Assembly (NCBI GenBank): GCA_015069045.1
Contig: SVJJ01000002.1
Coordinates: 62,001 to 126,000 of the forward strand
From: Oscillospiraceae bacterium
GTDB lineage: Bacteria > Bacillota > Clostridia > UBA1381 > UBA9506
Direction of reading: 5' to 3'
Length of the DNA stretch: 64,000 nt
Part shown: positions 1 through 64,000 of the stretch, in pieces
Layout of the letters: each line of letters opens with the position of its first letter
How positions within the stretch are numbered: the stretch's first letter is position 1
The notes under the pieces: model-generated
Told to the model about the DNA's origin: nothing
The model's database searches: none
Seen by the model: only the letters and a program-made list of their open reading frames with translations
Translations under genes and position numbers: made by a program

Positions 1-1066
1 CAGCACATAACCCGTCTTTTTGCGCTTTTTTAACGCCTTCAAAGACAATATCCCGCACTGTTTCCGGGTCCCGACTCTCCCCTGAAAGTGCTACATAACC
101 ATAGTCTTTTTCACAGGCAGTTTCAGCATCCATACCACCAAAAATAAATCCTTCGTCATATAGTTTCGTATAAATCGGTCCGGTCTTACCAAATAAAAGT
201 TCGCAAATAATGGATAGTTCCATATCCTTTTTTAAAAGATTTTTCCCGTCATAGCCGCAATCCAGATCTTTAAAACCAAGCATATACATAGGTACGCTCA
301 CATCCATGGTACAACTAACCATCTTTTCACAAACAGATAGGGGCTCCTCACCATAAATCCGTTGAATTTCTCCGCCCTTTTGCGCCTTTTGCAAAATTTT
401 CTCCTCAATATAAGGGCCTAACCGTTCCGGCTCAACATCACCTATGATAAATAAACACATGTTAGACAAATCATAAAAGGTCTGATAGCAATCATACAAG
501 GTTTCTTTCGTAATATGAGAAATAGATTCCACAGAACCGGCAATATCAACACGAACAGGATGCCTGTGGAACATAGCCCCTAAAAAACCCATCATTAACT
601 GCCAACCCGGGTCATCATCATACATGCCGATTTCTTGCCCAATAATACCCTGCTCTTTTGCCACATTTTCATCTGTAAAATAGGGTTTTTGCACAAAATC
701 CAATAATATTCCCAAATTTTCCTGAACATCTTGTGTGCTTTCAAATAAATATGCTGTCACATTAAAACTGGTATAAGCGTTAGCGTTAGCTCCATGGCGA
801 GCGTAACTCTCAAAGACATTTGTACCGTCAGGCTGTTCAAATAATTTGTGCTCCAGAAAATGAGCAATGCCATCCGGCAAGTGAACAACTTCATGGCTCA
901 TTGGCGAAATAAACTCGTTATCCACAGAACCAAAATGGGTGCCAAAAACCGCATAGCTTTTACTGTAACCCTTTTTAGGCATAATGGCAACATGTAAACC
1001 ACTTGGATGAATCGCTGTATATAAAGTTTCACGCAAGGTGGAATCATAGTGTTTTATAAATTCCAT
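1..1066 (-). CDS. yfmH: M16 zinc protease-like protein YfmH (partial)
   Basis: This minus-strand frame starts with ATG at 1066 and runs off the left edge, so the C-terminus is missing. My translation begins MEFIKHYDSTLRETLYTA and contains HFLEH, the inverted zinc motif HxxEH of M16 peptidases. A distal glutamate follows in QEIGMYDDDP, so the catalytic set looks intact. It is paired with the motif-less paralogue just upstream: the TAA of that gene and this ATG share one base. In Bacillus the equivalent pair (YmfF/YmfH, also called YfmF/YfmH) has been linked to modification of elongation factor EF-P. The family assignment is firm; the EF-P role here is inferred from name and pairing only. Confidence 0.85.
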   Translation of the reverse strand, partial: MEFIKHYDSTLRETLYTAIHPSGLHVAIMPKKGYSKSYAVFGTHFGSVDNEFISPMSHEVVHLPDGIAHFLEHKLFEQPDGTNVFESYARHGANANAYTSFNVTAYLFESTQDVQENLGILLDFVQKPYFTDENVAKEQGIIGQEIGMYDDDPGWQLMMGFLGAMFHRHPVRVDIAGSVESISHITKETLYDCYQTFYDLSNMCLFIIGDVEPERLGPYIEEKILQKAQKGGEIQRIYGEEPLSVCEKMVSCTMDVSVPMYMLGFKDLDCGYDGKNLLKKDMELSIICELLFGKTGPIYTKLYDEGFIFGGMDAETACEKDYGYVALSGESRDPETVRDIVFEGVKKAQKDGLCA

Positions 1067-2337
1067 TATTGTTCACCTCTCATCACATAAACCATTTCAG
1101 GCTGAATGACATTAGCCACAGCAATAACCTCATCCTTTGTGACACAACTGATAAGTCGGCACTGTTCCTCCAGACTAATTAAGGTACCACTCACGGCCTG
1201 ACCTAAATAATAATCTGCCAAATAGCCGGCGCTATCCTGCATAGAACGAAGGGAATTAATAATACTCTTAACCGATACATCAAATTCATAATCGGTGATA
1301 TCCCCTTCCTTCATAGCTGTTAGCTGGGCCAAAATTTCTGCTTCTGCCTTCTCTCGATTTTGGTATTCTATACCGGAGGAAACCGCCATAATTCCCTTGC
1401 TTCTTTCTAAGCGTGACGATGCATAATATGCCAGACTTAGTTTTTCGCGAACATTGTTAAACAGTTTAGAATGAGCGCCGCTACCAAAAATACTGTTAAA
1501 CACCATCAAAGCACTATAGCGTGGATCTTTGGGACCAATACCGGTATAAAAACCCATAGAGAGTTTCGCTTGGGATACCTCATATACTTCCTCTATACTT
1601 TGATAGGTACCCGTGGGCATATAAAGAGAAGTTTGTGGATAGCTCGTACGTGTCGACGCAATTTTTTTAAATCGCTCAAGTGCCATGTTCACAATGGGCT
1701 GAATGTTTGTATTACCGGTAACAAAAATATCCACAGGGCTTTGATGAATAATGGTTCTATATTGTTCGTACAAGACCTTCGGCGTAATAGATTCCACCGA
1801 TGTCTTGTCGCCTAATTCGTAAATGCTATAGGCATCATTCTGACACATGTTTTCAATCAGCCGCCACAAGGCATAGGTGCGCTTGTCATTAATTAAAGCT
1901 TCAATATCATTAATTAAATTTACTTTTTCCTGCTCTACATAATCTGATCGAAAGCCGCCATCAACCACCAAAGGACACAGCACCATATCCAACAACGCAG
2001 AAAAGGCTTCTAAAACACAGGTTTCTCCTTTCGGTAAATAGGTATCCTCGACTACACTAATGACAAAAGAAAGAATCTGGTCCTCTCCTTTTCTTTTAAT
2101 ATCAGCATCAAAATAAGCACCATACAAGCTTTGCATGTACCGATTAATAGCCGCCGTATTTTGAAATTTGGAGTTACCACGGCGCATAACATCGGAAAGC
2201 AGGGCATTTTTCGCTGCTTCTTCCCGGGTTAATTGCTGATGAAAATGGATTCCTATTGATACTGTTTTAAACTGTTCTGTAGCGATATGATGTAATCGAA
2301 TACCCGGCTGTATATCGTATGTTATCGTATTTATCAT
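1066..2337 (-). CDS. yfmF: Inactive M16 peptidase-like partner YfmF
   Basis: The 423-residue protein has the M16 peptidase fold, for example the C-terminal-half block NNVREKLSLAYYASS typical of the family. Where the active partner has HxxEH, this one reads NALLSDVMRRG, so zinc ligands are absent and it is probably a non-catalytic partner. Its stop overlaps the start of the yfmH gene by one base and its own start overlaps the rsmI stop (ATGA), so the genes are translationally coupled. A ribosome binding site (GGAG) precedes the ATG by seven bases. Established knowledge: YfmF/YfmH-type pairs occur side by side in Firmicutes. The function in this organism is inferred. Confidence 0.8.
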   Translation of the reverse strand: MINTITYDIQPGIRLHHIATEQFKTVSIGIHFHQQLTREEAAKNALLSDVMRRGNSKFQNTAAINRYMQSLYGAYFDADIKRKGEDQILSFVISVVEDTYLPKGETCVLEAFSALLDMVLCPLVVDGGFRSDYVEQEKVNLINDIEALINDKRTYALWRLIENMCQNDAYSIYELGDKTSVESITPKVLYEQYRTIIHQSPVDIFVTGNTNIQPIVNMALERFKKIASTRTSYPQTSLYMPTGTYQSIEEVYEVSQAKLSMGFYTGIGPKDPRYSALMVFNSIFGSGAHSKLFNNVREKLSLAYYASSRLERSKGIMAVSSGIEYQNREKAEAEILAQLTAMKEGDITDYEFDVSVKSIINSLRSMQDSAGYLADYYLGQAVSGTLISLEEQCRLISCVTKDEVIAVANVIQPEMVYVMRGEQ

Positions 2338-3266
2338 AATTTAGCTCCATTCCCTTCATTTTCCTGTAAGGCACTTGCATAAATCTCCCGTTTTGTCACG
2401 CCACGGTCTGCTGCCACAGCTTTTTGAGCCGTCTTTTGGTCAAAACCTAAGGTTATATAATGGTTAATATGCTCTAAAACTGTTAAATTATTTAATTCAT
2501 TTTCCGTTTCCTTCGGAGATGTTGCCCCCTCTAAAACAAGGACATATTCACCCTTTGGCTCTCTTTCTTGATAGATCTCTATAGCTTCTGATAAGGTGGT
2601 TCTAATGATTTCCTCGTGAATTTTTGTTAATTCTCTTGCCAATACAAGGCGTCGCTCACCTAGCATTTGATATAAATCCCGCAGAGTACGGCGTAATTTA
2701 TGAGGTGCTTCATAAAAAATCATGGTTTGGGGAGATTGCTTAATTTCCAGCAAATGGTCTCGACGACTTTTTTTATTGATACTCAAAAAACCCTCAAACG
2801 AAAATCGGCCCGTTGGCAAACCGGAGCATATTAAAGCAGAAATAGCTGCTGTTGCGCCCGGCACCGACACTACCGACACACCATTTTCTGCACAAAGTCG
2901 CACTAATTCTTCCCCCGGATCTGAAATAGCTGGTGTTCCTGCATCTGACACCAAGGCAACCGTAGCGCCTCCTTGTAACTTATCTAAAATATAACTTCCC
3001 TTGCTTTTTTCATTATGTTGGAAATAACTGGTTAAAGGCGTTTTTATGCCCAAATGATTTAACAAAGTTGCCGTTCGTCTTGTATCCTCTGCGGCTATTA
3101 AATCCACATCTCGTAAAATACGAATCCCACGCAAGGTTATATCCTCCAAATTACCAATGGGCGTGGCAACCAAATACAGTGTACCTTTTTCCAGCGTTTT
3201 GACCGGCTTATTTGTTTGTTCTGCCTCATAGGCATTATGAATCATTACGCTCAATTTTTCTTTCAT
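2334..3266 (-). CDS. rsmI: 16S rRNA (cytidine1402-2'-O)-methyltransferase RsmI
   Basis: RsmI methylates the 2'-OH of C1402 in the decoding centre of 16S rRNA using S-adenosylmethionine. The 310-residue protein has the tetrapyrrole-methylase fold and the RsmI signature GTLYLVATPIGNLEDITLR (about residues 28-46), followed by AAEDTRRTATLLNHLGI and VALVSDAGTPAISDPG. It carries about 25 residues before the fold, slightly longer than usual. The ATG is preceded by AGGAGAC at good spacing and overlaps the upstream methyltransferase stop codon (ATGA), so I keep this start. It lies in a recR-trmN6-rsmI run, a common Firmicute arrangement. Confidence 0.95.
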   Translation of the reverse strand: MKEKLSVMIHNAYEAEQTNKPVKTLEKGTLYLVATPIGNLEDITLRGIRILRDVDLIAAEDTRRTATLLNHLGIKTPLTSYFQHNEKSKGSYILDKLQGGATVALVSDAGTPAISDPGEELVRLCAENGVSVVSVPGATAAISALICSGLPTGRFSFEGFLSINKKSRRDHLLEIKQSPQTMIFYEAPHKLRRTLRDLYQMLGERRLVLARELTKIHEEIIRTTLSEAIEIYQEREPKGEYVLVLEGATSPKETENELNNLTVLEHINHYITLGFDQKTAQKAVAADRGVTKREIYASALQENEGNGAKL

Positions 3267-3961
3267 ACCATGTCTCCTATTTGAAATTCAACAAGTAAGC
3301 CACTGTTTCGATTTTTTTGTCCTTCAACCACCAATAATCTTGGAGGTTTACCGCCCGAAGCATATAAGGAAAGGCGCTTAGGCTCTACATTGTATGTTCT
3401 CATAACCGTCATAATATCAGTAAGGCGCTCTGGACGATGTACCATGTAAAACCGTCCGCCGCTTGGTAGCAAATATGAAGCGGCAGCCACGCAATCCTCC
3501 AAATTACAACAAACCTCGTGCCGGGCCATGGTAACGCAATCTGCACGATTTTGTTTACCGGTAGCATTCTTCATGTAGGGGGGATTACAGGTAACAACTT
3601 GAAAACTCTCTGCTGTAAATTGTTCTCGCACCTGACGAACATCCCCGCAAATAATTTCAATATAACTTGTTAAGTTATTAAGCTTTACACTCCTTTGTGC
3701 CATATCACACATTTGAGGTTGCAATTCTAAACCAACAATGTGAACTTTAGGCTCCTTTTTATGTAAAAGTAAAGGAATAATACCGGTTCCCGTGCACAAA
3801 TCCATTACACGATCGCCGGGCTTAATATTTGCAAAGTCAGAAAGCTTTACAGCATCTGTCCCAAATCGAAACTCTCCAAAACTTTGGATGATGCTGTAAC
3901 CATCTCCTAAATTGTCAATGGTTTCTTCTCCTCGGCAATAGGGTTCATCAAACAATTTCAT
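3263..3961 (-). CDS. trmN6: tRNA1(Val) adenine-N6 methyltransferase-like protein
   Basis: The 232-residue class I methyltransferase shows an S-adenosylmethionine motif [15 protein letters not shown] (about residues 53-67) and the N6-adenine catalytic motif NPPYMK. This matches the TrmN6/YabB family, which modifies A37 of tRNA1(Val) in Escherichia coli; the Bacillus YabB substrate is less certain. Its start lies inside the end of recR and its stop overlaps the rsmI start, so the three genes form one coupled operon. GAGGGACGAC precedes the ATG as ribosome binding site. The exact tRNA target is inferred from family resemblance. Confidence 0.85.
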
Positions 3962-4544
3962 GTCGTCCCTCCAGGGCGCGCGTTAGCGTTACTTCATCAG
4001 CATATTCCAAATCGCCGCCCACGGGAATACCGTGAGCAAGTCTGGTCACTTTAATATTAAAAGGTTTTAACATTTTTGCCACATACATGGCCGTTGTTTC
4101 ACCTTCTAAATTAGGATTTGTTGCCATAATGACCTCCCTCACGCTGCCATCTGCAATGCGCGCCAGCAACTCTTTTAAGCGTATATCCTCCGGGCCTATG
4201 CCATCCATTGGGGAAATAACGCCATGAAGTACATGGTATGTTCCCTTAAACTCTCTCGTTTTCTCTATTTTAATTACATCTTTAGGTTTTTCAACCACAC
4301 ATATTACGCTTTGATCTCTTTTGGAATCAGAACATAACTCGCAAGGAATTGCATCCGTCAAACACTGGCAAATAGGACAAAAGGTTATTTTTTCCTTTGC
4401 TTGCATCATAGTCTGTGCAAAGACGGCAACTTCCTCTTTCGATAATTTCAAAACATAATAAGCAAGCCGTTCTGCCGTCCGTTTACCAACGCCGGGCATT
4501 TTGGCAAATTCCTCTATCAACTGTGCAATAGGTACTGCATACAT
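3948..4544 (-). CDS. recR: Recombination mediator RecR
   Basis: RecR works with RecO (and RecF) to load RecA on single-stranded DNA bound by SSB. The 198-residue length is typical. In order the protein has a helix-hairpin-helix ([17 protein letters not shown], about residues 14-30), a four-cysteine zinc finger ([16 protein letters not shown], about 57-72) and a Toprim domain beginning [10 protein letters not shown] with the acidic run [11 protein letters not shown]. The start is preceded by AAGGGGG. Its usual neighbours dnaX and yaaK are not adjacent; it follows the unusual methyltransferase-like gene instead. Confidence 0.96.
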
Positions 4545-4549
4545 CCCCC

Positions 4550-5614
4550 TTATTCCTCCTCCCTGTCTTCTCCTTTGTTATCGGATAAAATGAAAGCGCC
4601 TAACTCTTTGGCAATAATTGCACCATACTCATCTGTCCGAACAGCCGGACGACCCGCATAGTGAGAAATGGCATATTCCAACAAATCTATATCCTGAATA
4701 GAAAAACAAACCGGCGCTACACCTGCTTTATTCAGCAGCGGAAGAGCCTGCAACAGTTCTTCTGCCTTCTCTGTTTTAATTTCAATCATTTGCTTATTAC
4801 GGCTGACAATATTGCCGTTAAAATCTAAAAATATGGTGCTATCTCGAGAACAAACTGCATTTAAAACCGGAAAATCCGGCAAGAGAGGAGAAAGTTGCCA
4901 TAAAGCTTTTGATGCCGCTGCAGTAAAAGCCGGACTCCCTGCCCCAAGACCTAACATAGCACATTTTTGATTGATTAAAGAAGGAACATAGTCCCCGTAA
5001 AGCTCAGGGGTAAGAAACTGACCGAATGTAGCCAAAGCAAAAAGAGGTACCGTCGTAAAAGCCTGGAGCTCTGATAGAATAAAGAGAGCATCCTCTATAT
5101 CCATATCCACGCAGCCAAAAGCACAAATGTCTAAAGATTGGGCGGCCACAAGCAGCGAAAGCGCCGGAGCAATTTTTTCTGCCTCTCCATATATACCAAA
5201 ACAAATTGGAATATCAAAATCAGCCTCACGAACAGCATACACAGCACATTTCATGGCTGTAATACTACGGAATCCGGTTAAAAAAATCATAGAAACGCCC
5301 ATATCAATTAACCATTCAGCTTTCGATAGCACATCCTGATAGTACGCCTCGTAAGGAAGTAATCCGCCCTCTTCTTCCAACGCCTCTTTAGGTGCAACAA
5401 TTTGCCCAGCTACAAACGCTTTATCCGCCGCTATTTCAAAAAGTGCCGCCAAGGCATCGCCCTCTTCATCATTTCCATACAAACAAGGTTTGGCCAACAA
5501 AATGTTGGCTCCTGTATGAATGTGTTCATGTAAATCATCATTCGTGTGATATTCTGCCTGAACAACATTTAAAATATTATGTTTTAAAATTTCCTTTAAT
5601 TGTGAAGTTGTCAT
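4550..5614 (-). CDS. Degenerate homocysteine S-methyltransferase-like TIM barrel
   Basis: The 354-residue protein resembles the N-terminal homocysteine-binding domain of Met[16 protein letters not shown] corresponds to the usual GADIIETNTF region, then [21 protein letters not shown], then a late block that should contain the zinc-binding GGCCGT but reads [10 protein letters not shown]. The two adjacent Cys ligands are therefore missing. The C-terminal roughly 90 residues (ending with [11 protein letters not shown]) look like the first half of a pterin-binding domain. Inference: a relative that lost zinc-dependent methyl transfer and perhaps keeps a binding or structural role. It sits 5 bases upstream of recR. 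No cobalamin domain is present. A GGCGGTGA site precedes the ATG. Confidence 0.6.
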
Positions 5615-5627
5615 ATGTCACCGCCTG

Positions 5628-6440
5628 TTATGATAATGGCAACACCGGTCGCAATAAGGTCACTTCACCGGCGTTTAAGGTTATATATGTTCCCTCTGCC
5701 GTTTGCACAACTAATCTTGCCTGGTCATCAATGGAAACGGCTTTCCCGCAAGTAAGATGATTTTGATATTGAAAAGATACCTCCCGTCCCAATATACAAG
5801 AAGTCTTGCGATAAATATCCAGAAAATCCCGTTTAGGCAGCGCCGTATAATACTGTGCAAAACGACGCACAAATTCTCCGCATAGCGCCAATCTGTCAAC
5901 GGATTGGCTTGTGGATATATCGGCAAGGGAGGTGGCAATATCCTGAATGGCCGGGGGATACCCGTTTTTGGGAGGATATAAGTTAATACCTACCCCTACA
6001 ATCATGTAAGAAGGCCATCCCGAACTATTAAACTGACCCTCTGTCAAAATGCCGCACAACTTTTTATTATGATAATATAAATCATTGACCCACTTAATGT
6101 CTACCATAACGTTGGTTATAGCGAAAATTGCTTCCCATACCGCCACAGCAGCACAAGCTGTAATCAACCCCGGTTCTCCAATTTTCTCTGTCGGTCTAAG
6201 GAGAATACTCATATAAAGACCGTCACCCCGGGGAGAATGAAAGTGCCGACCCAAGCGACCACGACCGGCTGTTTGACTTTCAGATAAAACCACCACACCC
6301 TCCTCTTCTCCCTGCTCTGCCAACTCCCGACAGTAATCATTCGTAGAGGAAAGTTCGTAATAACACTCCGCCCTTGTAAACAACCGGCAATCTCCCAGTA
6401 TGGTATGCAATTGTGCCTCGGCTTTTCGGTCACGATTCAT
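5628..6440 (-). CDS. birA: Biotin-protein ligase, monofunctional BirA
   Basis: The enzyme activates biotin to biotinyl-AMP and attaches it to a lysine of biotin carboxyl carrier proteins. The motif SQTAGRGRLGRHFHSPRG, with LYMSILLRP after it, is the biotin-binding signature; KWVNDLYYHNKKLCGILTE follows with the catalytic KWPND-like lysine. An SH3-like C-terminal domain ends at VTLLRPVLPLS. No N-terminal helix-turn-helix is present, so it should not act as the biotin repressor. I chose the ATG at 6440 (MNRDRKAEAQ, 270 residues) because AGGGTGTGA lies about 8 bases upstream; an ATG at 6464 has no ribosome binding site. Confidence 0.9.
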   Translation of the reverse strand: MNRDRKAEAQLHTILGDCRLFTRAECYYELSSTNDYCRELAEQGEEEGVVVLSESQTAGRGRLGRHFHSPRGDGLYMSILLRPTEKIGEPGLITACAAVAVWEAIFAITNVMVDIKWVNDLYYHNKKLCGILTEGQFNSSGWPSYMIVGVGINLYPPKNGYPPAIQDIATSLADISTSQSVDRLALCGEFVRRFAQYYTALPKRDFLDIYRKTSCILGREVSFQYQNHLTCGKAVSIDDQARLVVQTAEGTYITLNAGEVTLLRPVLPLS

Positions 6441-6514
6441 TATGTCACACCCTAATAAAAACATATTTTTATTGTACTACAAATCCCACTCTCCGTCAAG
6501 TTATTTCCATGAAA

Positions 6515-6543
6515 ACATAATTCCAAACAGGGTTGCATAGATT
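6515..6543 (+). promoter_or_regulatory. Sigma-E-like promoter for spoIIP
   Basis: ACATAAT (6515-6521), a 14-base spacer, then CATAGATT (6536-6543). Against the mother-cell sigma-E consensus KMATAWW-N14/15-CATACAYT this matches 6 of 7 and 7 of 8 positions. It lies 31 bases before the spoIIP start, whose ribosome binding site is AAAGGGGAC. spoIIP is a known sigma-E gene in Bacillus. Confidence 0.7.
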
Positions 6544-6573
6544 AATAATACAAAAACGAAAGGGGACAAGAGT

Positions 6574-7671
6574 ATGGCAAAAAAACAAAGAGGATTTCAC
6601 AGCCGGGTTGTAACCATAAATTATAGTTTATGGCGCCAGACCGGCTGGATACTGATACTCTTATTTTTGACCATACTCCTTTTCGGTTCAAATGTTCCCT
6701 TACCCCAGCTACCCACCGGTTTTTTCCTTGCCGGCATGAAGCACACCATTATTGGGCTGCATAGCGGAGAAACAATTGCATTCCGGTACTCCGGCTATGA
6801 TGTTTTAGCTAATTCTATTTTAAGTATTCAAGCCTCCGAAGTAATGAGTAAAAAATATGCAGCTATGTATGGCGGCGTGCTGAAACATGAAAAACCTGCT
6901 CAGGAGGGAACTGAGCAGATGGATGTTTTGATTAATAATGTTTTAGAAACAGACATTTCTGCTAAGGGCCTTACTTTTATTAACACCCCCGGCTACTCTG
7001 TTGACGCACAAACTTTATTAAATACGCCCCTAAATTTTTCATCTCCCTATAACGGCCCACGAGTGTTAATTGTACACACCCACACTTCGGAAGCATATGC
7101 TGAAAGTCCCGGAGCAAGAAGCGAAAATCCTACACAAAATGTAGTAAATGTGGGAGCCGAAATAGCCTCCGTTTTGCGTAGTAACGGCATACAGACCGTA
7201 CATGATACGACACAAAATGATAACCCCTCTTATAACCAATCGTACAAAAAAGCATTAACAGTTATTGAAAAAAATTTAACGGCTTACCCAACCTTGGAGG
7301 TTGTGCTGGACATTCATAGAGATTATATCAAACAGGATGACGGCACCTTGGTAAAGCCAACCGTTACCACAATAGATGGGAAAAAAATAGCGCAAATTAT
7401 GTTTGTCATTGGCACAGACAACATGGGGCTATACCATCCTAACTGGCGACACAACCTTGGTTTTGCCGTAAAAATCCAACACAGGTTGGGGCAAATACAG
7501 CCGGGCCTGTGCCGCGCAATCAATATTAGGACAGAACGGTTTAACCAGCATGCAACGAAGGGGTCTATGATTATCGAGGTTGGAACTGGTGTTAATACTG
7601 TAGAAGAATCTAAAGCTGCCGCCACTTTGTTAGGGCAAGCCATTGCAGATGTTTTAAAAGAATATGCATAA
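6574..7671 (+). CDS. spoIIP: Stage II sporulation protein P (SpoIIP)
   Basis: SpoIIP is a peptidoglycan amidase/endopeptidase of the SpoIID-SpoIIM-SpoIIP machine that drives engulfment of the forespore. The 365-residue protein has an N-terminal membrane anchor (WILILLFLTILLFGSNVPL, about residues 26-44) followed by an extracytoplasmic amidase domain. Metal-binding motifs are visible: VLIVHTHTSEAY (about residues 163-174), DIHRDYI and the late glutamate in MIIEVGTGVN. gpr, its usual Bacillus partner, is not adjacent. It converges on spoVAD with only two bases between stop codons and no terminator, so read-through would produce antisense RNA. Confidence 0.95.
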   Translation: MAKKQRGFHSRVVTINYSLWRQTGWILILLFLTILLFGSNVPLPQLPTGFFLAGMKHTIIGLHSGETIAFRYSGYDVLANSILSIQASEVMSKKYAAMYGGVLKHEKPAQEGTEQMDVLINNVLETDISAKGLTFINTPGYSVDAQTLLNTPLNFSSPYNGPRVLIVHTHTSEAYAESPGARSENPTQNVVNVGAEIASVLRSNGIQTVHDTTQNDNPSYNQSYKKALTVIEKNLTAYPTLEVVLDIHRDYIKQDDGTLVKPTVTTIDGKKIAQIMFVIGTDNMGLYHPNWRHNLGFAVKIQHRLGQIQPGLCRAINIRTERFNQHATKGSMIIEVGTGVNTVEESKAAATLLGQAIADVLKEYA

Positions 7672-7673
7672 TA

Positions 7674-8693
7674 TTATGAATTGGCCCGAATACTGACTGC
7701 ATGAGCAATACCGGGCATGCTTTCTCCCTGTTGAACACTTAATGGACTCTGCAGAGCTCCTGTCGCCACAAAAAGGAGATTATGCAACTGTTTATTCTGC
7801 AAAAGCTTGTATAAATATCCGCAAAAAGTAAGACCCGCACAAGCACAACCACTTCCTCCAGCATGGGTGTCTTGTTTTTCACGGTCAAAAATAATTAAAC
7901 CACAATCATTATAATTTTTAGAAAGGTCAAATCCTCCCTCCTGCATAAAATCAATCACAACCGACTTGCCCACATAGCCTAAATCACCGGTTACAATCAA
8001 ATCATAATCAGAAGGTTTTCGTTCTGTATCCTGAAAGTGAACCATCAGTGTGTCAGCAGCGGCAGCGGCCATGGCTGCTCCCATATTATTGGCATCAGTA
8101 ATGCCCATATCCACAATTTTCCCCGTTGTTATACAGTCAATCATCGGGCCATCCCCCTTATCGCCTAAAATAGCACAGGCAGAACCGGTAACTGTCCATT
8201 GTGCACTGGGTGGTCTTTGCCCACCATATTCTAAAGGAAAACGAAATTGTTTTTCTGCCGAACAAAAATGACTGGAGGTAATAGCACCGCAGTAATCTGC
8301 ATAACCGCCATCAATAAATGCCGATGCCATACATAAGCCCAAAGCCATTGTGGAACAAGCACCATATAATCCCACAAAGGGAATGGCAAAATCTCTCACG
8401 CCATAACTTGTACCTGTACATTGATTAAGCAGGTCACCGCCAAATAAATATTGAATTTGTTCCGGTGCTACACCACTATTTTTAAAGGCTTCCTTAGTTG
8501 CTCGCTCTGCAAATTTACTTTCTGCCTTTTCCCAGGTTTTTGCGCCCAATACATTATCCTCTGCAATAACATCAAAGTAACTGCCAATAGGCCCTTCAGA
8601 TTCCTTTTTTCCCGCCACAGTTCCTGTGCCTAAAATAATGGGTGGCACTTGGTAACAAACCGTTTGTTTTCCCATTCTTTTATTTGTACTCAT
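7674..8693 (-). CDS. spoVAD: Stage V sporulation protein AD (SpoVAD)
   Basis: SpoVAD is part of the inner forespore membrane machinery that moves dipicolinic acid into spores. The 339-residue protein has a thiolase-like fold with the nucleophile-region block YGACSTMALGLCMASAF and a glycine/cysteine-rich HAGGSGCACAGLTFCGYL near the C-terminus, both typical of the family. Elsewhere the gene normally sits between spoVAC and spoVAE; here it stands alone. AAAGGAAA precedes the ATG. A sigma-G-like promoter lies about 30 bases upstream. Confidence 0.95.
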   Translation of the reverse strand: MSTNKRMGKQTVCYQVPPIILGTGTVAGKKESEGPIGSYFDVIAEDNVLGAKTWEKAESKFAERATKEAFKNSGVAPEQIQYLFGGDLLNQCTGTSYGVRDFAIPFVGLYGACSTMALGLCMASAFIDGGYADYCGAITSSHFCSAEKQFRFPLEYGGQRPPSAQWTVTGSACAILGDKGDGPMIDCITTGKIVDMGITDANNMGAAMAAAAADTLMVHFQDTERKPSDYDLIVTGDLGYVGKSVVIDFMQEGGFDLSKNYNDCGLIIFDREKQDTHAGGSGCACAGLTFCGYLYKLLQNKQLHNLLFVATGALQSPLSVQQGESMPGIAHAVSIRANS

Positions 8694-8724
8694 ACCATCT
8701 TTTCCTTTGTAAAAATTTTAGTAT

Positions 8725-8753
8725 TAGTATATGTTTTTCTACATTCCTTATTC
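8725..8753 (-). promoter_or_regulatory. Sigma-G-like promoter for spoVAD
   Basis: On the minus strand, GAATA (8749-8753), a 17-base spacer, then TATACTA (8725-8731). The forespore sigma-G consensus is gmATR-N17/18-cATnMTA; the -35 matches fully and only the first -10 base differs. It lies directly upstream of spoVAD, a sigma-G gene in Bacillus. Confidence 0.7.
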
Positions 8754-8769
8754 TTTTTGTAAAAAAAGA

Positions 8770-8798
8770 TAGACAATTGTATATTTTTGTATTATACT
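8770..8798 (+). promoter_or_regulatory. Sigma-A-like promoter for folT
   Basis: TAGACA (8770-8775), 17-base spacer, TATACT (8793-8798). The start point would fall just before the riboswitch, which begins at about 8823, so the whole aptamer is in the leader. It is divergent from the spoVAD promoter. Confidence 0.65.
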
Positions 8799-8822
8799 AT
8801 ATATGATACAAGTAAATAGTAC

Positions 8823-8926
8823 GGCAGAGTAGGTTTTGATGCGTTAAGTGACAGTTGGACGGGAAGTTGCCACTGTACGAAAAGCATAGATGCATGCTTG
8901 CGGTATCATAACTGCATTCCGCTGCC
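8823..8926 (+). ncRNA. THF (tetrahydrofolate) riboswitch aptamer
   Basis: The conserved strings of the THF class are present in order: AGAGTAG, then GCGTTAAGTG, then CGGTATCATAACTGCATTCCG. The closing stem P1 is GGCAG (8823-8827) with CTGCC (8922-8926). It precedes folT, a typical target of this class, which senses reduced folates. I see no intrinsic terminator between aptamer and gene, so control is probably at translation initiation (see next entry). Confidence 0.92.
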
Positions 8927-9003
8927 ACGAAAATTGAGTCTACACCTCCTTTTTTGTGGCTAAGTTGCCCAAATTCTTATGTGTCACAAAAGAAAGGACG
9001 TGT
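8924..9003 (+). promoter_or_regulatory. folT expression platform with anti-Shine-Dalgarno switch
   Basis: Two mutually exclusive pairings are visible. Stem A pairs GCCACGAAAA (8924-8933) with TTTTTGTGGC (8951-8960) and holds CTCC in its loop. Stem B pairs ACACCTCCTTT (8942-8952) with AAAGGACGTGT (8993-9003), 10 of 11 positions, and would cover the folT ribosome binding site. Stem A shares bases 8924-8926 with aptamer stem P1, so folate binding should break stem A and favour stem B, switching translation off. This is inference from base pairing only. Confidence 0.65.
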
Positions 9004-9008
9004 TTTTT

Positions 9009-9527
9009 ATGCAAAAACAATTCTACAAAACAAAAACCACAGTATCAATAGCGTTGCTCATTGCTCTTAATATTATTATTGTTCGTTTCTTGTCTATACA
9101 AACCGAATTTTTGCGTTTAAGTTTTGGTTTTATTCCCACAGCTTTGTGTTCCATGCTGTTTGGTCCATGGGTGGGGGCTGTTGCTGCCTTTTTAGCCGAT
9201 TTCTTAGGGATGCTTGTTAATTCCAAAGGATTAACATATTTCCCCGGCTTTGGTATTAGCGAAGCCTTATATGGGTTAACCTTTGGCATGTTTTTATATA
9301 AGCAAAAAACATCCATTTGGCGTATTTTTATTTGTGTAATTTTGCAAACAATTTTGATTGATATTGGTCTAGGCAGTTTATGGTTATGGATTTTATACAG
9401 CAATCCAATTTGGTTAACCATTAGCGCCCGCACCATCAGCGCCTTAGTTATGTTACCGATTAAAGTCCTCGGTGTGAAATATGTGTGGGACTCTGTTGGC
9501 AAGCGTTTGTTTACCATGATTTCATAG
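9009..9527 (+). CDS. folT: Folate ECF transporter S component FolT
   Basis: FolT is the substrate-binding membrane subunit that imports folate with the shared ECF module (EcfA, EcfA', EcfT, encoded elsewhere). The protein is hydrophobic with about six predicted membrane segments and the S-component feature of small size (172 residues from this start). Blocks such as RLSFGFIPTALCSMLFGPW and a late ISARTISALVMLPIK match the family. I chose ATG 9009 because AAAGAAAGGA lies 10 bases upstream; the frame opens 30 bases earlier but without a ribosome binding site. The THF riboswitch upstream strongly supports the folate assignment. Confidence 0.92.
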   Translation: MQKQFYKTKTTVSIALLIALNIIIVRFLSIQTEFLRLSFGFIPTALCSMLFGPWVGAVAAFLADFLGMLVNSKGLTYFPGFGISEALYGLTFGMFLYKQKTSIWRIFICVILQTILIDIGLGSLWLWILYSNPIWLTISARTISALVMLPIKVLGVKYVWDSVGKRLFTMIS

Positions 9528-9531
9528 TTAT

Positions 9532-9560
9532 GCATATTTTTCAAATTCTTGTTCATACTA
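9532..9560 (+). promoter_or_regulatory. Sigma-G-like promoter for Q/N-rich mini-protein
   Basis: GCATA (9532-9536), exactly 17 bases, then CATACTA (9554-9560). Both boxes match the forespore consensus gmATR-N17/18-cATnMTA completely. The promoter starts 5 bases after the folT stop and drives the 42-residue gene at 9622. Confidence 0.75.
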
Positions 9561-9621
9561 GTGATAGCACATATCCCAAACATTCCCCATTGAGGGAAAC
9601 AAAAATCAGGAGGATACAAGT

Positions 9622-9750
9622 ATGAACAACAAAAATCAAAACAACCAAAATCCGAACAGCCAGCAAAACAATCAACAAAATCAGCAACAAAACAAAAACC
9701 AGCAGAATCAGCAAAACAAAAGCAATAACCAATATAGCAACAGCAAATAA
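9622..9750 (+). CDS. Gln/Asn-rich 42-residue protein, gamma-SASP-like
   Basis: A complete small gene: AGGAGGATA ribosome binding site, ATG, 42 codons, TAA, then a strong terminator. The protein starts MNNKNQNNQNPNSQQNNQQ and is almost entirely Asn, Gln, Lys and Ser, with no hydrophobic stretch and one Tyr near the end. Composition resembles gamma-type small acid-soluble spore proteins, which are Gln/Asn-rich amino acid stores in Bacillus spores, but I see no GPR cleavage site and no alignable sequence. The sigma-G-like promoter supports a forespore product. Function is inferred from composition and promoter; low-complexity homology is not evidence of descent. Confidence 0.75.
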   Translation: MNNKNQNNQNPNSQQNNQQNQQQNKNQQNQQNKSNNQYSNSK

Positions 9751-9755
9751 AATTT

Positions 9756-9800
9756 AATATAAAAGACGGATTTCCATGAACGAAATCCGTCTTTTATATT
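9756..9800 (+). terminator. Strong intrinsic terminator after Q/N-rich gene
   Basis: An 18-bp perfect stem (9756-9773 with 9783-9800) around a 9-base loop, with a GACGGATTT core and TCTTTTATATT tail. It isolates the mini-gene from the Asp23-family gene downstream. Confidence 0.9.
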
Positions 9801-9857
9801 ATAAACACGAAACACCCCTTTGCGCTTTCTTGAGATATTAGGTACATAATAAAAATC

Positions 9858-9886
9858 TTGATTTTTTAATAATAACATGATATACT
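9858..9886 (+). promoter_or_regulatory. Sigma-A-like promoter for Asp23-family gene
   Basis: TTGATT (9858-9863), 17-base spacer, TATACT (9881-9886), 33 bases before the ATG at 9919. Confidence 0.7.
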
Positions 9887-9918
9887 AATAATACAATGAT
9901 ACAAGGAGGTAATGTTCA

Positions 9919-10308
9919 ATGGATGAAAATACTGTTTATGTAGAAAGTGGTGCTGTCAAAATTTCTGAGGAGGTTGTGCAGGCGATTGCTGCTATGGCTG
10001 TTGCTGAAACAAAGGGTGTTGCGCTACCCACTTCTCTGACAGATGGTTTTGTTGAAAAATTCGTTAAAAAAAATTATAATAAAAATATTCGTATTGACAT
10101 GTCTGAAAAACAAGTTTCTATAGAGATACATGTAATGGTTGACTATGGTGCAAAGATTCAGGCTGTATCTGCAGAACTGCAGGATTCTGTAAAACGCAGT
10201 ATTGAAACCATGACTGACTTAACCGTGTTGCGTGTGGATATTTGTATTGATGGCATTAATGCGGCAAAAGAAGCTGCAAAGGACAACACGCCTGCCGTTA
10301 CCGAATAA
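9919..10308 (+). CDS. Asp23/Gls24 family envelope stress protein
   Basis: The 129-residue protein contains the Asp23/Gls24 (DUF322) domain: KISEEVVQAIAAMAVAETKGV at the start, then a central VSIEIHVMVDYGAKI and a C-terminal LTVLRVDICIDGI. Such proteins bind the cytoplasmic face of the membrane or envelope and respond to alkaline or cell-wall stress in some Firmicutes. In many Clostridia an Asp23-family gene (YqhY) lies between accC and nusB; here it has its own promoter and a following proC. CAAGGAGGTAA is a near-perfect ribosome binding site. Confidence 0.9.
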   Translation: MDENTVYVESGAVKISEEVVQAIAAMAVAETKGVALPTSLTDGFVEKFVKKNYNKNIRIDMSEKQVSIEIHVMVDYGAKIQAVSAELQDSVKRSIETMTDLTVLRVDICIDGINAAKEAAKDNTPAVTE

Positions 10309-10323
10309 TTTTTAATTTTGCAC

Positions 10324-10362
10324 AACATAATATTTACTTACAAATAAGATAAATATTATGTT
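10324..10362 (+). repeat. Inverted repeat between Asp23-family gene and proC
   Basis: AACATAATATTTA (10324-10336) pairs with TAAATATTATGTT (10350-10362), and CTTA/TAAG extend the stem inside. There is no T-run after it, so it is at best a weak terminator or an mRNA-stabilising stem. Confidence 0.55.
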
Positions 10363-10404
10363 GCTGCCTATAAAAGCAACAAGACAGAAAGGCTGTGAAA
10401 TAAG

Positions 10405-11205
10405 ATGAAATTAGGATTTATCGGTGGCGGTAATATGGCCTATGCCATTGCCGGTGGCGTTTTGGCTGCAGAACTTTGTTCTGAAAAAGATATATTCGTA
10501 AGCGATCCCAACACAGAAGCCTTAAAAAAATTCAAAAAAATGGGTGTTTCCGGCAAGGAATCCAATGGCAACGCACTGCAGGGAGATTATATTATTTTAG
10601 CTGTAAAACCCTTTGTTTTACCAGGTGTATTGGCAGATTTAAAGGCACAATATGCCAACAAAATTAAGGATAAGGTTTTTATTACCATTGCTGCCGGCGT
10701 TGAAATAAGTGCCATTAAAGAGGCTCTGGGGTACGATGCCAAAATTGTTCGCATCATGCCTAACACACCGGCTATGGCCTTATGTGGCATGAGTGTTATT
10801 GCCGCAGAACATATGCCAACAACCCCAGAGGAATTTTCCCAAGTTGTAAATATTTTTCGTGCTGTTGGCCGGATAGAAATTTTACCTGAGTCTCTGCTTA
10901 ATTCCGTTATTGCTGTATCAGGCAGCAGTCCAGCCTATGTGTTTATGATGATAGAGGCCATGGCCGATGCCGCCGTCCGTGATGGCATTAGCAGACAATC
11001 AGCCTATCTTTTAGCTGCTCAATCTGTTATGGGCGCCGCCAAACTAATGTTAGAAACAGGTAAACATCCCGGAGAACTAAAGGATATGGTTTGTTCTCCT
11101 AAAGGAACAACCATTGAGGCTGTTAAACGTTTGGAGGAATGCGGATTTCGCAGCGCTATTATGGCAGCCATGCAAGCATGTACAGAAAAGGCTGATTCCA
11201 TGTAA
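10405..11205 (+). CDS. proC: Pyrroline-5-carboxylate reductase ProC
   Basis: ProC reduces 1-pyrroline-5-carboxylate to proline with NAD(P)H, the last step of proline synthesis. The 266-residue protein opens with the dinucleotide motif KLGFIGGGNMAYAIAGG and carries VRIMPNTPA and the C-terminal signature GSSPAYVFMMIEAMADAAV plus VCSPKGTTIEAVKRLEE. Length is normal. GAAAGGCTG precedes the ATG. proA and proB are not nearby. A forespore-type promoter for the next gene begins 6 bases after its stop. Confidence 0.96.
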   Translation: MKLGFIGGGNMAYAIAGGVLAAELCSEKDIFVSDPNTEALKKFKKMGVSGKESNGNALQGDYIILAVKPFVLPGVLADLKAQYANKIKDKVFITIAAGVEISAIKEALGYDAKIVRIMPNTPAMALCGMSVIAAEHMPTTPEEFSQVVNIFRAVGRIEILPESLLNSVIAVSGSSPAYVFMMIEAMADAAVRDGISRQSAYLLAAQSVMGAAKLMLETGKHPGELKDMVCSPKGTTIEAVKRLEECGFRSAIMAAMQACTEKADSM

Positions 11206-11210
11206 AGGTC

Positions 11211-11239
11211 GTATAAAAATCCTGATTTTTCACATACTA
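11211..11239 (+). promoter_or_regulatory. Sigma-F/G-like promoter for YtxH-like gene
   Basis: GTATA (11211-11215), exactly 17 bases, then CATACTA (11233-11239). The -10 matches the sigma-G consensus cATnMTA fully; the -35 matches sigma-F (GywTA) fully and sigma-G in 4 of 5. Confidence 0.65.
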
Positions 11240-11268
11240 AAACCACAATCTAAAAAAATGGAGGCTGT

Positions 11269-11439
11269 ATGATGAAAATGAGTTTTATAGGTGGTATTGT
11301 CGCCGGTGCTGTTGTTGGATCGGCCCTTACCATGATAATGGATCCCCTTAATGACAAGCAACGGCGCAAATTACACAAGGGAACCCACTCTATGTTTAAG
11401 ACCATGGGCACCGTTTTAGATGCCATGCTGGAAAAATAA
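11269..11439 (+). CDS. YtxH-like 56-residue membrane protein
   Basis: A short gene with ribosome binding site ATGGAGG, start ATG at 11269 (a second ATG follows at 11272) and a strong terminator downstream. The protein opens MMKMSFIGGIVAGAVVGSAL, a small-residue-rich membrane segment, followed by a basic stretch DKQRRKLHKGTHS. This resembles the N-terminal glycine-rich anchor of YtxH-domain proteins. Such proteins have no assigned activity. The promoter upstream has forespore sigma-factor boxes, suggesting spore expression. The call rests on composition and layout; homology should be tested. Confidence 0.7.
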   Translation: MMKMSFIGGIVAGAVVGSALTMIMDPLNDKQRRKLHKGTHSMFKTMGTVLDAMLEK

Positions 11440-11454
11440 CGGTTTATAACTTAT

Positions 11455-11500
11455 AAAAATCGGGTATAGATAAGCAAAATGCTGGCTATACCCGATTTTT
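11455..11500. terminator. Intrinsic terminator between YtxH-like gene and spoVT
   Basis: A 15-bp stem: AAAAATCGGGTATAG (11455-11469) with CTATACCCGATTTTT (11486-11500). It has T-runs in both directions and sits between convergent genes, so it probably works for both. Confidence 0.9.
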
Positions 11501-11518
11501 TATTATATCTTTTAAGCT

Positions 11519-12064
11519 TTATTGCTCCATATGTCTTCCCAAAAATCCTGCTGCAGATTGAGCCAGTTTTTCTTCCACCTCACCCATAGCGGTGGTTGCC
11601 TCGTTTGAAAAAAACACAACCGAGCCAATGGTATCTCCCTCAGAAATAATGGGTACAACAACCCCAGCTGTATATTTTTCACTACCCTCAATAACGCTTA
11701 TTTTTTTATTATCTCCCCGTCGCATAACAAAGGTTGATTTTTCCTCCATCACGCGTTCAATATCTGTACTGATTTTTTGCTCTGCCAATTCTCGTTTCGG
11801 TACTCCCGATACTGCAATTATATTATCCTTATCTGTAATACAAATAGGATGACCGCTTGTTTTAGAAAGGGTTTCTGCATATTCCATGGCAAAATCCCCT
11901 AATTCTCCAATAGGCGAATACTTTTTAAAAATTACTTCCCCATCCCTGTCTGTATATATTTCTAGCGGGTCGCCTTCGCGAATGCGCATGGTTCTTCTTA
12001 TTTCTTTTGGTATAACAACTCTGCCTAAATCATCTATTCTTCTTACAATTCCTGTGGCTTTCAT
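11519..12064 (-). CDS. spoVT: Stage V sporulation protein T (SpoVT)
   Basis: SpoVT is a DNA-binding regulator that tunes sigma-G genes in the forespore. The 181-residue protein begins MKATGIVRRIDDLGRVVIPK, the AbrB-type swapped-hairpin domain (residues 1-50), followed by a GAF-like domain (about 55-180) with VVPIISEGDTIGSVVFF. I chose ATG 12064 because AAAAAGGAG lies upstream and the protein then starts exactly at the conserved AbrB N-terminus; the open frame extends 17 codons further with no support. It ends within 20 bases of a shared terminator. Confidence 0.95.
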   Translation of the reverse strand: MKATGIVRRIDDLGRVVIPKEIRRTMRIREGDPLEIYTDRDGEVIFKKYSPIGELGDFAMEYAETLSKTSGHPICITDKDNIIAVSGVPKRELAEQKISTDIERVMEEKSTFVMRRGDNKKISVIEGSEKYTAGVVVPIISEGDTIGSVVFFSNEATTAMGEVEEKLAQSAAGFLGRHMEQ

Positions 12065-12124
12065 ATAGAAATTACTCCTTTTTCGCTTTAATTTTACATT
12101 TCTTATTGTTAGCAAAAAAGGAGT

Positions 12125-12154
12125 TTTTATGTAGTATATTTTAAGGATTTATTC
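12125..12154 (-). promoter_or_regulatory. Possible sigma-G promoter for spoVT
   Basis: On the minus strand GAATA (12150-12154), 18 bases, then CATAAAA (12125-12131). The -35 is perfect; the -10 differs from cATnMTA at one key base. spoVT is sigma-G-dependent in Bacillus, which supports it, but the match is weaker than the other three. Confidence 0.4.
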
Positions 12155-12187
12155 GACTGCACTTTGAAGATGACCTGTACTATACAG

Positions 12188-13024
12188 CTATTCATTTGTT
12201 AAAAATTCTTTTGGTGTTACACCAATATGTTTTTTAAACAAACGATATCCATAGGAAATATCATATATGCCAACAGCTTCACAAGCAACAGAAAATGAAA
12301 TGCCCTTGTTTTTAATAAAGTCACATATGATTCTGGCTTTTTCCTGGTTAATATACTGAATAATACTCAAGCCACTTCCCTGCTTAAATACGCTATTGAT
12401 ATAATTCGGTGTTTTATTCGTGTGCTTGGCAATCTCATCAAGAGTAATTTTTCTATGTAAATGTGTGGATATATATTTTTGAATTTTGTATACCAAAGAA
12501 GATTGTATACTGACTTGATTATTTTGATTACACCTATTAAATAATTCACTTAACCTTTGAAGAATATGTAAGCATATAATGGACGATTCTAATTGATTCC
12601 TTTCCCTTTCGATCATAGCAAGGGAAACCGCATTATAGATTTCTTTTTTTAAAATTTCGGTTTCTTTACATTTTTCTGTTACAAAAGGGACAATAAGACC
12701 ATCGTTTTGATAGGGTTGCAGATGTTCTTCTTCGCAAACTTCAAGGTCAAAATCCATTAATAATTGAATGCTGCAATGAGCATGGGCTGTGTTTATATCT
12801 GTATAGAGTGTAATTGGCAAATGACGAAACAAAACCAAAACATCCCCTTCAGATGCACAAAATGCATGACCATTAAATTCTCCATGTAAAATACCTTCTT
12901 TTACAAACACAATTTCAATACTTTTATTACGATTGTAGCTGGTGTGGTAAGGTTTGTCCGTAAAAAAATGATGGGAAAAACCAATGGTTGGCATGGTTAG
13001 TGTGTTAATAATACCACAATACAT
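12188..13024 (-). CDS. AraC-family transcriptional regulator
   Basis: From the ATG at 13024 (MYCGIINTLTMPTIGFSHHF, 278 residues) the protein has a cupin-like sensing half (about residues 1-150, with IEIVFVKEGILHGEFNGHAF) and a C-terminal double helix-turn-helix of AraC type (about 180-275, with ITLDEIAKHTNKTPNYINSV and YRLFKKHIGVTPKEF). I prefer this start because GGGAGATG lies 7 bases upstream; the open frame extends 47 codons further but crosses the promoter. It is divergent from the deacetylase-like gene and MFS transporter, so it probably controls them. The ligand is unknown. Confidence 0.85.
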   Translation of the reverse strand: MYCGIINTLTMPTIGFSHHFFTDKPYHTSYNRNKSIEIVFVKEGILHGEFNGHAFCASEGDVLVLFRHLPITLYTDINTAHAHCSIQLLMDFDLEVCEEEHLQPYQNDGLIVPFVTEKCKETEILKKEIYNAVSLAMIERERNQLESSIICLHILQRLSELFNRCNQNNQVSIQSSLVYKIQKYISTHLHRKITLDEIAKHTNKTPNYINSVFKQGSGLSIIQYINQEKARIICDFIKNKGISFSVACEAVGIYDISYGYRLFKKHIGVTPKEFLTNE

Positions 13025-13045
13025 AAAAATCATCTCCCTGTTTAT

Positions 13046-13074
13046 ATTGTAACATAAAATCGTTGATTTGTCCA
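13046..13074 (-). promoter_or_regulatory. Sigma-A-like promoter for AraC-family gene
   Basis: On the minus strand TGGACA (13069-13074), 17 bases, TACAAT (13046-13051), ending 22 bases before the chosen start codon. Each hexamer matches 5 of 6. Confidence 0.7.
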
Positions 13075-13093
13075 TAAAAAAATGTTTTGTTAA

Positions 13094-13121
13094 TTGAAAA
13101 ATAAGTATAGAATTATATAAT
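13094..13121 (+). promoter_or_regulatory. Divergent promoter for deacetylase-like gene
   Basis: TTGAAA (13094-13099), 16-base spacer, TATAAT (13116-13121). It lies back to back with the AraC promoter, so one regulator site could serve both. Confidence 0.65.
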
Positions 13122-13152
13122 GATAGTAAATAAAACAAAGAGGTGCTTAGTA

Positions 13153-14082
13153 ATGAGTAAAACATGTTTTTTATTTGTTGATGATGTAATTTGGTGTCTC
13201 AGAGATTTGGCACAACAGCGACCCGCCTCCGTTTTTGACATTGACTATTTTAAAATGCTCAAAAAATGTCACGATGAATGGGGCGCAACAGTGCAGTTAA
13301 ACCTTTTCTATCGTACAGACTTTTTCTATGGCAGCGATGAATTTTCTCTGTCAGAAGTACCGGATGCTTATAAAGCAGAATTTGAAGCAAATGCCCATTG
13401 GTTAAAATTTGCATTCCATGCCAAACAGGAATTTCCCGATTACCCTTATGTAAATGGTACCTATGAATTTGTTAAAAAGGACTATATGCAAATCGTTGAT
13501 GAAATCAAAAGATTTGCAGGTGAAAAATCCCTTGCAAAATACATTATTCCTCATTGGTTACCAATCAGCAAAGAGGGTTGCAGGGCTTTTTATGACTGCG
13601 GCGTAGAATTTCTTGGGGTAACCCGTGGGGATGCCCGTGAATTCACAGGGGACGAAAGCGTATTGCCCTATGGACATGCTGCAAGGCTTTTACATAACCG
13701 TCAAAAAGAGACAAAACTCTTTACAAGACCAACAAAGGATAAAAGAATCTTATCCTCCATTTGTGCATACAACCATGTTTCTACTGCAGAATATGATGCA
13801 ATGCAGGACCTGAATACCTCCATGCCGGATGAAGGGACAGGATTGCGATTCCGCGCATCCTCACATTTGTGTCTTAATTTAAACACAGTAGAAGAAATTG
13901 AGACACAAGTCAAGGATTTAGCCAAACGAGGCGTACCCCATATTGTGGCTGCTAACCATGAACAATATTTTTACAAGGACTATTTTGTTTATCAACCTGA
14001 TATGCCGCAAAAATTTTACACCCTGGCAAAAACCCTTCATGATGAAGGCTATCGCTTTATAACCGCAGAAGAGTTTAAATAA
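13153..14082 (+). CDS. Polysaccharide deacetylase-like protein
   Basis: The protein starts MSKTCFLFVDDVIWCLRDLA (309 residues from ATG 13153, preceded by AGAGGTG). It is soluble, with no signal peptide. The N-terminal paired aspartates (FVDDV) and later histidines (FAFHAKQEFPD, IIPHWLPIS) recall NodB-type deacetylases, whose metal site is one Asp and two His, and the C-terminal block HDEGYRFITAEEF is also seen there. However the canonical HSxxH motif is absent, so the fold is likely but the reaction is not established. It is followed after 7 bases by an MFS transporter, suggesting uptake and processing of one compound. Confidence 0.6.
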   Translation: MSKTCFLFVDDVIWCLRDLAQQRPASVFDIDYFKMLKKCHDEWGATVQLNLFYRTDFFYGSDEFSLSEVPDAYKAEFEANAHWLKFAFHAKQEFPDYPYVNGTYEFVKKDYMQIVDEIKRFAGEKSLAKYIIPHWLPISKEGCRAFYDCGVEFLGVTRGDAREFTGDESVLPYGHAARLLHNRQKETKLFTRPTKDKRILSSICAYNHVSTAEYDAMQDLNTSMPDEGTGLRFRASSHLCLNLNTVEEIETQVKDLAKRGVPHIVAANHEQYFYKDYFVYQPDMPQKFYTLAKTLHDEGYRFITAEEFK

Positions 14083-14089
14083 AAGCAGC

Positions 14090-15355
14090 ATGAGCATGAA
14101 TAAAAGCCTTGAAAATCAAAAAATGAGTGTAATTCTTGTACTGGTTTGCTTTACGGTTTATACATTAATTAGCTTTTCAAGAAGCGCATATACGGCTGCC
14201 ATAGCAGGTATCATTGACGATGGTATTTTTTCAAGAACTGCTGCTGGCACGATTAACTCTAGTTTTTATATTACATACAGCTTGGCACAAATATTAGGGA
14301 GTTTTTTTGTAGACAAAGTTTCACCCTTTAAACTCATTGCTCTTGCTTTAGTTGGCACAATACTGGCAAATATAGCAATGACTTTTTCTGCTTCCTTTGT
14401 AGTCATTTTTTTTGCGCGGTCATGTGTTGGTATTGTACAATTTGGAGTATGGCCTGCTTTGTTAAAAATAATTACAGAATATATTTCTACGGAATATCGT
14501 GCCAAAAGCCAACTTCTAATGCCTTTGGGAATTTCATCGGGAACTATTCTAAGCTTCTTAATTGCATCTATTGTGTTAAAATATGGTAACTGGCAAGATT
14601 TGTTTGTCGTAACCTATGTACTGCTAAGCCTCATCACAATAATATTTTTTATAACTGTTTTTTTTGCAAACAAGAAAGCTGTAGAAACCATTAAGGACAA
14701 AGTAATAATCAATAGTGTTCCTCAACCGCAAAAAAGGTTACGAGTTAATACCCTTACACTCATTTTATCAAGCGGTGCAATTTTTATATTTATAACATCC
14801 TTTACAAATAGCCTTTTCACCTCGGGAATTGCCAGTTGGATGTCCACAATGTTGATGGAAAGTTATAAAATAACACCTAGTTTATCAAGCGGTTTAGTCA
14901 CCTTAACAACATGTTCTGCTTTTTTATCGGTTTTTGTTGTTGCATTTCTTTATCCAAGGTATATAAAAAATGCAGCTATGGCGTTAGGTTTGTTGTATTT
15001 AATGATATTGCCTCTGGTTGTCAGTATGTCATTTATAGGCAAAATACCGCTTGTGTATGTAATAATAGCGGTCATGTTGACAAATATCTTGACAGATACT
15101 TTAAAGCAATTTTTTACTGTAATAATACCAACAGGATATAAAAAATATAATAAAGCAGGCATGCTGGCGGGACAAATAAATGTAGCAGCATGTTTAGGAA
15201 GTATGATAGCCGGAACTATTTATGGGTATATTGCAGATAGGTTTGGATGGAATGCAACCGTAACACTTTGGTGTGTTTTAATATTGATAGCTTTAACATC
15301 GAGTTTTATTGCTGCTCCCATTTGGAAAAAATTTATAAACAAAGATACAATGTAA
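14090..15355 (+). CDS. MFS transporter
   Basis: The 421-residue hydrophobic protein has about twelve membrane segments and MFS features, including a charged loop after the second segment (DKVSPFKLIALALVG) and the fifth-segment block YISTEYRAKSQLLMPLG. The C-terminus ends in a short basic tail. It starts only 7 bases after the deacetylase-like gene without a clear ribosome binding site, so translation may be coupled; ATG 14096 is an alternative start. The substrate cannot be read from sequence. Neighbouring genes hint at a sugar- or glycoside-derived compound, but this is only inference. Confidence 0.85.
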   Translation: MSMNKSLENQKMSVILVLVCFTVYTLISFSRSAYTAAIAGIIDDGIFSRTAAGTINSSFYITYSLAQILGSFFVDKVSPFKLIALALVGTILANIAMTFSASFVVIFFARSCVGIVQFGVWPALLKIITEYISTEYRAKSQLLMPLGISSGTILSFLIASIVLKYGNWQDLFVVTYVLLSLITIIFFITVFFANKKAVETIKDKVIINSVPQPQKRLRVNTLTLILSSGAIFIFITSFTNSLFTSGIASWMSTMLMESYKITPSLSSGLVTLTTCSAFLSVFVVAFLYPRYIKNAAMALGLLYLMILPLVVSMSFIGKIPLVYVIIAVMLTNILTDTLKQFFTVIIPTGYKKYNKAGMLAGQINVAACLGSMIAGTIYGYIADRFGWNATVTLWCVLILIALTSSFIAAPIWKKFINKDTM

Positions 15356-15398
15356 AAATAATGGCGGGAAGGACACTACCCTTCCCGCCATTATTTTT
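15354..15398. terminator. Bidirectional terminator between MFS gene and folC
   Basis: A 19-bp perfect stem (15354-15372 with 15380-15398) with ATGGCGGGAAGG core and T-runs on both strands. It closes the accessory cluster on one side and the folC operon on the other. Confidence 0.92.
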
Positions 15399-15404
15399 AC
15401 AAAC

Positions 15405-16700
15405 TTACATATTTTCCAGCAGTTGTTGACACTTGGCCTTGTATATTGGTAAATTGTATAAGGAGCCCACACAAACAATACCTTGACTGCTGTTCCGACA
15501 TATAAACGCCTCATAAACGGCCTGTTCAGGATTGGGAACAGTTAAAAGAGAAATAGGAAGATGTCCGGCTGCTTGCCTAAGCTCCGTTATATTGGCTGTA
15601 CGTGAATTGTATACTTCCGTGATAATCAGTGTATCACAAATTTCGGATAACATTTGTATACAAGTTCCGTAATCTTTATCTCGCAGCATACCCAAAACAC
15701 CAATAAAGGATGTACCAGGAAAACATTGTTTTATGGTGGCTATAAAAGCCGAAACACCGTTAGAATTATGTGCTCCATCTAAAATAACCGGTGGATTTTG
15801 GGATAACACCTCAAAGCGACCGAGCCAACGACTCTGGTGCAATCCCTCTCGAATGGCTTGAGCTGATATAGAGAAAGCAGACTTTTGCAATACATGCATG
15901 ACCTCAACGGCTGTTATGGCATTATAGATTTGATGCCTTCCACGCATAGGAAGGGTCAAATTAGAATATGGTCCGTAAGAAAAAACCAGACCTTCCGCAT
16001 CATTACCCTCCTCAGTTAAAGCGTGCAAATCCGGTATATAAATCCTACATCCCCGTTTATTTGCTTCTTCTACAATGGTCAAGTAAACCTCTTCTTCCTG
16101 GCAAGGATAGACAACCACAGGACACGCCTGATGCAGGATACCGCATTTTTCCTTGGTAATAGCAGAAAGGGTGGAACCTAAAAAGGCCATATGGTCATAG
16201 TCTATTCGCGTTAAGACCGAAACCTCTACGTTCTCCATTACATTGGTTGCATCCAATCGTCCACCCATGCCACATTCAACAACAACCAAGTCACATTTTC
16301 TCTGAGCAAAATACAAATAGGCCGTCGCCGTTAAAATTTCAAATTCTGTTGGTGGATATAGTCCCTCCTCCACCATAGATTCTGCAACCTGTCGCACTGT
16401 TGTGATTGTTTTGGCAAAATCGGCCTTTGATATCTCCCGACTATTAATTCGCATAATTTCGCAAGGACTATAAACTGCCGGCGATGTATAAAACCCCACG
16501 CAATAGCCGGCTGCTCCTAGCATCTCGGTAATATAACATCCAATAGATCCTTTTCCATTGGTGCCAGCTATATGGATAAACCGAAGTGATTTTTCAGGGT
16601 TATCCAACCTAAACAGAATCTCTCTAATGGAATCCAGCCCCGGTCGACTCCCTAATCGGGAACATACATGAAGATATTGAATTGTATCTTGATAATTCAT
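15405..16700 (-). CDS. folC: Dihydrofolate/folylpolyglutamate synthase FolC
   Basis: FolC adds glutamate to dihydropteroate and tetrahydrofolates. The 431-residue protein has the Mur-ligase-type P-loop HIAGTNGKGSIGCYI (about residues 38-52), the metal/ATP block VVVECGMGGRLDATNV, and LDGAHNSNGVSAF in the C-terminal half. The ATG at 16700 is preceded by AGGTGAC; a GTG nine bases upstream lies within this site and is unlikely. It is the last gene of a long minus-strand run and the second folate gene in the window besides folT. Confidence 0.95.
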   Translation of the reverse strand: MNYQDTIQYLHVCSRLGSRPGLDSIREILFRLDNPEKSLRFIHIAGTNGKGSIGCYITEMLGAAGYCVGFYTSPAVYSPCEIMRINSREISKADFAKTITTVRQVAESMVEEGLYPPTEFEILTATAYLYFAQRKCDLVVVECGMGGRLDATNVMENVEVSVLTRIDYDHMAFLGSTLSAITKEKCGILHQACPVVVYPCQEEEVYLTIVEEANKRGCRIYIPDLHALTEEGNDAEGLVFSYGPYSNLTLPMRGRHQIYNAITAVEVMHVLQKSAFSISAQAIREGLHQSRWLGRFEVLSQNPPVILDGAHNSNGVSAFIATIKQCFPGTSFIGVLGMLRDKDYGTCIQMLSEICDTLIITEVYNSRTANITELRQAAGHLPISLLTVPNPEQAVYEAFICRNSSQGIVCVGSLYNLPIYKAKCQQLLENM

Positions 16701-16810
16701 TATTGTCACCTAATTATATCCTACACTAAAGATCAAAGATATGTCCAGCAAAAGTTGCTACACCTTAGCATCATTCAAACTCTGCATAATCTTATAACTT
16801 TAACCAACCA

Positions 16811-18076
16811 TTAATGCACAAATTCAAATTCCAAATCACACATGCGAACTAAATCCCCTTCTTGAATGCCCGCCACCTCTAAGGCGTCAATAATACCATG
16901 ATCCCGCAGAGAACGTTGGAAAAACTGGAGAGATTCGTAATCTGAAAAATTTGTATGGGCCACAATATGCTCAGCTCGGCTCCCCTCAACACGATAAGCC
17001 TCCCCCTCGCGAACAATAGAAAAAGTCAACTCTTCCGGTTCCTCCGTTATATCCTCATAAACAACCTGCTCAGGAACAGGCAGTTCTTTTAAGCAACCTG
17101 AGGCAAAGGCCATTAACTCTCTTGTGCCTTTTTTAGTGGCTGCGGATATTTCAAACAATAATAAATCTCTATCCTCAATCTCCTTTTTAAAGGCCTCATA
17201 CGCTGCTTCATCTGTAATAATATCCGTTTTGTTTGCAACAACAATTTGTGGTTTTTCAGCCAATAATGGATTATATTTCCGCATTTCCTCACAAATGGTA
17301 TCAAAGTCTTCGATAGGATTACGCCCTTCAATCCCGGAAACATCCACAAGATGCAGTAAAAGTCTGGTGCGTTCAATATGGCGCAAAAATTCATGTCCAA
17401 GGCCTGCACCATCGCTGGCACCCTCTATAATTCCCGGAATGTCCGCCATAACAAAACTATCTCCCTCGCCAACAGAAATAACCCCTAAGTTTGGCTCCAA
17501 AGTAGTAAAATGATAATTGGCAATTTTAGGGCGTGCACTACTAACAACAGATAAAAGAGTGGATTTGCCTACATTTGGAAAGCCCACAAGGCCCACATCC
17601 GCCAATAATTTCAGTTCTAACTTAATGCGACGGGAAATGCCCTTTTGACCCGGTTTTGCAAATTTAGGTACCTGTCTTGTAGGTGTTGCAAAATGAACAT
17701 TCCCCCAACCGCCATTTCCCCCTCGAGCTGCCAAAAACTGAGCACCATCAGAGCTTAAATCAGCAATGGGTTTATCTGTTTCACCATCTTTAATTAAAGT
17801 ACCTACAGGCACACGAATAATAAGAGGTTCACCGCTAGCGCCTGTGCATTTTGCGCCACGGCCATCACCGCCATTTTGCGCCTTATATTCCCTTTTATAA
17901 CGAAAATCCATTAAGGTTAACAGTCGCGAATCTGCCATAAAGATAACATCGCCACCCCGGCCGCCATCGCCACCATCAGGTCCACCGGCAGCCACGTATT
18001 TCTCACGTCTGAACGAAACTAATCCATTGCCACCGTTACCTGATTGAATTTGAATTTCTGCTATATCGACTAACAT
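16811..18076 (-). CDS. obgE: GTPase ObgE/CgtA
   Basis: Obg is an essential GTPase of 50S ribosome assembly that is also tied to the stringent response and sporulation. The 421-residue protein has the glycine-rich Obg fold (about residues 1-158; VDIAEIQIQSGNGGNGLVSF), the G domain with VGFPNVGKSTLLSVVSSARP, DIPGIIEGA and VVANKTDI (about 159-335), and a C-terminal OCT domain (about 345-421). All G motifs are intact. It follows yycI by 39 bases on the same strand. rplU and rpmA, usual upstream neighbours, are not present. Confidence 0.97.
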   Translation of the reverse strand: MLVDIAEIQIQSGNGGNGLVSFRREKYVAAGGPDGGDGGRGGDVIFMADSRLLTLMDFRYKREYKAQNGGDGRGAKCTGASGEPLIIRVPVGTLIKDGETDKPIADLSSDGAQFLAARGGNGGWGNVHFATPTRQVPKFAKPGQKGISRRIKLELKLLADVGLVGFPNVGKSTLLSVVSSARPKIANYHFTTLEPNLGVISVGEGDSFVMADIPGIIEGASDGAGLGHEFLRHIERTRLLLHLVDVSGIEGRNPIEDFDTICEEMRKYNPLLAEKPQIVVANKTDIITDEAAYEAFKKEIEDRDLLLFEISAATKKGTRELMAFASGCLKELPVPEQVVYEDITEEPEELTFSIVREGEAYRVEGSRAEHIVAHTNFSDYESLQFFQRSLRDHGIIDALEVAGIQEGDLVRMCDLEFEFVH

Positions 18077-18115
18077 ATTATCGTACCAATCCTTCTCTAT
18101 TTTTGTAAATTGTAA

Positions 18116-18973
18116 TTACGATTGAACTTGATTGCCAACGCGGGCATCGAAGCGAAATACCTGCTGGACATTGCTTACAATTTCATAAGCCGGTGTTGCA
18201 ACGATTTCTCGACTGTTCAAATATTCTTTACCGACATAATAAACATTGTTTATTTCTGTAATTTCCATAGGAATACGATTTTCCCAATAAATCAACTGGG
18301 TTAATACGCTTGTAATATCTAAAAGCGGCTCCCTGCTGTAATCTTCCTCTCCTACCGCATAAAACCAATTGCCCTGTAAATCTGCAATACCGTTTAAATC
18401 AGCCGTAATTAACATAGATATGCCGCAAATTGTCACACCTTGATACTGTGGAAGCGCTTTACAATAGTACAATCCATCCTTCCACATGCCATCTAATATT
18501 GTCATTTGGGACTTGTCGAAACCTAACACCGATAATTGACCAACAACAATATTACGCATTGCGTCTTGGTCCGGTCGTTCCTCTGTTTTGTAAGGCTTAC
18601 TCTCATTTTGACGATGATAAAAAAATCCATCCTCTCCAATGCGTAAAATACCTCTTGTGCCGACATATTCATAAATAGAAACTTCCGATTCTGTTTTTTC
18701 TAACACTATTTCTCCTAAAATATTAGCAGCAGCACGCTTCGGTTCTTCAAAATAATTACGCATAATAATATTTTGATTGTTGCCATGCTCACGAGGAATG
18801 ATGGCGGAATCAATTGCAATATCATGCTCTTGTAAAACCTTTATGATTGCTGCAACGGTATTTTCAGGCACCTGACTGGAGAGAAGTTTTGTTTGCAACA
18901 ACACAAGTAACAAAGAAATATCTGTTACAATAAATAAGATAATCAAAATTGTTTTAGCACGTCCCCAATTCAT
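18116..18973 (-). CDS. yycI: WalRK regulatory membrane protein YycI
   Basis: The 285-residue protein has the family N-terminus MNWGRAKTILIILFIVTDIS, a single membrane anchor with a short cytoplasmic lead, and a large extracytoplasmic domain. In Bacillus YycI and YycH form a membrane complex that modulates the WalK sensor kinase. Its ATG overlaps the yycH stop by four bases. The overall layout walR-walK-x-yycH-yycI and the N-terminus carry the assignment; the rest of the domain is divergent. Confidence 0.85.
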   Translation of the reverse strand: MNWGRAKTILIILFIVTDISLLLVLLQTKLLSSQVPENTVAAIIKVLQEHDIAIDSAIIPREHGNNQNIIMRNYFEEPKRAAANILGEIVLEKTESEVSIYEYVGTRGILRIGEDGFFYHRQNESKPYKTEERPDQDAMRNIVVGQLSVLGFDKSQMTILDGMWKDGLYYCKALPQYQGVTICGISMLITADLNGIADLQGNWFYAVGEEDYSREPLLDITSVLTQLIYWENRIPMEITEINNVYYVGKEYLNSREIVATPAYEIVSNVQQVFRFDARVGNQVQS

Positions 18974-20469
18974 ATGTCATCTTCCTCATCCGTTGCAATC
19001 ATTCTGTCAATGCCATCCACAATGGCATGCCATTGTGGTGTAATTATATTTTGCTCGTTTTCAGCATAGCATACACCAATTTTATTAATATATAAGGGGT
19101 TTTCACCATCATATAACGAATCTACTAACATATCTGCCGCATTAAGCATGGGGGGCAGTGTCCGAATTTCACCATCTGTTATCTTGTAGTTTTTAGTAAA
19201 CTGATTGTATGATTGCAGGTATCCATCGGCAATTTCCATTTCAATGGTATAGGCATAACCATCTGCTGTCTTATGCCGAATGGGAATTCCCTGAACATAG
19301 TAATCAAAGCAAATTCGATAAAGGCCCTGATTCTTTGCATTTTCTGTTAGGTTTGTACTGATTTGTAAATGATCAAAAAATTCAGGTGATATTTGGCCAC
19401 ACAGTTCTGCAACAAAATCTACCGCATGGGTCGTAGCTGCATAGATGTCATAGTTTGCTCGACGGTCACCCTTTGTAATATCTAAACCACGTCCACCTTG
19501 TACTGCCTGATATTCTAATAGCCCATTTTCACGCAAGGTTAAAGTGGCATTGTTTTCTACAAAAACACGTGCATTATCTAAATCTGTGTATTTGCGCATT
19601 GTTTGGCTGTTAATAGAAAACATGTCTAATATAGACTCTGTTAATCTACCATGAAACATATTATCCAAGGTTTCTCCCTCATCGATCCGTACCGGTGGTA
19701 AGCTCACCGGTGTTAAATCAGATAAAATTAAGGGATCAAACAAAACCTTAGAAATCCGCTGATCTTGAACTTTGTGAAAATTTAGCTCAAAAGAATAAGA
19801 AGGACTACTGCCTGTATAGGTTTGCCTCATTAAATTGCTTAATTGCTTTTCCAATCGACTTTTATCTGCCTCAACCACATAACGATATGCATGATTGCTT
19901 TTTTGGTCTGCAATATAGATGGAAACATCATTTAAAAGCCCATCATGCAGACTAATAATGTAGCTTTGAATGACACTAATATCATCCGTAAACGTATTTT
20001 TTTCTTTGCCACATATACCTTGTGAAAACAAACGGTAGTCACAATCCTTGCCATAATCTACGTAAATAGATCGGCCCTTTAAAACAGAAAAATATGTATC
20101 CATATCAACAATTTCTTTGGATTTAACAGGATAATCCCCCACCATACAACCCCGAATAACCTCTCTAGACAGCCCACGGGTTTCATTAAAGCTTGCCTCT
20201 TCTTCTGTTAAAATGACGCGGTCACTTGAAGCATTAAGTACAATTTTTTCCGGTTTAAACAACATTTGAATATTTTCAGAAAAATCTCTATCATTGCTGT
20301 GGCCCAAAAATTGCAAAATAGGCTGAACAATTTTACTGTACAAGCCGGAAGTAAGATATTCATATCCATCAGACAGAAAGTAACCGCTGAACCAAATTTG
20401 ATACACCAAAATGAAAGCAGTTAAAACCGAGCCGACAAGTAAGATGTTTTGTATTGATTTTTTATACAT
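18970..20469 (-). CDS. yycH: WalRK regulatory membrane protein YycH
   Basis: From ATG 20469 (MYKKSIQNILLVGSVLTAFI) the protein has 499 residues: one N-terminal membrane segment and a long extracytoplasmic part, as in YycH. It should pair with YycI to adjust WalK signalling. I chose this start since GGAGGCAGG lies just upstream; the open frame continues 12 codons further without support. An intrinsic terminator precedes it, so expression relative to walRK may be lowered. Sequence divergence is high, and the call leans on context. Confidence 0.8.
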   Translation of the reverse strand: MYKKSIQNILLVGSVLTAFILVYQIWFSGYFLSDGYEYLTSGLYSKIVQPILQFLGHSNDRDFSENIQMLFKPEKIVLNASSDRVILTEEEASFNETRGLSREVIRGCMVGDYPVKSKEIVDMDTYFSVLKGRSIYVDYGKDCDYRLFSQGICGKEKNTFTDDISVIQSYIISLHDGLLNDVSIYIADQKSNHAYRYVVEADKSRLEKQLSNLMRQTYTGSSPSYSFELNFHKVQDQRISKVLFDPLILSDLTPVSLPPVRIDEGETLDNMFHGRLTESILDMFSINSQTMRKYTDLDNARVFVENNATLTLRENGLLEYQAVQGGRGLDITKGDRRANYDIYAATTHAVDFVAELCGQISPEFFDHLQISTNLTENAKNQGLYRICFDYYVQGIPIRHKTADGYAYTIEMEIADGYLQSYNQFTKNYKITDGEIRTLPPMLNAADMLVDSLYDGENPLYINKIGVCYAENEQNIITPQWHAIVDGIDRMIATDEEDDI

Positions 20470-20499
20470 AACCTGCCTCCATTTATCAGAATAAAAATA

Positions 20500-20549
20500 G
20501 GGCATCCGTCGTTTTCATTCCTAGCATGATGAAAACCGTCGGGACGCCC
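20500..20549 (-). terminator. Terminator between secreted-protein gene and yycH
   Basis: On the minus strand a long imperfect stem (20529-20549 with 20500-20518; core GTTTTCAT/ATGAAAAC, outer GGGC/GCCC) is followed by CTATTTTTATT. It sits between two genes of the walRK run and would act as an attenuator. Confidence 0.8.
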
Positions 20550-20569
20550 CACAGTCACACAATCTGTAT

Positions 20570-21055
20570 TTAATTGAATATGGTACTGATAACGCCCTTA
20601 ATCCGGTCCATAAAGCCTTCATTTAAGACATTCACATCAAATTTAACCACAGTATATGCCGCATCATCCCATGCACCACGAATTAAAAACTTGTTAGCGC
20701 CGGAGTTAAGGTCCACTTGACCAGCAAATAACATGGTAGAACCCACAATGGATTCCAACGGAATGTCGTTTAGGGTGATTTTATGATAACAACCTGTTAC
20801 ATAGTTATATCGGTATACAGAAACCAAAACCCCTTGAGGAGCTGTTGCTGAAATCGGTAACTTTCTGTTGTTCGTTGAAGAAACAAGCTGCTCCGGCGCC
20901 TTTAATATGACCAAATCCTGTACCGTGGACTCAACCGTTCCGGGTAACACATCCGGTGCGGTATTAGCTTGCGCAACTGTACTCATCATAACAATGGCCA
21001 ACATGAGAACAAGACTACATTTTGCCACTGTGCGAATAAACCTTTTTGTAACCAA
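20570..21055 (-). CDS. Small secreted protein of unknown function
   Basis: The product has an N-terminal signal peptide (basic start, hydrophobic CSLVLMLAIVMMSTVAQA, likely cleavage after the Ala) and about 130 exported residues, probably beta-rich (for example ISATAPQGVLVSVYRYNYVT). I do not recognise the family. Ribosome binding site AAGGAGG ends 8 bases before a TTG at 21055, giving 161 residues; the GTG at 21064 directly abuts the site and is too close. It lies 135 bases after walK and is followed by a terminator before yycH. Position suggests a role in, or reporting on, cell-wall stress signalling. Confidence 0.75.
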   Translation of the reverse strand: MVTKRFIRTVAKCSLVLMLAIVMMSTVAQANTAPDVLPGTVESTVQDLVILKAPEQLVSSTNNRKLPISATAPQGVLVSVYRYNYVTGCYHKITLNDIPLESIVGSTMLFAGQVDLNSGANKFLIRGAWDDAAYTVVKFDVNVLNEGFMDRIKGVISTIFN

Positions 21056-21190
21056 TAACAACACCTCCTTACAAGTAATTATTACGAATATATCTCTCTA
21101 TAATATATCATGATGTCTTTTCTAGTATACACATTATATCATATGTTTTTTACAAATGTGTTACGGAAAGATTATGTTACTTTTACATTT

Positions 21191-22957
21191 TTAAGTATCC
21201 TGTTGTTCTATAGGCAACACCGGCAGGGAGATGGTAACCTCTGTCCCCTGGTTAATTTTACTTGCAATGCTGATGGTGCCACCGTGGGCTTCTACAATAC
21301 TTTTGGAGATAGCCAAGCCCAAGCCGGTACCCCCTTGTTCTCTGCTACGGGCCTTATCTACACGATAAAATCTTTCAAAAAGCCTACCCAAATCCTTTTC
21401 GGGGATGCCAATACCGGTATCTTTTACTTTAATGTATACGCTCCTATATACCTGACCGGCAGTTACGTCAATTTTACCTCCGTTGGGTGTATATTTAATT
21501 GAATTGGAAATTATATTATACAAAAGTTGTTCCAATCGATCTCTGTCACCGTAAAAATTACCCAGAGGTTTATTAACCTTTAATTTTAAACGATGACCCT
21601 GATCCCTGGCTACAAGCTCCATGGTGTCAACAACATCTGATAAAAGAACAGCCATATTGAATTCTGTTTTTTTCAGCTGATCGGATCGCTCTAAACTGGA
21701 TAGCACCAATAAGTCTTTAACAAGTCTGGTCATTCTATCAGTTTCGTTAACAATTGTGTTAATAAAACTCACAGGCATATCAGAACCCTCTGCCATATCC
21801 AGCAAGGTTTCTGCATAGGATTTAATAGTTGTGAGCGGCGTTCGCAATTCATGGGATACATTTGCCACAAACTCACGTCGGGAATTCTCTAATTTCTGTT
21901 GCCGTGTTATATCATGAAGCACAACCAGCACGCTGCCTGTATTATCCAATTCGTCTTCAAAGACAACAAAGCCGGCCTTAACCGACACTTGTTGCAGTTC
22001 AATATCCCGCTCCATAAAACGGTTATCCTCTAAATACAACAAATCGCCTAAACGAATATCTACTTGATGTTGGGCAAAGAACTCATCAAATTGGAGAGTT
22101 TCTTCGTCAGAAAGAGAAAACATTTTTCGAGCCGTTGGATTAATATGAATCAAATTACCATCTGTGGCAAAGGTCATGACGCCATCGGTCATATTGAGCA
22201 AAATCGCTTCTACCTTATTCTTTTCGGTAGACATTTGCAACATGGCCTCCTGCAGTTTGGCAGACATATCATTAAAGGTTTCGGTCAAGGTACCTATTTC
22301 ATCTTCAGACTTCACATCAATTTTCGATTCAAATTCACCTTCGGCCAAGCCTTTTGCCTTTTGTGTTAAATTGGCAATAGGCGTTGTAATGGTACGAGAT
22401 AAGAAATATCCCATAACCAATGAAATAGTAACACCCAATAAAAGAGCTTGCAGAATAATACTGAAAATTCGCTGTATAATTGCCGTTAACTCTTCTTTGG
22501 TATCATGAACATAGATGATATAGGAAAAATCCTCACCTCGTATCGGCACCGCATAATCCATAATGGATGCCTGAGGGCTCACATAGTTTCCCACATCTCC
22601 GGATAGAGCTACAATTAGGTTTTGAGTGTGCATAGAAAAGGAATCCGGCGCTGGTGCTGAACTGTCAATCACACGCGCCGAATTAGCATCAATAATATAA
22701 TAATTACGATAGGAATCAATACCCATACGAGCCGTGTAGGCGGAAAGCACTTGTTGTATATAGTCCTCGCCTAAGGCAGTACCCGTTTCCATCTGTTCAA
22801 TAAGGGATTCGGTAAAAATAGAATCCATTTCATCTGCAAACATGGAATAATACACATTGGTGACAGAAAGAACTAAAAACGTTCCGGTAGCAGCCATGAT
22901 GGCCATAACCAGCAAAACAAAAATCGTCACCATTTTCCACTGCAAACTTTTAAGCAT
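21191..22957 (-). CDS. walK: Sensor histidine kinase WalK (YycG/VicK)
   Basis: WalK senses cell-wall state (lipid II or cross-link signals in known systems) and phosphorylates WalR. The 588-residue protein has two membrane segments (about residues 9-30 and 165-185) around an extracellular PAS-like loop, a HAMP domain (SRTITTPIANLTQKAKGLAEG), a cytoplasmic PAS domain (about 250-350), the H-box FVANVSHELRTPLTTIKSY and the ATPase motifs with NISNSIKYTP-like N-box, DTGIGIPEKD and GTGLGLAIS. GGAGATG precedes the ATG. All catalytic boxes look intact. Confidence 0.95.
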   Translation of the reverse strand: MLKSLQWKMVTIFVLLVMAIMAATGTFLVLSVTNVYYSMFADEMDSIFTESLIEQMETGTALGEDYIQQVLSAYTARMGIDSYRNYYIIDANSARVIDSSAPAPDSFSMHTQNLIVALSGDVGNYVSPQASIMDYAVPIRGEDFSYIIYVHDTKEELTAIIQRIFSIILQALLLGVTISLVMGYFLSRTITTPIANLTQKAKGLAEGEFESKIDVKSEDEIGTLTETFNDMSAKLQEAMLQMSTEKNKVEAILLNMTDGVMTFATDGNLIHINPTARKMFSLSDEETLQFDEFFAQHQVDIRLGDLLYLEDNRFMERDIELQQVSVKAGFVVFEDELDNTGSVLVVLHDITRQQKLENSRREFVANVSHELRTPLTTIKSYAETLLDMAEGSDMPVSFINTIVNETDRMTRLVKDLLVLSSLERSDQLKKTEFNMAVLLSDVVDTMELVARDQGHRLKLKVNKPLGNFYGDRDRLEQLLYNIISNSIKYTPNGGKIDVTAGQVYRSVYIKVKDTGIGIPEKDLGRLFERFYRVDKARSREQGGTGLGLAISKSIVEAHGGTISIASKINQGTEVTISLPVLPIEQQDT

Positions 22958-22991
22958 GATGCATCTCCTCTATCACTTGTGTCCCTTTCCG

Positions 22992-23690
22992 CTACTGGTC
23001 TGTTTTGTTAAAATAATAACCAACGCCACGTTTAGTCAATATGTAACGAGGATTGCTTGAATCGTCCTCTAATTTTTCTCGCAAACGACGTACGGTTACA
23101 TCTACCGTTCGCACGTCACCATAAAATTCATAACCCCAAACACTGGAAAGCAACGCTTCACGAGAGAAAATTCGATTAGGTTGTGTAACTAAAAACTTAA
23201 GGAGTTCATATTCACGTAATGTTAAATCTAATGTTACACCATTTTTGATGGCCTCATATTTCGTGGTATTAATGACTAGATCGTGTGCGGCTGTAATAAT
23301 ATCCTGAACATCATCTTTGGCATCACCGGCAAAACGTCGCATATTAGCCTTGACGCGAGCCAAAACCTCCCGAATGCTGAAGGGTTTCGTAATATAGTCA
23401 TCTGCGCCCAATTCAAGACCCAAAACTTTATCTACCTCTTCCTCACGGGCTGTTATCATAATAATAGGCACATTCGATTTTTCACGAATACGTTTGCAAA
23501 CATCAAAACCATCTATTTTCGGAAGCATGATGTCAAGTAAAACCAAATCCGGATTTTGTGTTAATGCCAAAAGCAACCCTTCTTCTCCGTTAGCGGCACC
23601 CAAAACACGAAATCCTTCTTTTTCAAGATTAAATTTTAAAATGTCCAAAATCGGTTTTTCATCATCGACAACCAAAACTACTCGTTCCAT
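22992..23690 (-). CDS. walR: Response regulator WalR (YycF/VicR)
   Basis: The 232-residue OmpR/PhoB-type regulator has a receiver domain (about 1-120; VVDDEKPILDILKF, phospho-Asp in LVLLDIMLPKIDGFD, KPFSIREVLARV) and a winged helix (about 135-230; LREYELLKFLVTQPNRIFSR and DVRTVDVTVRRLREKLEDD). In low-GC Gram-positives WalR controls peptidoglycan hydrolases and is usually essential. AAAAGGGGTGG is the ribosome binding site. It is 30 bases after pgeF on the same strand; I see no separate promoter in this gap. Confidence 0.96.
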   Translation of the reverse strand: MERVVLVVDDEKPILDILKFNLEKEGFRVLGAANGEEGLLLALTQNPDLVLLDIMLPKIDGFDVCKRIREKSNVPIIMITAREEEVDKVLGLELGADDYITKPFSIREVLARVKANMRRFAGDAKDDVQDIITAAHDLVINTTKYEAIKNGVTLDLTLREYELLKFLVTQPNRIFSREALLSSVWGYEFYGDVRTVDVTVRRLREKLEDDSSNPRYILTKRGVGYYFNKTDQ

Positions 23691-23720
23691 TTTACCACCC
23701 CTTTTAAATTCACTTACTAA

Positions 23721-24530
23721 CTACACAAGTTCTATGACAGCACACATCCGACCTGTTTCACCGCTTCGGCGATAAGAGTAAAACATATTCTCCTCGCAAT
23801 ATGTGCAAAGCGCACAGCAACTAATATGAGATTCCTGCACGCCCACCTGCAATAGGGAATATCTATTTAATGCATCCGTATCAATGTAATATTTACCATC
23901 TTTTTCTACTGTATTTTTAAGCGCTATGGTGCGAAATTTCTCTAAAAAGGCAAGATAGACCTCCGTATCCACCGCAAAATGACACTGTTTTAAAGAGGGC
24001 CCCATCGCCACTAATAAATCCTCTGCACAAGTGCCGTATTCCTTTTTCATCAAAAGAACAGCTCTTTGCACGATTTTACCTAAGGTTCCCCGCCAGCCGG
24101 AATGAATTGAGCCCACAGCATGGTGAATTGGGTCAAGTAGCAGGATTGGGGTACAATCTGCACAAAAAGACGCTAACGCCACGCCTCGCTCATTAGTAAT
24201 AAGCCCGTCTACATCCGAAAAATCACTATGAAAATAAAATCCCTTTCCCCTATCAGCCTCGGTAACCACACGCACATTGGTGGTGTGTGTTTGCTGCGCT
24301 AATACAAGGTCGTTGGGGTCGATGGATAAGTCCTGACAAAACAATGTGAAGTTGTGCCGAACATTTTTCTCGTCATCACCGGTATATACACCCAGATTTA
24401 AGGAGGTATAAATGCCGCCGCTGATTCCATTTCGATTGATAGAAAAGCCATGTTTTACCAGACCGGTTTTCGATAAAGTATCGCAGGTCAACACCCGTCC
24501 GCCATCATCGACAAATCGGTCTTTATGCAT
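23721..24530 (-). CDS. pgeF: Peptidoglycan editing factor PgeF (YlmD, DUF152)
   Basis: PgeF is a cytoplasmic copper/zinc-type enzyme of the YfiH/YlmD family (formerly 'multicopper polyphenol oxidase') that keeps wrong residues such as serine out of the peptidoglycan stem peptide; some members act as purine nucleosidases. The 269-residue protein has the family blocks QQTHTTNVRVV, ASFCADCTPILLLDP, SIHSGWRGTLGKIVQRAV and LCTYCEENMFYSYRR, with the metal-binding His/Cys/His set visible. The gene overlaps the preceding oxidoreductase gene by 8 bases. Proximity to murA and walRK fits a cell-wall role. Confidence 0.93.
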   Translation of the reverse strand: MHKDRFVDDGGRVLTCDTLSKTGLVKHGFSINRNGISGGIYTSLNLGVYTGDDEKNVRHNFTLFCQDLSIDPNDLVLAQQTHTTNVRVVTEADRGKGFYFHSDFSDVDGLITNERGVALASFCADCTPILLLDPIHHAVGSIHSGWRGTLGKIVQRAVLLMKKEYGTCAEDLLVAMGPSLKQCHFAVDTEVYLAFLEKFRTIALKNTVEKDGKYYIDTDALNRYSLLQVGVQESHISCCALCTYCEENMFYSYRRSGETGRMCAVIELV

Positions 24531-25059
24531 ATTGGTAACCTAATTCAATCGCTTGTATATTCTTACCCAGCAATGCAGCCTTGCTGGGTGGGATACTCTT
24601 TTCCAAGCCAGCCTTGATTTCATCTAATGTGTATAGCCCCGTCTCTTTTAATAACCGACCAATAATAACCATATTGGCCAAATTGCCCAGATTATTTTCT
24701 AAAGCAATTTCACGAGCAGGAATTTTAATAACAGTTACATCATTGCGTTCAATCTCTCTGTCAATCATAGAGCTGTCAGTAATAATGATGCCGCCCTGAG
24801 GCAGTGTTTGTTCAAATTTATCCAAAGATGGACGATTCATTGCTATTAAAACATCCGGATTCGGAATAATGGGTGAACCAACCGGTTTATCAGAAATAAC
24901 AACACTACAATTGGCTGTACCACCACGCATTTCAGGACCATAAGAAGGTAACCAAGACACTTCTCTTCCGGCTTTTAAGCCTGCATATGCCAAAACTTTT
25001 CCGGCAAATAGGATACCCTGTCCACCGAAACCAGCTAACATAATTTTACAATTTTTCAT
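24523..25059 (-). CDS. 2-oxoacid:ferredoxin oxidoreductase gamma subunit (orphan)
   Basis: From ATG 25059 ([20 protein letters not shown], 178 residues) the protein is a complete gamma subunit of the PorG/KorC/VorC type, with the GFGGQG nucleotide-like loop, [18 protein letters not shown] and the late [12 protein letters not shown]. Such subunits work with alpha, beta and usually a ferredoxin-like delta chain to decarboxylate 2-oxoacids to acyl-CoA with reduction of ferredoxin. No such partners are adjacent, since murA lies upstream and pgeF downstream. AAGGAAAT precedes the chosen ATG. Substrate specificity is not readable. Confidence 0.9.
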
Positions 25060-25148
25060 TCTAATTTCCTTGCCTTTCTGCCCGACAAACAATATAAAAT
25101 ATAAAGTCCCTTCCCTACCACGGGCTCGCAGGAACACAGGGACAATAA

Positions 25149-26405
25149 TTAACAACTTTTTCGTTGAATATCGGCACCCAGTGCTTGAAATTTTTCAACT
25201 AAATTTTCATATCCTCTGTCAATATGCTCAAGTTCTGTAATTTCTGTAATACCCTGAGCCATCAAACCGGCAATAACAACACCGGCCCCCCCACGTAAGT
25301 CTGTAGCCCGCACAGGCGCGCCCTCTAAGTGATCCACCCCGGTAACAAAAGCCGTTTTTCCATCAACCCGAATATTAGCTCCCATTCTATGTAATTCACT
25401 TACATACTGAAAACGATTATCCCAAACACCCTCCGTCACCAGACTAGTGCCCTTAGCCACTGATAAAAGCGCCACAATTTGCGGTTGCATATCTGTTGGA
25501 AAACCGGGATAAGGTTGGGTTTTAATCTGAACACCTTCATATGTAGAAACACCTTCTACTCTAATACTGTCATCATACTCCGTAACCTTGGCACCGGTTT
25601 CAATCAATTTAGCACTAATTGACTCCATATGTTTAGGGATAATATTTTTCACCAACACGTTACCGCCTGTTGCTGCTGCCGCCACCATAAAAGTACCAGC
25701 CTCAATTTGGTCAGGAATAATGGAATAAATACCGCCAGAGAGTTTTTTTACACCCTTAACCTTAATAACATCCGTACCGGCACCCTTAACGTTGGCACCC
25801 ATAGCATTTAAAAAGTTGGCTAAATCTACAATGTGAGGTTCTTTTGCTACATTTTCAATTGTGGTGGTACCCTCTGCCAAAACAGCTGCCAGCATAATGT
25901 TAATGGTGGCACCAACACTCACTGTATCCAAATATACGTTTCCACCCAGCAATTTCTCCGCTGACGCCACAATCACATCGCTATCTTGACGCACCTCGGC
26001 GCCCAAAGCTTCAAAGCCTTTAATGTGTTGATCAATAGGCCGAACACCAAAATTACAGCCACCGGGCATGGTAACCTTAGCCTCATGGAATCGCCCCAAA
26101 AGGGCCCCTAATAAATAATATGATGCACGCATTTTGCGCATCATGGCATCAGGCTCTGTTTGTTTTTGAATGCCACGACAATCAATTCGCAGTGTATAGG
26201 CATCTAAAAAGGCCACCTCAGCACCCATATGTTCTAATATAGTTACAATAACCTGGACATCTTTTATGTTTGGTACATTTTCAACAATACAAACACCATC
26301 TACTAAAATAGCAGCTGGGATAATGGCAACAACAGCATTTTTAGCACCGCTGATGCTAACCTCGCCGTAAAGCGGTTTCCCACCCTTAACCACTATTTTC
26401 TCCAA
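25149..26405 (-). CDS. murA: UDP-GlcNAc 1-carboxyvinyltransferase MurA
   Basis: MurA transfers enolpyruvate from PEP to UDP-N-acetylglucosamine, the first committed step of peptidoglycan synthesis and the fosfomycin target. The 418-residue protein has the N-terminal [17 protein letters not shown] and the catalytic-loop block [15 protein letters not shown], in which the cysteine that reacts with PEP and fosfomycin is present. This implies no intrinsic target-site resistance. It is the first gene after a sigma-A-like promoter, probably leading a long minus-strand transcript. Confidence 0.97.
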
Positions 26406-26469
26406 ATTTCACATCCCCTTATTGTTCAAATCATCGGCTATTACAATTTAAAAATAATTACACACTTAC

Positions 26470-26497
26470 ATTATACCATTTTGTGCAAAAAAATCAA
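26470..26497 (-). promoter_or_regulatory. Sigma-A-like promoter for murA
   Basis: On the minus strand TTGATT (26492-26497), 16-base spacer, TATAAT (26470-26475), about 65 bases before the murA ATG. Confidence 0.65.
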
Positions 26498-26664
26498 TAG
26501 TTTTTGTTCGGTTTACGAATATTTTGTAAATTTTTATAAAAGTTTTATTGCAATTTATTTTTAGTAAACACGCAAAATCGTTTGCAGGTTTCTGCATGTA
26601 ACCAAAATAATTTAATGATAAAAATACCATCTAAAAAAACATGAGTCTAAGCCAAAAAACAAAA

Positions 26665-26688
26665 TCTGGCAGAAGATGTTCTGCCAGA
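26665..26688 (-). terminator. Intrinsic terminator of the hisAF-IE-tmcAL operon
   Basis: A 10-bp stem TCTGGCAGAA (26665-26674) with TTCTGCCAGA (26679-26688), tetraloop, followed on the minus strand by TTTTGTTTTTTGG. Confidence 0.88.
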
Positions 26689-26728
26689 CGAAGGTACTCT
26701 GTTGTAAAATATGACACAAAAAGAAATT

Positions 26729-27937
26729 TTAGACTAGTGCAGACCGTAATTGTATAGGAGAACGGTAAAAATCCATACCGGTTTTTCCTGCCACCGGATT
26801 GGGGTATAACAAGCTATATACATCTGTTGCTATGCAATCTATTGCAAACAAGCGTGCCGCCTCCCTGCTTTGCGGTTGATAGTCTGCCGTTTTAGTAATA
26901 ATGGGGAGTATTGATGTTTTTTGCAAATGTCGCAACACCTCACCACCTCTGTTCCCCAAGGCAAGCACGCGACCATAACAGGGTAAAATGGTTTCATCGT
27001 CTTTACTAATGCCCAACAAAACATTCATCATAACCCGTTGTATGCGCGCCAGCGGATACCGTTTCGTGTGAGCTGTTGCTGCAATTTCCGAAGCAGTTCT
27101 GCAGGCAGCACCCGCATCCATTAATCGTTTCTCTAAACCCTCCGACACGCCGCTGATACCTGCTAATTCTTCTCGTTTCGTTCGCATAAGCGCGTAACAA
27201 AGAAGAGAATCTAACCCGTGATAATTAACAGGGGCTCGGCCACGCGCCACTTCCCGTTGGTAAATTTGAAATGCTTTTGAAGGCATATAGGCTTCAATGG
27301 ATTGACCCTCGGCCACTTTGGTACGAATACCCCCCGCACTTAAAAATCCATGTTCCGGTTCTGTTCCATCATGAGCGCCCCGACGGCAAATAACTGCCGG
27401 AGAGAGCTTTGCCCTAAAGAAATTAATCGCTTTAATATATTCAATCCCCAAAATATCATTGGGTCTTTCTTCAAATTTTTCATTTAAAGGCATCATGGTC
27501 CGGAAAGTTTCAGCGCAAGCTTGTGGATAGCTTTTCCCCGTCGATAAATGCCGTTTAAGTACTTCTTGAAATTCCACCGACACAGCCGTTTCAGCCGCTG
27601 TCTTAAGCCATGCTGCATTGCCGCATTCGCTACCAAAAGCCAAGTATCCTTCTACACCAAGTCCGGCTAAAAGAGACACAGCGCCACGAGCAAATCCCTC
27701 TGCAGATTGAAGACTATATAGCGCCGGCAGTTCCAACACCAGGTCGCAACCATAATGAATTGCCATTTCGGCTCGTGCCCACTTATCAAGCAACGCCGGC
27801 TCGCCTCGTTGCACAAAAGAACCACTCATTAGGCAGATAGCGGCATCACAGCCCAATGCTTCTTTTTGCGTACTTAACTGGTAGGCATGTCCGTTATGAA
27901 AGGGATTATATTCACAAATGACTGCCATTAGTTTCAT
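26729..27937 (-). CDS. tmcAL: tRNA(Met) cytidine acetate ligase TmcAL
   Basis: TmcAL (YlbM) activates acetate with ATP and acetylates C34 of elongator tRNA(Met), securing AUG decoding. The 402-residue protein begins MKLMAVICEYNPFHNGHAYQ, where FHNGH is the nucleotidyltransferase HxGH motif. IMSGSF-like CLMSGSFVQRGEP and DLVLELPALYSLQSAE follow as in the family. I chose ATG 27937 because GTGGGTGA lies 7 bases upstream; the GTG at 27949 overlaps that site. It ends the his run and is followed by a good terminator. Confidence 0.93.
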   Translation of the reverse strand: MKLMAVICEYNPFHNGHAYQLSTQKEALGCDAAICLMSGSFVQRGEPALLDKWARAEMAIHYGCDLVLELPALYSLQSAEGFARGAVSLLAGLGVEGYLAFGSECGNAAWLKTAAETAVSVEFQEVLKRHLSTGKSYPQACAETFRTMMPLNEKFEERPNDILGIEYIKAINFFRAKLSPAVICRRGAHDGTEPEHGFLSAGGIRTKVAEGQSIEAYMPSKAFQIYQREVARGRAPVNYHGLDSLLCYALMRTKREELAGISGVSEGLEKRLMDAGAACRTASEIAATAHTKRYPLARIQRVMMNVLLGISKDDETILPCYGRVLALGNRGGEVLRHLQKTSILPIITKTADYQPQSREAARLFAIDCIATDVYSLLYPNPVAGKTGMDFYRSPIQLRSALV

Positions 27938-27949
27938 GGTTTCACCCAC

Positions 27950-28570
27950 TTATCGACGTTTATCAAGCTCCGATGTAAGATTTTCCCAAGTTAAACCACG
28001 TTCTACCATAACCACCATTAAGTGATATAACAAATCGCAGGCCTCATACTCCAATTCGCTTACATCGGGATTTTTTGCAGCAATGATAACCTCTGCCGAT
28101 TCTTCGCCAATTTTTTTCAGTTGTTTATCAATACCCTTTGTAAAAAGGTAATTTGTATATGAACCTTCTTTAGGATTAGATTTTCTATCTGTAATAACAT
28201 CAAAAACATCCTTTAAAACTGTTAAGGAAACCGTTTCTCGTTTGTAGTCTGATAAGGAACCATCTTGTTCCATTTTTCGATAAAAGCAAGTTTTCTCACC
28301 GGTATGACATGCTGGGCCCGCCGGGTCTACCTTAATGATAAGGGCATCCTCGTCACAGTCAACCAAAATATCCTTCACCCACAAAATATTACCGGAGTGT
28401 TCTCCTTTAACCCACAAGCATTGACGGGAGCGGGAAAAAAACGTTGCCTTACCGGTTTCTAAAGTAAGCCGCAGAGACTCCTCATTCATATATGCCAGCA
28501 TTAAAATACGGCCGGAAATATAATCCTGAGCCACCGCTGGAATTAACCCTTTTTCATCAAATTTTAACAT
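27950..28570 (-). CDS. hisIE: Bifunctional HisI/HisE histidine biosynthesis protein
   Basis: The protein fuses phosphoribosyl-AMP cyclohydrolase (about residues 1-105; [33 protein letters not shown] and the zinc-binding [16 protein letters not shown]) to phosphoribosyl-ATP pyrophosphohydrolase (about 110-206; [20 protein letters not shown]). These are the second and third steps of histidine synthesis. I chose ATG 28570 (MLKFDEKG, 206 residues), with GAAAGGAAGG upstream, over the GTG at 28594. tmcAL follows directly. Confidence 0.95.
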
Positions 28571-28590
28571 AGTTTTTGCCTTCCTTTCTC

Positions 28591-29349
28591 TCACAATCGC
28601 ACGGGAATGCCTGTTTCCCGCAAATATGTCTTAAGTTCATGAATTGACAGTTCCTTATAGTGAAATAGCGACGCCGCTAAAACAGCATCGGCACCACCCT
28701 GTATAATAGCATCCCGAAAATGTGCTTTTTCGCCAGCGCCACCAGAAGCTATAACCGGAATTGAAACAGCATCAGATACGGCTTTGGTAATAGTTAAGTC
28801 ATAACCCGCCTTGGTGCCGTCAGCATCCATACTGGTTAACAGAATTTCGCCGGCACCTAAAGACTCTGCTTTTTTAGCCCACTCCACAGCGTCAATCCCT
28901 GTATCCACACGACCGCCATTTAAATAAACGGTGTAGCCACCATCGGGCTTACTTTTTGCATCAATGGCCACAACAACACATTGGGAACCAAATTTATCGG
29001 CTGCTTCAGCAATTAACGCCGGCCTATGTATGGCAGCAGAATTAACAGAAATTTTATCTGCACCAGCTTTTAGAATTTCCTTAAAATCCTCTACTGTGCG
29101 AATGCCGCCGCCAACCGTAAAGGGAATAAAAACCTGTTCTGCAGTTTTTTCAACCAAATCAAGAATAATGCTACGAGCATCTGAGGATGCTGTAATGTCT
29201 AAAAAAACCAGTTCATCTGCGCCCGCCTCATCATAGGCTTTGGCAATGGCTACAGGGTCACCGGCATCCTGCAAGTTTACAAAATTAACGCCTTTAACCA
29301 CGCGACCGCCATGAACGTCCAAACAAGGGATAATCCGTTTTGTCAACAT
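28591..29349 (-). CDS. hisF: Imidazole glycerol phosphate synthase subunit HisF
   Basis: HisF is the cyclase half of the synthase that, with the glutaminase HisH, makes imidazole glycerol phosphate and AICAR. The 252-residue TIM barrel begins [20 protein letters not shown], with both catalytic aspartates visible (PCLDVHG and [15 protein letters not shown]) and phosphate-binding GGGIRT and ASGGAG loops. It overlaps hisA by 7 bases. hisH, needed for glutamine-dependent activity, is not in the cluster. Confidence 0.97.
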
Positions 29350-30071
29350 AGGCCTGCCTCCCCTTCCAATTGAACTGCTGCCCTTAAATCCACAGAACCT
29401 GCATAAAGAGCTTTACCTACAATAGCACCACTAACACCGGTTTTTGTAAGAGCCCGCAAATCTTCTAAACTACCCACACCACCGGAGGCAATCACGCCCG
29501 AGCCAAAGGCTCTTGACATTTCGATCATAGCCTCTAAATTTGGTCCGCTAAGCATACCGTCTGTCGCAATATCTGTGTAAATAATATGCTGAACACCGGC
29601 TTTCTTCATAGCCATAGCCATATCAATGGCACGCCAATTGCTGACCTGTTCCCAACCCGAAACAGCTGCAAAACCATCCTTAGCATCAATACCAACTGCA
29701 ATTTTTTCACCATATCTTGCTACGGCTTGTGTAACAAAGGCCGGGTCGCGAACTGCTATCGTGCCTAAAATAACACGGGAAACACCACCTGAGAGCAGCT
29801 CGTCAATATCAGCCATGGTTCTAATGCCGCCACCGGTTTGCACAGGAATAGGCAGCTCCTTTGCAATTTCGCAAATAACCCGACGGTTGTCACTTTTTTC
29901 TTGGCGTGCACCATCTAAATCCACAAGGTGCAACCAGGAAGCACCTTGCCCGGCCCATTTTTTTGCTGTTTGCAAAGGTTGATCCGAATAGATCGTTGTT
30001 TTATCAAAATCACCTTGGACAAGACGCACACACTGTCCGCCCCGTAGGTCAATTGCCGGATAGATAATCAT
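29343..30071 (-). CDS. hisA: ProFAR isomerase HisA
   Basis: HisA is the Amadori isomerase that converts ProFAR to PRFAR in histidine synthesis. The 242-residue TIM barrel begins [20 protein letters not shown], with the general base Asp in AIDLRGG and the acid Asp in [16 protein letters not shown]. It is first in the hisA-hisF-hisIE-tmcAL run and has a promoter about 60 bases upstream. hisG, hisD, hisC, hisB and hisH are absent from this locus. Confidence 0.97.
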
Positions 30072-30128
30072 GCTTGTTCTCCATTCTCAATAAAATGAAT
30101 AAATATACAAAAATCTGTATACTAAAAT

Positions 30129-30157
30129 AGTATATCACAGAATCCCCATGATTGCAA
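30129..30157 (-). promoter_or_regulatory. Sigma-A-like promoter of the his cluster
   Basis: On the minus strand TTGCAA (30152-30157), 17 bases, TATACT (30129-30134). I see no T-box or histidine leader peptide in the short leader. Confidence 0.65.
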
Positions 30158-30204
30158 GGTACGGCGTGTAAAAAAACAAGTTTTAAACAGTAAAAAATGA
30201 AAAT

Positions 30205-30233
30205 TTGACAAATATTTTTAAAATTGATATACT
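30205..30233 (+). promoter_or_regulatory. Sigma-A-like promoter for YdcF-family gene
   Basis: Perfect TTGACA (30205-30210), 17 bases, TATACT (30228-30233), 32 bases before the ATG at 30266. Confidence 0.8.
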
Positions 30234-30265
30234 AAACAAAAGAATAAAAGTGAGGTATTTTGCTT

Positions 30266-31015
30266 ATGAAAGCCTTTTTTCGGTTTTTATTAGCCACTAT
30301 TGGCCTATTAATTTTAATGAATGCAGGCTATTTGTGGATGGTATCCAACTATAATCTGGGTTTATTATTAGCAACAATCCTTGGATGTGTATTTTTATTA
30401 TATGCCCTGCTGTTTAATGTAATAAATCGCTTACTCCGTAACACCTTTGGTCGCATTATAAAGGTAAGTATATTGATTACAGCCACTATTTTTATTTTTA
30501 TTTCTACTTTAATCAGCGTTGCCGGGCGCAGTAATACTGTCACATACCAAGAAGATGCTATTATCGTGTTGGGGGCAGGCATTCACGAAGAGCAGGTATC
30601 CCGTGTTTTAGCATATCGACTGGATACAGCGTTGCAATACCACAAAATGAATCCTCATGCTTTATTGGTGCTTTCCGGCGGCCAAGGGCCAGGGGAAACC
30701 ATATCAGAGGCAGCGGCAATGGAACGATATTTATTGGCCCGTGGTGCAGATCCGGCAAAAATTATTCGGGAGGAACGCGCTACCTCTACCTATGAAAACT
30801 TTTTAAATTCAAAAGAGCTGTTAGACGCAACATTAAAAACACCCTATAAGATCGCTTATATAACAAATCAATTTCACATGTACCGCGCCGGCCGTATTGC
30901 CGTAACCGCCGGGCTTTTCCCTACCAGATTCCATGCGCAAAACGACCTAATAACGCTCCTACCCGATTATCTCCGAGAATGCTGTGCTATCCTAAATTTT
31001 TGGATAAGAGGATGA
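30266..31015 (+). CDS. YdcF/SanA family (DUF218) membrane protein
   Basis: The 249-residue protein has two or three N-terminal membrane segments (about residues 4-22, 28-46 and 58-80), then a DUF218 domain: DAIIVLGAGIHEEQVSRVL, LLVLSGGQGPGETISEAAAM and ATSTYENFLNSK. Relatives (SanA, ElyC, YdcF) are tied to envelope integrity, though the reaction is unknown. I chose ATG 30266 with GTGAGG ten bases upstream; a TTG at 30260 is less likely. Its stop is followed after three bases by the left end of the mobile unit, so an insertion may have replaced its original downstream region. Confidence 0.9.
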   Translation: MKAFFRFLLATIGLLILMNAGYLWMVSNYNLGLLLATILGCVFLLYALLFNVINRLLRNTFGRIIKVSILITATIFIFISTLISVAGRSNTVTYQEDAIIVLGAGIHEEQVSRVLAYRLDTALQYHKMNPHALLVLSGGQGPGETISEAAAMERYLLARGADPAKIIREERATSTYENFLNSKELLDATLKTPYKIAYITNQFHMYRAGRIAVTAGLFPTRFHAQNDLITLLPDYLRECCAILNFWIRG

Positions 31016-31018
31016 TGT

Positions 31019-31055
31019 AAAAAGGGACTGTATAGGGTGTGTACTCTTAAGGACA
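31019..31055 (+). repeat. Left terminal inverted repeat
   Basis: Starts AAAAAGGGACTGTATA and ends CTTAAGGACA; these outer 16 and inner 10 bases are identical to the reverse complement of 32746-32782, while the 11 bases between differ. Confidence 0.75.
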
Positions 31056-31062
31056 GTAATTT

Positions 31063-31100
31063 TAAAAGGCAGAAACGAAATCAATCGTTTCTGCCTTTTA
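31063..31100. terminator. Left subterminal hairpin, terminator-like
   Basis: A 16-bp perfect stem (31063-31078 with 31085-31100), 6-base loop, ending CTGCCTTTTA. It may end transcription of the YdcF-family gene, or serve the element as a recognised hairpin. Confidence 0.75.
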
Positions 31101-31106
31101 TCGTAA

Positions 31107-31128
31107 GGGACGATGCCCACATCGTCCC
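31107..31128. repeat. REP-like hairpin A
   Basis: GGGACGATG (31107-31115), loop CCCA, CATCGTCCC (31120-31128). Similar in layout to hairpin B; together they resemble REP-type sequences near RAYT genes. Confidence 0.6.
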
Positions 31129-31160
31129 GTTTTAAGGTCTTAGGATTATCCTTAATATTT

Positions 31161-31181
31161 GGAAGATGCCATACATCTTCC
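31161..31181. repeat. REP-like hairpin B
   Basis: GGAAGATG (31161-31168), loop CCATA, CATCTTCC (31174-31181). It shares GATGCC and CATC with hairpin A while the outer stem pairs differ together. Confidence 0.6.
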
Positions 31182-31205
31182 CTGCTTGTTATAGTAGCGG
31201 ACAAA

Positions 31206-31901
31206 TTATTGGTAAAAGCCTGCATTACCCAATGTTGTAGTTCCGCTTGAGTATGATGTAAAAAATTGAATTTTAAAATCGTTACAACCTGTTATATCAA
31301 TATCAATATTAACTGGTCTTGATGTTTTATCTAATTCTGGAGAAGTATATATAGTTTTTCCATCAGCAATTATTTTTATATATTTTGTACCACTCACAGT
31401 GCCTTCGCGCATGTATAACGTTGCTTTAAAACGGCTGTATTTCATATTTAGCAAATATTCAATTTCACTACCACTGTACTGAATCTGTATGCCATCACTA
31501 TACCTATTGCCGTAATTATCAACAAGAGCATCTCCACTTAATATATGATAGTCATCACCACTAATATTTTTTAAGTCGGTAATATATTTTGTTGGGAACT
31601 CAAGTTTTCCATCCATATCGCCAAGATAAACCGTATATTCAGGGCCATCCCAATAAACTGCTTTTCCTAAAGCATCTGCCACAGCTCGCACTGGAAGATA
31701 TGTAGTACCATTATAAATCATCGGCTCAACTCTGTTGCCGTTAGCATCCGTTGGATTTAATTTCTTTCCATCAACAACAATCTTGATGCCGTTTGCAACA
31801 ACATCATATAATGTTGTTGTGTTAGCAGCAATAGCCGCCCCGCCTGTAATTGTCGTTCCAATCAACGCACCAGCAATTAATCCTTGTAATCTTTTCTTCA
31901 T
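31206..31901 (-). CDS. Secreted stalk-domain/NPCBM-like protein (element cargo)
   Basis: The 231-residue protein has a signal peptide (MKKRLQGLIAGALIGTTITG and on to about residue 27), then a copper-amine-oxidase N-terminal-like 'stalk' domain (about 30-95; KIVVDGKKLNP, YNGTTYLPVRAVADALGKAV) and a C-terminal beta domain resembling NPCBM carbohydrate-binding modules (about 130-231; RPVNIDIDITGCNDFKIQF). It is exported and probably cell-surface attached or sugar-binding; no enzymatic residues are evident. It lies inside the mobile unit, divergent from the transposase, as a passenger. A TTTGGAGG-type ribosome binding site precedes it. Confidence 0.75.
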   Translation of the reverse strand: MKKRLQGLIAGALIGTTITGGAAIAANTTTLYDVVANGIKIVVDGKKLNPTDANGNRVEPMIYNGTTYLPVRAVADALGKAVYWDGPEYTVYLGDMDGKLEFPTKYITDLKNISGDDYHILSGDALVDNYGNRYSDGIQIQYSGSEIEYLLNMKYSRFKATLYMREGTVSGTKYIKIIADGKTIYTSPELDKTSRPVNIDIDITGCNDFKIQFFTSYSSGTTTLGNAGFYQ

Positions 31902-31947
31902 AGTGTTTTACCTCCAAACGTTTAATTGTGATTTAATAGTTAAAAGT

Positions 31948-31976
31948 ATTATAACATATAATTCCTCTAAATGCAA
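31948..31976 (-). promoter_or_regulatory. Promoter of the stalk-domain gene
   Basis: On the minus strand TTGCAT (31971-31976), 17 bases, TATAAT (31948-31953). The -35 overlaps one arm of a dyad whose other arm lies just before the divergent small gene. Confidence 0.65.
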
Positions 31977-32031
31977 TACATTTGTTATGCATACGGCAAA
32001 ACTATATTTATATATAATTGTATTGCAGAGG
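31964..32031. promoter_or_regulatory. Dyad spanning the divergent control region
   Basis: CCTCT-aaa-TGCAATACA (31964-31980) is mirrored by TGTATTGCAGAGG (32019-32031). The arms flank the divergent promoter region, one over the stalk-gene -35 and one over the ribosome binding site of the small gene, so they are candidate operator half-sites or a transposase hairpin. Confidence 0.5.
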
Positions 32032-32038
32032 TGATTAT

Positions 32039-32212
32039 ATGAAAAAGTTTAAGATTCCATCTATTCCGCCAACAACTAATAAATGTATCAGATTTCCAAA
32101 TGATATAATTGATGCTGTGGAAAAGGCAATAGAAGGCAAAAATTGTACATTTACTGCTTTTGTTGTTGAATCAGTTCGAGTTGCATTAGAAAACATTGAA
32201 GATGAAAAATAA
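32039..32212 (+). CDS. Small ribbon-helix-helix-like protein
   Basis: A 57-residue protein starting MKKFKIPSIPPTTNKCIRFP, with a short beta-like segment KCIRFPNDIIDAVEKAIEG followed by two helices ending ESVRVALENIEDEK. This layout (strand-helix-helix, about 45 residues) matches ribbon-helix-helix DNA-binding proteins, many of which occur beside RAYT genes. AGAGGTGATT is its ribosome binding site. Its end overlaps the transposase start by 11 bases, so the two are translationally coupled. Inference: a repressor or accessory factor of the transposase. Confidence 0.7.
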   Translation: MKKFKIPSIPPTTNKCIRFPNDIIDAVEKAIEGKNCTFTAFVVESVRVALENIEDEK

Positions 32213-32726
32213 TTTACCAAAACGAAAATCAACAAGATTAAAAGGGTATGATTATTCTGCACCCGGTGCATATTTTGTTACAATTTGCGTGAAAGACAGA
32301 AAAGAATTATTATCAAAGATAATTGTAGGGACAGGCGTCCTCGACTGTCCGCAAAACATATTAACAAATTACGGAGAAATTGCAAACAAACATCTTCAAA
32401 ACATGAGTGATTTTTATGAAGATATTAAATTGACAAAGTTTGTAATAATGCCAAATCATATTCATTTGTTGATTCAAATATTAGAAACAAACAAATCAAA
32501 CGGACCGTCGGGGACGCCGGTCCCTACAAATTCGGAGATGGCAAAATTCGTCAGTACATTTAAAAGGTTTTGCAACAAGGAATATGGCGAAAATATATGG
32601 CAGGCTCGTTCAAACGACCATATTATCCGCGATGAAATGGACTATCGAAAAATATGGGAATACATAGACACAAACCCTTTAAAATGGGAAAAAGATTGTT
32701 TTTATAACAGCGAAACGCCGATGTGA
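32202..32726 (+). CDS. REP-associated tyrosine transposase (RAYT, Y1/HUH)
   Basis: The 174-residue protein is a Y1-type single-strand transposase. Visible are the N-terminal KRKSTRLKGYDYSAPGAYFV, the HUH motif in VIMPNHIHLLIQI (two His around one residue), and the C-terminal DHIIRDEMDYRKIWEYIDTN with WQ just before it, typical of the RAYT group. Such enzymes cut and move REP sequences. I chose ATG 32202; a TTG six bases upstream is weaker. The gene itself contains two REP-like hairpins in frame (32325-32350 and 32502-32527), read as IIVGTGVLDCP and NGPSGTPVPTN. Looks intact. Confidence 0.9.
   Translation: MKNNLPKRKSTRLKGYDYSAPGAYFVTICVKDRKELLSKIIVGTGVLDCPQNILTNYGEIANKHLQNMSDFYEDIKLTKFVIMPNHIHLLIQILETNKSNGPSGTPVPTNSEMAKFVSTFKRFCNKEYGENIWQARSNDHIIRDEMDYRKIWEYIDTNPLKWEKDCFYNSETPM
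32325..32350 (+). repeat. REP-like hairpin 1 inside RAYT gene
   Basis: A 26-base unit starting GTAGGGAC; stem GGACAG (32329-32334) with CTGTCC (32345-32350) and a 10-base loop GCGTCCTCGA. It is homologous to 32502-32527 in reverse. Confidence 0.75.
32502..32527 (-). repeat. REP-like hairpin 2 inside RAYT gene, inverted
   Basis: On the minus strand 23 of 26 bases equal hairpin 1. Stem GGACCG/CGGTCC replaces GGACAG/CTGTCC, a paired A-T to C-G change, which implies the hairpin itself is under selection. Confidence 0.75.
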
Positions 32727-32743
32727 ATTTCACATCGGCGTTT
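32713..32743. terminator. Right subterminal hairpin over the RAYT stop codon
   Basis: A near-perfect dyad: AAACGCCGATGTGA against TCACATCGGCGTTT around a 3-base ATT loop. The TGA stop codon of the transposase lies in the left arm. GTTTATT follows; it acts as terminator and/or element-end hairpin. Confidence 0.75.
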
Positions 32744-32745
32744 AT

Positions 32746-32782
32746 TGTCCTTAAGAACACCGCGCATATACAGTCCCTTTTT
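32746..32782 (-). repeat. Right terminal inverted repeat
   Basis: Reverse complement starts AAAAAGGGACTGTATA and ends CTTAAGGACA, matching 31019-31055. Confidence 0.75.
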
Positions 32783-32796
32783 TATTATGTATTATT

Positions 32797-33714
32797 TTAT
32801 TTAATCTTTTTAATATCGTAAGGCGTTACCTGATATACAAAATAATTTAACCAGTTTGAATACAAAAGATTGGCATGGCTCCGCCAAGTAACCTGTGGCA
32901 TTTGTGACGGGTCGTCATTGGGAAAATAATGTTTTGGAACAGAAATAGGCAATCCGGCTTTCACATCACGCATATATTCCCGTTGCAAGGTAAAAGCATC
33001 GTATTCCGAATGACCCGTTACAAAAATTTGCCGCCCCCTCTTTGTGCTGATAACGTAGAGACCAGCCTCGTCAGAAGATGCCAAAATTTTCAATTGAGGC
33101 ACTTTTTCCACATCCTCCCGAAGAACGGTAGTATGTCGGGAATGAGGAGCCAAAAATACATCATCAAAACCACGGAATAATATGGAAGATTTATGCTCCA
33201 CGCGATGGTCATAAACACCGAAAAGTTTTTCAGGCAGGGAACGTTTTTTGATGCCATAATGATAATACAAACCCGCCTGAGCACCCCAACAAATATGAAA
33301 CGTGCTGGTTACATGGGTTTTTGTCCACTCAAAAATCTGACACAGTTCCTCCCAGTAATTTACTTCTTCAAATTCCATGAGTTCCACGGGGGCACCGGTA
33401 ATGACCATGCCGTCAAAGGTTTCTTCCTTTACTTCGGCAAAGGTTTTATAAAAGGATAACATGTGTTCTTCATTAATATTTTTTGACTTATAACTCTCTG
33501 TGTGGAGCAAAGTAAGTTCTACCTGCAGCGGTGTATTCCCCAGCAACCGCGCAAGCTGGGTTTCCGTTTCTATTTTGGTAGGCATTAAGTTTAAAATAGC
33601 TATTTTCAGGGGACGTATGTCCTGGGTTAGAGCCCGCGTTTCCGTAATAACAAATATGTTTTCTTCTGTAAGTGTTTTCGTTGCCGGAAGCCGATTGGGT
33701 ATCTTAATTGGCAT
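32797..33714 (-). CDS. metA: Homoserine O-acyltransferase MetA
   Basis: MetA acylates homoserine with acetyl- or succinyl-CoA at the start of methionine synthesis. The 305-residue protein has the family start [20 protein letters not shown], the nucleophile block [18 protein letters not shown] with its cysteine, and the late [16 protein letters not shown] carrying the catalytic Glu and His region. Acyl specificity depends on one residue near the active site that I have not resolved; many clostridial MetA proteins use acetyl-CoA. The gene starts 91 bases after the tyrS stop with no visible SAM riboswitch. Confidence 0.95.
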
Positions 33715-33764
33715 CTATATCTTCCTCCTTGTCATGCAACCTCATTATCAATATCATAGCAAAA

Positions 33765-33786
33765 CGCGCCCCGGAAAACCGAGGCG
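33765..33786 (-). terminator. Terminator of tyrS
   Basis: On the minus strand CGCCTCGG, loop TTTT, CCGGGGCG (one G-T-type mismatch), followed by CGTTTTG. Confidence 0.75.
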
Positions 33787-33805
33787 TGTGTTCCTTTTTT
33801 ATTTA

Positions 33806-35032
33806 CTACTTTCCAATGACTCTGTGAAATACTTTTTTACCTTTTTTAATCACAACGCCCTGTTGTAACGTTTCTGTGGTGAGTCGATAGGTCACATCGG
33901 TTATTTTTTCATCATTGACCGACACGCCACCTTGTTCAATCAAGCGCCGTCCTTCACCTTTAGAAGCAATTAACCCAGCCGTTTGCATGACATCTAGCAA
34001 GCCATAATCCTCCTCGGTTAATACGAGTTCCGTTGTGGGCATATTATCAACAGAGCCGCCACCCGAAAATAGGTTTTCGGCAGTATCCATGGCCTTTTTC
34101 GCTTCTGCTTCACCATGCACAAGCTTGGTAACCTCAAAAGCTAAAATACGTTTTGCTTCATTCAGCTCCTGGCCTTCCAGTTGCGCAAGACGATTAATTT
34201 CTTCCATAGGAACAAAAGTAATCAATTTTAAACAACGGATAACATCTTCATCATCCACATTTCTAAAATACTGATAAAAATCATAAGGTGATGTTTTTTC
34301 AGGGTCAAGCCACAAAGCGCCACTCTCGGTTTTTCCCATTTTTTTGCCTTGGCTGGTTGTTAAAAGAGTAAAGGTCATACCATAGGCTTGCTTGCCTGTT
34401 TTTTTACGAATTAAATCAATACCGCCTAAAATGTTAGACCACTGGTCATCTCCGCCCAATTCTAACACACAACCATATTCTTGATTTAACTTATAAAAGT
34501 CATAACTCTGCAGAAGCATATAGTTAAACTCCAAAAATGTCAAACCTTTTTCCATTCTGGATTTAAAACATTCGGCGGTCAACATACGATTCACAGAAAA
34601 ATGTACTGCAATATCCCGCAGAAACTCCATATAATTCAAGGGCAAAAACCAATCTGCATTATTAAGCATAAGGGCCTTGTCCTCTCCAAAATCCACAAAT
34701 TTTGACAACTGCTCCTTAAAACAAGCTGCATTATGATCAAGCTGCTCACGTGTCAGCATTTTGCGCATGTCACTCTTGCCGGTAGGATCACCAATCATGG
34801 CTGTTCCCCCACCCAAAATGGCAATGGGACGATGCCCTGCTCGTTGCATGTGAGCCATAACCATCATTTGCAAAAAATGACCAACATGTAAGCTATCTGC
34901 TGTGGGGTCAAACCCTATGTAAAAAGTAACCTTTTCCTTACCCAATAATTCACGAATTTCCTCCTCGTGGGTTGTTTGGGCAATTAAGTCTCGTTCTTTT
35001 AAAATATCAAATACGTTCCTCAACGTTTTCAC
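33806..35032 (-). CDS. tyrS: Tyrosyl-tRNA synthetase TyrS
   Basis: The class I synthetase charges tRNA(Tyr). The 408-residue protein has the HIGH-type motif in [18 protein letters not shown] (about residues 41-58), tyrosine-pocket blocks [14 protein letters not shown], the KMSKS variant [13 protein letters not shown], and a C-terminal S4 RNA-binding domain (about 345-408; [18 protein letters not shown]). This is the TyrS1 type of Bacillus. Its leader is too short for a T-box and none is visible. A promoter lies just upstream. Confidence 0.97.
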
Positions 35033-35056
35033 TCCCTATTTTTACATTATTTTAAC

Positions 35057-35085
35057 ATTGTATCACAAAAAAAAGTTAAAAACAA
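35057..35085 (-). promoter_or_regulatory. Sigma-A-like promoter for tyrS
   Basis: On the minus strand TTGTTT (35080-35085), 17 bases, TACAAT (35057-35062). Confidence 0.55.
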
Positions 35086-35144
35086 GTCCCGAAACCCATA
35101 ATTTCTTCTTATTTCCGCAAAAATTCTTGTCAGAGGCATAAGGA

Positions 35145-35173
35145 TTGACAAGAAAGAGGGGTCATGATACAAT
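35145..35173 (+). promoter_or_regulatory. Sigma-A-like promoter for HPrK-like gene
   Basis: TTGACA (35145-35150), 17 bases, TACAAT (35168-35173). It coincides with the upstream end of the open frame, which shows that translation must start further down at 35196. Confidence 0.8.
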
Positions 35174-35195
35174 AAAAGAGATTGGAGGGAATAAA

Positions 35196-36059
35196 ATGTC
35201 TCTTTTTTATAAAATCGGCGGATTGGTTATTCAAACGGAAGATAATTTTAATGACTTTGCCAAATATCATCTGTCAAACTATCAAACAGAATCGACGGAA
35301 CATCCGGATATTTGTATACAAACCCATATGAATTGTGAAAACATTCCCCTTCCTGAAGGAACGCCCATAGCGGAAATTAATAAACGTTTTTGGTTAAAAA
35401 CCAAAAACAATGGATATGCATTTTATGACAGGGTTGAAGAATTTTCTGACAAAGTGTTAAATGCTCTGGTGGCAGATAGTGAATTTCGTAATATTGAGGT
35501 TTGGCATTGTCCTACCTTCCTATTAAATATTGAAGAGGATTATCGCGCCTATTATATTATTCAAAAAATTCTTCGTTTCGCTTTATTAATGCACAACGGA
35601 CTTATCGTCCATGCTTCCTCTTTGGCTTACCAAAATCAGGGATTATTATTTTCTGCTCCCTCCGGCACAGGAAAGTCGACCCATACCAATCTTTGGCTAC
35701 AGCATGCGCCCGGTACAATCATTGTGAATGATGACATGCCTATTATTCGAATTGAAAATCAAATTCCATATCTTTATGGAGCTCCATGGAGCGGTAAGAA
35801 CTCCATTCATCAAAACATACGAGTGCCACTTTCTGCTTTTGTTTTTTTAGAACGTGATGTAACTTGTTCTCTTACACCAATGGATACCATGGAGGCTGTT
35901 TGGCGATTGTTTGATGCCATTCGAAAACCAGCCATCCCTGACCTTGCTGAAAAAAGCTTAGATATTGTTGCCCGATTAATCAGCACAGTACCTGCCTATT
36001 TGCTGCGTTGTGACATGTCTAAAGAGGCTGTAGAAACCGCTATGACGGCTTTACAATAA
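35196..36059 (+). CDS. HPr kinase-like P-loop protein of unknown function
   Basis: From ATG 35196 (MSLFYKIGGLVIQTEDNFND, 287 residues, behind GGAGGG) the protein has an N-terminal region without a clear fold and a C-terminal HPr-kinase-type ATPase (about residues 125-280): HASSLAYQNQG, the P-loop FSAPSGTGKSTH, IIVNDDMPIIRI, and GAPWSGKNSIHQN. In true HPrK the substrate is PtsH Ser46; here the context lacks PTS or RiPP genes, so the substrate is unknown. HPrK-like folds also occur in lasso-peptide and PqqD-linked systems. The gene stands alone between its own promoter and terminator. Confidence 0.75.
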   Translation: MSLFYKIGGLVIQTEDNFNDFAKYHLSNYQTESTEHPDICIQTHMNCENIPLPEGTPIAEINKRFWLKTKNNGYAFYDRVEEFSDKVLNALVADSEFRNIEVWHCPTFLLNIEEDYRAYYIIQKILRFALLMHNGLIVHASSLAYQNQGLLFSAPSGTGKSTHTNLWLQHAPGTIIVNDDMPIIRIENQIPYLYGAPWSGKNSIHQNIRVPLSAFVFLERDVTCSLTPMDTMEAVWRLFDAIRKPAIPDLAEKSLDIVARLISTVPAYLLRCDMSKEAVETAMTALQ

Positions 36060-36075
36060 TAAAAAAGTTGCAATG

Positions 36076-36114
36076 ATATACACCCCAAAAGCTAAACACT
36101 TTTGGGGTGTATAT
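36076..36114 (+). terminator. Terminator after HPrK-like gene
   Basis: A 16-bp perfect stem (36076-36091 with 36099-36114; CACCCCAAAAG core) followed by ATATTTTT. Confidence 0.92.
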
Positions 36115-36128
36115 TTTTCACGTAAATG

Positions 36129-36145
36129 ATTATATAACATATAAT
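36129..36145. promoter_or_regulatory. Dyad over the feo promoter, candidate iron operator
   Basis: ATTATAT-AAC-ATATAAT, a perfect 7-3-7 palindrome. Its right arm contains TATAAT (36140-36145), which is spaced 17 bases from TTCACG (36117-36122), a weak -35. Feo genes are usually repressed by Fur or DtxR-type iron regulators, so this is a reasonable operator candidate. Confidence 0.45.
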
Positions 36146-36175
36146 GAATTAACAAAGTGATTGTGAGGGACCATA

Positions 36176-36403
36176 ATGACACATCATAGCTTATCGTCTA
36201 TTTCCATTGGCACAACAGTTCACGTTTGTGCCTTATACCATACAGGGCCTATCCGTCGTCGTTTGCTGGATATGGGTTTTACTTCCGGGGCACCCGTAAC
36301 TTGCCTTTATCAAAGCCCCGCCGGCGACCCACGAGCCTATTTAATTCGTGACACCGTTATAGCACTTCGCCGAGAAGAAACGAACTATATTGAGGTAATG
36401 TGA
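36176..36403 (+). CDS. feoA: Ferrous iron transport protein FeoA
   Basis: The 75-residue SH3-like protein (SLSSISIGTTVHVCALYHTG, then RRRLLDMGFTSGAPVTCLY) assists the FeoB Fe(II) channel in the membrane. The block DMGFTSGAPV is the family signature. GTGAGGGA precedes the ATG. It ends 12 bases before feoB, so they are cotranscribed. A palindrome overlapping the promoter suggests iron control. Confidence 0.92.
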   Translation: MTHHSLSSISIGTTVHVCALYHTGPIRRRLLDMGFTSGAPVTCLYQSPAGDPRAYLIRDTVIALRREETNYIEVM

Positions 36404-36415
36404 GGAGGAATTATC

Positions 36416-38563
36416 ATGGGCTTAACTGCTCGTTCCTTGATTCGAAAAATGCGTCTCCACCAAACAACTACAAATAATGTACAATCAGCAGACACCGTTA
36501 TTGCTTTGGCCGGAAATCCAAATGTAGGGAAAAGCACTGTATTTAATGCACTAACAGGCATGCACCAACATACCGGAAACTGGCCCGGAAAAACTGTGGG
36601 CAACGCGCAAGGAACATATACATATAAAAATAAAAAATATATGTTAGTGGATATTCCCGGCGCTTATTCCTTGTTTCCCCATTCCGCCGAGGAGGAAATC
36701 GCACGAGACTATATTTGTTTTGGCAATGCTGATACCACCATTGTGGTCTGCGATGCAACCTGCCTACAGCGAAATTTAAATTTAGTGCTACAGATTTTAG
36801 AAATAACAAGCCAGGTCATTGTGTGTGTGAACCTAATAGATGAGGCTGCCCGACATGGCATTCACATAGATTGTGATACGTTGTCCCAATTACTTGGGGT
36901 GCCCGTGGTAGCAACTAACGCACGAAGAGGAAAGGGGCTAAAAGAGTTAACCGATCAAGTCCACGAAATTAACTTAAATAAAAAACCCGCATCCCCTATG
37001 CAAATAACGTACCAACCGGCCATCGAGGAGGCCCTCTCTCTATTAATACCCAGGGTTCAATTCCTCGAAAAAAAAATTAGCCCACGATGGCTAGCATTGC
37101 GTTTATTAGATTCCGATGACTCATTATTCCAAACTATGAATCGTTTTTGGGGTGTTACTTTAACCGAACAGAAAGAAATTTCCATAGCATTACAAAAGGC
37201 TAAAAAAATCCTTAACGAAAATCTTATAGATGAGACGCATCTGCGTGATACTATTGTGGCTAATATTTATCAAACTTCTGAATCTATTTGCAACAAGGTT
37301 GTGAGACACGAAATTGAAAATCACCACAAACACCAACTATCTGTAGACCGTTTTTTAACAAACCGCATGACCGGTATCCCTGTTATGCTGCTTTTGTTAT
37401 TGTTTGTTCTGTGGCTTACCATTGTGGGAGCTAACTACCCTTCTGCAGCGCTATCTGAGCTGTTATTTGGTTTTCAAAATTCTCTTTCCTCTGTTTGCTA
37501 TGCCATACATATGCCAAATTGGCTACACGGTGCCTTAGTGTTGGGAGTATATCGGGTGCTTGCATGGGTTATTTCCGTCATGTTGCCGCCTATGGCCATC
37601 TTTTTCCCGCTATTTACCTTATTGGAGGATGTAGGCTATCTACCCCGTGTTGCCTTTAATTTAGACCACTGTTTTAAAAAATGTTGTGCCTGCGGCAAGC
37701 AAGCACTAACCATGTGCATGGGCTTTGGTTGTAATGCCGTTGGTGTGGTGGGGTGCCGAATTATTGATTCTCCCCGAGAACGACTGATTGCTATTCTCAC
37801 CAATAGCTTTGTTCCCTGTAATGGCCGCTATCCCACACTCATCGCAATCATTACCATGTTTTTTGTAACAAGAGCGACCGGCATTTTCTCCACAGCAATG
37901 TCCGCACTACTGTTAACGAGCGTTATTGTATTAGGAATTGTAATGACAATGCTAACCTCACGTTTCCTCTCGCAAACATTGTTAAAGGGTGTACCCTCCT
38001 CGTTTACATTGGAGTTGCCACCCTATCGTCGCCCCCAAATTGGAAAAGTAATTATTCGTTCTATTTTTGACAGAACACTGTTTGTATTAGGGCGTGCTGT
38101 TGCTATAGCCGCACCGGCAGGGCTGATTATATATATAATGGCAAACTTCGTCATGAATGGGGGGTCTCTCCTGTCGCACTGCGCCGCCTTTTTAGATCCC
38201 TTCGCACGTCTTTTAGGATTAGATGGTGTTATCCTAATAGCATTTATCTTAGGGTTTCCCGCCAATGAAATTGTTATCCCCATTGCAATGATGGCATATA
38301 TGTCAACCAGCACATTGGAGGAATTTGAATCCCTTGCATCCCTTCGGACACTGTTAGTTGATAATGGTTGGACCTGGCTTACCGCTACCTGCACCATGAT
38401 TTTTTCGCTCATGCATTGGCCCTGTTCAACAACACTCATCAGTATAAGAAAGGAAACTAAAAGCTGGTTTTATACTGTAATTAGTTTTCTGTTGCCTACC
38501 ATCACTGGTATGTTGTTCTGCTTCATGCTAGCAACCATTACAAGGCTGTTAGGAGGTCCTTAA
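36416..38563 (+). CDS. feoB: Ferrous iron transporter FeoB
   Basis: FeoB imports Fe(II). The 715-residue protein has an N-terminal G domain (ALAGNPNVGKSTVFNALTG at about residues 30-48, G2 threonine, G3 DIPGAYSL, G4-like CVNLIDEA) and a C-terminal membrane domain with about eight segments containing two Gate motifs (MCMGFGCNAVGVVG and the later AFILGFPANEIVIP). Cys-rich KKCCACGKQ lies before the first gate. An initial ~20-residue leader precedes the G domain. GAGGAGGAAT is the ribosome binding site. FeoC is not visible. Confidence 0.96.
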   Translation: MGLTARSLIRKMRLHQTTTNNVQSADTVIALAGNPNVGKSTVFNALTGMHQHTGNWPGKTVGNAQGTYTYKNKKYMLVDIPGAYSLFPHSAEEEIARDYICFGNADTTIVVCDATCLQRNLNLVLQILEITSQVIVCVNLIDEAARHGIHIDCDTLSQLLGVPVVATNARRGKGLKELTDQVHEINLNKKPASPMQITYQPAIEEALSLLIPRVQFLEKKISPRWLALRLLDSDDSLFQTMNRFWGVTLTEQKEISIALQKAKKILNENLIDETHLRDTIVANIYQTSESICNKVVRHEIENHHKHQLSVDRFLTNRMTGIPVMLLLLLFVLWLTIVGANYPSAALSELLFGFQNSLSSVCYAIHMPNWLHGALVLGVYRVLAWVISVMLPPMAIFFPLFTLLEDVGYLPRVAFNLDHCFKKCCACGKQALTMCMGFGCNAVGVVGCRIIDSPRERLIAILTNSFVPCNGRYPTLIAIITMFFVTRATGIFSTAMSALLLTSVIVLGIVMTMLTSRFLSQTLLKGVPSSFTLELPPYRRPQIGKVIIRSIFDRTLFVLGRAVAIAAPAGLIIYIMANFVMNGGSLLSHCAAFLDPFARLLGLDGVILIAFILGFPANEIVIPIAMMAYMSTSTLEEFESLASLRTLLVDNGWTWLTATCTMIFSLMHWPCSTTLISIRKETKSWFYTVISFLLPTITGMLFCFMLATITRLLGGP

Positions 38564-38580
38564 AACAAACCAAACAAAAA

Positions 38581-38612
38581 AACCACCCGCTATGCAATAG
38601 CAGCGGGTGGTT
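38581..38612. terminator. Bidirectional terminator between feoB and apgM
   Basis: AACCACCCGCT (38581-38591) with AGCGGGTGGTT (38602-38612), A-run on the left and T-rich flanks; it serves the two convergent operons. Confidence 0.85.
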
Positions 38613-38619
38613 CACTATC

Positions 38620-39828
38620 TTATCTATCTAATAGCTGTTCCATTAACTGATATCCCTTATCTAAATAAACGCCTGTTGCTTTTCCGTTGTTCTCTGTGTA
38701 TGTAAACCCAGACCCCACCTCTTGCCTTTTTTTATAAATGGCAAAGGGAACCGGGTCCTTTACATGAGTCATTTTTGATAAAGGCGTGGGATGGTCCGGT
38801 GTAAGTAATACACCAAAGTCTTCCCCGCTTTCCTCTAAATAAGCCATAACCGGTCCTACAATTTTTTCGTCAATCAATTCAATGGCACGGACCTTCAGAT
38901 CAGTTTGACCATGGTGACCACATTCATCCGGCGCCTCTACATGAATGTAAACAAATTCTTGCCCGTCCTGTAAGGCACGAATGGCCGCCTCTGCTTTACC
39001 TTCATAATTTGTGTCAATATTACCGGTAACATTGGGTACCTCTGCCACCTGCATACCGGTCCCACATGCAATACCCTTAAGCAAATCGACTGCCGAAATC
39101 ATTGTGCCGGATAGTCCATATTTTGCAGAAAAGGAATCTAAGGCAGGTTTTGTACCCTCTCCCCAAATCCACAAAGAATTTGCGGGATTCAATCCACGTC
39201 CAACGCGTTCCTTATTAATAGGATGTTGTGACAAAAGGTCATAGCTTTTTTTCATGATATCCAACAGAAGGGCTCCTGCCGCTCCAACAGGCAAATAATC
39301 TGTTACCTGCCGATGGGAAATATCATGAGGGGGAGTTAAAGTGACCTTGGTTGTACCACAATCCCACACCAACAAATGACGATAGCTAATGCCGCTATAT
39401 AATGAAAAATCAGGAATAACCAATTCTTTTTGTAAAAAGGCAATCAGTTCTCTTGACTCAGCGGTTGTAATTTCGCCGGCACTATAATCCACCATGGTTT
39501 TGTTCTCATATTTTTCTTCTTCTGATAAGGTAACTAAATTGGCACGAAAAGTTACATCCGTTTCCTTTAAATCTACACCAATAGACAAGGCTTCCAAAGG
39601 AGAACGACCGCTATAGTAATGTAAAGGGTCATACCCTAAAACGCTTAAATTGGCAACATCGCTACCCGGACTTAAACTATCATCAACGGTTTTGGCAAGG
39701 CCTAAAGTACCTCTACGAGCAATTGCATCCATATGCGGTTTATAAGCCACCTCTAAAGGCGTTTTGCCGAACAAAGCCTCACAGGGATAATCCGCCATAC
39801 CATCGCCTAAAAATACAACATATTTCAT
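38620..39828 (-). CDS. apgM: Cofactor-independent phosphoglycerate mutase ApgM
   Basis: ApgM interconverts 3- and 2-phosphoglycerate with two metal ions. The 402-residue protein belongs to the archaeal-type alkaline-phosphatase superfamily: KYVVFLGDGMADYP with the first metal Asp, DDSLSPGSDVANLSVLGYDP with the nucleophilic Ser, and late VHVEAPDECGHHGQ and LLTPDHPTPL metal ligands. This is the ApgM type also annotated homoserine kinase-like in older databases. It has a possible promoter about 200 bases upstream, inside a strong dyad. Confidence 0.93.
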   Translation of the reverse strand: MKYVVFLGDGMADYPCEALFGKTPLEVAYKPHMDAIARRGTLGLAKTVDDSLSPGSDVANLSVLGYDPLHYYSGRSPLEALSIGVDLKETDVTFRANLVTLSEEEKYENKTMVDYSAGEITTAESRELIAFLQKELVIPDFSLYSGISYRHLLVWDCGTTKVTLTPPHDISHRQVTDYLPVGAAGALLLDIMKKSYDLLSQHPINKERVGRGLNPANSLWIWGEGTKPALDSFSAKYGLSGTMISAVDLLKGIACGTGMQVAEVPNVTGNIDTNYEGKAEAAIRALQDGQEFVYIHVEAPDECGHHGQTDLKVRAIELIDEKIVGPVMAYLEESGEDFGVLLTPDHPTPLSKMTHVKDPVPFAIYKKRQEVGSGFTYTENNGKATGVYLDKGYQLMEQLLDR

Positions 39829-40020
39829 GATAATGCCTCCAAAAAGATTTACACATTAGCTTTATACAAAGTAAAAATCTTTTTTAATTATAAAATCAAC
39901 GTACAATTTATATGCCAATTTTACCAGGAGCAAAAATGCTTGCTTGCAAGGGTATTTTTGCGACGCCGTCAATTGACACAGCGGTCAAAGACCGCAAACA
40001 GCCAAAAGGCTTTTAGGAAT

Positions 40021-40049
40021 TTTATAAAATAAAATTCCGTATGTGTCAA
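40021..40049 (-). promoter_or_regulatory. Candidate minus-strand promoter for apgM
   Basis: On the minus strand TTGACA (40044-40049), 17 bases, TATAAA (40021-40026). It overlaps the outer and third stems of the dyad; a transcript would have a leader of about 190 bases. Confidence 0.55.
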
Positions 40050-40104
40050 TTATATCTCTTTTTATAAGTAAAGTCAAGAAAAAAGACCACATCTGATTTT
40101 GTCG

Positions 40105-40134
40105 TTGACAATAAAGGCTTACATATGATATACT
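40105..40134 (+). promoter_or_regulatory. Sigma-A-like promoter for nadK-argR-recN
   Basis: TTGACA (40105-40110), 18 bases, TATACT (40129-40134). Confidence 0.75.
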
Positions 40135-40178
40135 CAAACTGAGTTAGAATGTAAATTTTTCCGAATAGGATGATCAGC

Positions 40179-41033
40179 ATGAATAAAATCTTGATAATTC
40201 CTAACCCTCATCGGGATCCGCAGCTTGTTTATACAAAAAAGGCATTAGCCTGCCTGGCAGAACAATCCGTCTTTGTCAGCCCGCATTTTGCCCCCATGTT
40301 AAAAGATTTGGCGCAACCAGCACCAAATGATGTGCCCTATCAGGGCATGGATTTGGTAATCGCCTTAGGCGGCGACGGAACCTTGCTATCTATCGCTAGA
40401 GAAGCTGCCGTATATCAGCTGCCTGTGTTGGGAATAAATTTAGGTCATTTAGGTTTTTTAGCCGAAATAGAAAAACATGAAATTGAAGAAAGTCTTTTTC
40501 GCCTTTGCCACGGACAATTTTCTATAGAAAACAGAATGATGCTCCATGGAGAGGTGCGTCGCGCTACAGGCGAATCTATTACATTTAATGCTTTAAATGA
40601 TATTGTTGTCAGCCGCAGTCAAAGTTCTCGTTTAATTGAGTTGAAACTGTGTGTAAATGGCGAGTTTGTGGATGATTATAAGGCCGATGGCATGATTGTT
40701 GCTACCCCAACCGGCTCTACGGCATACTCCATGTCGGCCGGCGGCCCTATTTTAGATCCTGCAGTTAAAAGCTTTGTTATTACGCCGATTTGTCCTCACA
40801 AGCTCTATGCTAAAACCATTGTTGTCCCTGACGAGGTGGAGATTTCCATGACCATCAGCAATCGAAATCCTCGGCCTGCCGTTGTGAGTAGTGATGGGCT
40901 TGAAAATGCCGAAATTTCCCAAGGAGACTCCCTGGTTTTAAGACGCTCCGATTACACTGCAAGGCTTGTAAAAATTAATGATAACCGTTTTTATAGCGTA
41001 TTACAGCATAAGCTGTTGGGAAAGGAAAAATAA
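40179..41033 (+). CDS. nadK: NAD kinase NadK
   Basis: NadK phosphorylates NAD to NADP. The 284-residue protein has the signature ALGGDGTLLSIARE, GHLGFLAEI, NDIVVSRSQSSRLIEL and VDDYKADGMIVATPTGSTAY. I chose ATG 40179 because AGGATGAT precedes it; the ATG at 40170 abuts this site. nadK-argR-recN is a widespread Clostridia/Bacilli operon, and argR follows after 3 bases, confirming this call. Confidence 0.96.
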   Translation: MNKILIIPNPHRDPQLVYTKKALACLAEQSVFVSPHFAPMLKDLAQPAPNDVPYQGMDLVIALGGDGTLLSIAREAAVYQLPVLGINLGHLGFLAEIEKHEIEESLFRLCHGQFSIENRMMLHGEVRRATGESITFNALNDIVVSRSQSSRLIELKLCVNGEFVDDYKADGMIVATPTGSTAYSMSAGGPILDPAVKSFVITPICPHKLYAKTIVVPDEVEISMTISNRNPRPAVVSSDGLENAEISQGDSLVLRRSDYTARLVKINDNRFYSVLQHKLLGKEK

Positions 41034-41036
41034 GTC

Positions 41037-41480
41037 ATGAAACAAAAAAGACATGCAGCTATTTTAGATGTTATTGCTCATCAAGAAATTGTTACGCAGG
41101 AAGAACTGGCTACCCGCTTGCGCCAAAATGGATTTCAGGTAACCCAAGCCACTGTTTCCCGTGACATTAAGGAATTAAAGCTAACCAAAATTCCCGGTGA
41201 AGGCGGTGTTTATAAATACGCACAGCCTAAAACCCCTGCTAATGCACCAAATCGTCAACTTTTAATCCTTTCCCGTTCGGTGTACAGTGTCAACTTTGCT
41301 CAGAATATTGTAGTCATTAAAACCCATGCCGGCATGGCACAAGCCGCCGCTGCTGTGTTAGATGCCCTATCAATGAAGGAAATCGTTGGCACTCTTGCCG
41401 GTGATGATACTATTTTCTGTGTGACAAAGGATGAATCCTCTGCCATGCAACTGACCGGAAGGATTAAATCCCTTTTATAG
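41037..41480 (+). CDS. argR: Arginine repressor ArgR
   Basis: ArgR represses arginine synthesis when arginine binds its hexamer. The 147-residue protein has an N-terminal winged helix (about 1-70; KQKRHAAILDVIAHQEIVTQ, QATVSRDIKELKLTKIPG) and a C-terminal arginine-binding/oligomerisation domain (about 80-147; VIKTHAGMAQAAAAVLDAL, GTLAGDDTIFCVTKD). It is the middle gene of nadK-argR-recN. arg biosynthesis genes are not in this window. Confidence 0.97.
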   Translation: MKQKRHAAILDVIAHQEIVTQEELATRLRQNGFQVTQATVSRDIKELKLTKIPGEGGVYKYAQPKTPANAPNRQLLILSRSVYSVNFAQNIVVIKTHAGMAQAAAAVLDALSMKEIVGTLAGDDTIFCVTKDESSAMQLTGRIKSLL

Positions 41481-41501
41481 CATTGTTGCGGAGGAATTAG
41501 T

Positions 41502-43184
41502 ATGCTGTTTTCATTACACATTCAAAACATTGCTCTGTTAGATGACGTTGAAATTGAGTTTAAGGATGGATTTAATGTCTTAACCGGCGAAACCGGTGCC
41601 GGCAAATCCATTCTCATTAGTTCTATCAATCTTTTATTAGGAGATCGTGCTAATCGAGAGTTAATTCGTCATGGCGCGGATCGCGCTTCGGTAAGTGGCT
41701 TGTTTTTTGTTAAAAATGATACCTTGCGCACTCAATTAATACAAAACGGTATTGATGTTGAGGAGGATGGCTCTCTCTTAATTACACGCCAGCTGCTACG
41801 TGACGGTAAAAATCTTTGCCGCATTGGTAATCGCCCCGCCACTTTAACTGAATTAAAGAATGTGAGTCAGCTACTTGTAAATATTCATGGACAGCATGAC
41901 AACCAGTCTTTACTGGATTCTCAAAAACACATTCATTTTTTGGATGGATTTTTAAAGGCCAAAGGTGTTGCAGCTATACGTGCATACCAGGATGCCTATG
42001 ATACCTGGCACAACTTGGCACATAAGGCAAAAGCATTAGATATGGACGAAACTGAACGGCTACGCAAAATCGATATCCTTTCCTATGAACTGAACGAAAT
42101 CCGCAGTGCAGCCTTAGAACCTGATGAGGAGGATGAGCTGAAGAAAAAGCGAGATGTAATTAACCATCGAATTCACTTAGAGCGAAGCGTGGGACAAGCC
42201 ATTACCGCTTTATGCGATAGTGCCGACGGCGATGATGCACGCCAGGCCTTGGCAATTGCTTCCGAAGCGCTGATGAGCGCTACTGAGCTGGATGCTGAAC
42301 TTGCTCCTTTAAACGAGTCTTTATCCGCATTAGTTGCCGAAACAGAAGATGTGGCTCGTTCCCTGCGCAACTATTTTGACCATTTGTCGGAAAACGACCA
42401 ATCTATTGACGAGATTGAATCTCGGTTAGATGTCATTTATAAGCTCAAAAGAAAATACGGCTCAACCATTGCTGATGTAATAGCCCATGGAGATGCCTGT
42501 GAAAAAGAATTAGCAGAACTGCAAACTGTCAAAGACCAAAAGGAAAAGACGGAAAAACTGTTATCTGAGGCACAGGAAAAGGCACAACAACATGCTAATG
42601 TTTTAACTTCCTTGCGGGAGAAAGCCATTCCTGTTGTTGAAAATGCCATTAATGAAACCCTGCATTTTCTAAACATGGCCGAGGCAGATTTTCAAATTAT
42701 GTTAACGTCTACGGCTCTCCATCGTTTTGGCGGAGAACAAATTAATTTCATGATTAAAACCAATGCCGGCGAGGATTACCTGCCCTTAACAAAAATTGTT
42801 TCCGGCGGTGAATTGTCCCGTATTATGTTGGCCATTAAATCCGTATTGACAGATGGGGATAATATTGAAACCCTGATCTTTGACGAGATTGATGCCGGCG
42901 TTAGCGGTATGGCCGCTCAAAAAATCGGACGTAAACTGAAATCCTTAGCAGAAAATAAACAAATTCTTTGTGTGACTCACTTAGCTCAAATTGCTGCTAT
43001 GGCCAACACCCATTTTCTTATTAGCAAAACCACAGAAGACGATCGCACAAAAACGGAAATATTACCCCTATCTCACCAGGCTCAGGTTAAGGAATTGGCT
43101 CGTATCATTAGCGGCGAGGCAGTAACGGAAACCACATTAAAACAAGCGGAGGAATTGATTGCCTTTGGAAAAAGAGATGATTAA
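41502..43184 (+). CDS. recN: DNA repair protein RecN
   Basis: RecN is an SMC-like ATPase that gathers broken DNA ends. The 560-residue protein has a Walker A GETGAGKSILISSINLLLG (about residues 30-48), long coiled coils (about 150-370), the signature VSGGELSRIMLAIKSV and Walker B TLIFDEIDAGVSG, then the final H-loop VTHLAQIAA. GCGGAGGAATT is the ribosome binding site. The next iron-sulfur gene overlaps its 3' end by 26 bases. Confidence 0.97.
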   Translation: MLFSLHIQNIALLDDVEIEFKDGFNVLTGETGAGKSILISSINLLLGDRANRELIRHGADRASVSGLFFVKNDTLRTQLIQNGIDVEEDGSLLITRQLLRDGKNLCRIGNRPATLTELKNVSQLLVNIHGQHDNQSLLDSQKHIHFLDGFLKAKGVAAIRAYQDAYDTWHNLAHKAKALDMDETERLRKIDILSYELNEIRSAALEPDEEDELKKKRDVINHRIHLERSVGQAITALCDSADGDDARQALAIASEALMSATELDAELAPLNESLSALVAETEDVARSLRNYFDHLSENDQSIDEIESRLDVIYKLKRKYGSTIADVIAHGDACEKELAELQTVKDQKEKTEKLLSEAQEKAQQHANVLTSLREKAIPVVENAINETLHFLNMAEADFQIMLTSTALHRFGGEQINFMIKTNAGEDYLPLTKIVSGGELSRIMLAIKSVLTDGDNIETLIFDEIDAGVSGMAAQKIGRKLKSLAENKQILCVTHLAQIAAMANTHFLISKTTEDDRTKTEILPLSHQAQVKELARIISGEAVTETTLKQAEELIAFGKRDD

Positions 43185-43830
43185 CCAATTAACCACATTG
43201 TTAACTGAACAAGGTGTTGCGCAACTAGGATTTTCATCGATCGCGCCACCTGAGGAATATGCACACCTGACCCACGCAATTTCTCTTGTTTTACCTCTTT
43301 CAAACGCTGTAGTCAACACAATTTGCAAGGGACCTACTCATACCTATTTTCATCATTACAGAACAGTAAATGCTTATTTAGACCGTCTGGCGTTATCCGC
43401 AGGTCTGTTTCTTGAGCGCCATGGCTGGCAATATGTTTGCGTGCCTGCCTCTCAAAGCATACAGGAATTTGTCGGTTTGTTTTCTCATAAAACCGCAGCT
43501 GTTCAAGCCGGTTTAGGCACAATTGGCCGCAGTGGGTTATTTCTGTCTGACCTGTTTGGTCCTCGGGTTCGCTTGGCTACTATTTTAACTGATGCAGATT
43601 TATCTGCCGGTTTTAAGCCTTTATCTGTAAAAAATCCCTGTGCCAATTGCATGGCATGTGTTAAAGCCTGCCCTGCTATGGCCATAACAGGAAAGACATA
43701 TGCTGAAATTGGAGATGCAATTATAGACCGAAATGCTTGCAGTGTACACATGAAAAATGCCTATCAAAAAATTGGTCGTGGTGCTGTGTGCGGTATATGT
43801 ATAAATGTTTGTCCTGTCGGTCGCAAATAA
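43159..43830 (+). CDS. QueG-like two-[4Fe-4S] ferredoxin-type protein
   Basis: The 223-residue protein has two [4Fe-4S] motifs (CANCMACVKACPAMAI and CSVHMKN...CGICINVCP) after an N-terminal domain with LGTIGRSGLFLSDLFGPRVR, which resembles the region around the active site of epoxyqueuosine reductase QueG. True QueG is about 380 residues with a cobalamin-binding part and a C-terminal HEAT repeat that are missing here. Such short relatives are common near recN in Clostridia; their substrate is unknown. The start is TTG 43159 with GGAGG six bases upstream; ATG 43177 is an alternative. Confidence 0.75.
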   Translation: MPLEKEMINQLTTLLTEQGVAQLGFSSIAPPEEYAHLTHAISLVLPLSNAVVNTICKGPTHTYFHHYRTVNAYLDRLALSAGLFLERHGWQYVCVPASQSIQEFVGLFSHKTAAVQAGLGTIGRSGLFLSDLFGPRVRLATILTDADLSAGFKPLSVKNPCANCMACVKACPAMAITGKTYAEIGDAIIDRNACSVHMKNAYQKIGRGAVCGICINVCPVGRK

Positions 43831-43895
43831 GCATAAAAATTAACAGTTGTTAAATAGTTCCAAACTATAAAAATCGGAAAATTATGTAAAAAAGA

Positions 43896-43924
43896 TTGCA
43901 AGATATTATAAAGTTATGTATAAT
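43896..43924 (+). promoter_or_regulatory. Sigma-A-like promoter for MreB/Mbl gene
   Basis: TTGCAA (43896-43901), 17 bases, TATAAT (43919-43924). Confidence 0.7.
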
Positions 43925-43966
43925 ATACCATATGAGGTGTAATTGTTATATCAGGGAGGGATACAA

Positions 43967-44977
43967 TTGTTTAAATTTGGTCAAGACATTGGTATTGATT
44001 TAGGAACTGCAACGGTGTTGGTGTATGTAAAAGGCCGAGGTGTTGTGTTGAAAGAACCTAGTGTTGTTGCTATTGACACAAACACAGGCAAAGTGTTAAA
44101 AGTTGGTGTGGAAGCACAAAATATGATTGGCCGAACCCCCGGTAATATCGTGGCCATTCGCCCTCTGAGAGATGGGGTTATCTCCGATTATGATACCACC
44201 GAGAAAATGATTCGCTATTTTTTGCGAAAGGTTTGCAAAAATAGATTTTTTAAACCCCGCGTGATGGTTTGTGTGCCAAGTCAGGCTACGGAGGTTGAAG
44301 AACGGGCTGTTACCGACGCTGCTACACAAGCAGGTGCGGGTAAAACATATATTATTGAAGAGCCGATTGCGGCTGCTATTGGTGCAGGGCTTGATATTGG
44401 AAAGCCCTACGGTAATATGATTGTTGATATCGGTGGTGGCACTGCCGATGTTGCTGTTATTTCATTAGGTGAAATTGTTGTTAGCGATTCAATTAAGGTG
44501 GCCGGAGATAAATTTGACGAGGCCGTTGTAAAATATATTCGCAAAAAACACAATATGATGATTGGCGATCGAACTGCTGAAGAGCTAAAGGTGGAGATTG
44601 GGTGTGTATACCCGCGTCCGGTAACTCTTGCAAAAGAAATAAAGGGTCGCTGCCTAGTGTCAGGGTTGCCTAAGGTGGTTACCATTACCTCGGAAGAAAT
44701 GTTAGAGGCCTTTAATGAATGCGCCATGCAAATTGTGGAGGCCGTTCATAACGTGTTAGAGAAAACACCTCCGGAATTGGTTGGCGACATCAGCTCCGGC
44801 GGGATTCTTCTGACCGGTGGCGGTAGCTTAATTTATGGTTTGGACAAGCTTCTTTCACGCGAAACAGGATTAGAGGTGTTTATAGCGGAAGATGCTGTTT
44901 TCTGTGTAGCTAAGGGAACCGGTATGTCCTTGGATTATATGGATAACATGAAACAAGGCACCCGTTATAGCTCGTAA
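43967..44977 (+). CDS. MreB/Mbl-family rod-shape protein
   Basis: The actin-like protein directs side-wall peptidoglycan synthesis as membrane-bound filaments. The 336-residue product begins MFKFGQDIGIDLGTATVLVY, has phosphate-binding DIGIDLGTAT, the RPLRDGVISDYD and NMIVDIGGGTADVAVISLG blocks and the adenosine motif GGILLTGGGSLIYG. It is closer to Mbl than MreB in its N-terminus and absence of mreC/mreD neighbours. The TTG at 43967 follows GGGAGGG by six bases; this start gives the conserved N-terminus. It is monocistronic between its promoter and terminator. Confidence 0.93.
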   Translation: MFKFGQDIGIDLGTATVLVYVKGRGVVLKEPSVVAIDTNTGKVLKVGVEAQNMIGRTPGNIVAIRPLRDGVISDYDTTEKMIRYFLRKVCKNRFFKPRVMVCVPSQATEVEERAVTDAATQAGAGKTYIIEEPIAAAIGAGLDIGKPYGNMIVDIGGGTADVAVISLGEIVVSDSIKVAGDKFDEAVVKYIRKKHNMMIGDRTAEELKVEIGCVYPRPVTLAKEIKGRCLVSGLPKVVTITSEEMLEAFNECAMQIVEAVHNVLEKTPPELVGDISSGGILLTGGGSLIYGLDKLLSRETGLEVFIAEDAVFCVAKGTGMSLDYMDNMKQGTRYSS

Positions 44978-44993
44978 TGGATTGAAATACAAT

Positions 44994-45037
44994 AAAAATC
45001 CACCTGCCACGAACAATAGAACATGCAGGTGGATTTT
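44994..45037 (+). terminator. Terminator after MreB/Mbl gene
   Basis: AAAAATCCACCTGC (44994-45007) with GCAGGTGGATTTT (45025-45037). Confidence 0.85.
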
Positions 45038-45048
45038 CATAATATCAT

Positions 45049-45088
45049 AAAAAACGGAGCTTATGATAAAATCATAGCTCCGTTTTTT
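45049..45088. terminator. Terminator of the rpsF-ssb-rpsR operon
   Basis: AAAAAACGGAGC (45049-45060) with GCTCCGTTTTTT (45077-45088) and inner ATGAT/ATCAT, directly adjoining the rpsR stop. Confidence 0.88.
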
Positions 45089-45322
45089 CTACTCAGCACT
45101 AAAAGGCAGAAGCGCAATATGTCTTGCACGTTTAATTGCCTCAGTAAGCTGTCTTTGATGTTTGGCGCAGGTACCGGTGATTCTTCTGGGAAGAATCTTG
45201 GCACGCTCAGAAACAAAACGTCTGAGCTTGGCTACATCCTTATAATCAATATAATCGATTTTATCTTGACAAAAAGCACAAACCTTTTTCTTCGCTTTTC
45301 TTCTCATTGGTTTTTCAGCCAT
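45089..45322 (-). CDS. rpsR: 30S ribosomal protein S18
   Basis: S18 binds S6 and the central domain of 16S rRNA. The 77-residue protein has a CAFCQDK zinc-like Cys pair (two Cys also in GTCAKHQ), [20 protein letters not shown] and the conserved [20 protein letters not shown]. It is the last gene of the classic rpsF-ssb-rpsR operon. The two Cys pairs indicate the zinc-containing (C+) form, in contrast to the Cys-less form of many bacteria. Confidence 0.98.
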
Positions 45323-45348
45323 GTAAAAACGCCTCCTTCCGGATCAAA

Positions 45349-45789
45349 TTAAAAAGGTAAATCCTCTTCTTCCACAGGCATAAATCCATCAATGTCGGCC
45401 GATGGTGCCTGGGGCGCAGCAGGTGCTTGCGGAACCGGATAAGCTTGTGCTTGATAGGAATCACCGGACTCACTTTTGCTTTGAGCAAACTCAACATCCT
45501 CAACAACCACCTCAGTAATATACCGCTTGTTACCGTTTTGGTCATCATAGGTTCTGGTTTGAATGCGTCCGTCTAATGCAATTCGCATACCCTTGGTAAA
45601 GTACCGACTGATAAACTCAGCAGTTTTATTCCAAGCAACACAACTGATAAAATCAGCCTGACGCTCCTCTCCCTGACGAACAAATCGGCGATCACAGGCA
45701 ACAGTAAAACTTACAACCGTTGTACCGGATTGCGTCGTTCTCAGTTCAGGGTCACGAGCAAGTCTGCCTACTAAAACAACCTTATTCAC
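45349..45789 (-). CDS. ssb: Single-stranded DNA-binding protein SSB
   Basis: SSB coats single-stranded DNA during replication and repair. The 146-residue protein has an OB fold (about 1-105; MNKVVLVGRLARDPELRTT, FTVACDRRFVRQGEERQADF) followed by a disordered Pro/Ala/Gln-rich linker and the acidic C-terminal tip VEEEDLPF, the partner-binding tail. It lies between rpsF and rpsR, which is the standard location. Confidence 0.98.
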   Translation of the reverse strand: MNKVVLVGRLARDPELRTTQSGTTVVSFTVACDRRFVRQGEERQADFISCVAWNKTAEFISRYFTKGMRIALDGRIQTRTYDDQNGNKRYITEVVVEDVEFAQSKSESGDSYQAQAYPVPQAPAAPQAPSADIDGFMPVEEEDLPF

Positions 45790-45820
45790 CTATCCTCATC
45801 CTTTCCGCCGCAAAAACCTT

Positions 45821-46135
45821 TTATTTGCTGATTTTTCTCTTCTCTTCTTTTTTAATAACAATATCACGCAAGATACCGTCAGTAATGCGATAAATTCTTT
45901 CCAACTCCTGCGGAAAATCCGGCTTGGCGCTGAACTGAATCAACACATAATAACCCTCGTTTAAATCATTGATTGGGTACGCCAATCTACGTTTACCCCA
46001 CTCGTCAACGGATTCAATTTCACCCGCGCCGGAAATCAATGACTTGAATTTTTCAACAAGGGCTGCGATTTTTTCTTCTTCTAAAGAAGCGTCAATCACA
46101 AAAATAGTTTCATACTTGTTGATGACTTCAATCAT
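45821..46135 (-). CDS. rpsF: 30S ribosomal protein S6
   Basis: S6 pairs with S18 on the platform of the 30S subunit. From the ATG at 46135 (MIEVINKYETIFVIDASLEE, 104 residues) the protein has the ferredoxin-like fold with SVDEWGKRRLAYPINDLNEGYYV. GGAGG lies 7 bases upstream; a GTG nine bases earlier overlaps this site. First gene of rpsF-ssb-rpsR behind a good promoter. Confidence 0.97.
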   Translation of the reverse strand: MIEVINKYETIFVIDASLEEEKIAALVEKFKSLISGAGEIESVDEWGKRRLAYPINDLNEGYYVLIQFSAKPDFPQELERIYRITDGILRDIVIKKEEKRKISK

Positions 46136-46217
46136 TTTTTTCACCTCCTTTTGGACTTTGGCTCTTTATCCTATGTAAAGAGCAAGGATTTATATCATAT
46201 TTAGATATAACATTATA

Positions 46218-46246
46218 AGTATAACTAAAAATTACATATTTGTCAA
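46218..46246 (-). promoter_or_regulatory. Promoter of rpsF-ssb-rpsR
   Basis: On the minus strand TTGACA (46241-46246), 17 bases, TATACT (46218-46223). Confidence 0.8.
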
Positions 46247-46424
46247 GTTCTTTTAAAAATCTTTTTCTTAGTCATATAAATTACACATATTGATGACAGA
46301 ACCCGCTTTACTTTTGCTGTGAGCAACGCCCAGCAAGCGGGGTTCACTACAATTTTGCATAGATACCAAGTACACTTTTCATATCCTGAACCGGCGCTTT
46401 TTATAGTGTAATGCCACATCCTCA

Positions 46425-46949
46425 TTATTTCATAGACAAATAGCCTGCGTTCTTTTTTATGTAATCTATACCGGACACAACGGTTAAAACCACCGCCAAC
46501 CAAATGCATACGGTCACAAACCAATGACTGCCAAACAGCAGCGCTAAGGTTAAAGCAACAAACTGCCACATTGTTTTTGCTTTGCCCCATATGCTGGCTG
46601 CAATCACATTCCCTTCAGCTGCCGCCGTAATGCGAATGCCAGACACAATAAATTCACGGGCTAAAATAATCACTACAACCCATGGAGATATTGTTCCCTC
46701 TGCCGTTAAACAAGCCAACGCAGCTGTAACCAGCATTTTATCCGCCAAGGGATCCATAATTTTACCAAAATCGGTAACCTGTCCGTTTTTACGAGCTAAA
46801 TATCCATCTGCCCAATCTGTAAAAAAAGCTACAACAAATACAATCGTACCAAACAAACGAGCACCATATATGAAATCCGATAACATAAAAACCATAAATA
46901 ACGGCACCAATATAATGCGTAACAAGGTCAATTTATTAGGTGTATTCAT
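46425..46949 (-). CDS. pgsA: Phosphatidylglycerophosphate synthase PgsA
   Basis: PgsA makes phosphatidylglycerol phosphate from CDP-diacylglycerol and glycerol 3-phosphate in the membrane. The 174-residue protein has several membrane segments and the CDP-alcohol phosphotransferase signature DWADGYLARKNGQVTDFGKIMDPLADK, with the DG...AR...G...D...D spacing intact. It overlaps rimO by four bases. I see an imperfect hairpin in the 190 bases before the rpsF operon promoter that may be its terminator. Confidence 0.96.
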   Translation of the reverse strand: MNTPNKLTLLRIILVPLFMVFMLSDFIYGARLFGTIVFVVAFFTDWADGYLARKNGQVTDFGKIMDPLADKMLVTAALACLTAEGTISPWVVVIILAREFIVSGIRITAAAEGNVIAASIWGKAKTMWQFVALTLALLFGSHWFVTVCIWLAVVLTVVSGIDYIKKNAGYLSMK

Positions 46950-48289
46950 TCGCCATCCTCCTCTAAAATTGCTCGACCAATCAGTTCATAGGCCTCTGCC
47001 TGGACAATTTCTACCGATACAAAATCCCCAGGAATCAGGGCATCCTCTGCACCAAAATATATAGTATTATCTACCTCAGGTGCGTCACCTGCCGAACGAC
47101 CAAAGTATAACAGACTTTCCTCATCATAGCCTTCAACAAGAACCGTAACTACAGTCCCTATTTTTTTTGCTTGCAGATCCATAGAGATTGTAGATTGTAC
47201 CTTTAAAATCTGTTCGGCTCGTTCATCTTTCACTTGTTGGGGTAATTGCCCATCTAAACGAGCCGCCGCTGTGTCCTCCTCCTGAGAATAGGCAAATGCA
47301 CCCAGCCGATCAAAACGCATATTTTCAACAAAGGTTAGAAGTTCCGAAAACTGTGCCTCTGTTTCACCGGGAAAACCGGCAATGACCGTTGTTCTCAGCA
47401 CAATACCAGGAATTTTTGCCCTCAATTTTTCTATCAAAGATACAAGTTGGTCATGGGTTAAATGGCGACCCATTCGTTTAAGCACAACATCATTTGCATG
47501 TTGAATGGGAATGTCCATATATTTAACCAGCTTATCCTCATGGGCAAAAACTTCAATCAGTTCATCTGTAATGGCTTCCGGATATAAGTAAAGCACCCGT
47601 ACCCATTGAATACCTGAAATGGAACAAAGCTGTTTTAACAACTCAGGTAAACAACTTTTTCCATATAAATCTGTACCATAGCGAGAAGTATCCTGAGCAA
47701 TAACAATTAATTCACGGACGCCACTCTCTACAAGCGCTTTAGCTTCACGAATAATTTCATCTATAGGACGGCTCCGATAGTGCCCGCGTAGTTTTGGAAT
47801 AATACAATAGGTACAGCAATTATCACACCCATCTGCAATCTTTAAATAAGCCATGTAATGTGGTGTAGAAAGCACACGGTTTTCCTCTGGCAAAGGGTCA
47901 TTCATATGACCATGCAAAACCACCTTTTCCCCTGCAAAGGCTCGTGTAATAACCTGTGCAATTTTGGTATAGTCACCGGTGCCAACAACAGCATCTACCT
48001 CCGGCAGTTCAGCTAAAATTTCATCATGATACCGTTCAGCCATACAACCACACACAATTAACAAACGGCAACGATTTTGTTTATAAGCTGCCATTTCTAA
48101 AATAGTTTGAATGGATTCTTCTTTGGCTGAATCAATAAAGGCGCAGGTGTTAACAATAATAATGTCTGCATCCTCAGGTTCAGAAGAAATTTCGTAACCT
48201 TCGTGACCTAAAACACCAAGCATAACCTCTGTATCTACCAAATTTTTAGCGCAGCCTAAAGAGACAATTCCGATATTCAATTCCATCAT
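46946..48289 (-). CDS. rimO: Ribosomal protein S12 methylthiotransferase RimO
   Basis: RimO is a radical SAM enzyme that methylthiolates Asp of ribosomal protein S12. The 447-residue protein has an N-terminal UPF0004 domain (NIGIVSLGCAKNLVDTEVML with the first cluster Cys), the radical-SAM motif DGCDNCCTYCIIPKLRG (CxxxCxxC), and a C-terminal TRAM domain. The SLGCAKNLVD block favours RimO over MiaB. rimO-pgsA is a common pair in Clostridia. Confidence 0.95.
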   Translation of the reverse strand: MMELNIGIVSLGCAKNLVDTEVMLGVLGHEGYEISSEPEDADIIIVNTCAFIDSAKEESIQTILEMAAYKQNRCRLLIVCGCMAERYHDEILAELPEVDAVVGTGDYTKIAQVITRAFAGEKVVLHGHMNDPLPEENRVLSTPHYMAYLKIADGCDNCCTYCIIPKLRGHYRSRPIDEIIREAKALVESGVRELIVIAQDTSRYGTDLYGKSCLPELLKQLCSISGIQWVRVLYLYPEAITDELIEVFAHEDKLVKYMDIPIQHANDVVLKRMGRHLTHDQLVSLIEKLRAKIPGIVLRTTVIAGFPGETEAQFSELLTFVENMRFDRLGAFAYSQEEDTAAARLDGQLPQQVKDERAEQILKVQSTISMDLQAKKIGTVVTVLVEGYDEESLLYFGRSAGDAPEVDNTIYFGAEDALIPGDFVSVEIVQAEAYELIGRAILEEDGE

Positions 48290-48291
48290 CC

Positions 48292-48621
48292 TTACTCTGC
48301 GTTTTCAATATTCTCCGGCTCTTCTAGAACACTATCTGCAACATTTTCAAGGGCATGTTCAGCTGCCTCAAGTGCCTGTGCCTTAGCCATATCCTCCGCC
48401 TCACGCTCAAGCTCTTGCTCCCGTGTTTCATTCACAATTAAAATCTTATCCTCTGCAATTTCTTCAACGGCACGAGTAATGCTTCTGGCTCCGTCCATGT
48501 TAGCTTCATCTTCACGACTTTCACCTAAAATCATGCGCGCACGCTTAGCGGCAGCAATAACCAGGGAATAACGATTTCCTGCTTTTTCCATAAGTTTCAT
48601 AATGGATGGGTACAACATCAT
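48292..48621 (-). CDS. rpoZ: RNA polymerase omega subunit
   Basis: Omega aids assembly of RNA polymerase beta-prime. The 109-residue protein starts MMLYPSIMKLMEKAGNRYSL and contains the omega core (about 1-70; VIAAAKRARMILGE, ITRAVEEIAEDKI). A ~40-residue Glu/Ala-rich tail follows, longer than in most omegas. AAAGGATT precedes the ATG. gmk lies immediately upstream, as in most bacteria. Confidence 0.93.
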   Translation of the reverse strand: MMLYPSIMKLMEKAGNRYSLVIAAAKRARMILGESREDEANMDGARSITRAVEEIAEDKILIVNETREQELEREAEDMAKAQALEAAEHALENVADSVLEEPENIENAE

Positions 48622-48622
48622 A

Positions 48623-49243
48623 TTAAATCAATCCTTTCTTTTGCTTAAAAACCTCTGTCAAAAATTCTGCATTACGCTCTGTCCGCATTTTTTCAGCATC
48701 AATAATAGCAGCAAGGCGCATAACAGCACTTTCAACGCTATCATTTAATAATATGTAATTATATTTTTCTATATTCGAATACTCCCACAAAGCGGTTTTT
48801 AATCGTTCCCGGATAACCGCCGGTTCCTCCGTTCCACGACCGCAAAGTCTATGCTCCAGTTCTGTAAGAGAAGGTGGCACGACAAACACAAATACAGCCT
48901 CAGGGAATTTACTTTGAACCTGCATAGCACCCTGCACTTCAATTTCCAAAATAACATCTCGGCCCGCTGCAAGTTGTTCCTCTACCTTTTCCCGTGGCGT
49001 TCCATAATAATTTTGACAGAAACATGCCCATTCAATAAATCCGTTTTGTGCAATCATAGAACGAAAGGTTTCTTCTGACAAAAAATAATAGCTTTCCCCC
49101 TCCCTTTCACCAGGGCGCGGGAGCCGCGTTGTGGCAGAAACAGATAAATGAACCTCCGGTTTTTTGTCCATTAGAGCCTTGCATATGGTGCCTTTTCCAG
49201 CACCAGAGGGGCCAGAAATCACCACAAGAAGTCCTCTACTCAT
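48623..49243 (-). CDS. gmk: Guanylate kinase Gmk
   Basis: Gmk phosphorylates GMP to GDP. The 206-residue protein has the P-loop [20 protein letters not shown], the GMP-binding [21 protein letters not shown] and the LID region of membrane-associated guanylate kinase type. Its start overlaps the remA stop by 8 bases, and rpoZ follows after one base. The remA-gmk-rpoZ order is standard in Firmicutes. Confidence 0.97.
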
Positions 49244-49508
49244 CTGCTACTTCCTCCTCAATGTTAACTTCCTCATAGTCATTTAAGCGATTTGCAACAG
49301 TAGTTGGTTGCACAGCTGATAACACAATATGGTCGCTATCCATAATAATAACGGCTCGTGTGCGACGACCATAAGTGGCATCAATCAGCATACTTCTGTC
49401 TCTTGCTTCCTGAATCATTCTCTTAATAGGTGCAGATTCTGGTGAAACAACAGCAACCATCCGTTGGGAAGATACAATATTACCAAAGCCAATATTAATC
49501 AGTTTCAT
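49236..49508 (-). CDS. remA: RemA-family regulator (DUF370)
   Basis: RemA is a DNA-binding protein that activates matrix and osmoprotection genes in Bacillus subtilis. From the ATG at 49508 ([20 protein letters not shown], 90 residues) the family core is complete: [41 protein letters not shown] precedes this start; the open frame extends 8 codons further but adds a Lys/Glu-rich leader. It lies between yicC and gmk as usual. Confidence 0.93.
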
Positions 49509-49568
49509 CTTTTTCTCCTTTTCTTTTGGCACAAAAGGGATAAACCCTCCATGCCCATTCCATATAAA

Positions 49569-50453
49569 CTATTCAATATTTTGAATTTGTTCACGCAGTT
49601 TTTCAATCTCTGCCTTCATATTAACAACGCATTTAGCAACTGTTAAATCATTAGCCTTAGAACCAATGGTGTTGATCTCACGGTTCATCTCCTGAACCAA
49701 AAAGTCTAATTTACGACCAATGCCACCGGTTTCTTTCAGAATATTCTCCATTTCCACAAAATGGCTTCTCAAACGAACCGTTTCCTCACTAACGCAAAGC
49801 TTGTCCGCCATTAAAGCTACCTCCGTTAAAAACCGGGATTCGTCTACGGGTGTGTCCCCCAAAAGCTCCCGCATCCGTTCTCGCAAACGGTCTGCATATT
49901 GGTTGGCGGCCTGGGCCGCCAACTCCTCAACACGAGAAAGCTCTGTCAAAACATTTTGCGCCCGCATCCGAAGGTCATTTGCCATTCGAGCACCTTCTCG
50001 TTCACGCATAGCTTCAAAATCATCCACTGCTTTTTCTAAGCAACCGGACACCATGGACCACACTGCTTCTTGGTCTTCTTCCTCTTGTCGAACAATAAAA
50101 ATATCACTAAACCGTGTTAAATCAGATAGGCCGATTTCTCCCCCTAGGTTACAACTTCTTTGAATATCACGTAAAACCTCATAATAATTCTGCAATAGCC
50201 CTTCGTCTAAAGAGACTGCCTTTTTCTGACTTTCATAACTTTCAAAATACACAGACACATCAATTTTACCACGATGTACTCGTTTGCCGACATAGTCCTT
50301 AATTTTATCTTCCAAATAGCTATACATGCGCGAGACTTTAATGTTAATATCGCAATATCGATGATTAACACTACGCAAATCAATCACTATTTTCTTTTGC
50401 GCATCAATGCTTTCATAGCGACCATATCCGGTCATACTTTTGATTGTATTCAT
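49569..50453 (-). CDS. yicC: YicC/YloC-family endoribonuclease
   Basis: YicC-type proteins are hexameric ribonucleases. The 294-residue product begins MNTIKSMTGYGRYESI, with the family N-terminus and VDLRSVNHRYCDINIKVSRM, and ends with the conserved LDFLVQEMNREINTIGSKA and VVNMKAEIEKLREQIQN. The second ATG (50453) is better spaced from GAGGG than the first (50456). Its start overlaps the mnmG stop. It heads the yicC-remA-gmk-rpoZ block. Confidence 0.94.
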   Translation of the reverse strand: MNTIKSMTGYGRYESIDAQKKIVIDLRSVNHRYCDINIKVSRMYSYLEDKIKDYVGKRVHRGKIDVSVYFESYESQKKAVSLDEGLLQNYYEVLRDIQRSCNLGGEIGLSDLTRFSDIFIVRQEEEDQEAVWSMVSGCLEKAVDDFEAMREREGARMANDLRMRAQNVLTELSRVEELAAQAANQYADRLRERMRELLGDTPVDESRFLTEVALMADKLCVSEETVRLRSHFVEMENILKETGGIGRKLDFLVQEMNREINTIGSKANDLTVAKCVVNMKAEIEKLREQIQNIE

Positions 50454-50455
50454 CA

Positions 50456-52369
50456 TTAACCCTCTTTACTTTTTTGTTGCTCTAAATAAATCATTAAAAC
50501 TGATACATCTGCAGGACTCACACCGGAAATACGGCTGGCCTGACCTAAAGAGCGGGGACGAATCTTAGAAAGCTTTTGCCGTGCCTCAAGGCGAAGACCT
50601 GATAGGGCATCATAATCAATATCATCTCCCAATAGCTTGTCCTCCATTTTACGAAAAGCGGCCACCTGTCGCATTTGGCGACTAATATATCCCTCATATT
50701 TTATTTGAATCTCTACCTGCTCTGCCTCAGCCTGCGTGAGAGATGGTCTGTCTTCATCTATAGCAGCCAATATCTCATATGTAAATTCCGGCCTCCTCAG
50801 CAATTCGCTGAGCCGAATACCGGTAGAAATATCCGCCGAACCGTGTTGAGCCAGAAATTCTTTAACCGATTTAGATGGTGGAACAACAAGGGCAGATATA
50901 CGCGCAATTTCTCCTTCAATATGCTCTTTTTTTTCTAAAAAACGCTGATATCGTTCTTTACTGATAAGCCCAATGCGATATCCTGTTGGTGTTAAACGCA
51001 AATCGGCGTTATCCTGTCGAAGTAATAATCTATATTCCGACCGCGAAGTCATCATGCGATATGGTTCAGGTGTTCCTTTAGTCACCAAATCATCAATCAA
51101 GGTACCTATGTAGCTTTCTGACCTGTCTAAAATGAGAGGTACTTCTCCCTTTTGGGATAGTGCCGCATTAATGCCCGCAAGCAATCCTTGAGCCGCTGCC
51201 TCCTCATAACCGGAACTGCCATTGAACTGCCCGGCACCATAAAGGCCGCTAATCTTTTTAAATTCTAGGGTGGACAAAAGCTCTGTCGGGTCTACGCAAT
51301 CATATTCAATAGCATATGCCGTACGCATCATTTTAACATTTTCAAGGCCGGAAATAGTGCGAATCATTTCAATTTGCACATCCTCAGGCAAGCTGCTTGA
51401 AAGCCCCTGCACATACATTTCTTCTGTTTCTGCACCCATTGGTTCAATAAAAATCTGATGTCTGGTTTTGTCAGCAAAACGGACAACCTTATCCTCAATA
51501 GAGGGACAGTATCGCGGACCAACACCCTCTATTTTGCCGCCATATAAAGGCGATCGATGAAGATTATCCCGAATGACCTGGTGGGTTTTTTCATTGGTAT
51601 ATGTTAAATAACAGCTAACTTTATTTTCGCCGGGAACCTCAGTTTCAAAGGAAAAGGGTGTGACGGGTTCATCTCCCCTTTGCTCTTCCATTTTAGAAAA
51701 ATCAACACTGCGACGACTAATCCGTGCCGGCGTTCCTGTTTTAAAACGCCGAAGAGCTATCCCCTGATTTCTCAACCCTTCTGACAAACGATCCGCCGGG
51801 AACAATCCATCGGGCCCACCGCTATAGGATACATCCCCAATAATAATTTTACCCCGTAAGAATGTGCCGGTTGCTAAAATAACACGTTTGGCCTCATAAT
51901 AAGCACCTGTGTGCGTAATAACACCCTGTACACAACCGGATTCGCAGCAAATATCTACAATTTCAGCCTGCTTAATATCTAAATTTTCTGTTTTTTCCAG
52001 CGTATGCTTCATTTCTGTTTGGTAGGCGCGACGATCTGATTGCACACGCAGGGAATACACTGCCGGACCCTTCCCTTTGTTTAAAATACGGGATTGTAAA
52101 AAGGTTTTGTCGGCCGTTTTACCCATTTCGCCGCCTAAAGCATCAATTTCCCGCACCAAATGACCCTTAGCCGTCCCCCCAATGGATGGATTACAAGGCA
52201 TATTGGCTAAAGAATCCAATTGAATGGCAAAAAGCACCGTAGAGATACCTAATCGAGCGCTGGCAAGAGCCGCCTCGCATCCTGCGTGGCCACCACCAAT
52301 AACAATGGTTCCATATTGCCCGGCATAATAAGCCGCACCCTTGGGCAGCATTGTTTCTTGTTCCTTCAT
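50456..52369 (-). CDS. mnmG: tRNA uridine-5-carboxymethylaminomethyl enzyme MnmG
   Basis: MnmG with MnmE installs carboxymethylaminomethyl on U34 of several tRNAs using FAD. The 637-residue protein has the FAD-binding [20 protein letters not shown] (about residues 20-39), [19 protein letters not shown], and the C-terminal [20 protein letters not shown] chose ATG 52369, with AAGGA upstream, over a TTG six bases earlier. mnmE and rsmG, its usual neighbours, are not here; yicC follows instead. Confidence 0.96.
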
Positions 52370-52424
52370 AACCAAATCCTTCTGTCTTTTATCACTTTGT
52401 TCTTACGCATAAACGCACGATTAT

Positions 52425-52453
52425 ATTATACCATTTTTTTGCCCTTTGTGCAA
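52425..52453 (-). promoter_or_regulatory. Promoter of mnmG-yicC-remA run
   Basis: On the minus strand TTGCAC (52448-52453), 17 bases, TATAAT (52425-52430). Confidence 0.65.
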
Positions 52454-52541
52454 CAAATTTTTAAAAAAAATACCGCTTTAACAAAATAATAGAAATAATT
52501 GGGTTAATTCATTACATTTTAGTTAAAATTTTAGATTTTAG

Positions 52542-52570
52542 TTGACGAATCGCAAATAAATATATATAAT
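52542..52570 (+). promoter_or_regulatory. Promoter of secDF
   Basis: TTGACG (52542-52547), 17 bases, TATAAT (52565-52570). Confidence 0.75.
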
Positions 52571-52603
52571 TATTTTATGTGACTTTATAAAGGAGGAAGA
52601 AAA

Positions 52604-53899
52604 ATGGGTAAAAGCATCACAAAACTTGTGATTGCAGTTGTTGTCATCGCCTTAGGTGCATATACCGCCCTGTTTGGTTTTAACATCCAAATCGCTGGTT
52701 GGCACATCAGTTATCCCTCAGCGTTAGATGAGGAAAACGGTATTCGACAGGGGCTTGACCTGGTGGGTGGCTCCGTTATCACCTACGAGGCACAGACGGA
52801 AACAGCTGAAGATTCTGATATGGAATCCGTTAAGAATGTATTGAGAAAACGCCTTGATGCCCTGGGCTATAGCGAAGCCACTGTAACCCGCCAGGGTGAA
52901 AAAAAGGTACGGGTAGAAATTCCTGCCATTCAAAATCCTGAGGAGGCTGTTCAAACCTTAGGTCAAACCGCGAAACTGACTTTCCGCGATTTTGAAGGTA
53001 ATATTGTTTTAGAGGGAACTGATGTCAAAAGTGCCACCGCAGCCTTCGGTCAGACCACCGAAAATGGCCCTAGCCAACACTATGTGCAACTACATTTGGC
53101 AGATAGCGGAACGGATAAGTTTTATCAAGCGACTCAAATCGCTTCCGCCCAGCCGGAGGGTAGTAATTTTATAGCCATTATGTTAGACGAAGAGGTCATT
53201 AGTCAGCCCTCCGTTTCAACGCCAATTAACCAATCCACCTGTATTATTTCCGGTGGTTTTCAGGATGCATCTGAAACACGGGAACTGGCTACCTTGATTA
53301 ATTCGGGTAATCTCCCCTTCTCTATTGAAGATGTTGAACTCCGCAGCGTTGGTCCTACATTAGGTGAACACGCTTTAGAGACAAGCTTAATGGCAGCCGG
53401 CATTGGTATTATATTGGTATTGCTATTCATGCTTTTTGTCTATCGTCTGCCCGGTTTAATGGCAGATATTGCCCTGGTATGTTATATCGCTATTGTAGCG
53501 TTTATTATGTCTTGGTTGCGAATAAACCTAAGTTTACCCGGTATGGCCGGTATTATTTTATCAGTAGGTATGACTGTAGATGCAAACGTTATTATCTTCG
53601 CCAGAATGAAAGAGGAATTGTGTTTAGGTAAAACTATTCGTGCATCCGTTGAGGCCGGATTTAATCGTGCATTTGTTGCTATTTTAGATGGTAATGTTAC
53701 CACCTTGATTGCAGCTGTTGTATTGTATTATTTCGGTACCGGCCCAATTCAAGGCTTTGCCATTACTTTGGCAATCGGTACGGTTGTCAGCATGTTCACC
53801 ACCATTGTTGTGACTAAGTTCTTGCTTCGTCAAATAGTTAACCTAAAGGTGCACAATCTCAGCCTGTATGGCGTGAAAAGGGGGAACGACCATGCTTAA
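52604..53899 (+). CDS. secD: Protein translocase subunit SecD
   Basis: SecD with SecF uses proton motive force to assist Sec export on the outer face of the membrane. The 431-residue protein has one N-terminal membrane segment, a large external domain (about 35-245; IRQGLDLVGGSVITYEA, the D1 signature) and five C-terminal segments with GMTVDANVIIFARMKEE. AAAGGAGGAAG is the ribosome binding site. It overlaps secF by 8 bases. yajC is absent. Confidence 0.96.
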   Translation: MGKSITKLVIAVVVIALGAYTALFGFNIQIAGWHISYPSALDEENGIRQGLDLVGGSVITYEAQTETAEDSDMESVKNVLRKRLDALGYSEATVTRQGEKKVRVEIPAIQNPEEAVQTLGQTAKLTFRDFEGNIVLEGTDVKSATAAFGQTTENGPSQHYVQLHLADSGTDKFYQATQIASAQPEGSNFIAIMLDEEVISQPSVSTPINQSTCIISGGFQDASETRELATLINSGNLPFSIEDVELRSVGPTLGEHALETSLMAAGIGIILVLLFMLFVYRLPGLMADIALVCYIAIVAFIMSWLRINLSLPGMAGIILSVGMTVDANVIIFARMKEELCLGKTIRASVEAGFNRAFVAILDGNVTTLIAAVVLYYFGTGPIQGFAITLAIGTVVSMFTTIVVTKFLLRQIVNLKVHNLSLYGVKRGNDHA

Positions 53900-54788
53900 A
53901 ATTGTTGAAAAATTTAAGTATACTGCCGCATTACCAATCGTCATTATCCTAATTGGTGTTATAATGTTTTTTGCACATGGTGGTTTTGCGCTGGATGTTG
54001 ATTTTGCCGGTGGTATGACTATGTATATTGATATGGGCACTGAGGTTGACTTGGAGGAGCTTTCAGCGTTCATTATCGAAAGCACGCCCGACGGTGTTAA
54101 TCCTACAACCCAGCGTTCTGATGGTACGCAGGTCATTATTAAAACTACCCCCATTGACACAGAAACTCGCGATGCCATGCAAGCAGCCATTTTGGAAAAA
54201 TACAATTTGGAACCTGATGCAGTACTCCAGGTGGATAATGTAAATGCAACAGTTGGTAGCGAACTAAAGCAACAAGCCCTTATGGCAACCTCAATTGCTG
54301 CGATTTTGATGTTGATTTACATTGCAATTCGTTTCGAAATGAGAACCGGTTTTGCGGCCATTATTTGTTTGCTCCACGATGTGCTGATCATGTTGGTTGT
54401 ATATGCTGTGTTCCAGATTCCAATTAACAGCAACTTTATTGCTGCTATTCTTACCATTGTTGGTTACTCTATTAATAACACCATTGTGGTATTTGATCGT
54501 GTTCGTGAAATCTATGGTAAAAACAAACGCGCTCCTTTTGCAGAAACTGTTAACATGAGCATTAAGCAAACCTTGACTCGTTCTATTAACACAACCATCA
54601 CAACGCTGCTGCCAATTATTATGTTGTTCATCTTCGGCGTAACCTCCATTCGACAGTTTACCATTCCACTAATGGTTGGTCTTGTTGCGGGTACGTATTC
54701 TTCTGTTTTACTGGCTGGACCCATTTGGGTATTTTTAAAGGATGTACAAGCCAAACGGAAAAAGAAAAAATTACAAAAAGCTCACTAA
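53892..54788 (+). CDS. secF: Protein translocase subunit SecF
   Basis: SecF completes the SecDF unit. The 298-residue protein has the N-terminal segment, the VDFAGGMTMYIDMGTEVDLE block, and membrane segments with IVGYSINNTIVVFDRVREIY, the conserved SecF motif; QTLTRSINTTITTLLPI follows. A short basic tail (KRKKKKLQKAH) ends the protein. It is followed by a strong terminator. secD and secF are separate genes, not fused as in Bacillus subtilis. Confidence 0.96.
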   Translation: MLKIVEKFKYTAALPIVIILIGVIMFFAHGGFALDVDFAGGMTMYIDMGTEVDLEELSAFIIESTPDGVNPTTQRSDGTQVIIKTTPIDTETRDAMQAAILEKYNLEPDAVLQVDNVNATVGSELKQQALMATSIAAILMLIYIAIRFEMRTGFAAIICLLHDVLIMLVVYAVFQIPINSNFIAAILTIVGYSINNTIVVFDRVREIYGKNKRAPFAETVNMSIKQTLTRSINTTITTLLPIIMLFIFGVTSIRQFTIPLMVGLVAGTYSSVLLAGPIWVFLKDVQAKRKKKKLQKAH

Positions 54789-54805
54789 ACATAAAACAAC
54801 ATAAG

Positions 54806-54836
54806 AAAAGAACCCAAGCCAAGCTTGGGTTCTTTT
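54806..54836. terminator. Terminator between secF and khpA
   Basis: AAAAGAACCCAAGC (54806-54819) with GCTTGGGTTCTTTT (54823-54836), triloop; T-runs on both strands between convergent genes. Confidence 0.92.
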
Positions 54837-54861
54837 TATGGTTTTTATCAAATGACAAAAA

Positions 54862-55089
54862 CTAAATGATTTCCACAACAACACGTTTGTTGTCACGGCT
54901 GGCGGCTGCTTGCATAACAGTACGAATAGACTGTGCAATTCTGCCTTTTTTGCCAATAACCTTGCCCATATCTCCATCAGCAACCCGCAACTCTAAAAGA
55001 ACAGACTGCTCTTTTACAATTTCACGAACATCAACCGAATCAGGATAATCTACCAAGGATTTGGCAAGAACTTCCAACAATTCTTTCAT
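54862..55089 (-). CDS. khpA: KH-domain RNA-binding protein KhpA
   Basis: The 75-residue protein is a KH domain (MKELLEVLAKSLVDYPDSVD, then GDMGKVIGKKGRIAQSIR with the GxxG loop). KhpA pairs with KhpB/Jag to bind small RNAs and affect cell division in streptococci. It ends the ylxM-ffh-rpsP-khpA run. GGAGGCTGA precedes the ATG. Confidence 0.94.
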   Translation of the reverse strand: MKELLEVLAKSLVDYPDSVDVREIVKEQSVLLELRVADGDMGKVIGKKGRIAQSIRTVMQAAASRDNKRVVVEII

Positions 55090-55126
55090 GTTGTCAGCCT
55101 CCTAAAACATACGAACTTACTTTGCC

Positions 55127-55372
55127 TTACTGAATGATGCCGCTCTTTTTAAGCAGACCCTTAACAGTATCTGTAGGCTGTGCGCCATTACTCAGCCATT
55201 TCTGTGCCTTTTCTGCATCAATTTTGATTTCAGAAGGACTTGTTAAAGGATTGTAGGTACCGATTGCTTCGATAAATCTACCATCTCTGGGATAACGGGA
55301 ATCTGCTACAACAACTCTGTAAAACGGAGCCTTCTTCGCACCCATTCTTTTTAATCTCATTTTTACTGCCAT
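55127..55372 (-). CDS. rpsP: 30S ribosomal protein S16
   Basis: The 81-residue protein starts [20 protein letters not shown], the S16 N-terminus, with [20 protein letters not shown] after it. I chose ATG 55372 because TTGGAGGTGA precedes it; the frame is open 9 codons further upstream without support. It lies between ffh and khpA as in many Firmicutes, though rimM, trmD and rplS that usually follow are absent. Confidence 0.97.
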
Positions 55373-55441
55373 GTATTTCACCTCCAATTTATTACACATT
55401 TATATAAACCACACAGGTGATTTAACAAAAATTTTTAAACC

Positions 55442-56776
55442 TTAACGCCGTTTTTTTCGTTTCATCATACGGCCAAATCCTCCGCCGGAAAATTGTTTCA
55501 TCATTTTTTGCATCTGTTCAAATTGTTTAAGTAACAAATTAACATCTTGAACACTGTTTCCACTACCTGCTGCTATTCTCTTTTTGCGGCTGGCATTAAT
55601 AATGGAAGGATTGTGTCGTTCTCCTTTTGTCATAGACTGAATAATGGCCTCTAACCGCAACATGCGTCTATCATCAATATCAACATTTTCCAAAGCTTTA
55701 GCATTAACACCGGGCAACATAGTCACAAGTTGGGAAAGAGAGCCCATTTTTTTCATCTGCTGCAGTTGATCTAAAAAATCTTCTAAATCAAATTGATTTT
55801 TTCTGATTTTTGCTTCCAAAGCCGCTGCTGATTTTTCATCAATAGCTTGTTCTGCCTTTTCAATTAAAGACATAACATCGCCACTACCCAAAATGCGAGA
55901 TGCCATCCGCTCGGGATGAAAAGCTTCAATATCCGATAGTTTTTCACCAACACCAACAAATTTAATTGGTTTACCGGTTACGGCTTTAACAGAAAGCGCC
56001 GCACCCCCTCTGGTGTCACCATCTAACTTGGTCATAACCACGCCGGTAATTTCCAAAAGATTGTTAAAACTCTCTGCAATGTTAACGGCATCCTGACCGG
56101 TCATAGCATCTATTGTCAGTAAAATTTCTTCCGGCTCAACAGCTGCTTTAATATCAGCAAGTTCCTGCATTAATACCTCATCAATATGCAAACGTCCTGC
56201 TGTGTCAATAATCACAAAGTCATTACCATGGGCCTTTGCGTGGGAAATAGCATTTTGAGCAATGGTAACAGCATTCTTGCAATCCTCCATTTTAAAAACA
56301 GGAATATCAATTTGCTTACCCACAACCTCTAACTGCCGAATAGCAGCAGGACGATATATGTCGCATGCAACTAATAAAGGACGTTTATTGTGTTGCTTCC
56401 GCATGTATCCGGCCAATTTTGCGCAAAATGTTGTTTTACCTGCGCCTTGCAAACCCGCCATAAGCACAACGGTTGGTGTTCGTTTACCAAACTCAATACG
56501 GACATTTTTGCCCCCCATTAAAAGGGTTAGTTCGTCATTAACAATTTTAATGATTTGCTGACCTGGTGTTAAGCTTTCCATAACGGCACGGCCTGCTGCC
56601 TGCTCCGATACCCGACCAATAAAATCTTTGACAACTTTAAAGTTAACATCAGCCTCTAAAAGGGCCAACTTAATTTCACGCATGGATTCTTTTAAATCCT
56701 TTTCCGTAACAACGCCCTTGCCCTTGAGCTTTTTAAAGGCCATAGTCAGTTTTTCCGATAAATTTTCAAATGCCAC
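55442..56776 (-). CDS. ffh: Signal recognition particle protein Ffh
   Basis: Ffh binds signal sequences and 4.5S/SRP RNA and docks on FtsY. The protein has the N domain (MAFENLSEKLTMAFKKLKGK), the G domain with MAGLQGAGKTTFCAKLAGYM, DTAGRLHID and TKLDGDTRGGAALSV, and a Met-rich M domain (about 330-444; FEQMQKMMKQFSGGGFG). I chose GTG 56776 as start: it gives the typical MAFE N-terminus and an 8-base spacing from GGAGG, whereas ATG 56782 is only two bases away. Length 444. Confidence 0.96.
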   Translation of the reverse strand: MAFENLSEKLTMAFKKLKGKGVVTEKDLKESMREIKLALLEADVNFKVVKDFIGRVSEQAAGRAVMESLTPGQQIIKIVNDELTLLMGGKNVRIEFGKRTPTVVLMAGLQGAGKTTFCAKLAGYMRKQHNKRPLLVACDIYRPAAIRQLEVVGKQIDIPVFKMEDCKNAVTIAQNAISHAKAHGNDFVIIDTAGRLHIDEVLMQELADIKAAVEPEEILLTIDAMTGQDAVNIAESFNNLLEITGVVMTKLDGDTRGGAALSVKAVTGKPIKFVGVGEKLSDIEAFHPERMASRILGSGDVMSLIEKAEQAIDEKSAAALEAKIRKNQFDLEDFLDQLQQMKKMGSLSQLVTMLPGVNAKALENVDIDDRRMLRLEAIIQSMTKGERHNPSIINASRKKRIAAGSGNSVQDVNLLLKQFEQMQKMMKQFSGGGFGRMMKRKKRR

Positions 56777-56808
56777 TGTCATGGCCTCCTCCGCAAAAGA
56801 ATATATGG

Positions 56809-57177
56809 TTACAGATCAACTGTAACACTTTTTATCTTCTCCTCAAGCTCACTGAGGGCATCAGACATTTTTTTAGAATGAAGATATAGGCTTGCATACT
56901 GGCGCATAGCCACAACATCCTTAACAATTTCTTGAATCTTTTCATCTGCATTCATAAATCGATTCACAAGGCCCAGCCGTTCCTCCATGGTAAAAAGAAG
57001 TTTCTCACCACGCTTAATGGTGTCCCGAACCCCTTGTCTGGAAATCTCCAAAGGCTCTGCAATTTCTGCTAAGGATAAATCTGCGTTATAATATAAATCA
57101 ATGGCTTGAGCTTGTTTGGGAGTCAGTAATTCCCCATAGAAATCATAGAGCATGGTAATGCTTAAATCCTTGCTCAT
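56809..57177 (-). CDS. ylxM: YlxM-family helix-turn-helix protein
   Basis: The 122-residue protein starts MSKDLSITMLYDFYGELLTP and resembles sigma-70 region 4: LTPKQAQAIDLYYNADLSLAEIAEPLE, ISRQGVRDTIKRGEK. YlxM associates with SRP in streptococci and sits before ffh in many genomes. GAGAAGGTGA precedes the chosen ATG; the open frame runs 15 codons further across the promoter side. ftsY, usually upstream, is absent. Confidence 0.92.
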   Translation of the reverse strand: MSKDLSITMLYDFYGELLTPKQAQAIDLYYNADLSLAEIAEPLEISRQGVRDTIKRGEKLLFTMEERLGLVNRFMNADEKIQEIVKDVVAMRQYASLYLHSKKMSDALSELEEKIKSVTVDL

Positions 57178-57229
57178 AACATTCACCTTCTCTTTCGTCT
57201 GTAAAGGTTGTGACCTATACAACTATTTT

Positions 57230-57258
57230 ATTTTACTCTATATTATTTCTTTTGTCAA
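57230..57258 (-). promoter_or_regulatory. Promoter of ylxM-ffh-rpsP-khpA
   Basis: On the minus strand TTGACA (57253-57258), 17 bases, TAAAAT (57230-57235). Divergent from the rpsT promoter. Confidence 0.75.
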
Positions 57259-57359
57259 GTGTTTTTTTGAGAAAAGCTCATAAAATTCGATTCATTTGCA
57301 AGGTAACCCCACACAAAATAACTTTTTTCACATTTTTTTCATTTTTTAAAAAAAAACTG

Positions 57360-57388
57360 TTGATTTTTTTATTTATATGTGTTAGAAT
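57360..57388 (+). promoter_or_regulatory. Promoter of rpsT
   Basis: TTGATT (57360-57365), 17 bases, TAGAAT (57383-57388). Confidence 0.65.
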
Positions 57389-57425
57389 GATAGGAGTTAT
57401 TGAAAAGGCAGTGGAGGTGAATGTG

Positions 57426-57692
57426 TTGCCTAATATTAAATCCGCTAAAAAAAGAGTGAAGGTTATTAAAACCAAAACCCTTCGTAATCAAATGATTAAG
57501 TCAGCTGTAAAAACATATATTAAAAAGTTTGAAGCTGCAGCAGCTGCCGGTGATAAGGCTGTTGCTGAACCCGCATTTAACCTGGCTGTTAAAAAGATTG
57601 ACCAGGCTGTCAGCAAGGGAATCATGAAGAAGAATACTGCTTCTAGAAGAAAGTCCCGTCTGGCTCTTTTACTGAATAAGGTTGGCGCATAA
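57426..57692 (+). CDS. rpsT: 30S ribosomal protein S20
   Basis: S20 binds early to the 16S 5' domain. The protein begins MPNIKSAKKRVKVIKTKTLR when read from the TTG at 57426, exactly the conserved S20 N-terminus, and ends TASRRKSRLALLLNKVGA (88 residues). GGAGG lies 8 bases before this TTG; a GTG three bases earlier is closer than usual. A UUG start with weak initiation is known for rpsT of Escherichia coli, where S20 represses its own translation. The gene is monocistronic with its own promoter and terminator. Confidence 0.95.
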   Translation: MPNIKSAKKRVKVIKTKTLRNQMIKSAVKTYIKKFEAAAAAGDKAVAEPAFNLAVKKIDQAVSKGIMKKNTASRRKSRLALLLNKVGA

Positions 57693-57706
57693 GGTATGTT
57701 AAATGT

Positions 57707-57739
57707 AATGCCGTGTATCCAATTGGATGCACGGCATTT
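57707..57739 (+). terminator. Terminator of rpsT
   Basis: AATGCCGTGTATCC (57707-57720) with GGATGCACGGCATT (57725-57738), loop AATT, then TTTTTT. Confidence 0.92.
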
Positions 57740-57787
57740 TTTTACGTAAAACGGCTCTTGCTTTACATACAAACAGCCATTTTCCTA

Positions 57788-58102
57788 TTATATTTCTCCC
57801 GCTTTCTTTAACGCAAGCTTCGTCATAATCGGACCTGTTAATTCGTAAATCAAGGTGGCACATAAAATGACCGCACAAATTATGGCACCGTATTCCGGCA
57901 CAGCTGTTGTGGCAACCCGGGATAAGCCTATTGCAACACCAGCTTGAGAAATTAACGCAAGGCCGAGATATTTCGTAACATTTTTCTCTGCACGCATGAT
58001 AAAACTGCCTAAAACTGCTCCGCCAATACCGCCTGCCGCCAACAGTGCCATCAATTCCTCCAATACCTCAACCTTGTTTAAAACTAACACCAAAAGTTGC
58101 AT
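57788..58102 (-). pseudogene. C-terminal remnant of a cation:proton antiporter
   Basis: The 104-residue frame (MQLLVLVLNKVEVLEELMAL, then GGIGGAVLGSFIMRAEKNVTK) matches only the last three or so membrane segments of CPA-type antiporters, including KYLGLALISQAGVAIGLS and the C-terminal LTGPIMTKLALKKAGEI. A full protein would be near 400 residues; the first three quarters are missing because the upstream space is the decarboxylase gene. AGGGACAT precedes the ATG, so a short peptide could still be made. Alternatively it is a small homologue, but I think it is a deletion remnant. Confidence 0.7.
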
Positions 58103-58130
58103 AATTTCATGTCCCTACTCTATCTGAGTT

Positions 58131-59486
58131 TTATGTTATGTCTACAACGGGAATGCCCTCATTTATGCCAACAATCATACAGCCTTGCCTCTTCAGTTGT
58201 TGCAGATAACTTATTTGCTCTCTGCTAATAATCTCACCGGGCAAAATAATAGGAATACATGGCGGGAATGCTGATACACTTGTGCCGCATATTCGTCCTT
58301 CTGCCCTTTCCAAAGAAATGCGCTCCATGTCCCTATCACTAAGTGACAAAAAATCCATTGGCACTGAGATGGGTGGTAACTCTCCTTCTGTTACTGCAAC
58401 AGGCGACATAGATACATCCGGTAAGCAACTGCAATACTCCAAGGCTTCACCAAGATGATTAAAATCCTCGTCACTGTTGCACCATGATACCATAAGCAGC
58501 AGTCCGTATGTTGTAAACATTTCCGGATAAATACCAAATTGTTCTCGAAAAATTGTGTCTACCTCTGTGCCCGTTAATCCTTTATGACGCCAATCAGGCA
58601 ATAACTTAAAAGGGTCCTCCAGCGTGGGGCAGTTAAAGGCTTTTAGTTTTGCAACAATCTGCGCTGTCCTTTCCCTGCCAATCTGGGCGCTATAATCCAG
58701 CGCCTGCTCCATAGCAGCTAAAAGCAGGTATGAAGGGCTGCTGGTTTGGAGCATACGCAAAACAGACCGCACATGTTCAACATTGAATCCTTTACCCACA
58801 TGTAAAAGTGCGGTTTGGTTAGGTGCAGGTAAGGATTTATGCAGGCTGGTCACACTGATATCCGCCCCCTGTTCCATGGCTGTAGGCGGAAAACACGCCG
58901 AAAAAGGAAAATGTGCGCCGTGGGCTTCATCCACAAGAAGTAGTCCTCTGTGGGTATGTATAAGTTCCGCCAAACCTGTAAGATCTGCTGCCGCACCATA
59001 ATAATTAGGGCTGGTTAGCACTAATCCTTTTGCCATAGGATATTGCTTGAGTGCTCTGCTAACCATTTCAACAGATACAACACCGGGAATCCCTTCTACC
59101 CTTGAAGTCTCGGGGGTAATATACACTGGTTGAATACCACGAAGCATACAGCCATTTAGAACTGACATGTGGCAATAGCGGTCCACAAGCACAACATCAC
59201 CAGGAGAAAAAGCAACATACATCATAGTTAAAACGCCGCCTGTTGAGCCATTAACTAAATAAAAACTGTGCTCTGCGCCGTATAACTTAGCCGCCTTTTT
59301 CTCTGCTTCTAAAATAGTGTCTTGGGGTTGAATTAGTGCATCGGTGTCACAAAGCTCTGTGGTGTCATAAGCCAAAATGTTGGGAGGCAATATGAAATCT
59401 AAAGGAACATTTCCGTTTTTGTGACCAGGCATATGAAAGGACGTGGTTTCATGTTTGTTATGGTCCTTAAGCATGTCCAATATCAT
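58131..59486 (-). CDS. Orn/Lys/Arg decarboxylase family PLP enzyme
   Basis: The 451-residue protein is a fold-type I PLP enzyme of the basic amino-acid decarboxylase family: TTSFHMPGHKNGNVPLDFI at the N-terminus, NGSTGGVLTMMYVA, LLVDEAHGAHFPF and the PLP lysine in SVTSLHKSLPAPNQTALL. This short clade (relatives of YaaO/SpeA) lacks the N-terminal wing of the inducible enzymes. It probably produces agmatine or cadaverine for polyamine synthesis; substrate cannot be read. AGGAGACA precedes the start, and it follows hydF by 15 bases. Confidence 0.9.
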   Translation of the reverse strand: MILDMLKDHNKHETTSFHMPGHKNGNVPLDFILPPNILAYDTTELCDTDALIQPQDTILEAEKKAAKLYGAEHSFYLVNGSTGGVLTMMYVAFSPGDVVLVDRYCHMSVLNGCMLRGIQPVYITPETSRVEGIPGVVSVEMVSRALKQYPMAKGLVLTSPNYYGAAADLTGLAELIHTHRGLLLVDEAHGAHFPFSACFPPTAMEQGADISVTSLHKSLPAPNQTALLHVGKGFNVEHVRSVLRMLQTSSPSYLLLAAMEQALDYSAQIGRERTAQIVAKLKAFNCPTLEDPFKLLPDWRHKGLTGTEVDTIFREQFGIYPEMFTTYGLLLMVSWCNSDEDFNHLGEALEYCSCLPDVSMSPVAVTEGELPPISVPMDFLSLSDRDMERISLERAEGRICGTSVSAFPPCIPIILPGEIISREQISYLQQLKRQGCMIVGINEGIPVVDIT

Positions 59487-59501
59487 GGTTTGTCTCCTAT
59501 G

Positions 59502-60701
59502 TTATAAAACAACTTTATCTAATATCTCTGCCATTTCAGCGAGAAAAATCCCATAATTTGTAATGGGAACACCCTGCTCTACCGCACGCATGACACGACT
59601 CATCACCTGCCGACGATTAAACATACAACCGCCACAATGAATCACTAAGGCATACGGCGTTAAATTGGCAGGAAAATCTTGTCCTGCCACAATTTCTACC
59701 TTAATATCCGGATGAATTTTTCTATGAATTAAATTAGGAATTTTAATTCTGCCAATATCACCATCTAAAGGCTGGTGACTGCACGCCTCTGCAATCAGCA
59801 CCTTATCGTGAGGTTGCAAAGTGCGAATGACTTTTGCCCCCTGCACGTAAGCCTCAATATCGCCCTTGTAACGGGCCATGAGTACAGAAAAAGAGGTTAA
59901 ACGACTCTCCTTGGGTTTTTGGGCATATACCAAAGGAAACACCTGAGAGTCTGTGATAATCAGGTCCGGTGTATGGTCTGAAAGAGCTTCCGGTAATTGG
60001 GCCGGTGTAACGGCCGATACCACAACACCATGGTCTAATAAATCCCGTATCACCTGAACCTGTGGCAAAATTAACCGACCTTTTGGGGCCTGAATGTCCT
60101 GAGGTACAACCAAAAGAACACGGTCCTTTTCCTGAACTAAATGACCTACAATACTTTCGTTTTCAAAATCTGCAGGTGCCTTTTTTACCATTTCCTCTCG
60201 CAGAGCCGTTATTCCCGTTTTCACCAAAGCACTAACCGGCACCGGAGATACAGATAATTGGTCTCGTATTCTCTTCACACAAGCAGCTGTTTCTGTGACT
60301 CTATCTACTTGATTAAGAACAAGCACAACCGGAATATTTCGTTCTGACAATGCCTTTAAAAGGAATTTTTCCTCCTCAAAACTCATTTCATCCGGCGTTA
60401 TAACCAGCAAAGCCAAATCAGTTTTATCCATAGCCGCCATCGTTCGCTGCATTCTTAGTTCGCCCAAAGTGCTATCATCACCAAAGCCGGCTGTATCAAG
60501 GAAAGTACACGGCCCAAGGGGATAGATTTCTATAGGCTTTGACACCGGATCGGTGGTCGTTCCCGCCACTGGAGAAACCAAAGATACATCTTGCCCAGCT
60601 ATGGCGTTGAGTAAAGATGATTTTCCGCTATTTGTTCGACCAAATATGCCAATTGTCAATCGTGACGACGCAGGTGTTTGTGTTAATACCCCTGTATCCA
60701 T
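59502..60701 (-). CDS. hydF: [FeFe]-hydrogenase maturation GTPase HydF
   Basis: HydF is the scaffold that carries the diiron precluster to HydA. The 399-residue protein has an Era-like G domain (about 1-170; TIGIFGRTNSGKSSLLNAI, VAGTTTDPV, FLDTAGFGD, VLNQVD), a dimerisation domain, and a C-terminal cluster domain with EACSHQPLDGDIGRIKIP and the CxxC in IHCGGCMFNRRQVMSR. It is preceded by hydG. hydE and hydrogenase structural genes are not in the window. Confidence 0.96.
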   Translation of the reverse strand: MDTGVLTQTPASSRLTIGIFGRTNSGKSSLLNAIAGQDVSLVSPVAGTTTDPVSKPIEIYPLGPCTFLDTAGFGDDSTLGELRMQRTMAAMDKTDLALLVITPDEMSFEEEKFLLKALSERNIPVVLVLNQVDRVTETAACVKRIRDQLSVSPVPVSALVKTGITALREEMVKKAPADFENESIVGHLVQEKDRVLLVVPQDIQAPKGRLILPQVQVIRDLLDHGVVVSAVTPAQLPEALSDHTPDLIITDSQVFPLVYAQKPKESRLTSFSVLMARYKGDIEAYVQGAKVIRTLQPHDKVLIAEACSHQPLDGDIGRIKIPNLIHRKIHPDIKVEIVAGQDFPANLTPYALVIHCGGCMFNRRQVMSRVMRAVEQGVPITNYGIFLAEMAEILDKVVL

Positions 60702-60713
60702 ATGTGCGCCCTC

Positions 60714-62159
60714 CTAAAAACGAAAATCCCGTTTACCATCTACAATGGCTTGCAAATATTTCTCTGTTATGGCTCTGACTTTTTCGTTTTTTATGGTTGA
60801 GAGTTCTTCCTGAATCAGTTTTGCTGCCGCCACACGAGTTTCCTCGGAGCCATAATCCATAGCAAATTCCTGTAAGGTAATAAGCGCATTAGGCTGGCAT
60901 ACATTGCAAATATGACCTGTTTTTGCTAACTGCATAAACCGTTCTCCGGTACGTCCTTCCCGATAGCAGGCTGTACAGAAGGATGGAATAAAACCCATGT
61001 TAATCAGCCAACGCACCACCTCGTCTAATGTTCGTTGGTCTGAAACATCAAACTGCTCCGTATCGTGAGGACGTTCCTCTTCTGTATATCCGCCAACTGA
61101 GGTACGAGAAGCACCACTAATTTGCGAAATACCAACTTGCAATGCTTTAGCACGCACCACTTCCGATTCTCGAGTGGAAATAATCATCCCTGTATAGGGC
61201 ACAGCCAAGCGAATACAAGCAATAATTTTAGTAAACATTTCATCCGAAATGCCATTATCAAAGGCATCCGGATCAATATCATCAGCACGCTTTAAACGAG
61301 GTACGCTAATGGTATGAGGCCCTACGCCGTGAACAGCCTCTAGATGCTCTGCATGCATGAGCAAGCCGGCAAATTCATACTGATACAGTTCTAAGCCAAA
61401 TAAAACGCCTAAACCCACATCATCAATACCCCCATCCATAGCCCGATCCATAGCCTCTGTATGATAGCAATAATCATGTTTAGGACCCGTTGGATGTAAA
61501 TATTCATAGCTTTCCTTGTGGTAGGTTTCCTGGAACAGAATATATGTTCCTATGCCCGCCTCCTTAAGTCGACGATAATTTTCCACGGTGGTGGCGGCAA
61601 TATTAACGTTCACCCGGCGAATATCCCCATTTTTGTGGTGCACACTATAAATCGTATCAATACATTCTAAGATATATTCAATAGGGTTATGTACCGGATC
61701 CTCCCCTGCTTCAATTGCCAGCCGTTTGTGGCCCATATCTTGCAAAGCAACAACCTCAGCCCGCACTTCTTCCTGTGTCAGTTTTTTGCGGGGGATGGTT
61801 TTATTCTTTAAGTGATACGGACAATACAAGCAACCGTTTACACAATAATTAGACAGATAAAGGGGCGCAAACATAACGATACGCTTTCCGTAAAAAGCCA
61901 GCTTAATTTCTTCTGCAATTGCATACATTTCTTTAATCTTTTCCGGAATTTCACAAGCCAAAAGAACAGAAGCTTCCCGGTGGGTTAAACCCTCACAATG
62001 CGTGCCGGTTTCTGTTTTGCGGGGACGGGCTTTTTCTAAAATGCTATCTATCAGTTCCACGTTGTTTTTGTTTTTCTCTGCATACTGAAGTGTTGCCATA
62101 ATCTCATCGTGATTAATAAACTCCTCTGCACGGCGAGATTTGGGATTATAATTTGCCAT
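60714..62159 (-). CDS. hydG: [FeFe]-hydrogenase maturase HydG (tyrosine lyase)
   Basis: HydG is a radical SAM enzyme that cleaves tyrosine to give CO and cyanide for the H-cluster. The 481-residue protein has the radical-SAM motif NYCVNGCLYCPYHLKNK (CxxxCxxC) and the C-terminal cluster motif SFCTACYREGRTGERFM then HICNVCQPN, with a dangler iron site expected. A close relative, ThiH, lacks this second cluster, so HydG is the better call. hydF follows by 12 bases. Confidence 0.96.
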   Translation of the reverse strand: MANYNPKSRRAEEFINHDEIMATLQYAEKNKNNVELIDSILEKARPRKTETGTHCEGLTHREASVLLACEIPEKIKEMYAIAEEIKLAFYGKRIVMFAPLYLSNYCVNGCLYCPYHLKNKTIPRKKLTQEEVRAEVVALQDMGHKRLAIEAGEDPVHNPIEYILECIDTIYSVHHKNGDIRRVNVNIAATTVENYRRLKEAGIGTYILFQETYHKESYEYLHPTGPKHDYCYHTEAMDRAMDGGIDDVGLGVLFGLELYQYEFAGLLMHAEHLEAVHGVGPHTISVPRLKRADDIDPDAFDNGISDEMFTKIIACIRLAVPYTGMIISTRESEVVRAKALQVGISQISGASRTSVGGYTEEERPHDTEQFDVSDQRTLDEVVRWLINMGFIPSFCTACYREGRTGERFMQLAKTGHICNVCQPNALITLQEFAMDYGSEETRVAAAKLIQEELSTIKNEKVRAITEKYLQAIVDGKRDFRF

Positions 62160-62259
62160 ATTATTTTCTCCTTTCTTTAAGTCAGATTTTCTTCCTTTTC
62201 AGATGTATCATTATCCTGTTGATTTCTTATATGACAATCTCTTTTGCTTTAGCAAATGC

Positions 62260-62529
62260 TTAAACATTAGAGCATGACATACTCGTGGATTTTGAATAAG
62301 CCACTTTGGCAGTTACGCCATCTAATCTTCCTAAAAGGCCGGTCAATGTATTAATCGTATCTAAAGGTGCATCAATGGCTATACTGATAATATTGATATC
62401 CCTTTTCGAATAGGGAATGCCCATTCGACCTATAATAAAGGCGTTATGGGAATGAAGTAAGTCGTTTAGCTTTGGAATACTCTCCAAATTCTCCACAATC
62501 ATACTAATCACCGCAACACGCGTTTCCAT
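62260..62529 (-). CDS. TM1266-family hydrogenase-system regulator
   Basis: From ATG 62529 (METRVAVISMIVENLESIPK, 89 residues) the protein is an ACT-like ferredoxin-fold protein with GRMGIPYSKRDINIISIAID and TGLLGRLDGVTAKVAYSK, matching the TM1266/iron-only hydrogenase system putative regulator family. TCAGGAGGTAT precedes the ATG; upstream codons are unlikely to be used. It sits just before hydG, as in many Clostridia. No DNA-binding region is visible. Confidence 0.9.
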   Translation of the reverse strand: METRVAVISMIVENLESIPKLNDLLHSHNAFIIGRMGIPYSKRDINIISIAIDAPLDTINTLTGLLGRLDGVTAKVAYSKSTSMSCSNV

Positions 62530-62593
62530 GGTATACCTCCTGACTTTTATCTTGTTATAATTCAATTTACAGCTAATCTGTTGTTACACCTTT

Positions 62594-62623
62594 ATCCTAT
62601 CACATCCATCCTATAAATGTCAA
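62594..62623 (-). promoter_or_regulatory. Promoter of TM1266-hydG-hydF run
   Basis: On the minus strand TTGACA (62618-62623), 18 bases, TAGGAT (62594-62599). Confidence 0.55.
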
Positions 62624-62812
62624 GTAAACAGCTGAAAACTTCCTCCGCTTTTTTGGATGAAAAATATATAAAAAAATACAGAAAACTCCTTATAGAAAAA
62701 GTCTTTTCTTTAAAAAAGACAACCCGCTGTCTTCTGTTTTATTCATTGTACAACAATAAAATAGTCAATATATGCACATACTATGGACAACATAGGATAA
62801 GAGGAGGTAATT

Positions 62813-64000
62813 ATGCAAAAATCACTTTGGTCAGATACGATAACACTACCAAAATACAGAAAAATGGATGGCGACCTAAAAACAGATGTGTTAGTAATAG
62901 GTGGCGGAATCTGTGGCATTTTATGTGCATATTTTTTAAAGAAAGCAGGCATCGACTGTATTTTGGTGGAAAAACAGCAAATCGCCCAGGGAACAACCTG
63001 CAATACCACAGGTAAAATAACCGCACAACATGGTCTTATCTATGATTATATAATCCAGCATTTCGGAAAAGAAACTGCTCAGAAATATTACATGGCAAAC
63101 AATACTGCCATCAGATATTATGAGGAATTATGTAAAAATATCGACTGTGATTTTAAGAAAATAACCAGCTATACTTATTCCATGAATCGTGTAGAAAAAA
63201 TTGAAAATGAAATAAAGGCGCTCCATTCCTTAGGCCACCCATCTCAATTTTTTACTTCCTTGCCACTACCCTTTCATATCGCCGGAGCAATAGGGGTAGA
63301 AAATCAGGCACAATGCCATCCGTTAAAGTTAATTGCACACCTTGTAGAAAATTTAAATATTTATGAAAATACAACTGTTCGTCAAATAATGCCCCATGGT
63401 GTTGTTTGCGACGAAGGAAAAATAACGGCTAAAAAAATAATCGTTGCAACACACTTTCCCTTTATCAATAAGCATGGCAGTTACTTTTTAAAGCTTTACC
63501 AGCATCGTTCCTATGTAATTGCTTTAGAAAAGGCTCAAAATGTAAACGGAATGTATATAGACGAGGCAGAAGGTGGCCTTTCTTTCAGAAACAACAACGA
63601 TTTATTATTATTGGGCGGATGCGGTCAAAGAACAGGCAAAAAATGCGGAAACTGGGAAGAACTGATAAAACTCAAGAATCAATTTTACCCAAATAGCAAA
63701 ATACAATACAAATGGGCCACACAGGATTGTATGAGCCTTGACAAAATTCCCTATATCGGTCCATACTCTAAACGAACACCAAACCTATATGTTACCACAG
63801 GATTTAACAAATGGGGTATGACATCCTCTATGGTATCTGCAATGATTTTATGCGACTTAGTGCAGGGAATTAAAAATGATTATGCTGATATTTTTTCACC
63901 CTCAAGAACCATTTTGAAACCACAGTTACTTGTTAATGGATTTGAAACCATTTCGAATTTTATCTCGCCCACTGCTAAGCGTTGCCCGCACATGGGCTGT
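62813..64000 (+). CDS. FAD-dependent oxidoreductase with Rieske domain (partial)
   Basis: The frame opens at ATG 62813 (MQKSLWSDTITLPKYRKMDG) after GAGGAGGTAA and leaves the window at the right edge with 396 codons read. It has a DadA/glycine-oxidase-type FAD domain (about residues 24-370; DVLVIGGGICGILCAYFLKK, ending with TTGFNKWGMTSSMVSAMILC) and ends in the Rieske motif CPHMGC, so a [2Fe-2S] domain is beginning. This matches the YhfW-like family. The substrate is unknown. The rest of the Rieske motif (second Cys-x-x-His) lies beyond the window. Confidence 0.88.
   Translation, partial: MQKSLWSDTITLPKYRKMDGDLKTDVLVIGGGICGILCAYFLKKAGIDCILVEKQQIAQGTTCNTTGKITAQHGLIYDYIIQHFGKETAQKYYMANNTAIRYYEELCKNIDCDFKKITSYTYSMNRVEKIENEIKALHSLGHPSQFFTSLPLPFHIAGAIGVENQAQCHPLKLIAHLVENLNIYENTTVRQIMPHGVVCDEGKITAKKIIVATHFPFINKHGSYFLKLYQHRSYVIALEKAQNVNGMYIDEAEGGLSFRNNNDLLLLGGCGQRTGKKCGNWEELIKLKNQFYPNSKIQYKWATQDCMSLDKIPYIGPYSKRTPNLYVTTGFNKWGMTSSMVSAMILCDLVQGIKNDYADIFSPSRTILKPQLLVNGFETISNFISPTAKRCPHMGC

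Follow-up and report, generated by a model that had tools for sequence, protein, structure and literature searches.

The gene for a RAYT, a transposase of the HUH/Tyr type, lies at 31019-32782 of the window (the whole 64,000-nucleotide stretch of DNA analysed) within a unit bounded by inverted repeats. RAYTs serve as the textbook case of transposase domestication in bacteria, and to our knowledge no movement of a RAYT gene is known; the locus raises the question of whether such a gene has moved here, within what borders and into what target.

Structure of the unit and its borders

In a repeat search the top-ranking inverted pair of the region was 31019-31059 with 32742-32782 (41 nt, 80%). Its two ends agree exactly, in inverted orientation, over the outer 16 nt and the inner CTTAAGGACA, and the division into 16, 11 (divergent) and 10 bases given by an earlier, sequence-only reading is accurate as letters. 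The chance of an exact 16-nt inverted pair within 1.8 kb is about 4e-4 (a rough estimate with equal base frequencies). An exact search of the window's genome gave no further match to AAGGGACTGTATA. That reading had also placed a strong hairpin inside each end and the insertion 3 bases past the DUF218 stop; perfect hairpins were found just inside the unit ends at 31063-31100 (16-bp arms) and 32713-32743 (15-bp arms), and the repeat begins 3 nt downstream of the stop at 31013-31015. The features are as follows.

30263..31015, + strand: DUF218 gene, left neighbour; stop 3 nt before the terminator half
31019..31030, no strand: host terminator, left half (AAAAAGGGACTG); matches 32771-32782, outer arms copy-specific and self-matching
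31031..31056, + strand: element's left terminal repeat (TATAGGGTGTGTACTCTTAAGGACAG), its border known to within about 2 nt
31063..31100, no strand: left subterminal hairpin; A/T-flanked, terminator-like on both strands
31103..31128, + strand: REP-like hairpin with GTAAG head, directly behind the left hairpin
31206..31901, - strand: passenger, a secreted protein with copper-amine-oxidase-N (stalk) and NPCBM domains
32039..32212, + strand: small YlcI/YnfO-family protein, probably ribbon-helix-helix (RHH), a likely regulator
32202..32726, + strand: RAYT (HUH/Tyr transposase), 174 aa, H86, H88, Y154
32323..32351, + strand: GTAG-REP within the RAYT coding sequence
32501..32529, - strand: second GTAG-REP within the RAYT coding sequence, inverted
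32713..32743, no strand: right subterminal hairpin; overlaps the RAYT stop, terminator-like
32744..32770, - strand: element's right terminal repeat; border 32768-32770
32771..32782, no strand: host terminator, right half (CAGTCCCTTTTT); matches the left half, copy-specific outer arm
32797..33714, - strand: metA (homoserine O-succinyltransferase), right neighbour, convergent

Bounding repeats and gene content together confirmed a small element which boxes a HUH transposase with a secreted passenger. Sequence comparison divides what had been described as a 37-bp inverted repeat into two components. Its outer 12 bp are the two halves of an intrinsic terminator between the convergent DUF218 and metA genes, and its inner part of approximately 24 bp (consensus TATGRGGTGTACTCTWAAGGACAG) is the terminal repeat of the element itself, with a hairpin after each copy. 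The biological border lies at about 31030/31031 on the left and 32768-32770 on the right, host terminator outside and element repeat inside, the exact cut points being uncertain by about 2-5 nt; the element is about 1.74 kb long and has terminal inverted repeats (TIRs) of 24-26 bp, each with a hairpin on its inner side.

Outer arms belong to the site

A second copy, consisting of a RAYT remnant with 509 bp between the repeat cores, was found on contig C18 of the same genome. Its inner ends are those of the window copy (GTACTSTTAAGGAYAG, then an identical left hairpin), whereas its outer part is AAAAAAGCTRTAGC / GCTACAGCTTTTTTT. Because the two copies share the inner and not the outer part, the outer arm belongs to the site and not to the element; the outer arms, with an A-run and GC-rich stem on one side and a complementary stem and T-run on the other, have the form of a bidirectional intrinsic terminator. 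The claim of a 37-bp element repeat thus held for the inner part, which is kept, and failed for the outer arm, which varies by copy.

RAYT and left-end searches of 95 genomes of the order and 391 genomes of the class gave 48 left ends for study, with copies of the element occurring in other families of the class. All genomes were drafts, the named relatives being metagenome-assembled, and contigs often break at these repeats. In 19 paired units from other Clostridia the inner ends were common and the outer arms different, and conservation ended at position -5 (TATGR) on both sides. An A-run of at least 5 preceded 40 of the 48 left ends, compared to 8.8% of random windows, and the outer arms within a unit carried the A-run and T-run of a terminator. 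Outer arms matched each other within the first 14 pairs, 11 of which ranked first (sum 98.4, against a permutation mean of 54.3 and maximum of 81.9). With the TATGR letters masked, and with repeat score as the sole criterion for picking 19 pairs, 14 ranked first (sum 127.0; mean 68.2, sd 5.0 and maximum 96.5 over 100,000 permutations).

Among the exceptions, the right arm of L154 matched the left arm of L169, a further copy in the same genome, so two copies were probably joined there by assembly or exchange; L047 ranked first only with the last 6 nt included, and L067, L158 and L206 had no matching outer arms. A contig scan turned up 62 RAYT loci, almost all of them without such ends, and so gave no new pairs. 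RNAalifold found no shared base pair among the right ends, as each element has a hairpin sequence of its own; the resulting right-end model is based on sequence only and was set aside.

Empty sites and movement

The sequence-only reading had proposed a search for empty sites, and element-free counterparts of related sites were indeed found in sister genomes. In G003 a 1,970-bp element (L153) lies between mltG-like and sigma-factor-like genes (named by eye from their translations). The same gene pair in G009 aligns straight through the site with 77% identity over 601 bp, and AAAGAGGCTG-CATAA-CAGCCTCTTTTTTT is unbroken there as an intact terminator; in G007 a single contig carries both flanks, 274 bp separate them, and the first gene is followed immediately by an intact terminator hairpin. 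These two-flank empty sites come from two genomes of the genus, which are sister species with diverged terminators. The left gene at the C18 site has orthologues in G002, G004, G005, G009 and G017, and in all five an intact terminator directly follows the stop, as it does for the DUF218 orthologue in G004; terminator-like hairpins were found near the metA 3' end in five sister genomes. No two-flank empty counterpart of the window insertion was found among the sister species, and comparisons at this site are single-flank because DUF218 and metA have other neighbours there.

Identity between L154 and L155, two units of G003 at different terminators, is 96.5% over 509 bp, and the left end of L169, 97% identical and also from G003, lies at another; these near-identical copies at different terminators show recent movement. 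At least 15 of 21 units are between convergent genes. No target duplication beyond chance was seen in 21 junctions (one 4-nt match, against a chance rate of 22%). Taken as sequence comparisons, these data show a discrete unit across Clostridia with conserved ends, copy-specific, self-matching flanks that are terminator halves, and intact terminators at empty sites.

Two further loci were observed. In L072 (G007:C16), just past a DUF218 orthologue, the terminator stem AAAAAAACTGTCTC / GAGACAGTTTTTTT is split by roughly 90 nt which have an inner palindrome of their own, perhaps another small insertion in a terminator loop. Positions 1937-2024 of L038 (G000:C20) hold a relic, consisting of a right end and RAYT tail, behind a gene resembling RNase P RNA (by eye).

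The RAYT enzyme and its REPs

H86, H88 and Y154 of the window RAYT are invariant across 32 relatives. Its structural model (pLDDT 79) had E. coli RAYT (4ER8) as best match (E 1.5e-7), followed by IS200/IS605 transposases. The best and only strong family was NCBIfam REP_Tyr_transpos, at 58.3 bits against a curated cut-off of 80 bits, which makes the protein a divergent member by sequence.

The window GTAG-REPs lie inside the RAYT gene and behind the left hairpin, with no outer pair flanking the gene, and GTAG-REPs occupy the same place as the 31103-31128 hairpin in L037, L049, L067, L153 and L154. The two inverted REPs in the coding sequence are approximately 190-200 bp apart and bracket the HUH-bearing core; a similar arrangement was seen in the RAYT genes of L049, L161, L166 and L154, and REP stems were alike within one element and different between elements. 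Such paired intragenic REPs could let RAYT cores be exchanged.

TIR-bearing genes were scattered over many places of the RAYT tree (10 changes for 11 rows), which ruled out a single clade of TIR-bearing RAYTs; therefore either one kind of end serves divergent RAYTs or the cores have been exchanged. Five units (L202, L205, L293, L294 and L309) have no RAYT and must therefore be moved in trans, if they move at all. The link between end and enzyme is loose on both these grounds.

L041, L042, L043, L051, L058, L156, L165 and most other scanned RAYT loci were without these ends. Many such genes begin at the upstream gene's stop codon or immediately past it, and a hairpin, in many cases of right-end type, comes after them; this is a second, operon-like arrangement.

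Cargo of the units

Copies with the same ends and other passengers, also proposed beforehand as a check, exist. The N-terminus of the window passenger recurs in other units, and stalk-domain proteins sharing a conserved N-terminus (MKKRLQGL...) were the commonest passenger (L040, L044, L047, L049, L050, L153, L161, L306 and L309, with L293 similar), while zinc-ribbon membrane proteins are the passengers of L166 and L205. XRE or RHH proteins stand at the place of the YlcI/YnfO-family protein in other units, and one or other precedes the RAYT in most full-length units. Among the units with a complete gene, L307 is the smallest (692 bp), and a RAYT is its sole gene.

In L202 (G035:C11, 1346-4396), a 3.05-kb unit with these ends and no RAYT, an XRE regulator accompanies a C39-peptidase ABC exporter and a 65-aa peptide that has a Gly-Gly motif; the unit is a possible mobile bacteriocin cassette. 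Short units of 416-509 bp (L037, L067, L154, L155 and L157) keep both ends, but none has the passenger, the regulator or the N-terminal part of the RAYT. Several are joined at the GTAG-REP behind the left hairpin, as if by deletion between this REP and the first REP within the RAYT gene.

Proposed mechanism and alternative explanations

The unit is quite probably a transposon that was moved by its RAYT and entered the loop of the bidirectional DUF218-metA terminator with no duplication of the target, the role of the enzyme as mover being inferred. Like IS200/IS605 transposases, the RAYT would act on single-stranded DNA. Both terminal repeats would pair on the single strand and present the hairpins, the HUH/Tyr site would cut near TATGR, and the excised strand would be joined, with no duplication, into the loop that a terminator hairpin exposes, giving the structure as seen; the target hairpin may be single-stranded during lagging-strand synthesis. 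Transcription of both neighbours could still stop, because the element hairpins, which are A/T-flanked and terminator-like on each strand, could act from either side; this would make a terminator loop a low-cost landing site. The small regulator is tentatively given the probable role of limiting expression of transposase and passenger. Insertion in terminator loops, common to relatives in other gut bacteria, suggests a safe-landing strategy.

Could the outer arms instead be an extended terminal repeat which varies by copy, the terminator not being the target? The identity of the outer 16 nt on both sides in the window suits this, but the near-identical L154, L155 and L169 have unrelated outer arms, conservation ends at TATGR and terminators are found at the same spot in empty sites, which makes it highly improbable; the copy-specific arms, the TATGR limit and the empty-site terminators likewise refute all 37 bp, or the outer 16 bp, as the terminal repeat. 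A terminator-like hairpin at each end is also what would be expected of immobile genes fixed between two unrelated terminators, a reading left with next to no probability by the second copy in the genome, the copies in other families of the class and the empty sites. Terminal repeats of about 24 bp would suit a DDE-type insertion sequence or MITE in which the RAYT is incidental, and DDE elements preferring palindromes exist; as no DDE-like gene was recognised in any unit and the junctions are without target duplication, this is very unlikely.

It is unlikely, to a lesser degree, that the RAYT is cargo or domesticated and that an unknown enzyme moves the element in trans. The units without a RAYT and the enclosure of divergent RAYTs by the same ends favour such an enzyme, as do published RAYTs without gene mobility (PMC8266576). 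Against it, no recombinase besides the RAYT was seen in any unit, subterminal hairpins without target duplication suit a Y1 enzyme, and L307 holds a RAYT alone.

Movement by the RAYT, in a unit which has moved with cargo, would offer a model for how REP-linked enzymes could spread. A very large number of genes are followed by the defined structure that serves as its target, and the element is a candidate for insertion that is guided by structure rather than sequence and barely disturbs the host; it may also offer secreted proteins and bacteriocin-type exporters a way to spread among gut Clostridia.

Comparison with known systems

The window unit has its transposase family and fold, as well as GTAG-headed hairpins within unit and gene, in common with REPtrons. 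It differs in having terminal repeats, cargo, several copies and empty sites, whereas REPtron genes are reported to be single-copy, with evidence of mobility absent (Nunvar et al. 2010, PMC2817692; PMC8266576) and RAYTs are described as single-copy and vertically inherited (PMC8049555). A Y1 HUH transposase, subterminal hairpins and the lack of target duplication are all shared with the IS200/IS605 group, which is without terminal inverted repeats (PMC2817692), in contrast to the 24-bp repeats found here. The group uses a short fixed target sequence, IS608 inserting beside a fixed tetranucleotide (PMC5934647). The window-type element instead occupies hairpin loops irrespective of their sequence.

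Group IIC introns, which are reverse-transcriptase retroelements, also use intrinsic terminator hairpins as low-cost targets and insert beside the stem, whereas the window-type element splits the terminator at its loop. No reverse transcriptase domain was matched among the scanned proteins, and no listed ORF was of that size except the L202 exporter. No relevant report of insertion into terminator loops was found in the open-access literature, most subscription papers being outside this scope.

The closest likeness is to TIRtrons or TIRYTs, RAYT-like genes between terminal inverted repeats and not REPs (Di Nocera et al. 2013, PMC3733652; Quentin et al. 2018, PMC6006769), which is also the arrangement found here. 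In the portions of these papers that describe them, the majority share the motif GGGGWSAS, most belong to subclass 2.1 with a C-terminal helix-turn-helix (HTH), and no terminator target, empty sites or cargo are reported (PMC3733652, PMC6006769). The window left end GGGGTGTA misses this motif by at least one letter, the motif is absent from the consensus left end TATGGGGTGTAC, and no C-terminal HTH was matched in the window RAYT. We lean towards a class of HUH (RAYT) transposons, equipped with terminal repeats and carrying cargo that can be exchanged, which would choose terminator loops by hairpin shape and not by sequence, keep the stops of both neighbours by means of their own terminator hairpins and include the first RAYT gene shown to move. 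The unit looks like a variant TIRtron that is mobile and targets terminators.

Follow-up and report, generated by a model that had tools for sequence, protein, structure and literature searches.

An inverted pair of in-frame REP units in a RAYT gene and its place in an apparently exchangeable core

Why should a gene for a REP transposase carry two REP units inside its own reading frame, in opposite orientation? The locus that raises this question lies in a window (the whole stretch of 64,000 nucleotides analysed) from an Oscillospiraceae genome, and it bears on the broader issue of how a RAYT keeps a matching REP type and by what route new families of REPs originate. A preliminary description had placed two oppositely oriented units within the transposase gene, and this placement is confirmed; it had regarded them as a REPIN-like substrate tolerated in flexible loops of the protein. 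The features concerned, in order along the window, are these:

31019-31059, + strand: left terminal inverted repeat of a putative composite element; related ends occur in other genomes
31063-31100, + strand: end hairpin adjoining the left terminal repeat; the order terminal repeat, hairpin, REP recurs in other genomes
31103-31129, + strand: REP-like unit of a different type (GTAAGGGACGATGCCCACATCGTCCCG), the type found inside RAYT genes L008, L128, L142 and L143
32039-32212, + strand: small gene of the YlcI/YnfO family, probably ribbon-helix-helix, overlapping the RAYT start
32202-32726, + strand: RAYT / TnpA-REP gene, 174 aa, with HUH motif NHIH, WQ and tyrosine motif YIDTNP
32325-32351, + strand: REP unit, site 1 (GTAGGGACAGGCGTCCTCGACTGTCCG), GTAG foot plus hairpin, encoding VGTGVLDCP
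32352-32500, + strand: inter-arm segment, encoding helix A, beta strands and the HUH motif NHIH (about 32454-32465)
32501-32527, - strand: REP unit, site 2 (GTAGGGACCGGCGTCCCCGACGGTCCG), inverted, encoding GPSGTPVPT
32535-32585, + strand: helix alpha-C (model residues 112-128), counterpart of the REP-hairpin-binding helix in E. coli TnpA-REP
32742-32782, + strand: right terminal inverted repeat, 80% complementary to the left one

The pair itself is real, but its units, originally given as 26 bases with 23 identical, are 27 nt each when begun at the GTAG foot and agree at 24 of 27 positions, a level of match that arose in 0 of 100 shuffles of the window. The remaining details hold: positions 9 and 22 pair in the stem and change together from A-T to C-G, the third difference (position 17) lies in the loop, and the ORF runs in frame through both units, as IIVGTGVLDCP and NGPSGTPVPTN. 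With the flanking TT included, the inverted repeat extends to 29 nt at 90% complementarity across a spacer of 149 nt. As single-stranded DNA (GTAG strand) both units fold to ....((((((.((....)).))))))., a hairpin of eight pairs after an unpaired GTAG, with energies of -8.7 and -9.6 kcal/mol (z -3.65 and -2.67), and both thus show the 5' GTAG tag right before a G+C-rich hairpin that marks the GTAG superfamily of REPs. Among 20 distinct units of this sequence class, five of the eight stem pairs have changed on both sides with 100% of cells paired, a percentage biased by the hairpin criterion used to gather the units; the covariation score, free of that bias, is 0.509 against 0.118 when shuffled. 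A chance origin of the pair is ruled out by the shuffles, the hairpin z scores and the orientation scan of 98 genes reported below. What stands of the earlier reading, then, is a RAYT gene containing true GTAG REPs with a covarying stem, dispersed also in relatives; what does not stand is the REPIN (or BIME) unit, since an inverted pair is present but its 149-nt spacer is coding sequence. No second copy of the inverted-pair unit was found in the window genome.

The RAYT ORF is intact, with a possible alternative TTG start at 32196. Its protein scores below the cut-offs of the NCBIfam model REP_Tyr_transpos (E 7.6e-16; 58.3 bits against 80) and of Pfam Y1_Tnp (18.7 against 23), and its closest solved relative, by sequence (E 6.5e-4) and by fold (E 1.9e-7), is E. 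coli TnpA-REP with its REP hairpin bound (PDB 4ER8), followed in the fold search by IS608 and ISDra2. H86, H88, Q134 and Y154 are invariant, or nearly so, across an alignment of 45 sequences, and the HUH motif, WQ, single catalytic tyrosine motif and Y1 fold together identify a RAYT / TnpA-REP protein. The signature of subclass 2.4, reportedly the same as RAYT group 4 of Bertels 2017, is likewise present (NHIH, IWQ and YIDTNP, with T at the consensus N, plus two in-frame REPs). The organization of an IS200/IS605-group element, which is multicopy and bounded by subterminal hairpins, is absent: the REPs sit within the gene, and the host genome holds no further full RAYT copy, only a broken and divergent second one. 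As had been supposed, both sites form loops in the predicted protein: AlphaFold places site 1 at the tip of a beta-hairpin (residues 42-50, between strands 38-41 and 51-54) and site 2 in a low-confidence loop (residues 98-109, pLDDT below 50) just before the helix at 112-128.

The gene also lies within a putative composite element (31019-32782) that has 41-nt terminal inverted repeats, end hairpins and, at the left end, the REP of another type. Its genes comprise one with NPCBM and copper-amine-oxidase N-terminal domains, on the other strand, the YlcI/YnfO-like gene and the RAYT, the last two likely forming one operon. Ends of this kind, a terminal repeat followed by a hairpin, were detected in 10 of the 41 genomes searched, one to three per genome, usually with a REP directly inside.

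The pair is no private property of this gene, for the two-site architecture is conserved among its homologues. In a first set of 69 distinct homologues, mostly from Oscillospiraceae or other Clostridia of ruminant guts and from relatives (most sequences compared here come from metagenome-assembled genomes, MAGs), a GTAG hairpin occupies both sites in 60; the proposed alignment thus finds the loops filled as a rule, and empty at one or both sites in some relatives. A scan of both strands in 98 genes gave 73 coding-strand matches at site 1, 75 opposite-strand matches at site 2 and just 14 elsewhere (9.4 expected from shuffled genes). Between genes the site-1 units are diverse (30 distinct, 24-27 nt in length), whereas the two arms of one gene are closely matched, with a mean identity of 0.959 against 0.759 when arms are permuted between genes (best of 10,000 permutations, 0.806). 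At fourfold degenerate sites, compared only where two genes share the encoded residue, identity is 0.71-0.98 within the arms against 0.32-0.59 in the remainder of the gene, which is near random; therefore the DNA of the arms is preserved beyond the peptide it encodes. The same sites rule out a protein-motif artefact, in which conserved residues would leave the DNA free to vary. At the level of sequence, these comparisons show a conserved, inverted two-site arrangement with matched arms maintained as DNA.

Departures from the arrangement are instructive. One REP site alone is found in L025, L135, L138, L140 and L148, and none in L091; such relatives support insertion into pre-existing loops, and the one-site lineages indicate that the pair is dispensable. 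In L025, L138 and L140, site 1 is empty and site 2 filled, and a third REP (GTAGGGAATGCATTTATGCATTCC) lies on the coding strand after alpha-C, making another inverted pair shifted along the gene. In L058, L061 and L069 one of the two sites holds an in-frame tandem array of REPs, with as many as four or more units, which lengthens the loop by up to about 50 residues.

Outside the gene, the window REP is not found in the host genome at up to 3 mismatches, so that a count there yields the two intragenic copies only, in an assembly 97.5% complete with a small gap remaining. The pattern GTAGGG-N17-CCCG also has no match there, a weak result, as the window pair does not fit this pattern either. Relatives are richer, with 61 copies of the 26-mer in G076, 16 in G068, 14 in G025 and 10 in G012, and none for a reversed-pattern control. 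Two observations had been named beforehand as jointly telling against the earlier reading, and their outcome is divided: the lack of other copies was encountered in the host genome, and homologues keeping the residues with no hairpin-forming codons were not. In the genus g11, the cognate genome is the richest in its own REP type for two of the three types tested: the L027 type has 32 copies in its host G055 and 4-8 in the other genomes sharing the locus, the L028 type 104 in G042 and 12-71 elsewhere, and the L029 type 52 in G046, exceeded by G054 (59) and G042 (53), with 16-22 in the others. Each g11 genome compared also carries REP types of cores now absent from it, a mixture that fits earlier core turnover without proving it. 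REPs of the GTAGGGGCG type number 96-169 in each of the genomes G036, G039, G042, G046, G049, G054 and G055, where several REP types are mixed per genome, often as inverted pairs.

If REP type is a property of the gene, with which part of the protein does it vary? Similarity of the arms between genes tracks similarity of helix alpha-C (partial r 0.42) and, to a lesser degree, of the inter-arm segment (0.19), and does not track the N-terminal (0.02) or C-terminal (0.00) parts, in Mantel comparisons that control incompletely for relatedness. By alignment to 4ER8, alpha-C is the counterpart of helix alpha-3 of E. coli TnpA-REP, which contacts the REP hairpin (PMC8266576). Alpha-C also adjoins site 2, and therefore linkage alone could yield part of the correlation. 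With these qualifications, the comparison shows that REP type covaries with the reader helix and not with the ends of the protein.

Those ends behave differently from what lies between them. In 19 gene pairs, N- and C-terminal DNA identity exceeds 78% where identity of the helix DNA is below 55%. The clearest case is a single g11 locus beside a purH-like gene (neighbours identified by translation only), occupied by L020, L021, L022, L027, L028 and L029: in the six genomes the flanks on both sides are 90-96% identical, and between them stand four unrelated cores with four REP types. L022 and L029, for example, agree at about 0.96 up to gene nt 80, at 0.0-0.72 in the core, and again at 0.9 from nt 446 through the downstream gene; L027 differs from the others in its C-terminal part as well. 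L019 and L031 resemble a second swapped-core locus. By the same measure the window gene is itself mosaic, having ends (a shell) 85% identical to those of L011 with a core only 37% identical, and a core 71% identical to that of L038 within a shell only 50% identical. In protein trees, five of the g11 ends (L027 left out) form one clade with support 98 and the cores fall in four places; an AU test on the six g11 cores, with 62 protein columns, nevertheless did not reject a single clade (p 0.144), and the mosaic claim therefore rests on the DNA comparison, which shows that entire cores have been exchanged in situ while the N- and C-terminal ends stayed nearly the same. As REP type varies with the reader helix, and four cores with four REP types share one locus, the pair appears to belong to an exchangeable specificity core. 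A truncated RAYT in genome G005 (L026/L168) has two arms of different REP types and is possibly a recombinant between cores.

Several RAYT remnants have lost all or nearly all of the inter-arm segment. In L031 two half-REPs are fused, in frame, into a double-foot palindrome; L030 and the second copies of L066 and L090 have other joints, in or beside REPs, and G007 has a second remnant with this gap. In L142, L143 and L145, from genome G003 and the window's own genome, the RAYT copies begin exactly at the site-1 GTAG, behind a module of terminal repeat plus hairpin; L145, on contig 18, is the second RAYT of the window genome, a broken copy of this kind that carries a stop codon. Both kinds of derivative can be explained by recombination between REPs or by slippage, with no action of the enzyme.

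On balance we think it probable that the core of the gene, a hairpin reader with its two cognate REPs, is conserved and exchanged as a unit, and that its arms seed REP populations. The two GTAG REPs sit in frame at fixed loop positions of a RAYT resembling subclass 2.4. These two units, the HUH segment that separates them and the hairpin-reading helix that follows would make up a specificity core in which reader and target are combined, and homologous recombination at the conserved coding ends would replace this core as a whole. The arms would keep their match by moving as one, and also because a gene with functional cognate REPs of its own could start or renew a population of REPs in any genome that it enters. 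Since the two REPs are inverted, each single strand bears one REP and one reverse complement, and the arrangement would present one recognisable REP whichever strand is single-stranded. We infer that the arms may serve in this way as seeds, as targets on either strand and as drivers of core exchange. The window genome, with a RAYT and only two internal REPs, would represent a seed-only stage, though it may also have lost its dispersed copies or never had them. That the enzyme itself nicks its intragenic REPs in single-stranded DNA and so replaces the core of another RAYT, rewriting reader and target in one in-frame step, is a bolder proposal and an unlikely one.

The arms could also be passive passengers, old REP insertions in tolerant loops and with no role, which look conserved because the RAYT rewrites REPs throughout the genome, its own copies included. 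This we regard as possible but rather doubtful. In-frame loop REPs have already been published for subclass 2.4 and for unrelated genes, the model has a loop at each site, site 1 is empty in some homologues, and in-frame multiplication has been tolerated in L058, L061 and L069; mere tolerance, however, is exceeded by the near-absolute rule of site and orientation, by the correlation with the reader helix and by the fourfold-site conservation, although rewriting by the RAYT could mimic the last of these. It is quite improbable that the arms serve mainly in the transcript, pairing into an extended stem that prevents translation or attracts RNase III, with the protein competing for it: RNA of 32300-32550 does fold with the arms paired (-73.8 kcal/mol, z -8.06), and bacterial REPs are thought to act in transcripts, yet each arm retains its own hairpin and GTAG foot, the same units are dispersed in genomes, and single-site lineages could form no such stem. 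The deletion derivatives with joints inside or beside REPs (L031, L030, the second L066 and L090 copies), and the same gap in the G007 remnant, would be expected if the pair bounded a REPIN-like mobile segment, so that the enzyme could remove its own HUH segment. Slipped mispairing explains such deletions too, since the palindromes contain short direct repeats, and the inter-arm segment was nowhere found free in the genomes compared; furthermore the reverse complement of a REP is no substrate for E. coli TnpA-REP (PMC8266576), which, with one arm of each sense per strand, argues against simple self-excision and makes the excisable segment highly improbable. Self-targeting or autoregulation through gene-borne REPs, as first suggested, is unproven.

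Under the favoured reading, of a core carrying a reader and two copies of its target, matched specificity would pass on as a single block, both by descent and by transfer. The natural core swaps at the g11 locus offer ready-made chimeras for mapping how residues read hairpins, and the mixed REP populations of g11 genomes may be fossils of earlier cores.

Among known systems the nearest is subclass 2.4 of Quentin et al. 2018, in which REPs are inserted in frame within the transposase gene (PMC6006769); the mere presence of in-frame REPs is therefore not new. The window gene shares the NH[IFV]H, WQ and YIxxNP motifs, the long canonical GTAG REPs and the in-frame REPs of that group, but the main text of that paper places insertions generally between HUH and Y, whereas here there is a second fixed site before HUH, an inverted matched pair and a core exchanged as a unit. 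E. coli TnpA-REP (RAYT group 2, PDB 4ER8), the best match in sequence and fold, has the same GTAG foot plus hairpin, but its REPs flank the gene and the bulge in their stem is not the same. Di Nocera 2013 described intragenic GTAG/CGTC REPs and Rickettsia palindromic elements, in frame and thought to lie in loops; those palindromes enter unrelated proteins, whereas here the host belongs to the REP transposase family itself and positions and orientation are conserved. The element resembles the TIRYT / TIRtron of the same author in having a RAYT-type gene bounded by long terminal inverted repeats; for TIRtrons the published terminal motif is GGGGWSAS, and the ends of the window element are a module of terminal repeat, hairpin and REP. 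No account of a fixed inverted pair, of matched arms or of in-place exchange of a core with reader and target was found within the accessible literature; Figure S10 of PMC6006769 may show part of this. We regard the two-site orientation rule, the matching of arms within a gene and the swapping of cores together with REP type as new here. A parallel, by analogy only, is offered by the HsdS subunit of Type I restriction systems, in which target-recognition domains are shuffled and the specificity region is exchanged between constant ends. Unlike HsdS, the exchanged RAYT core also carries copies of its DNA target.
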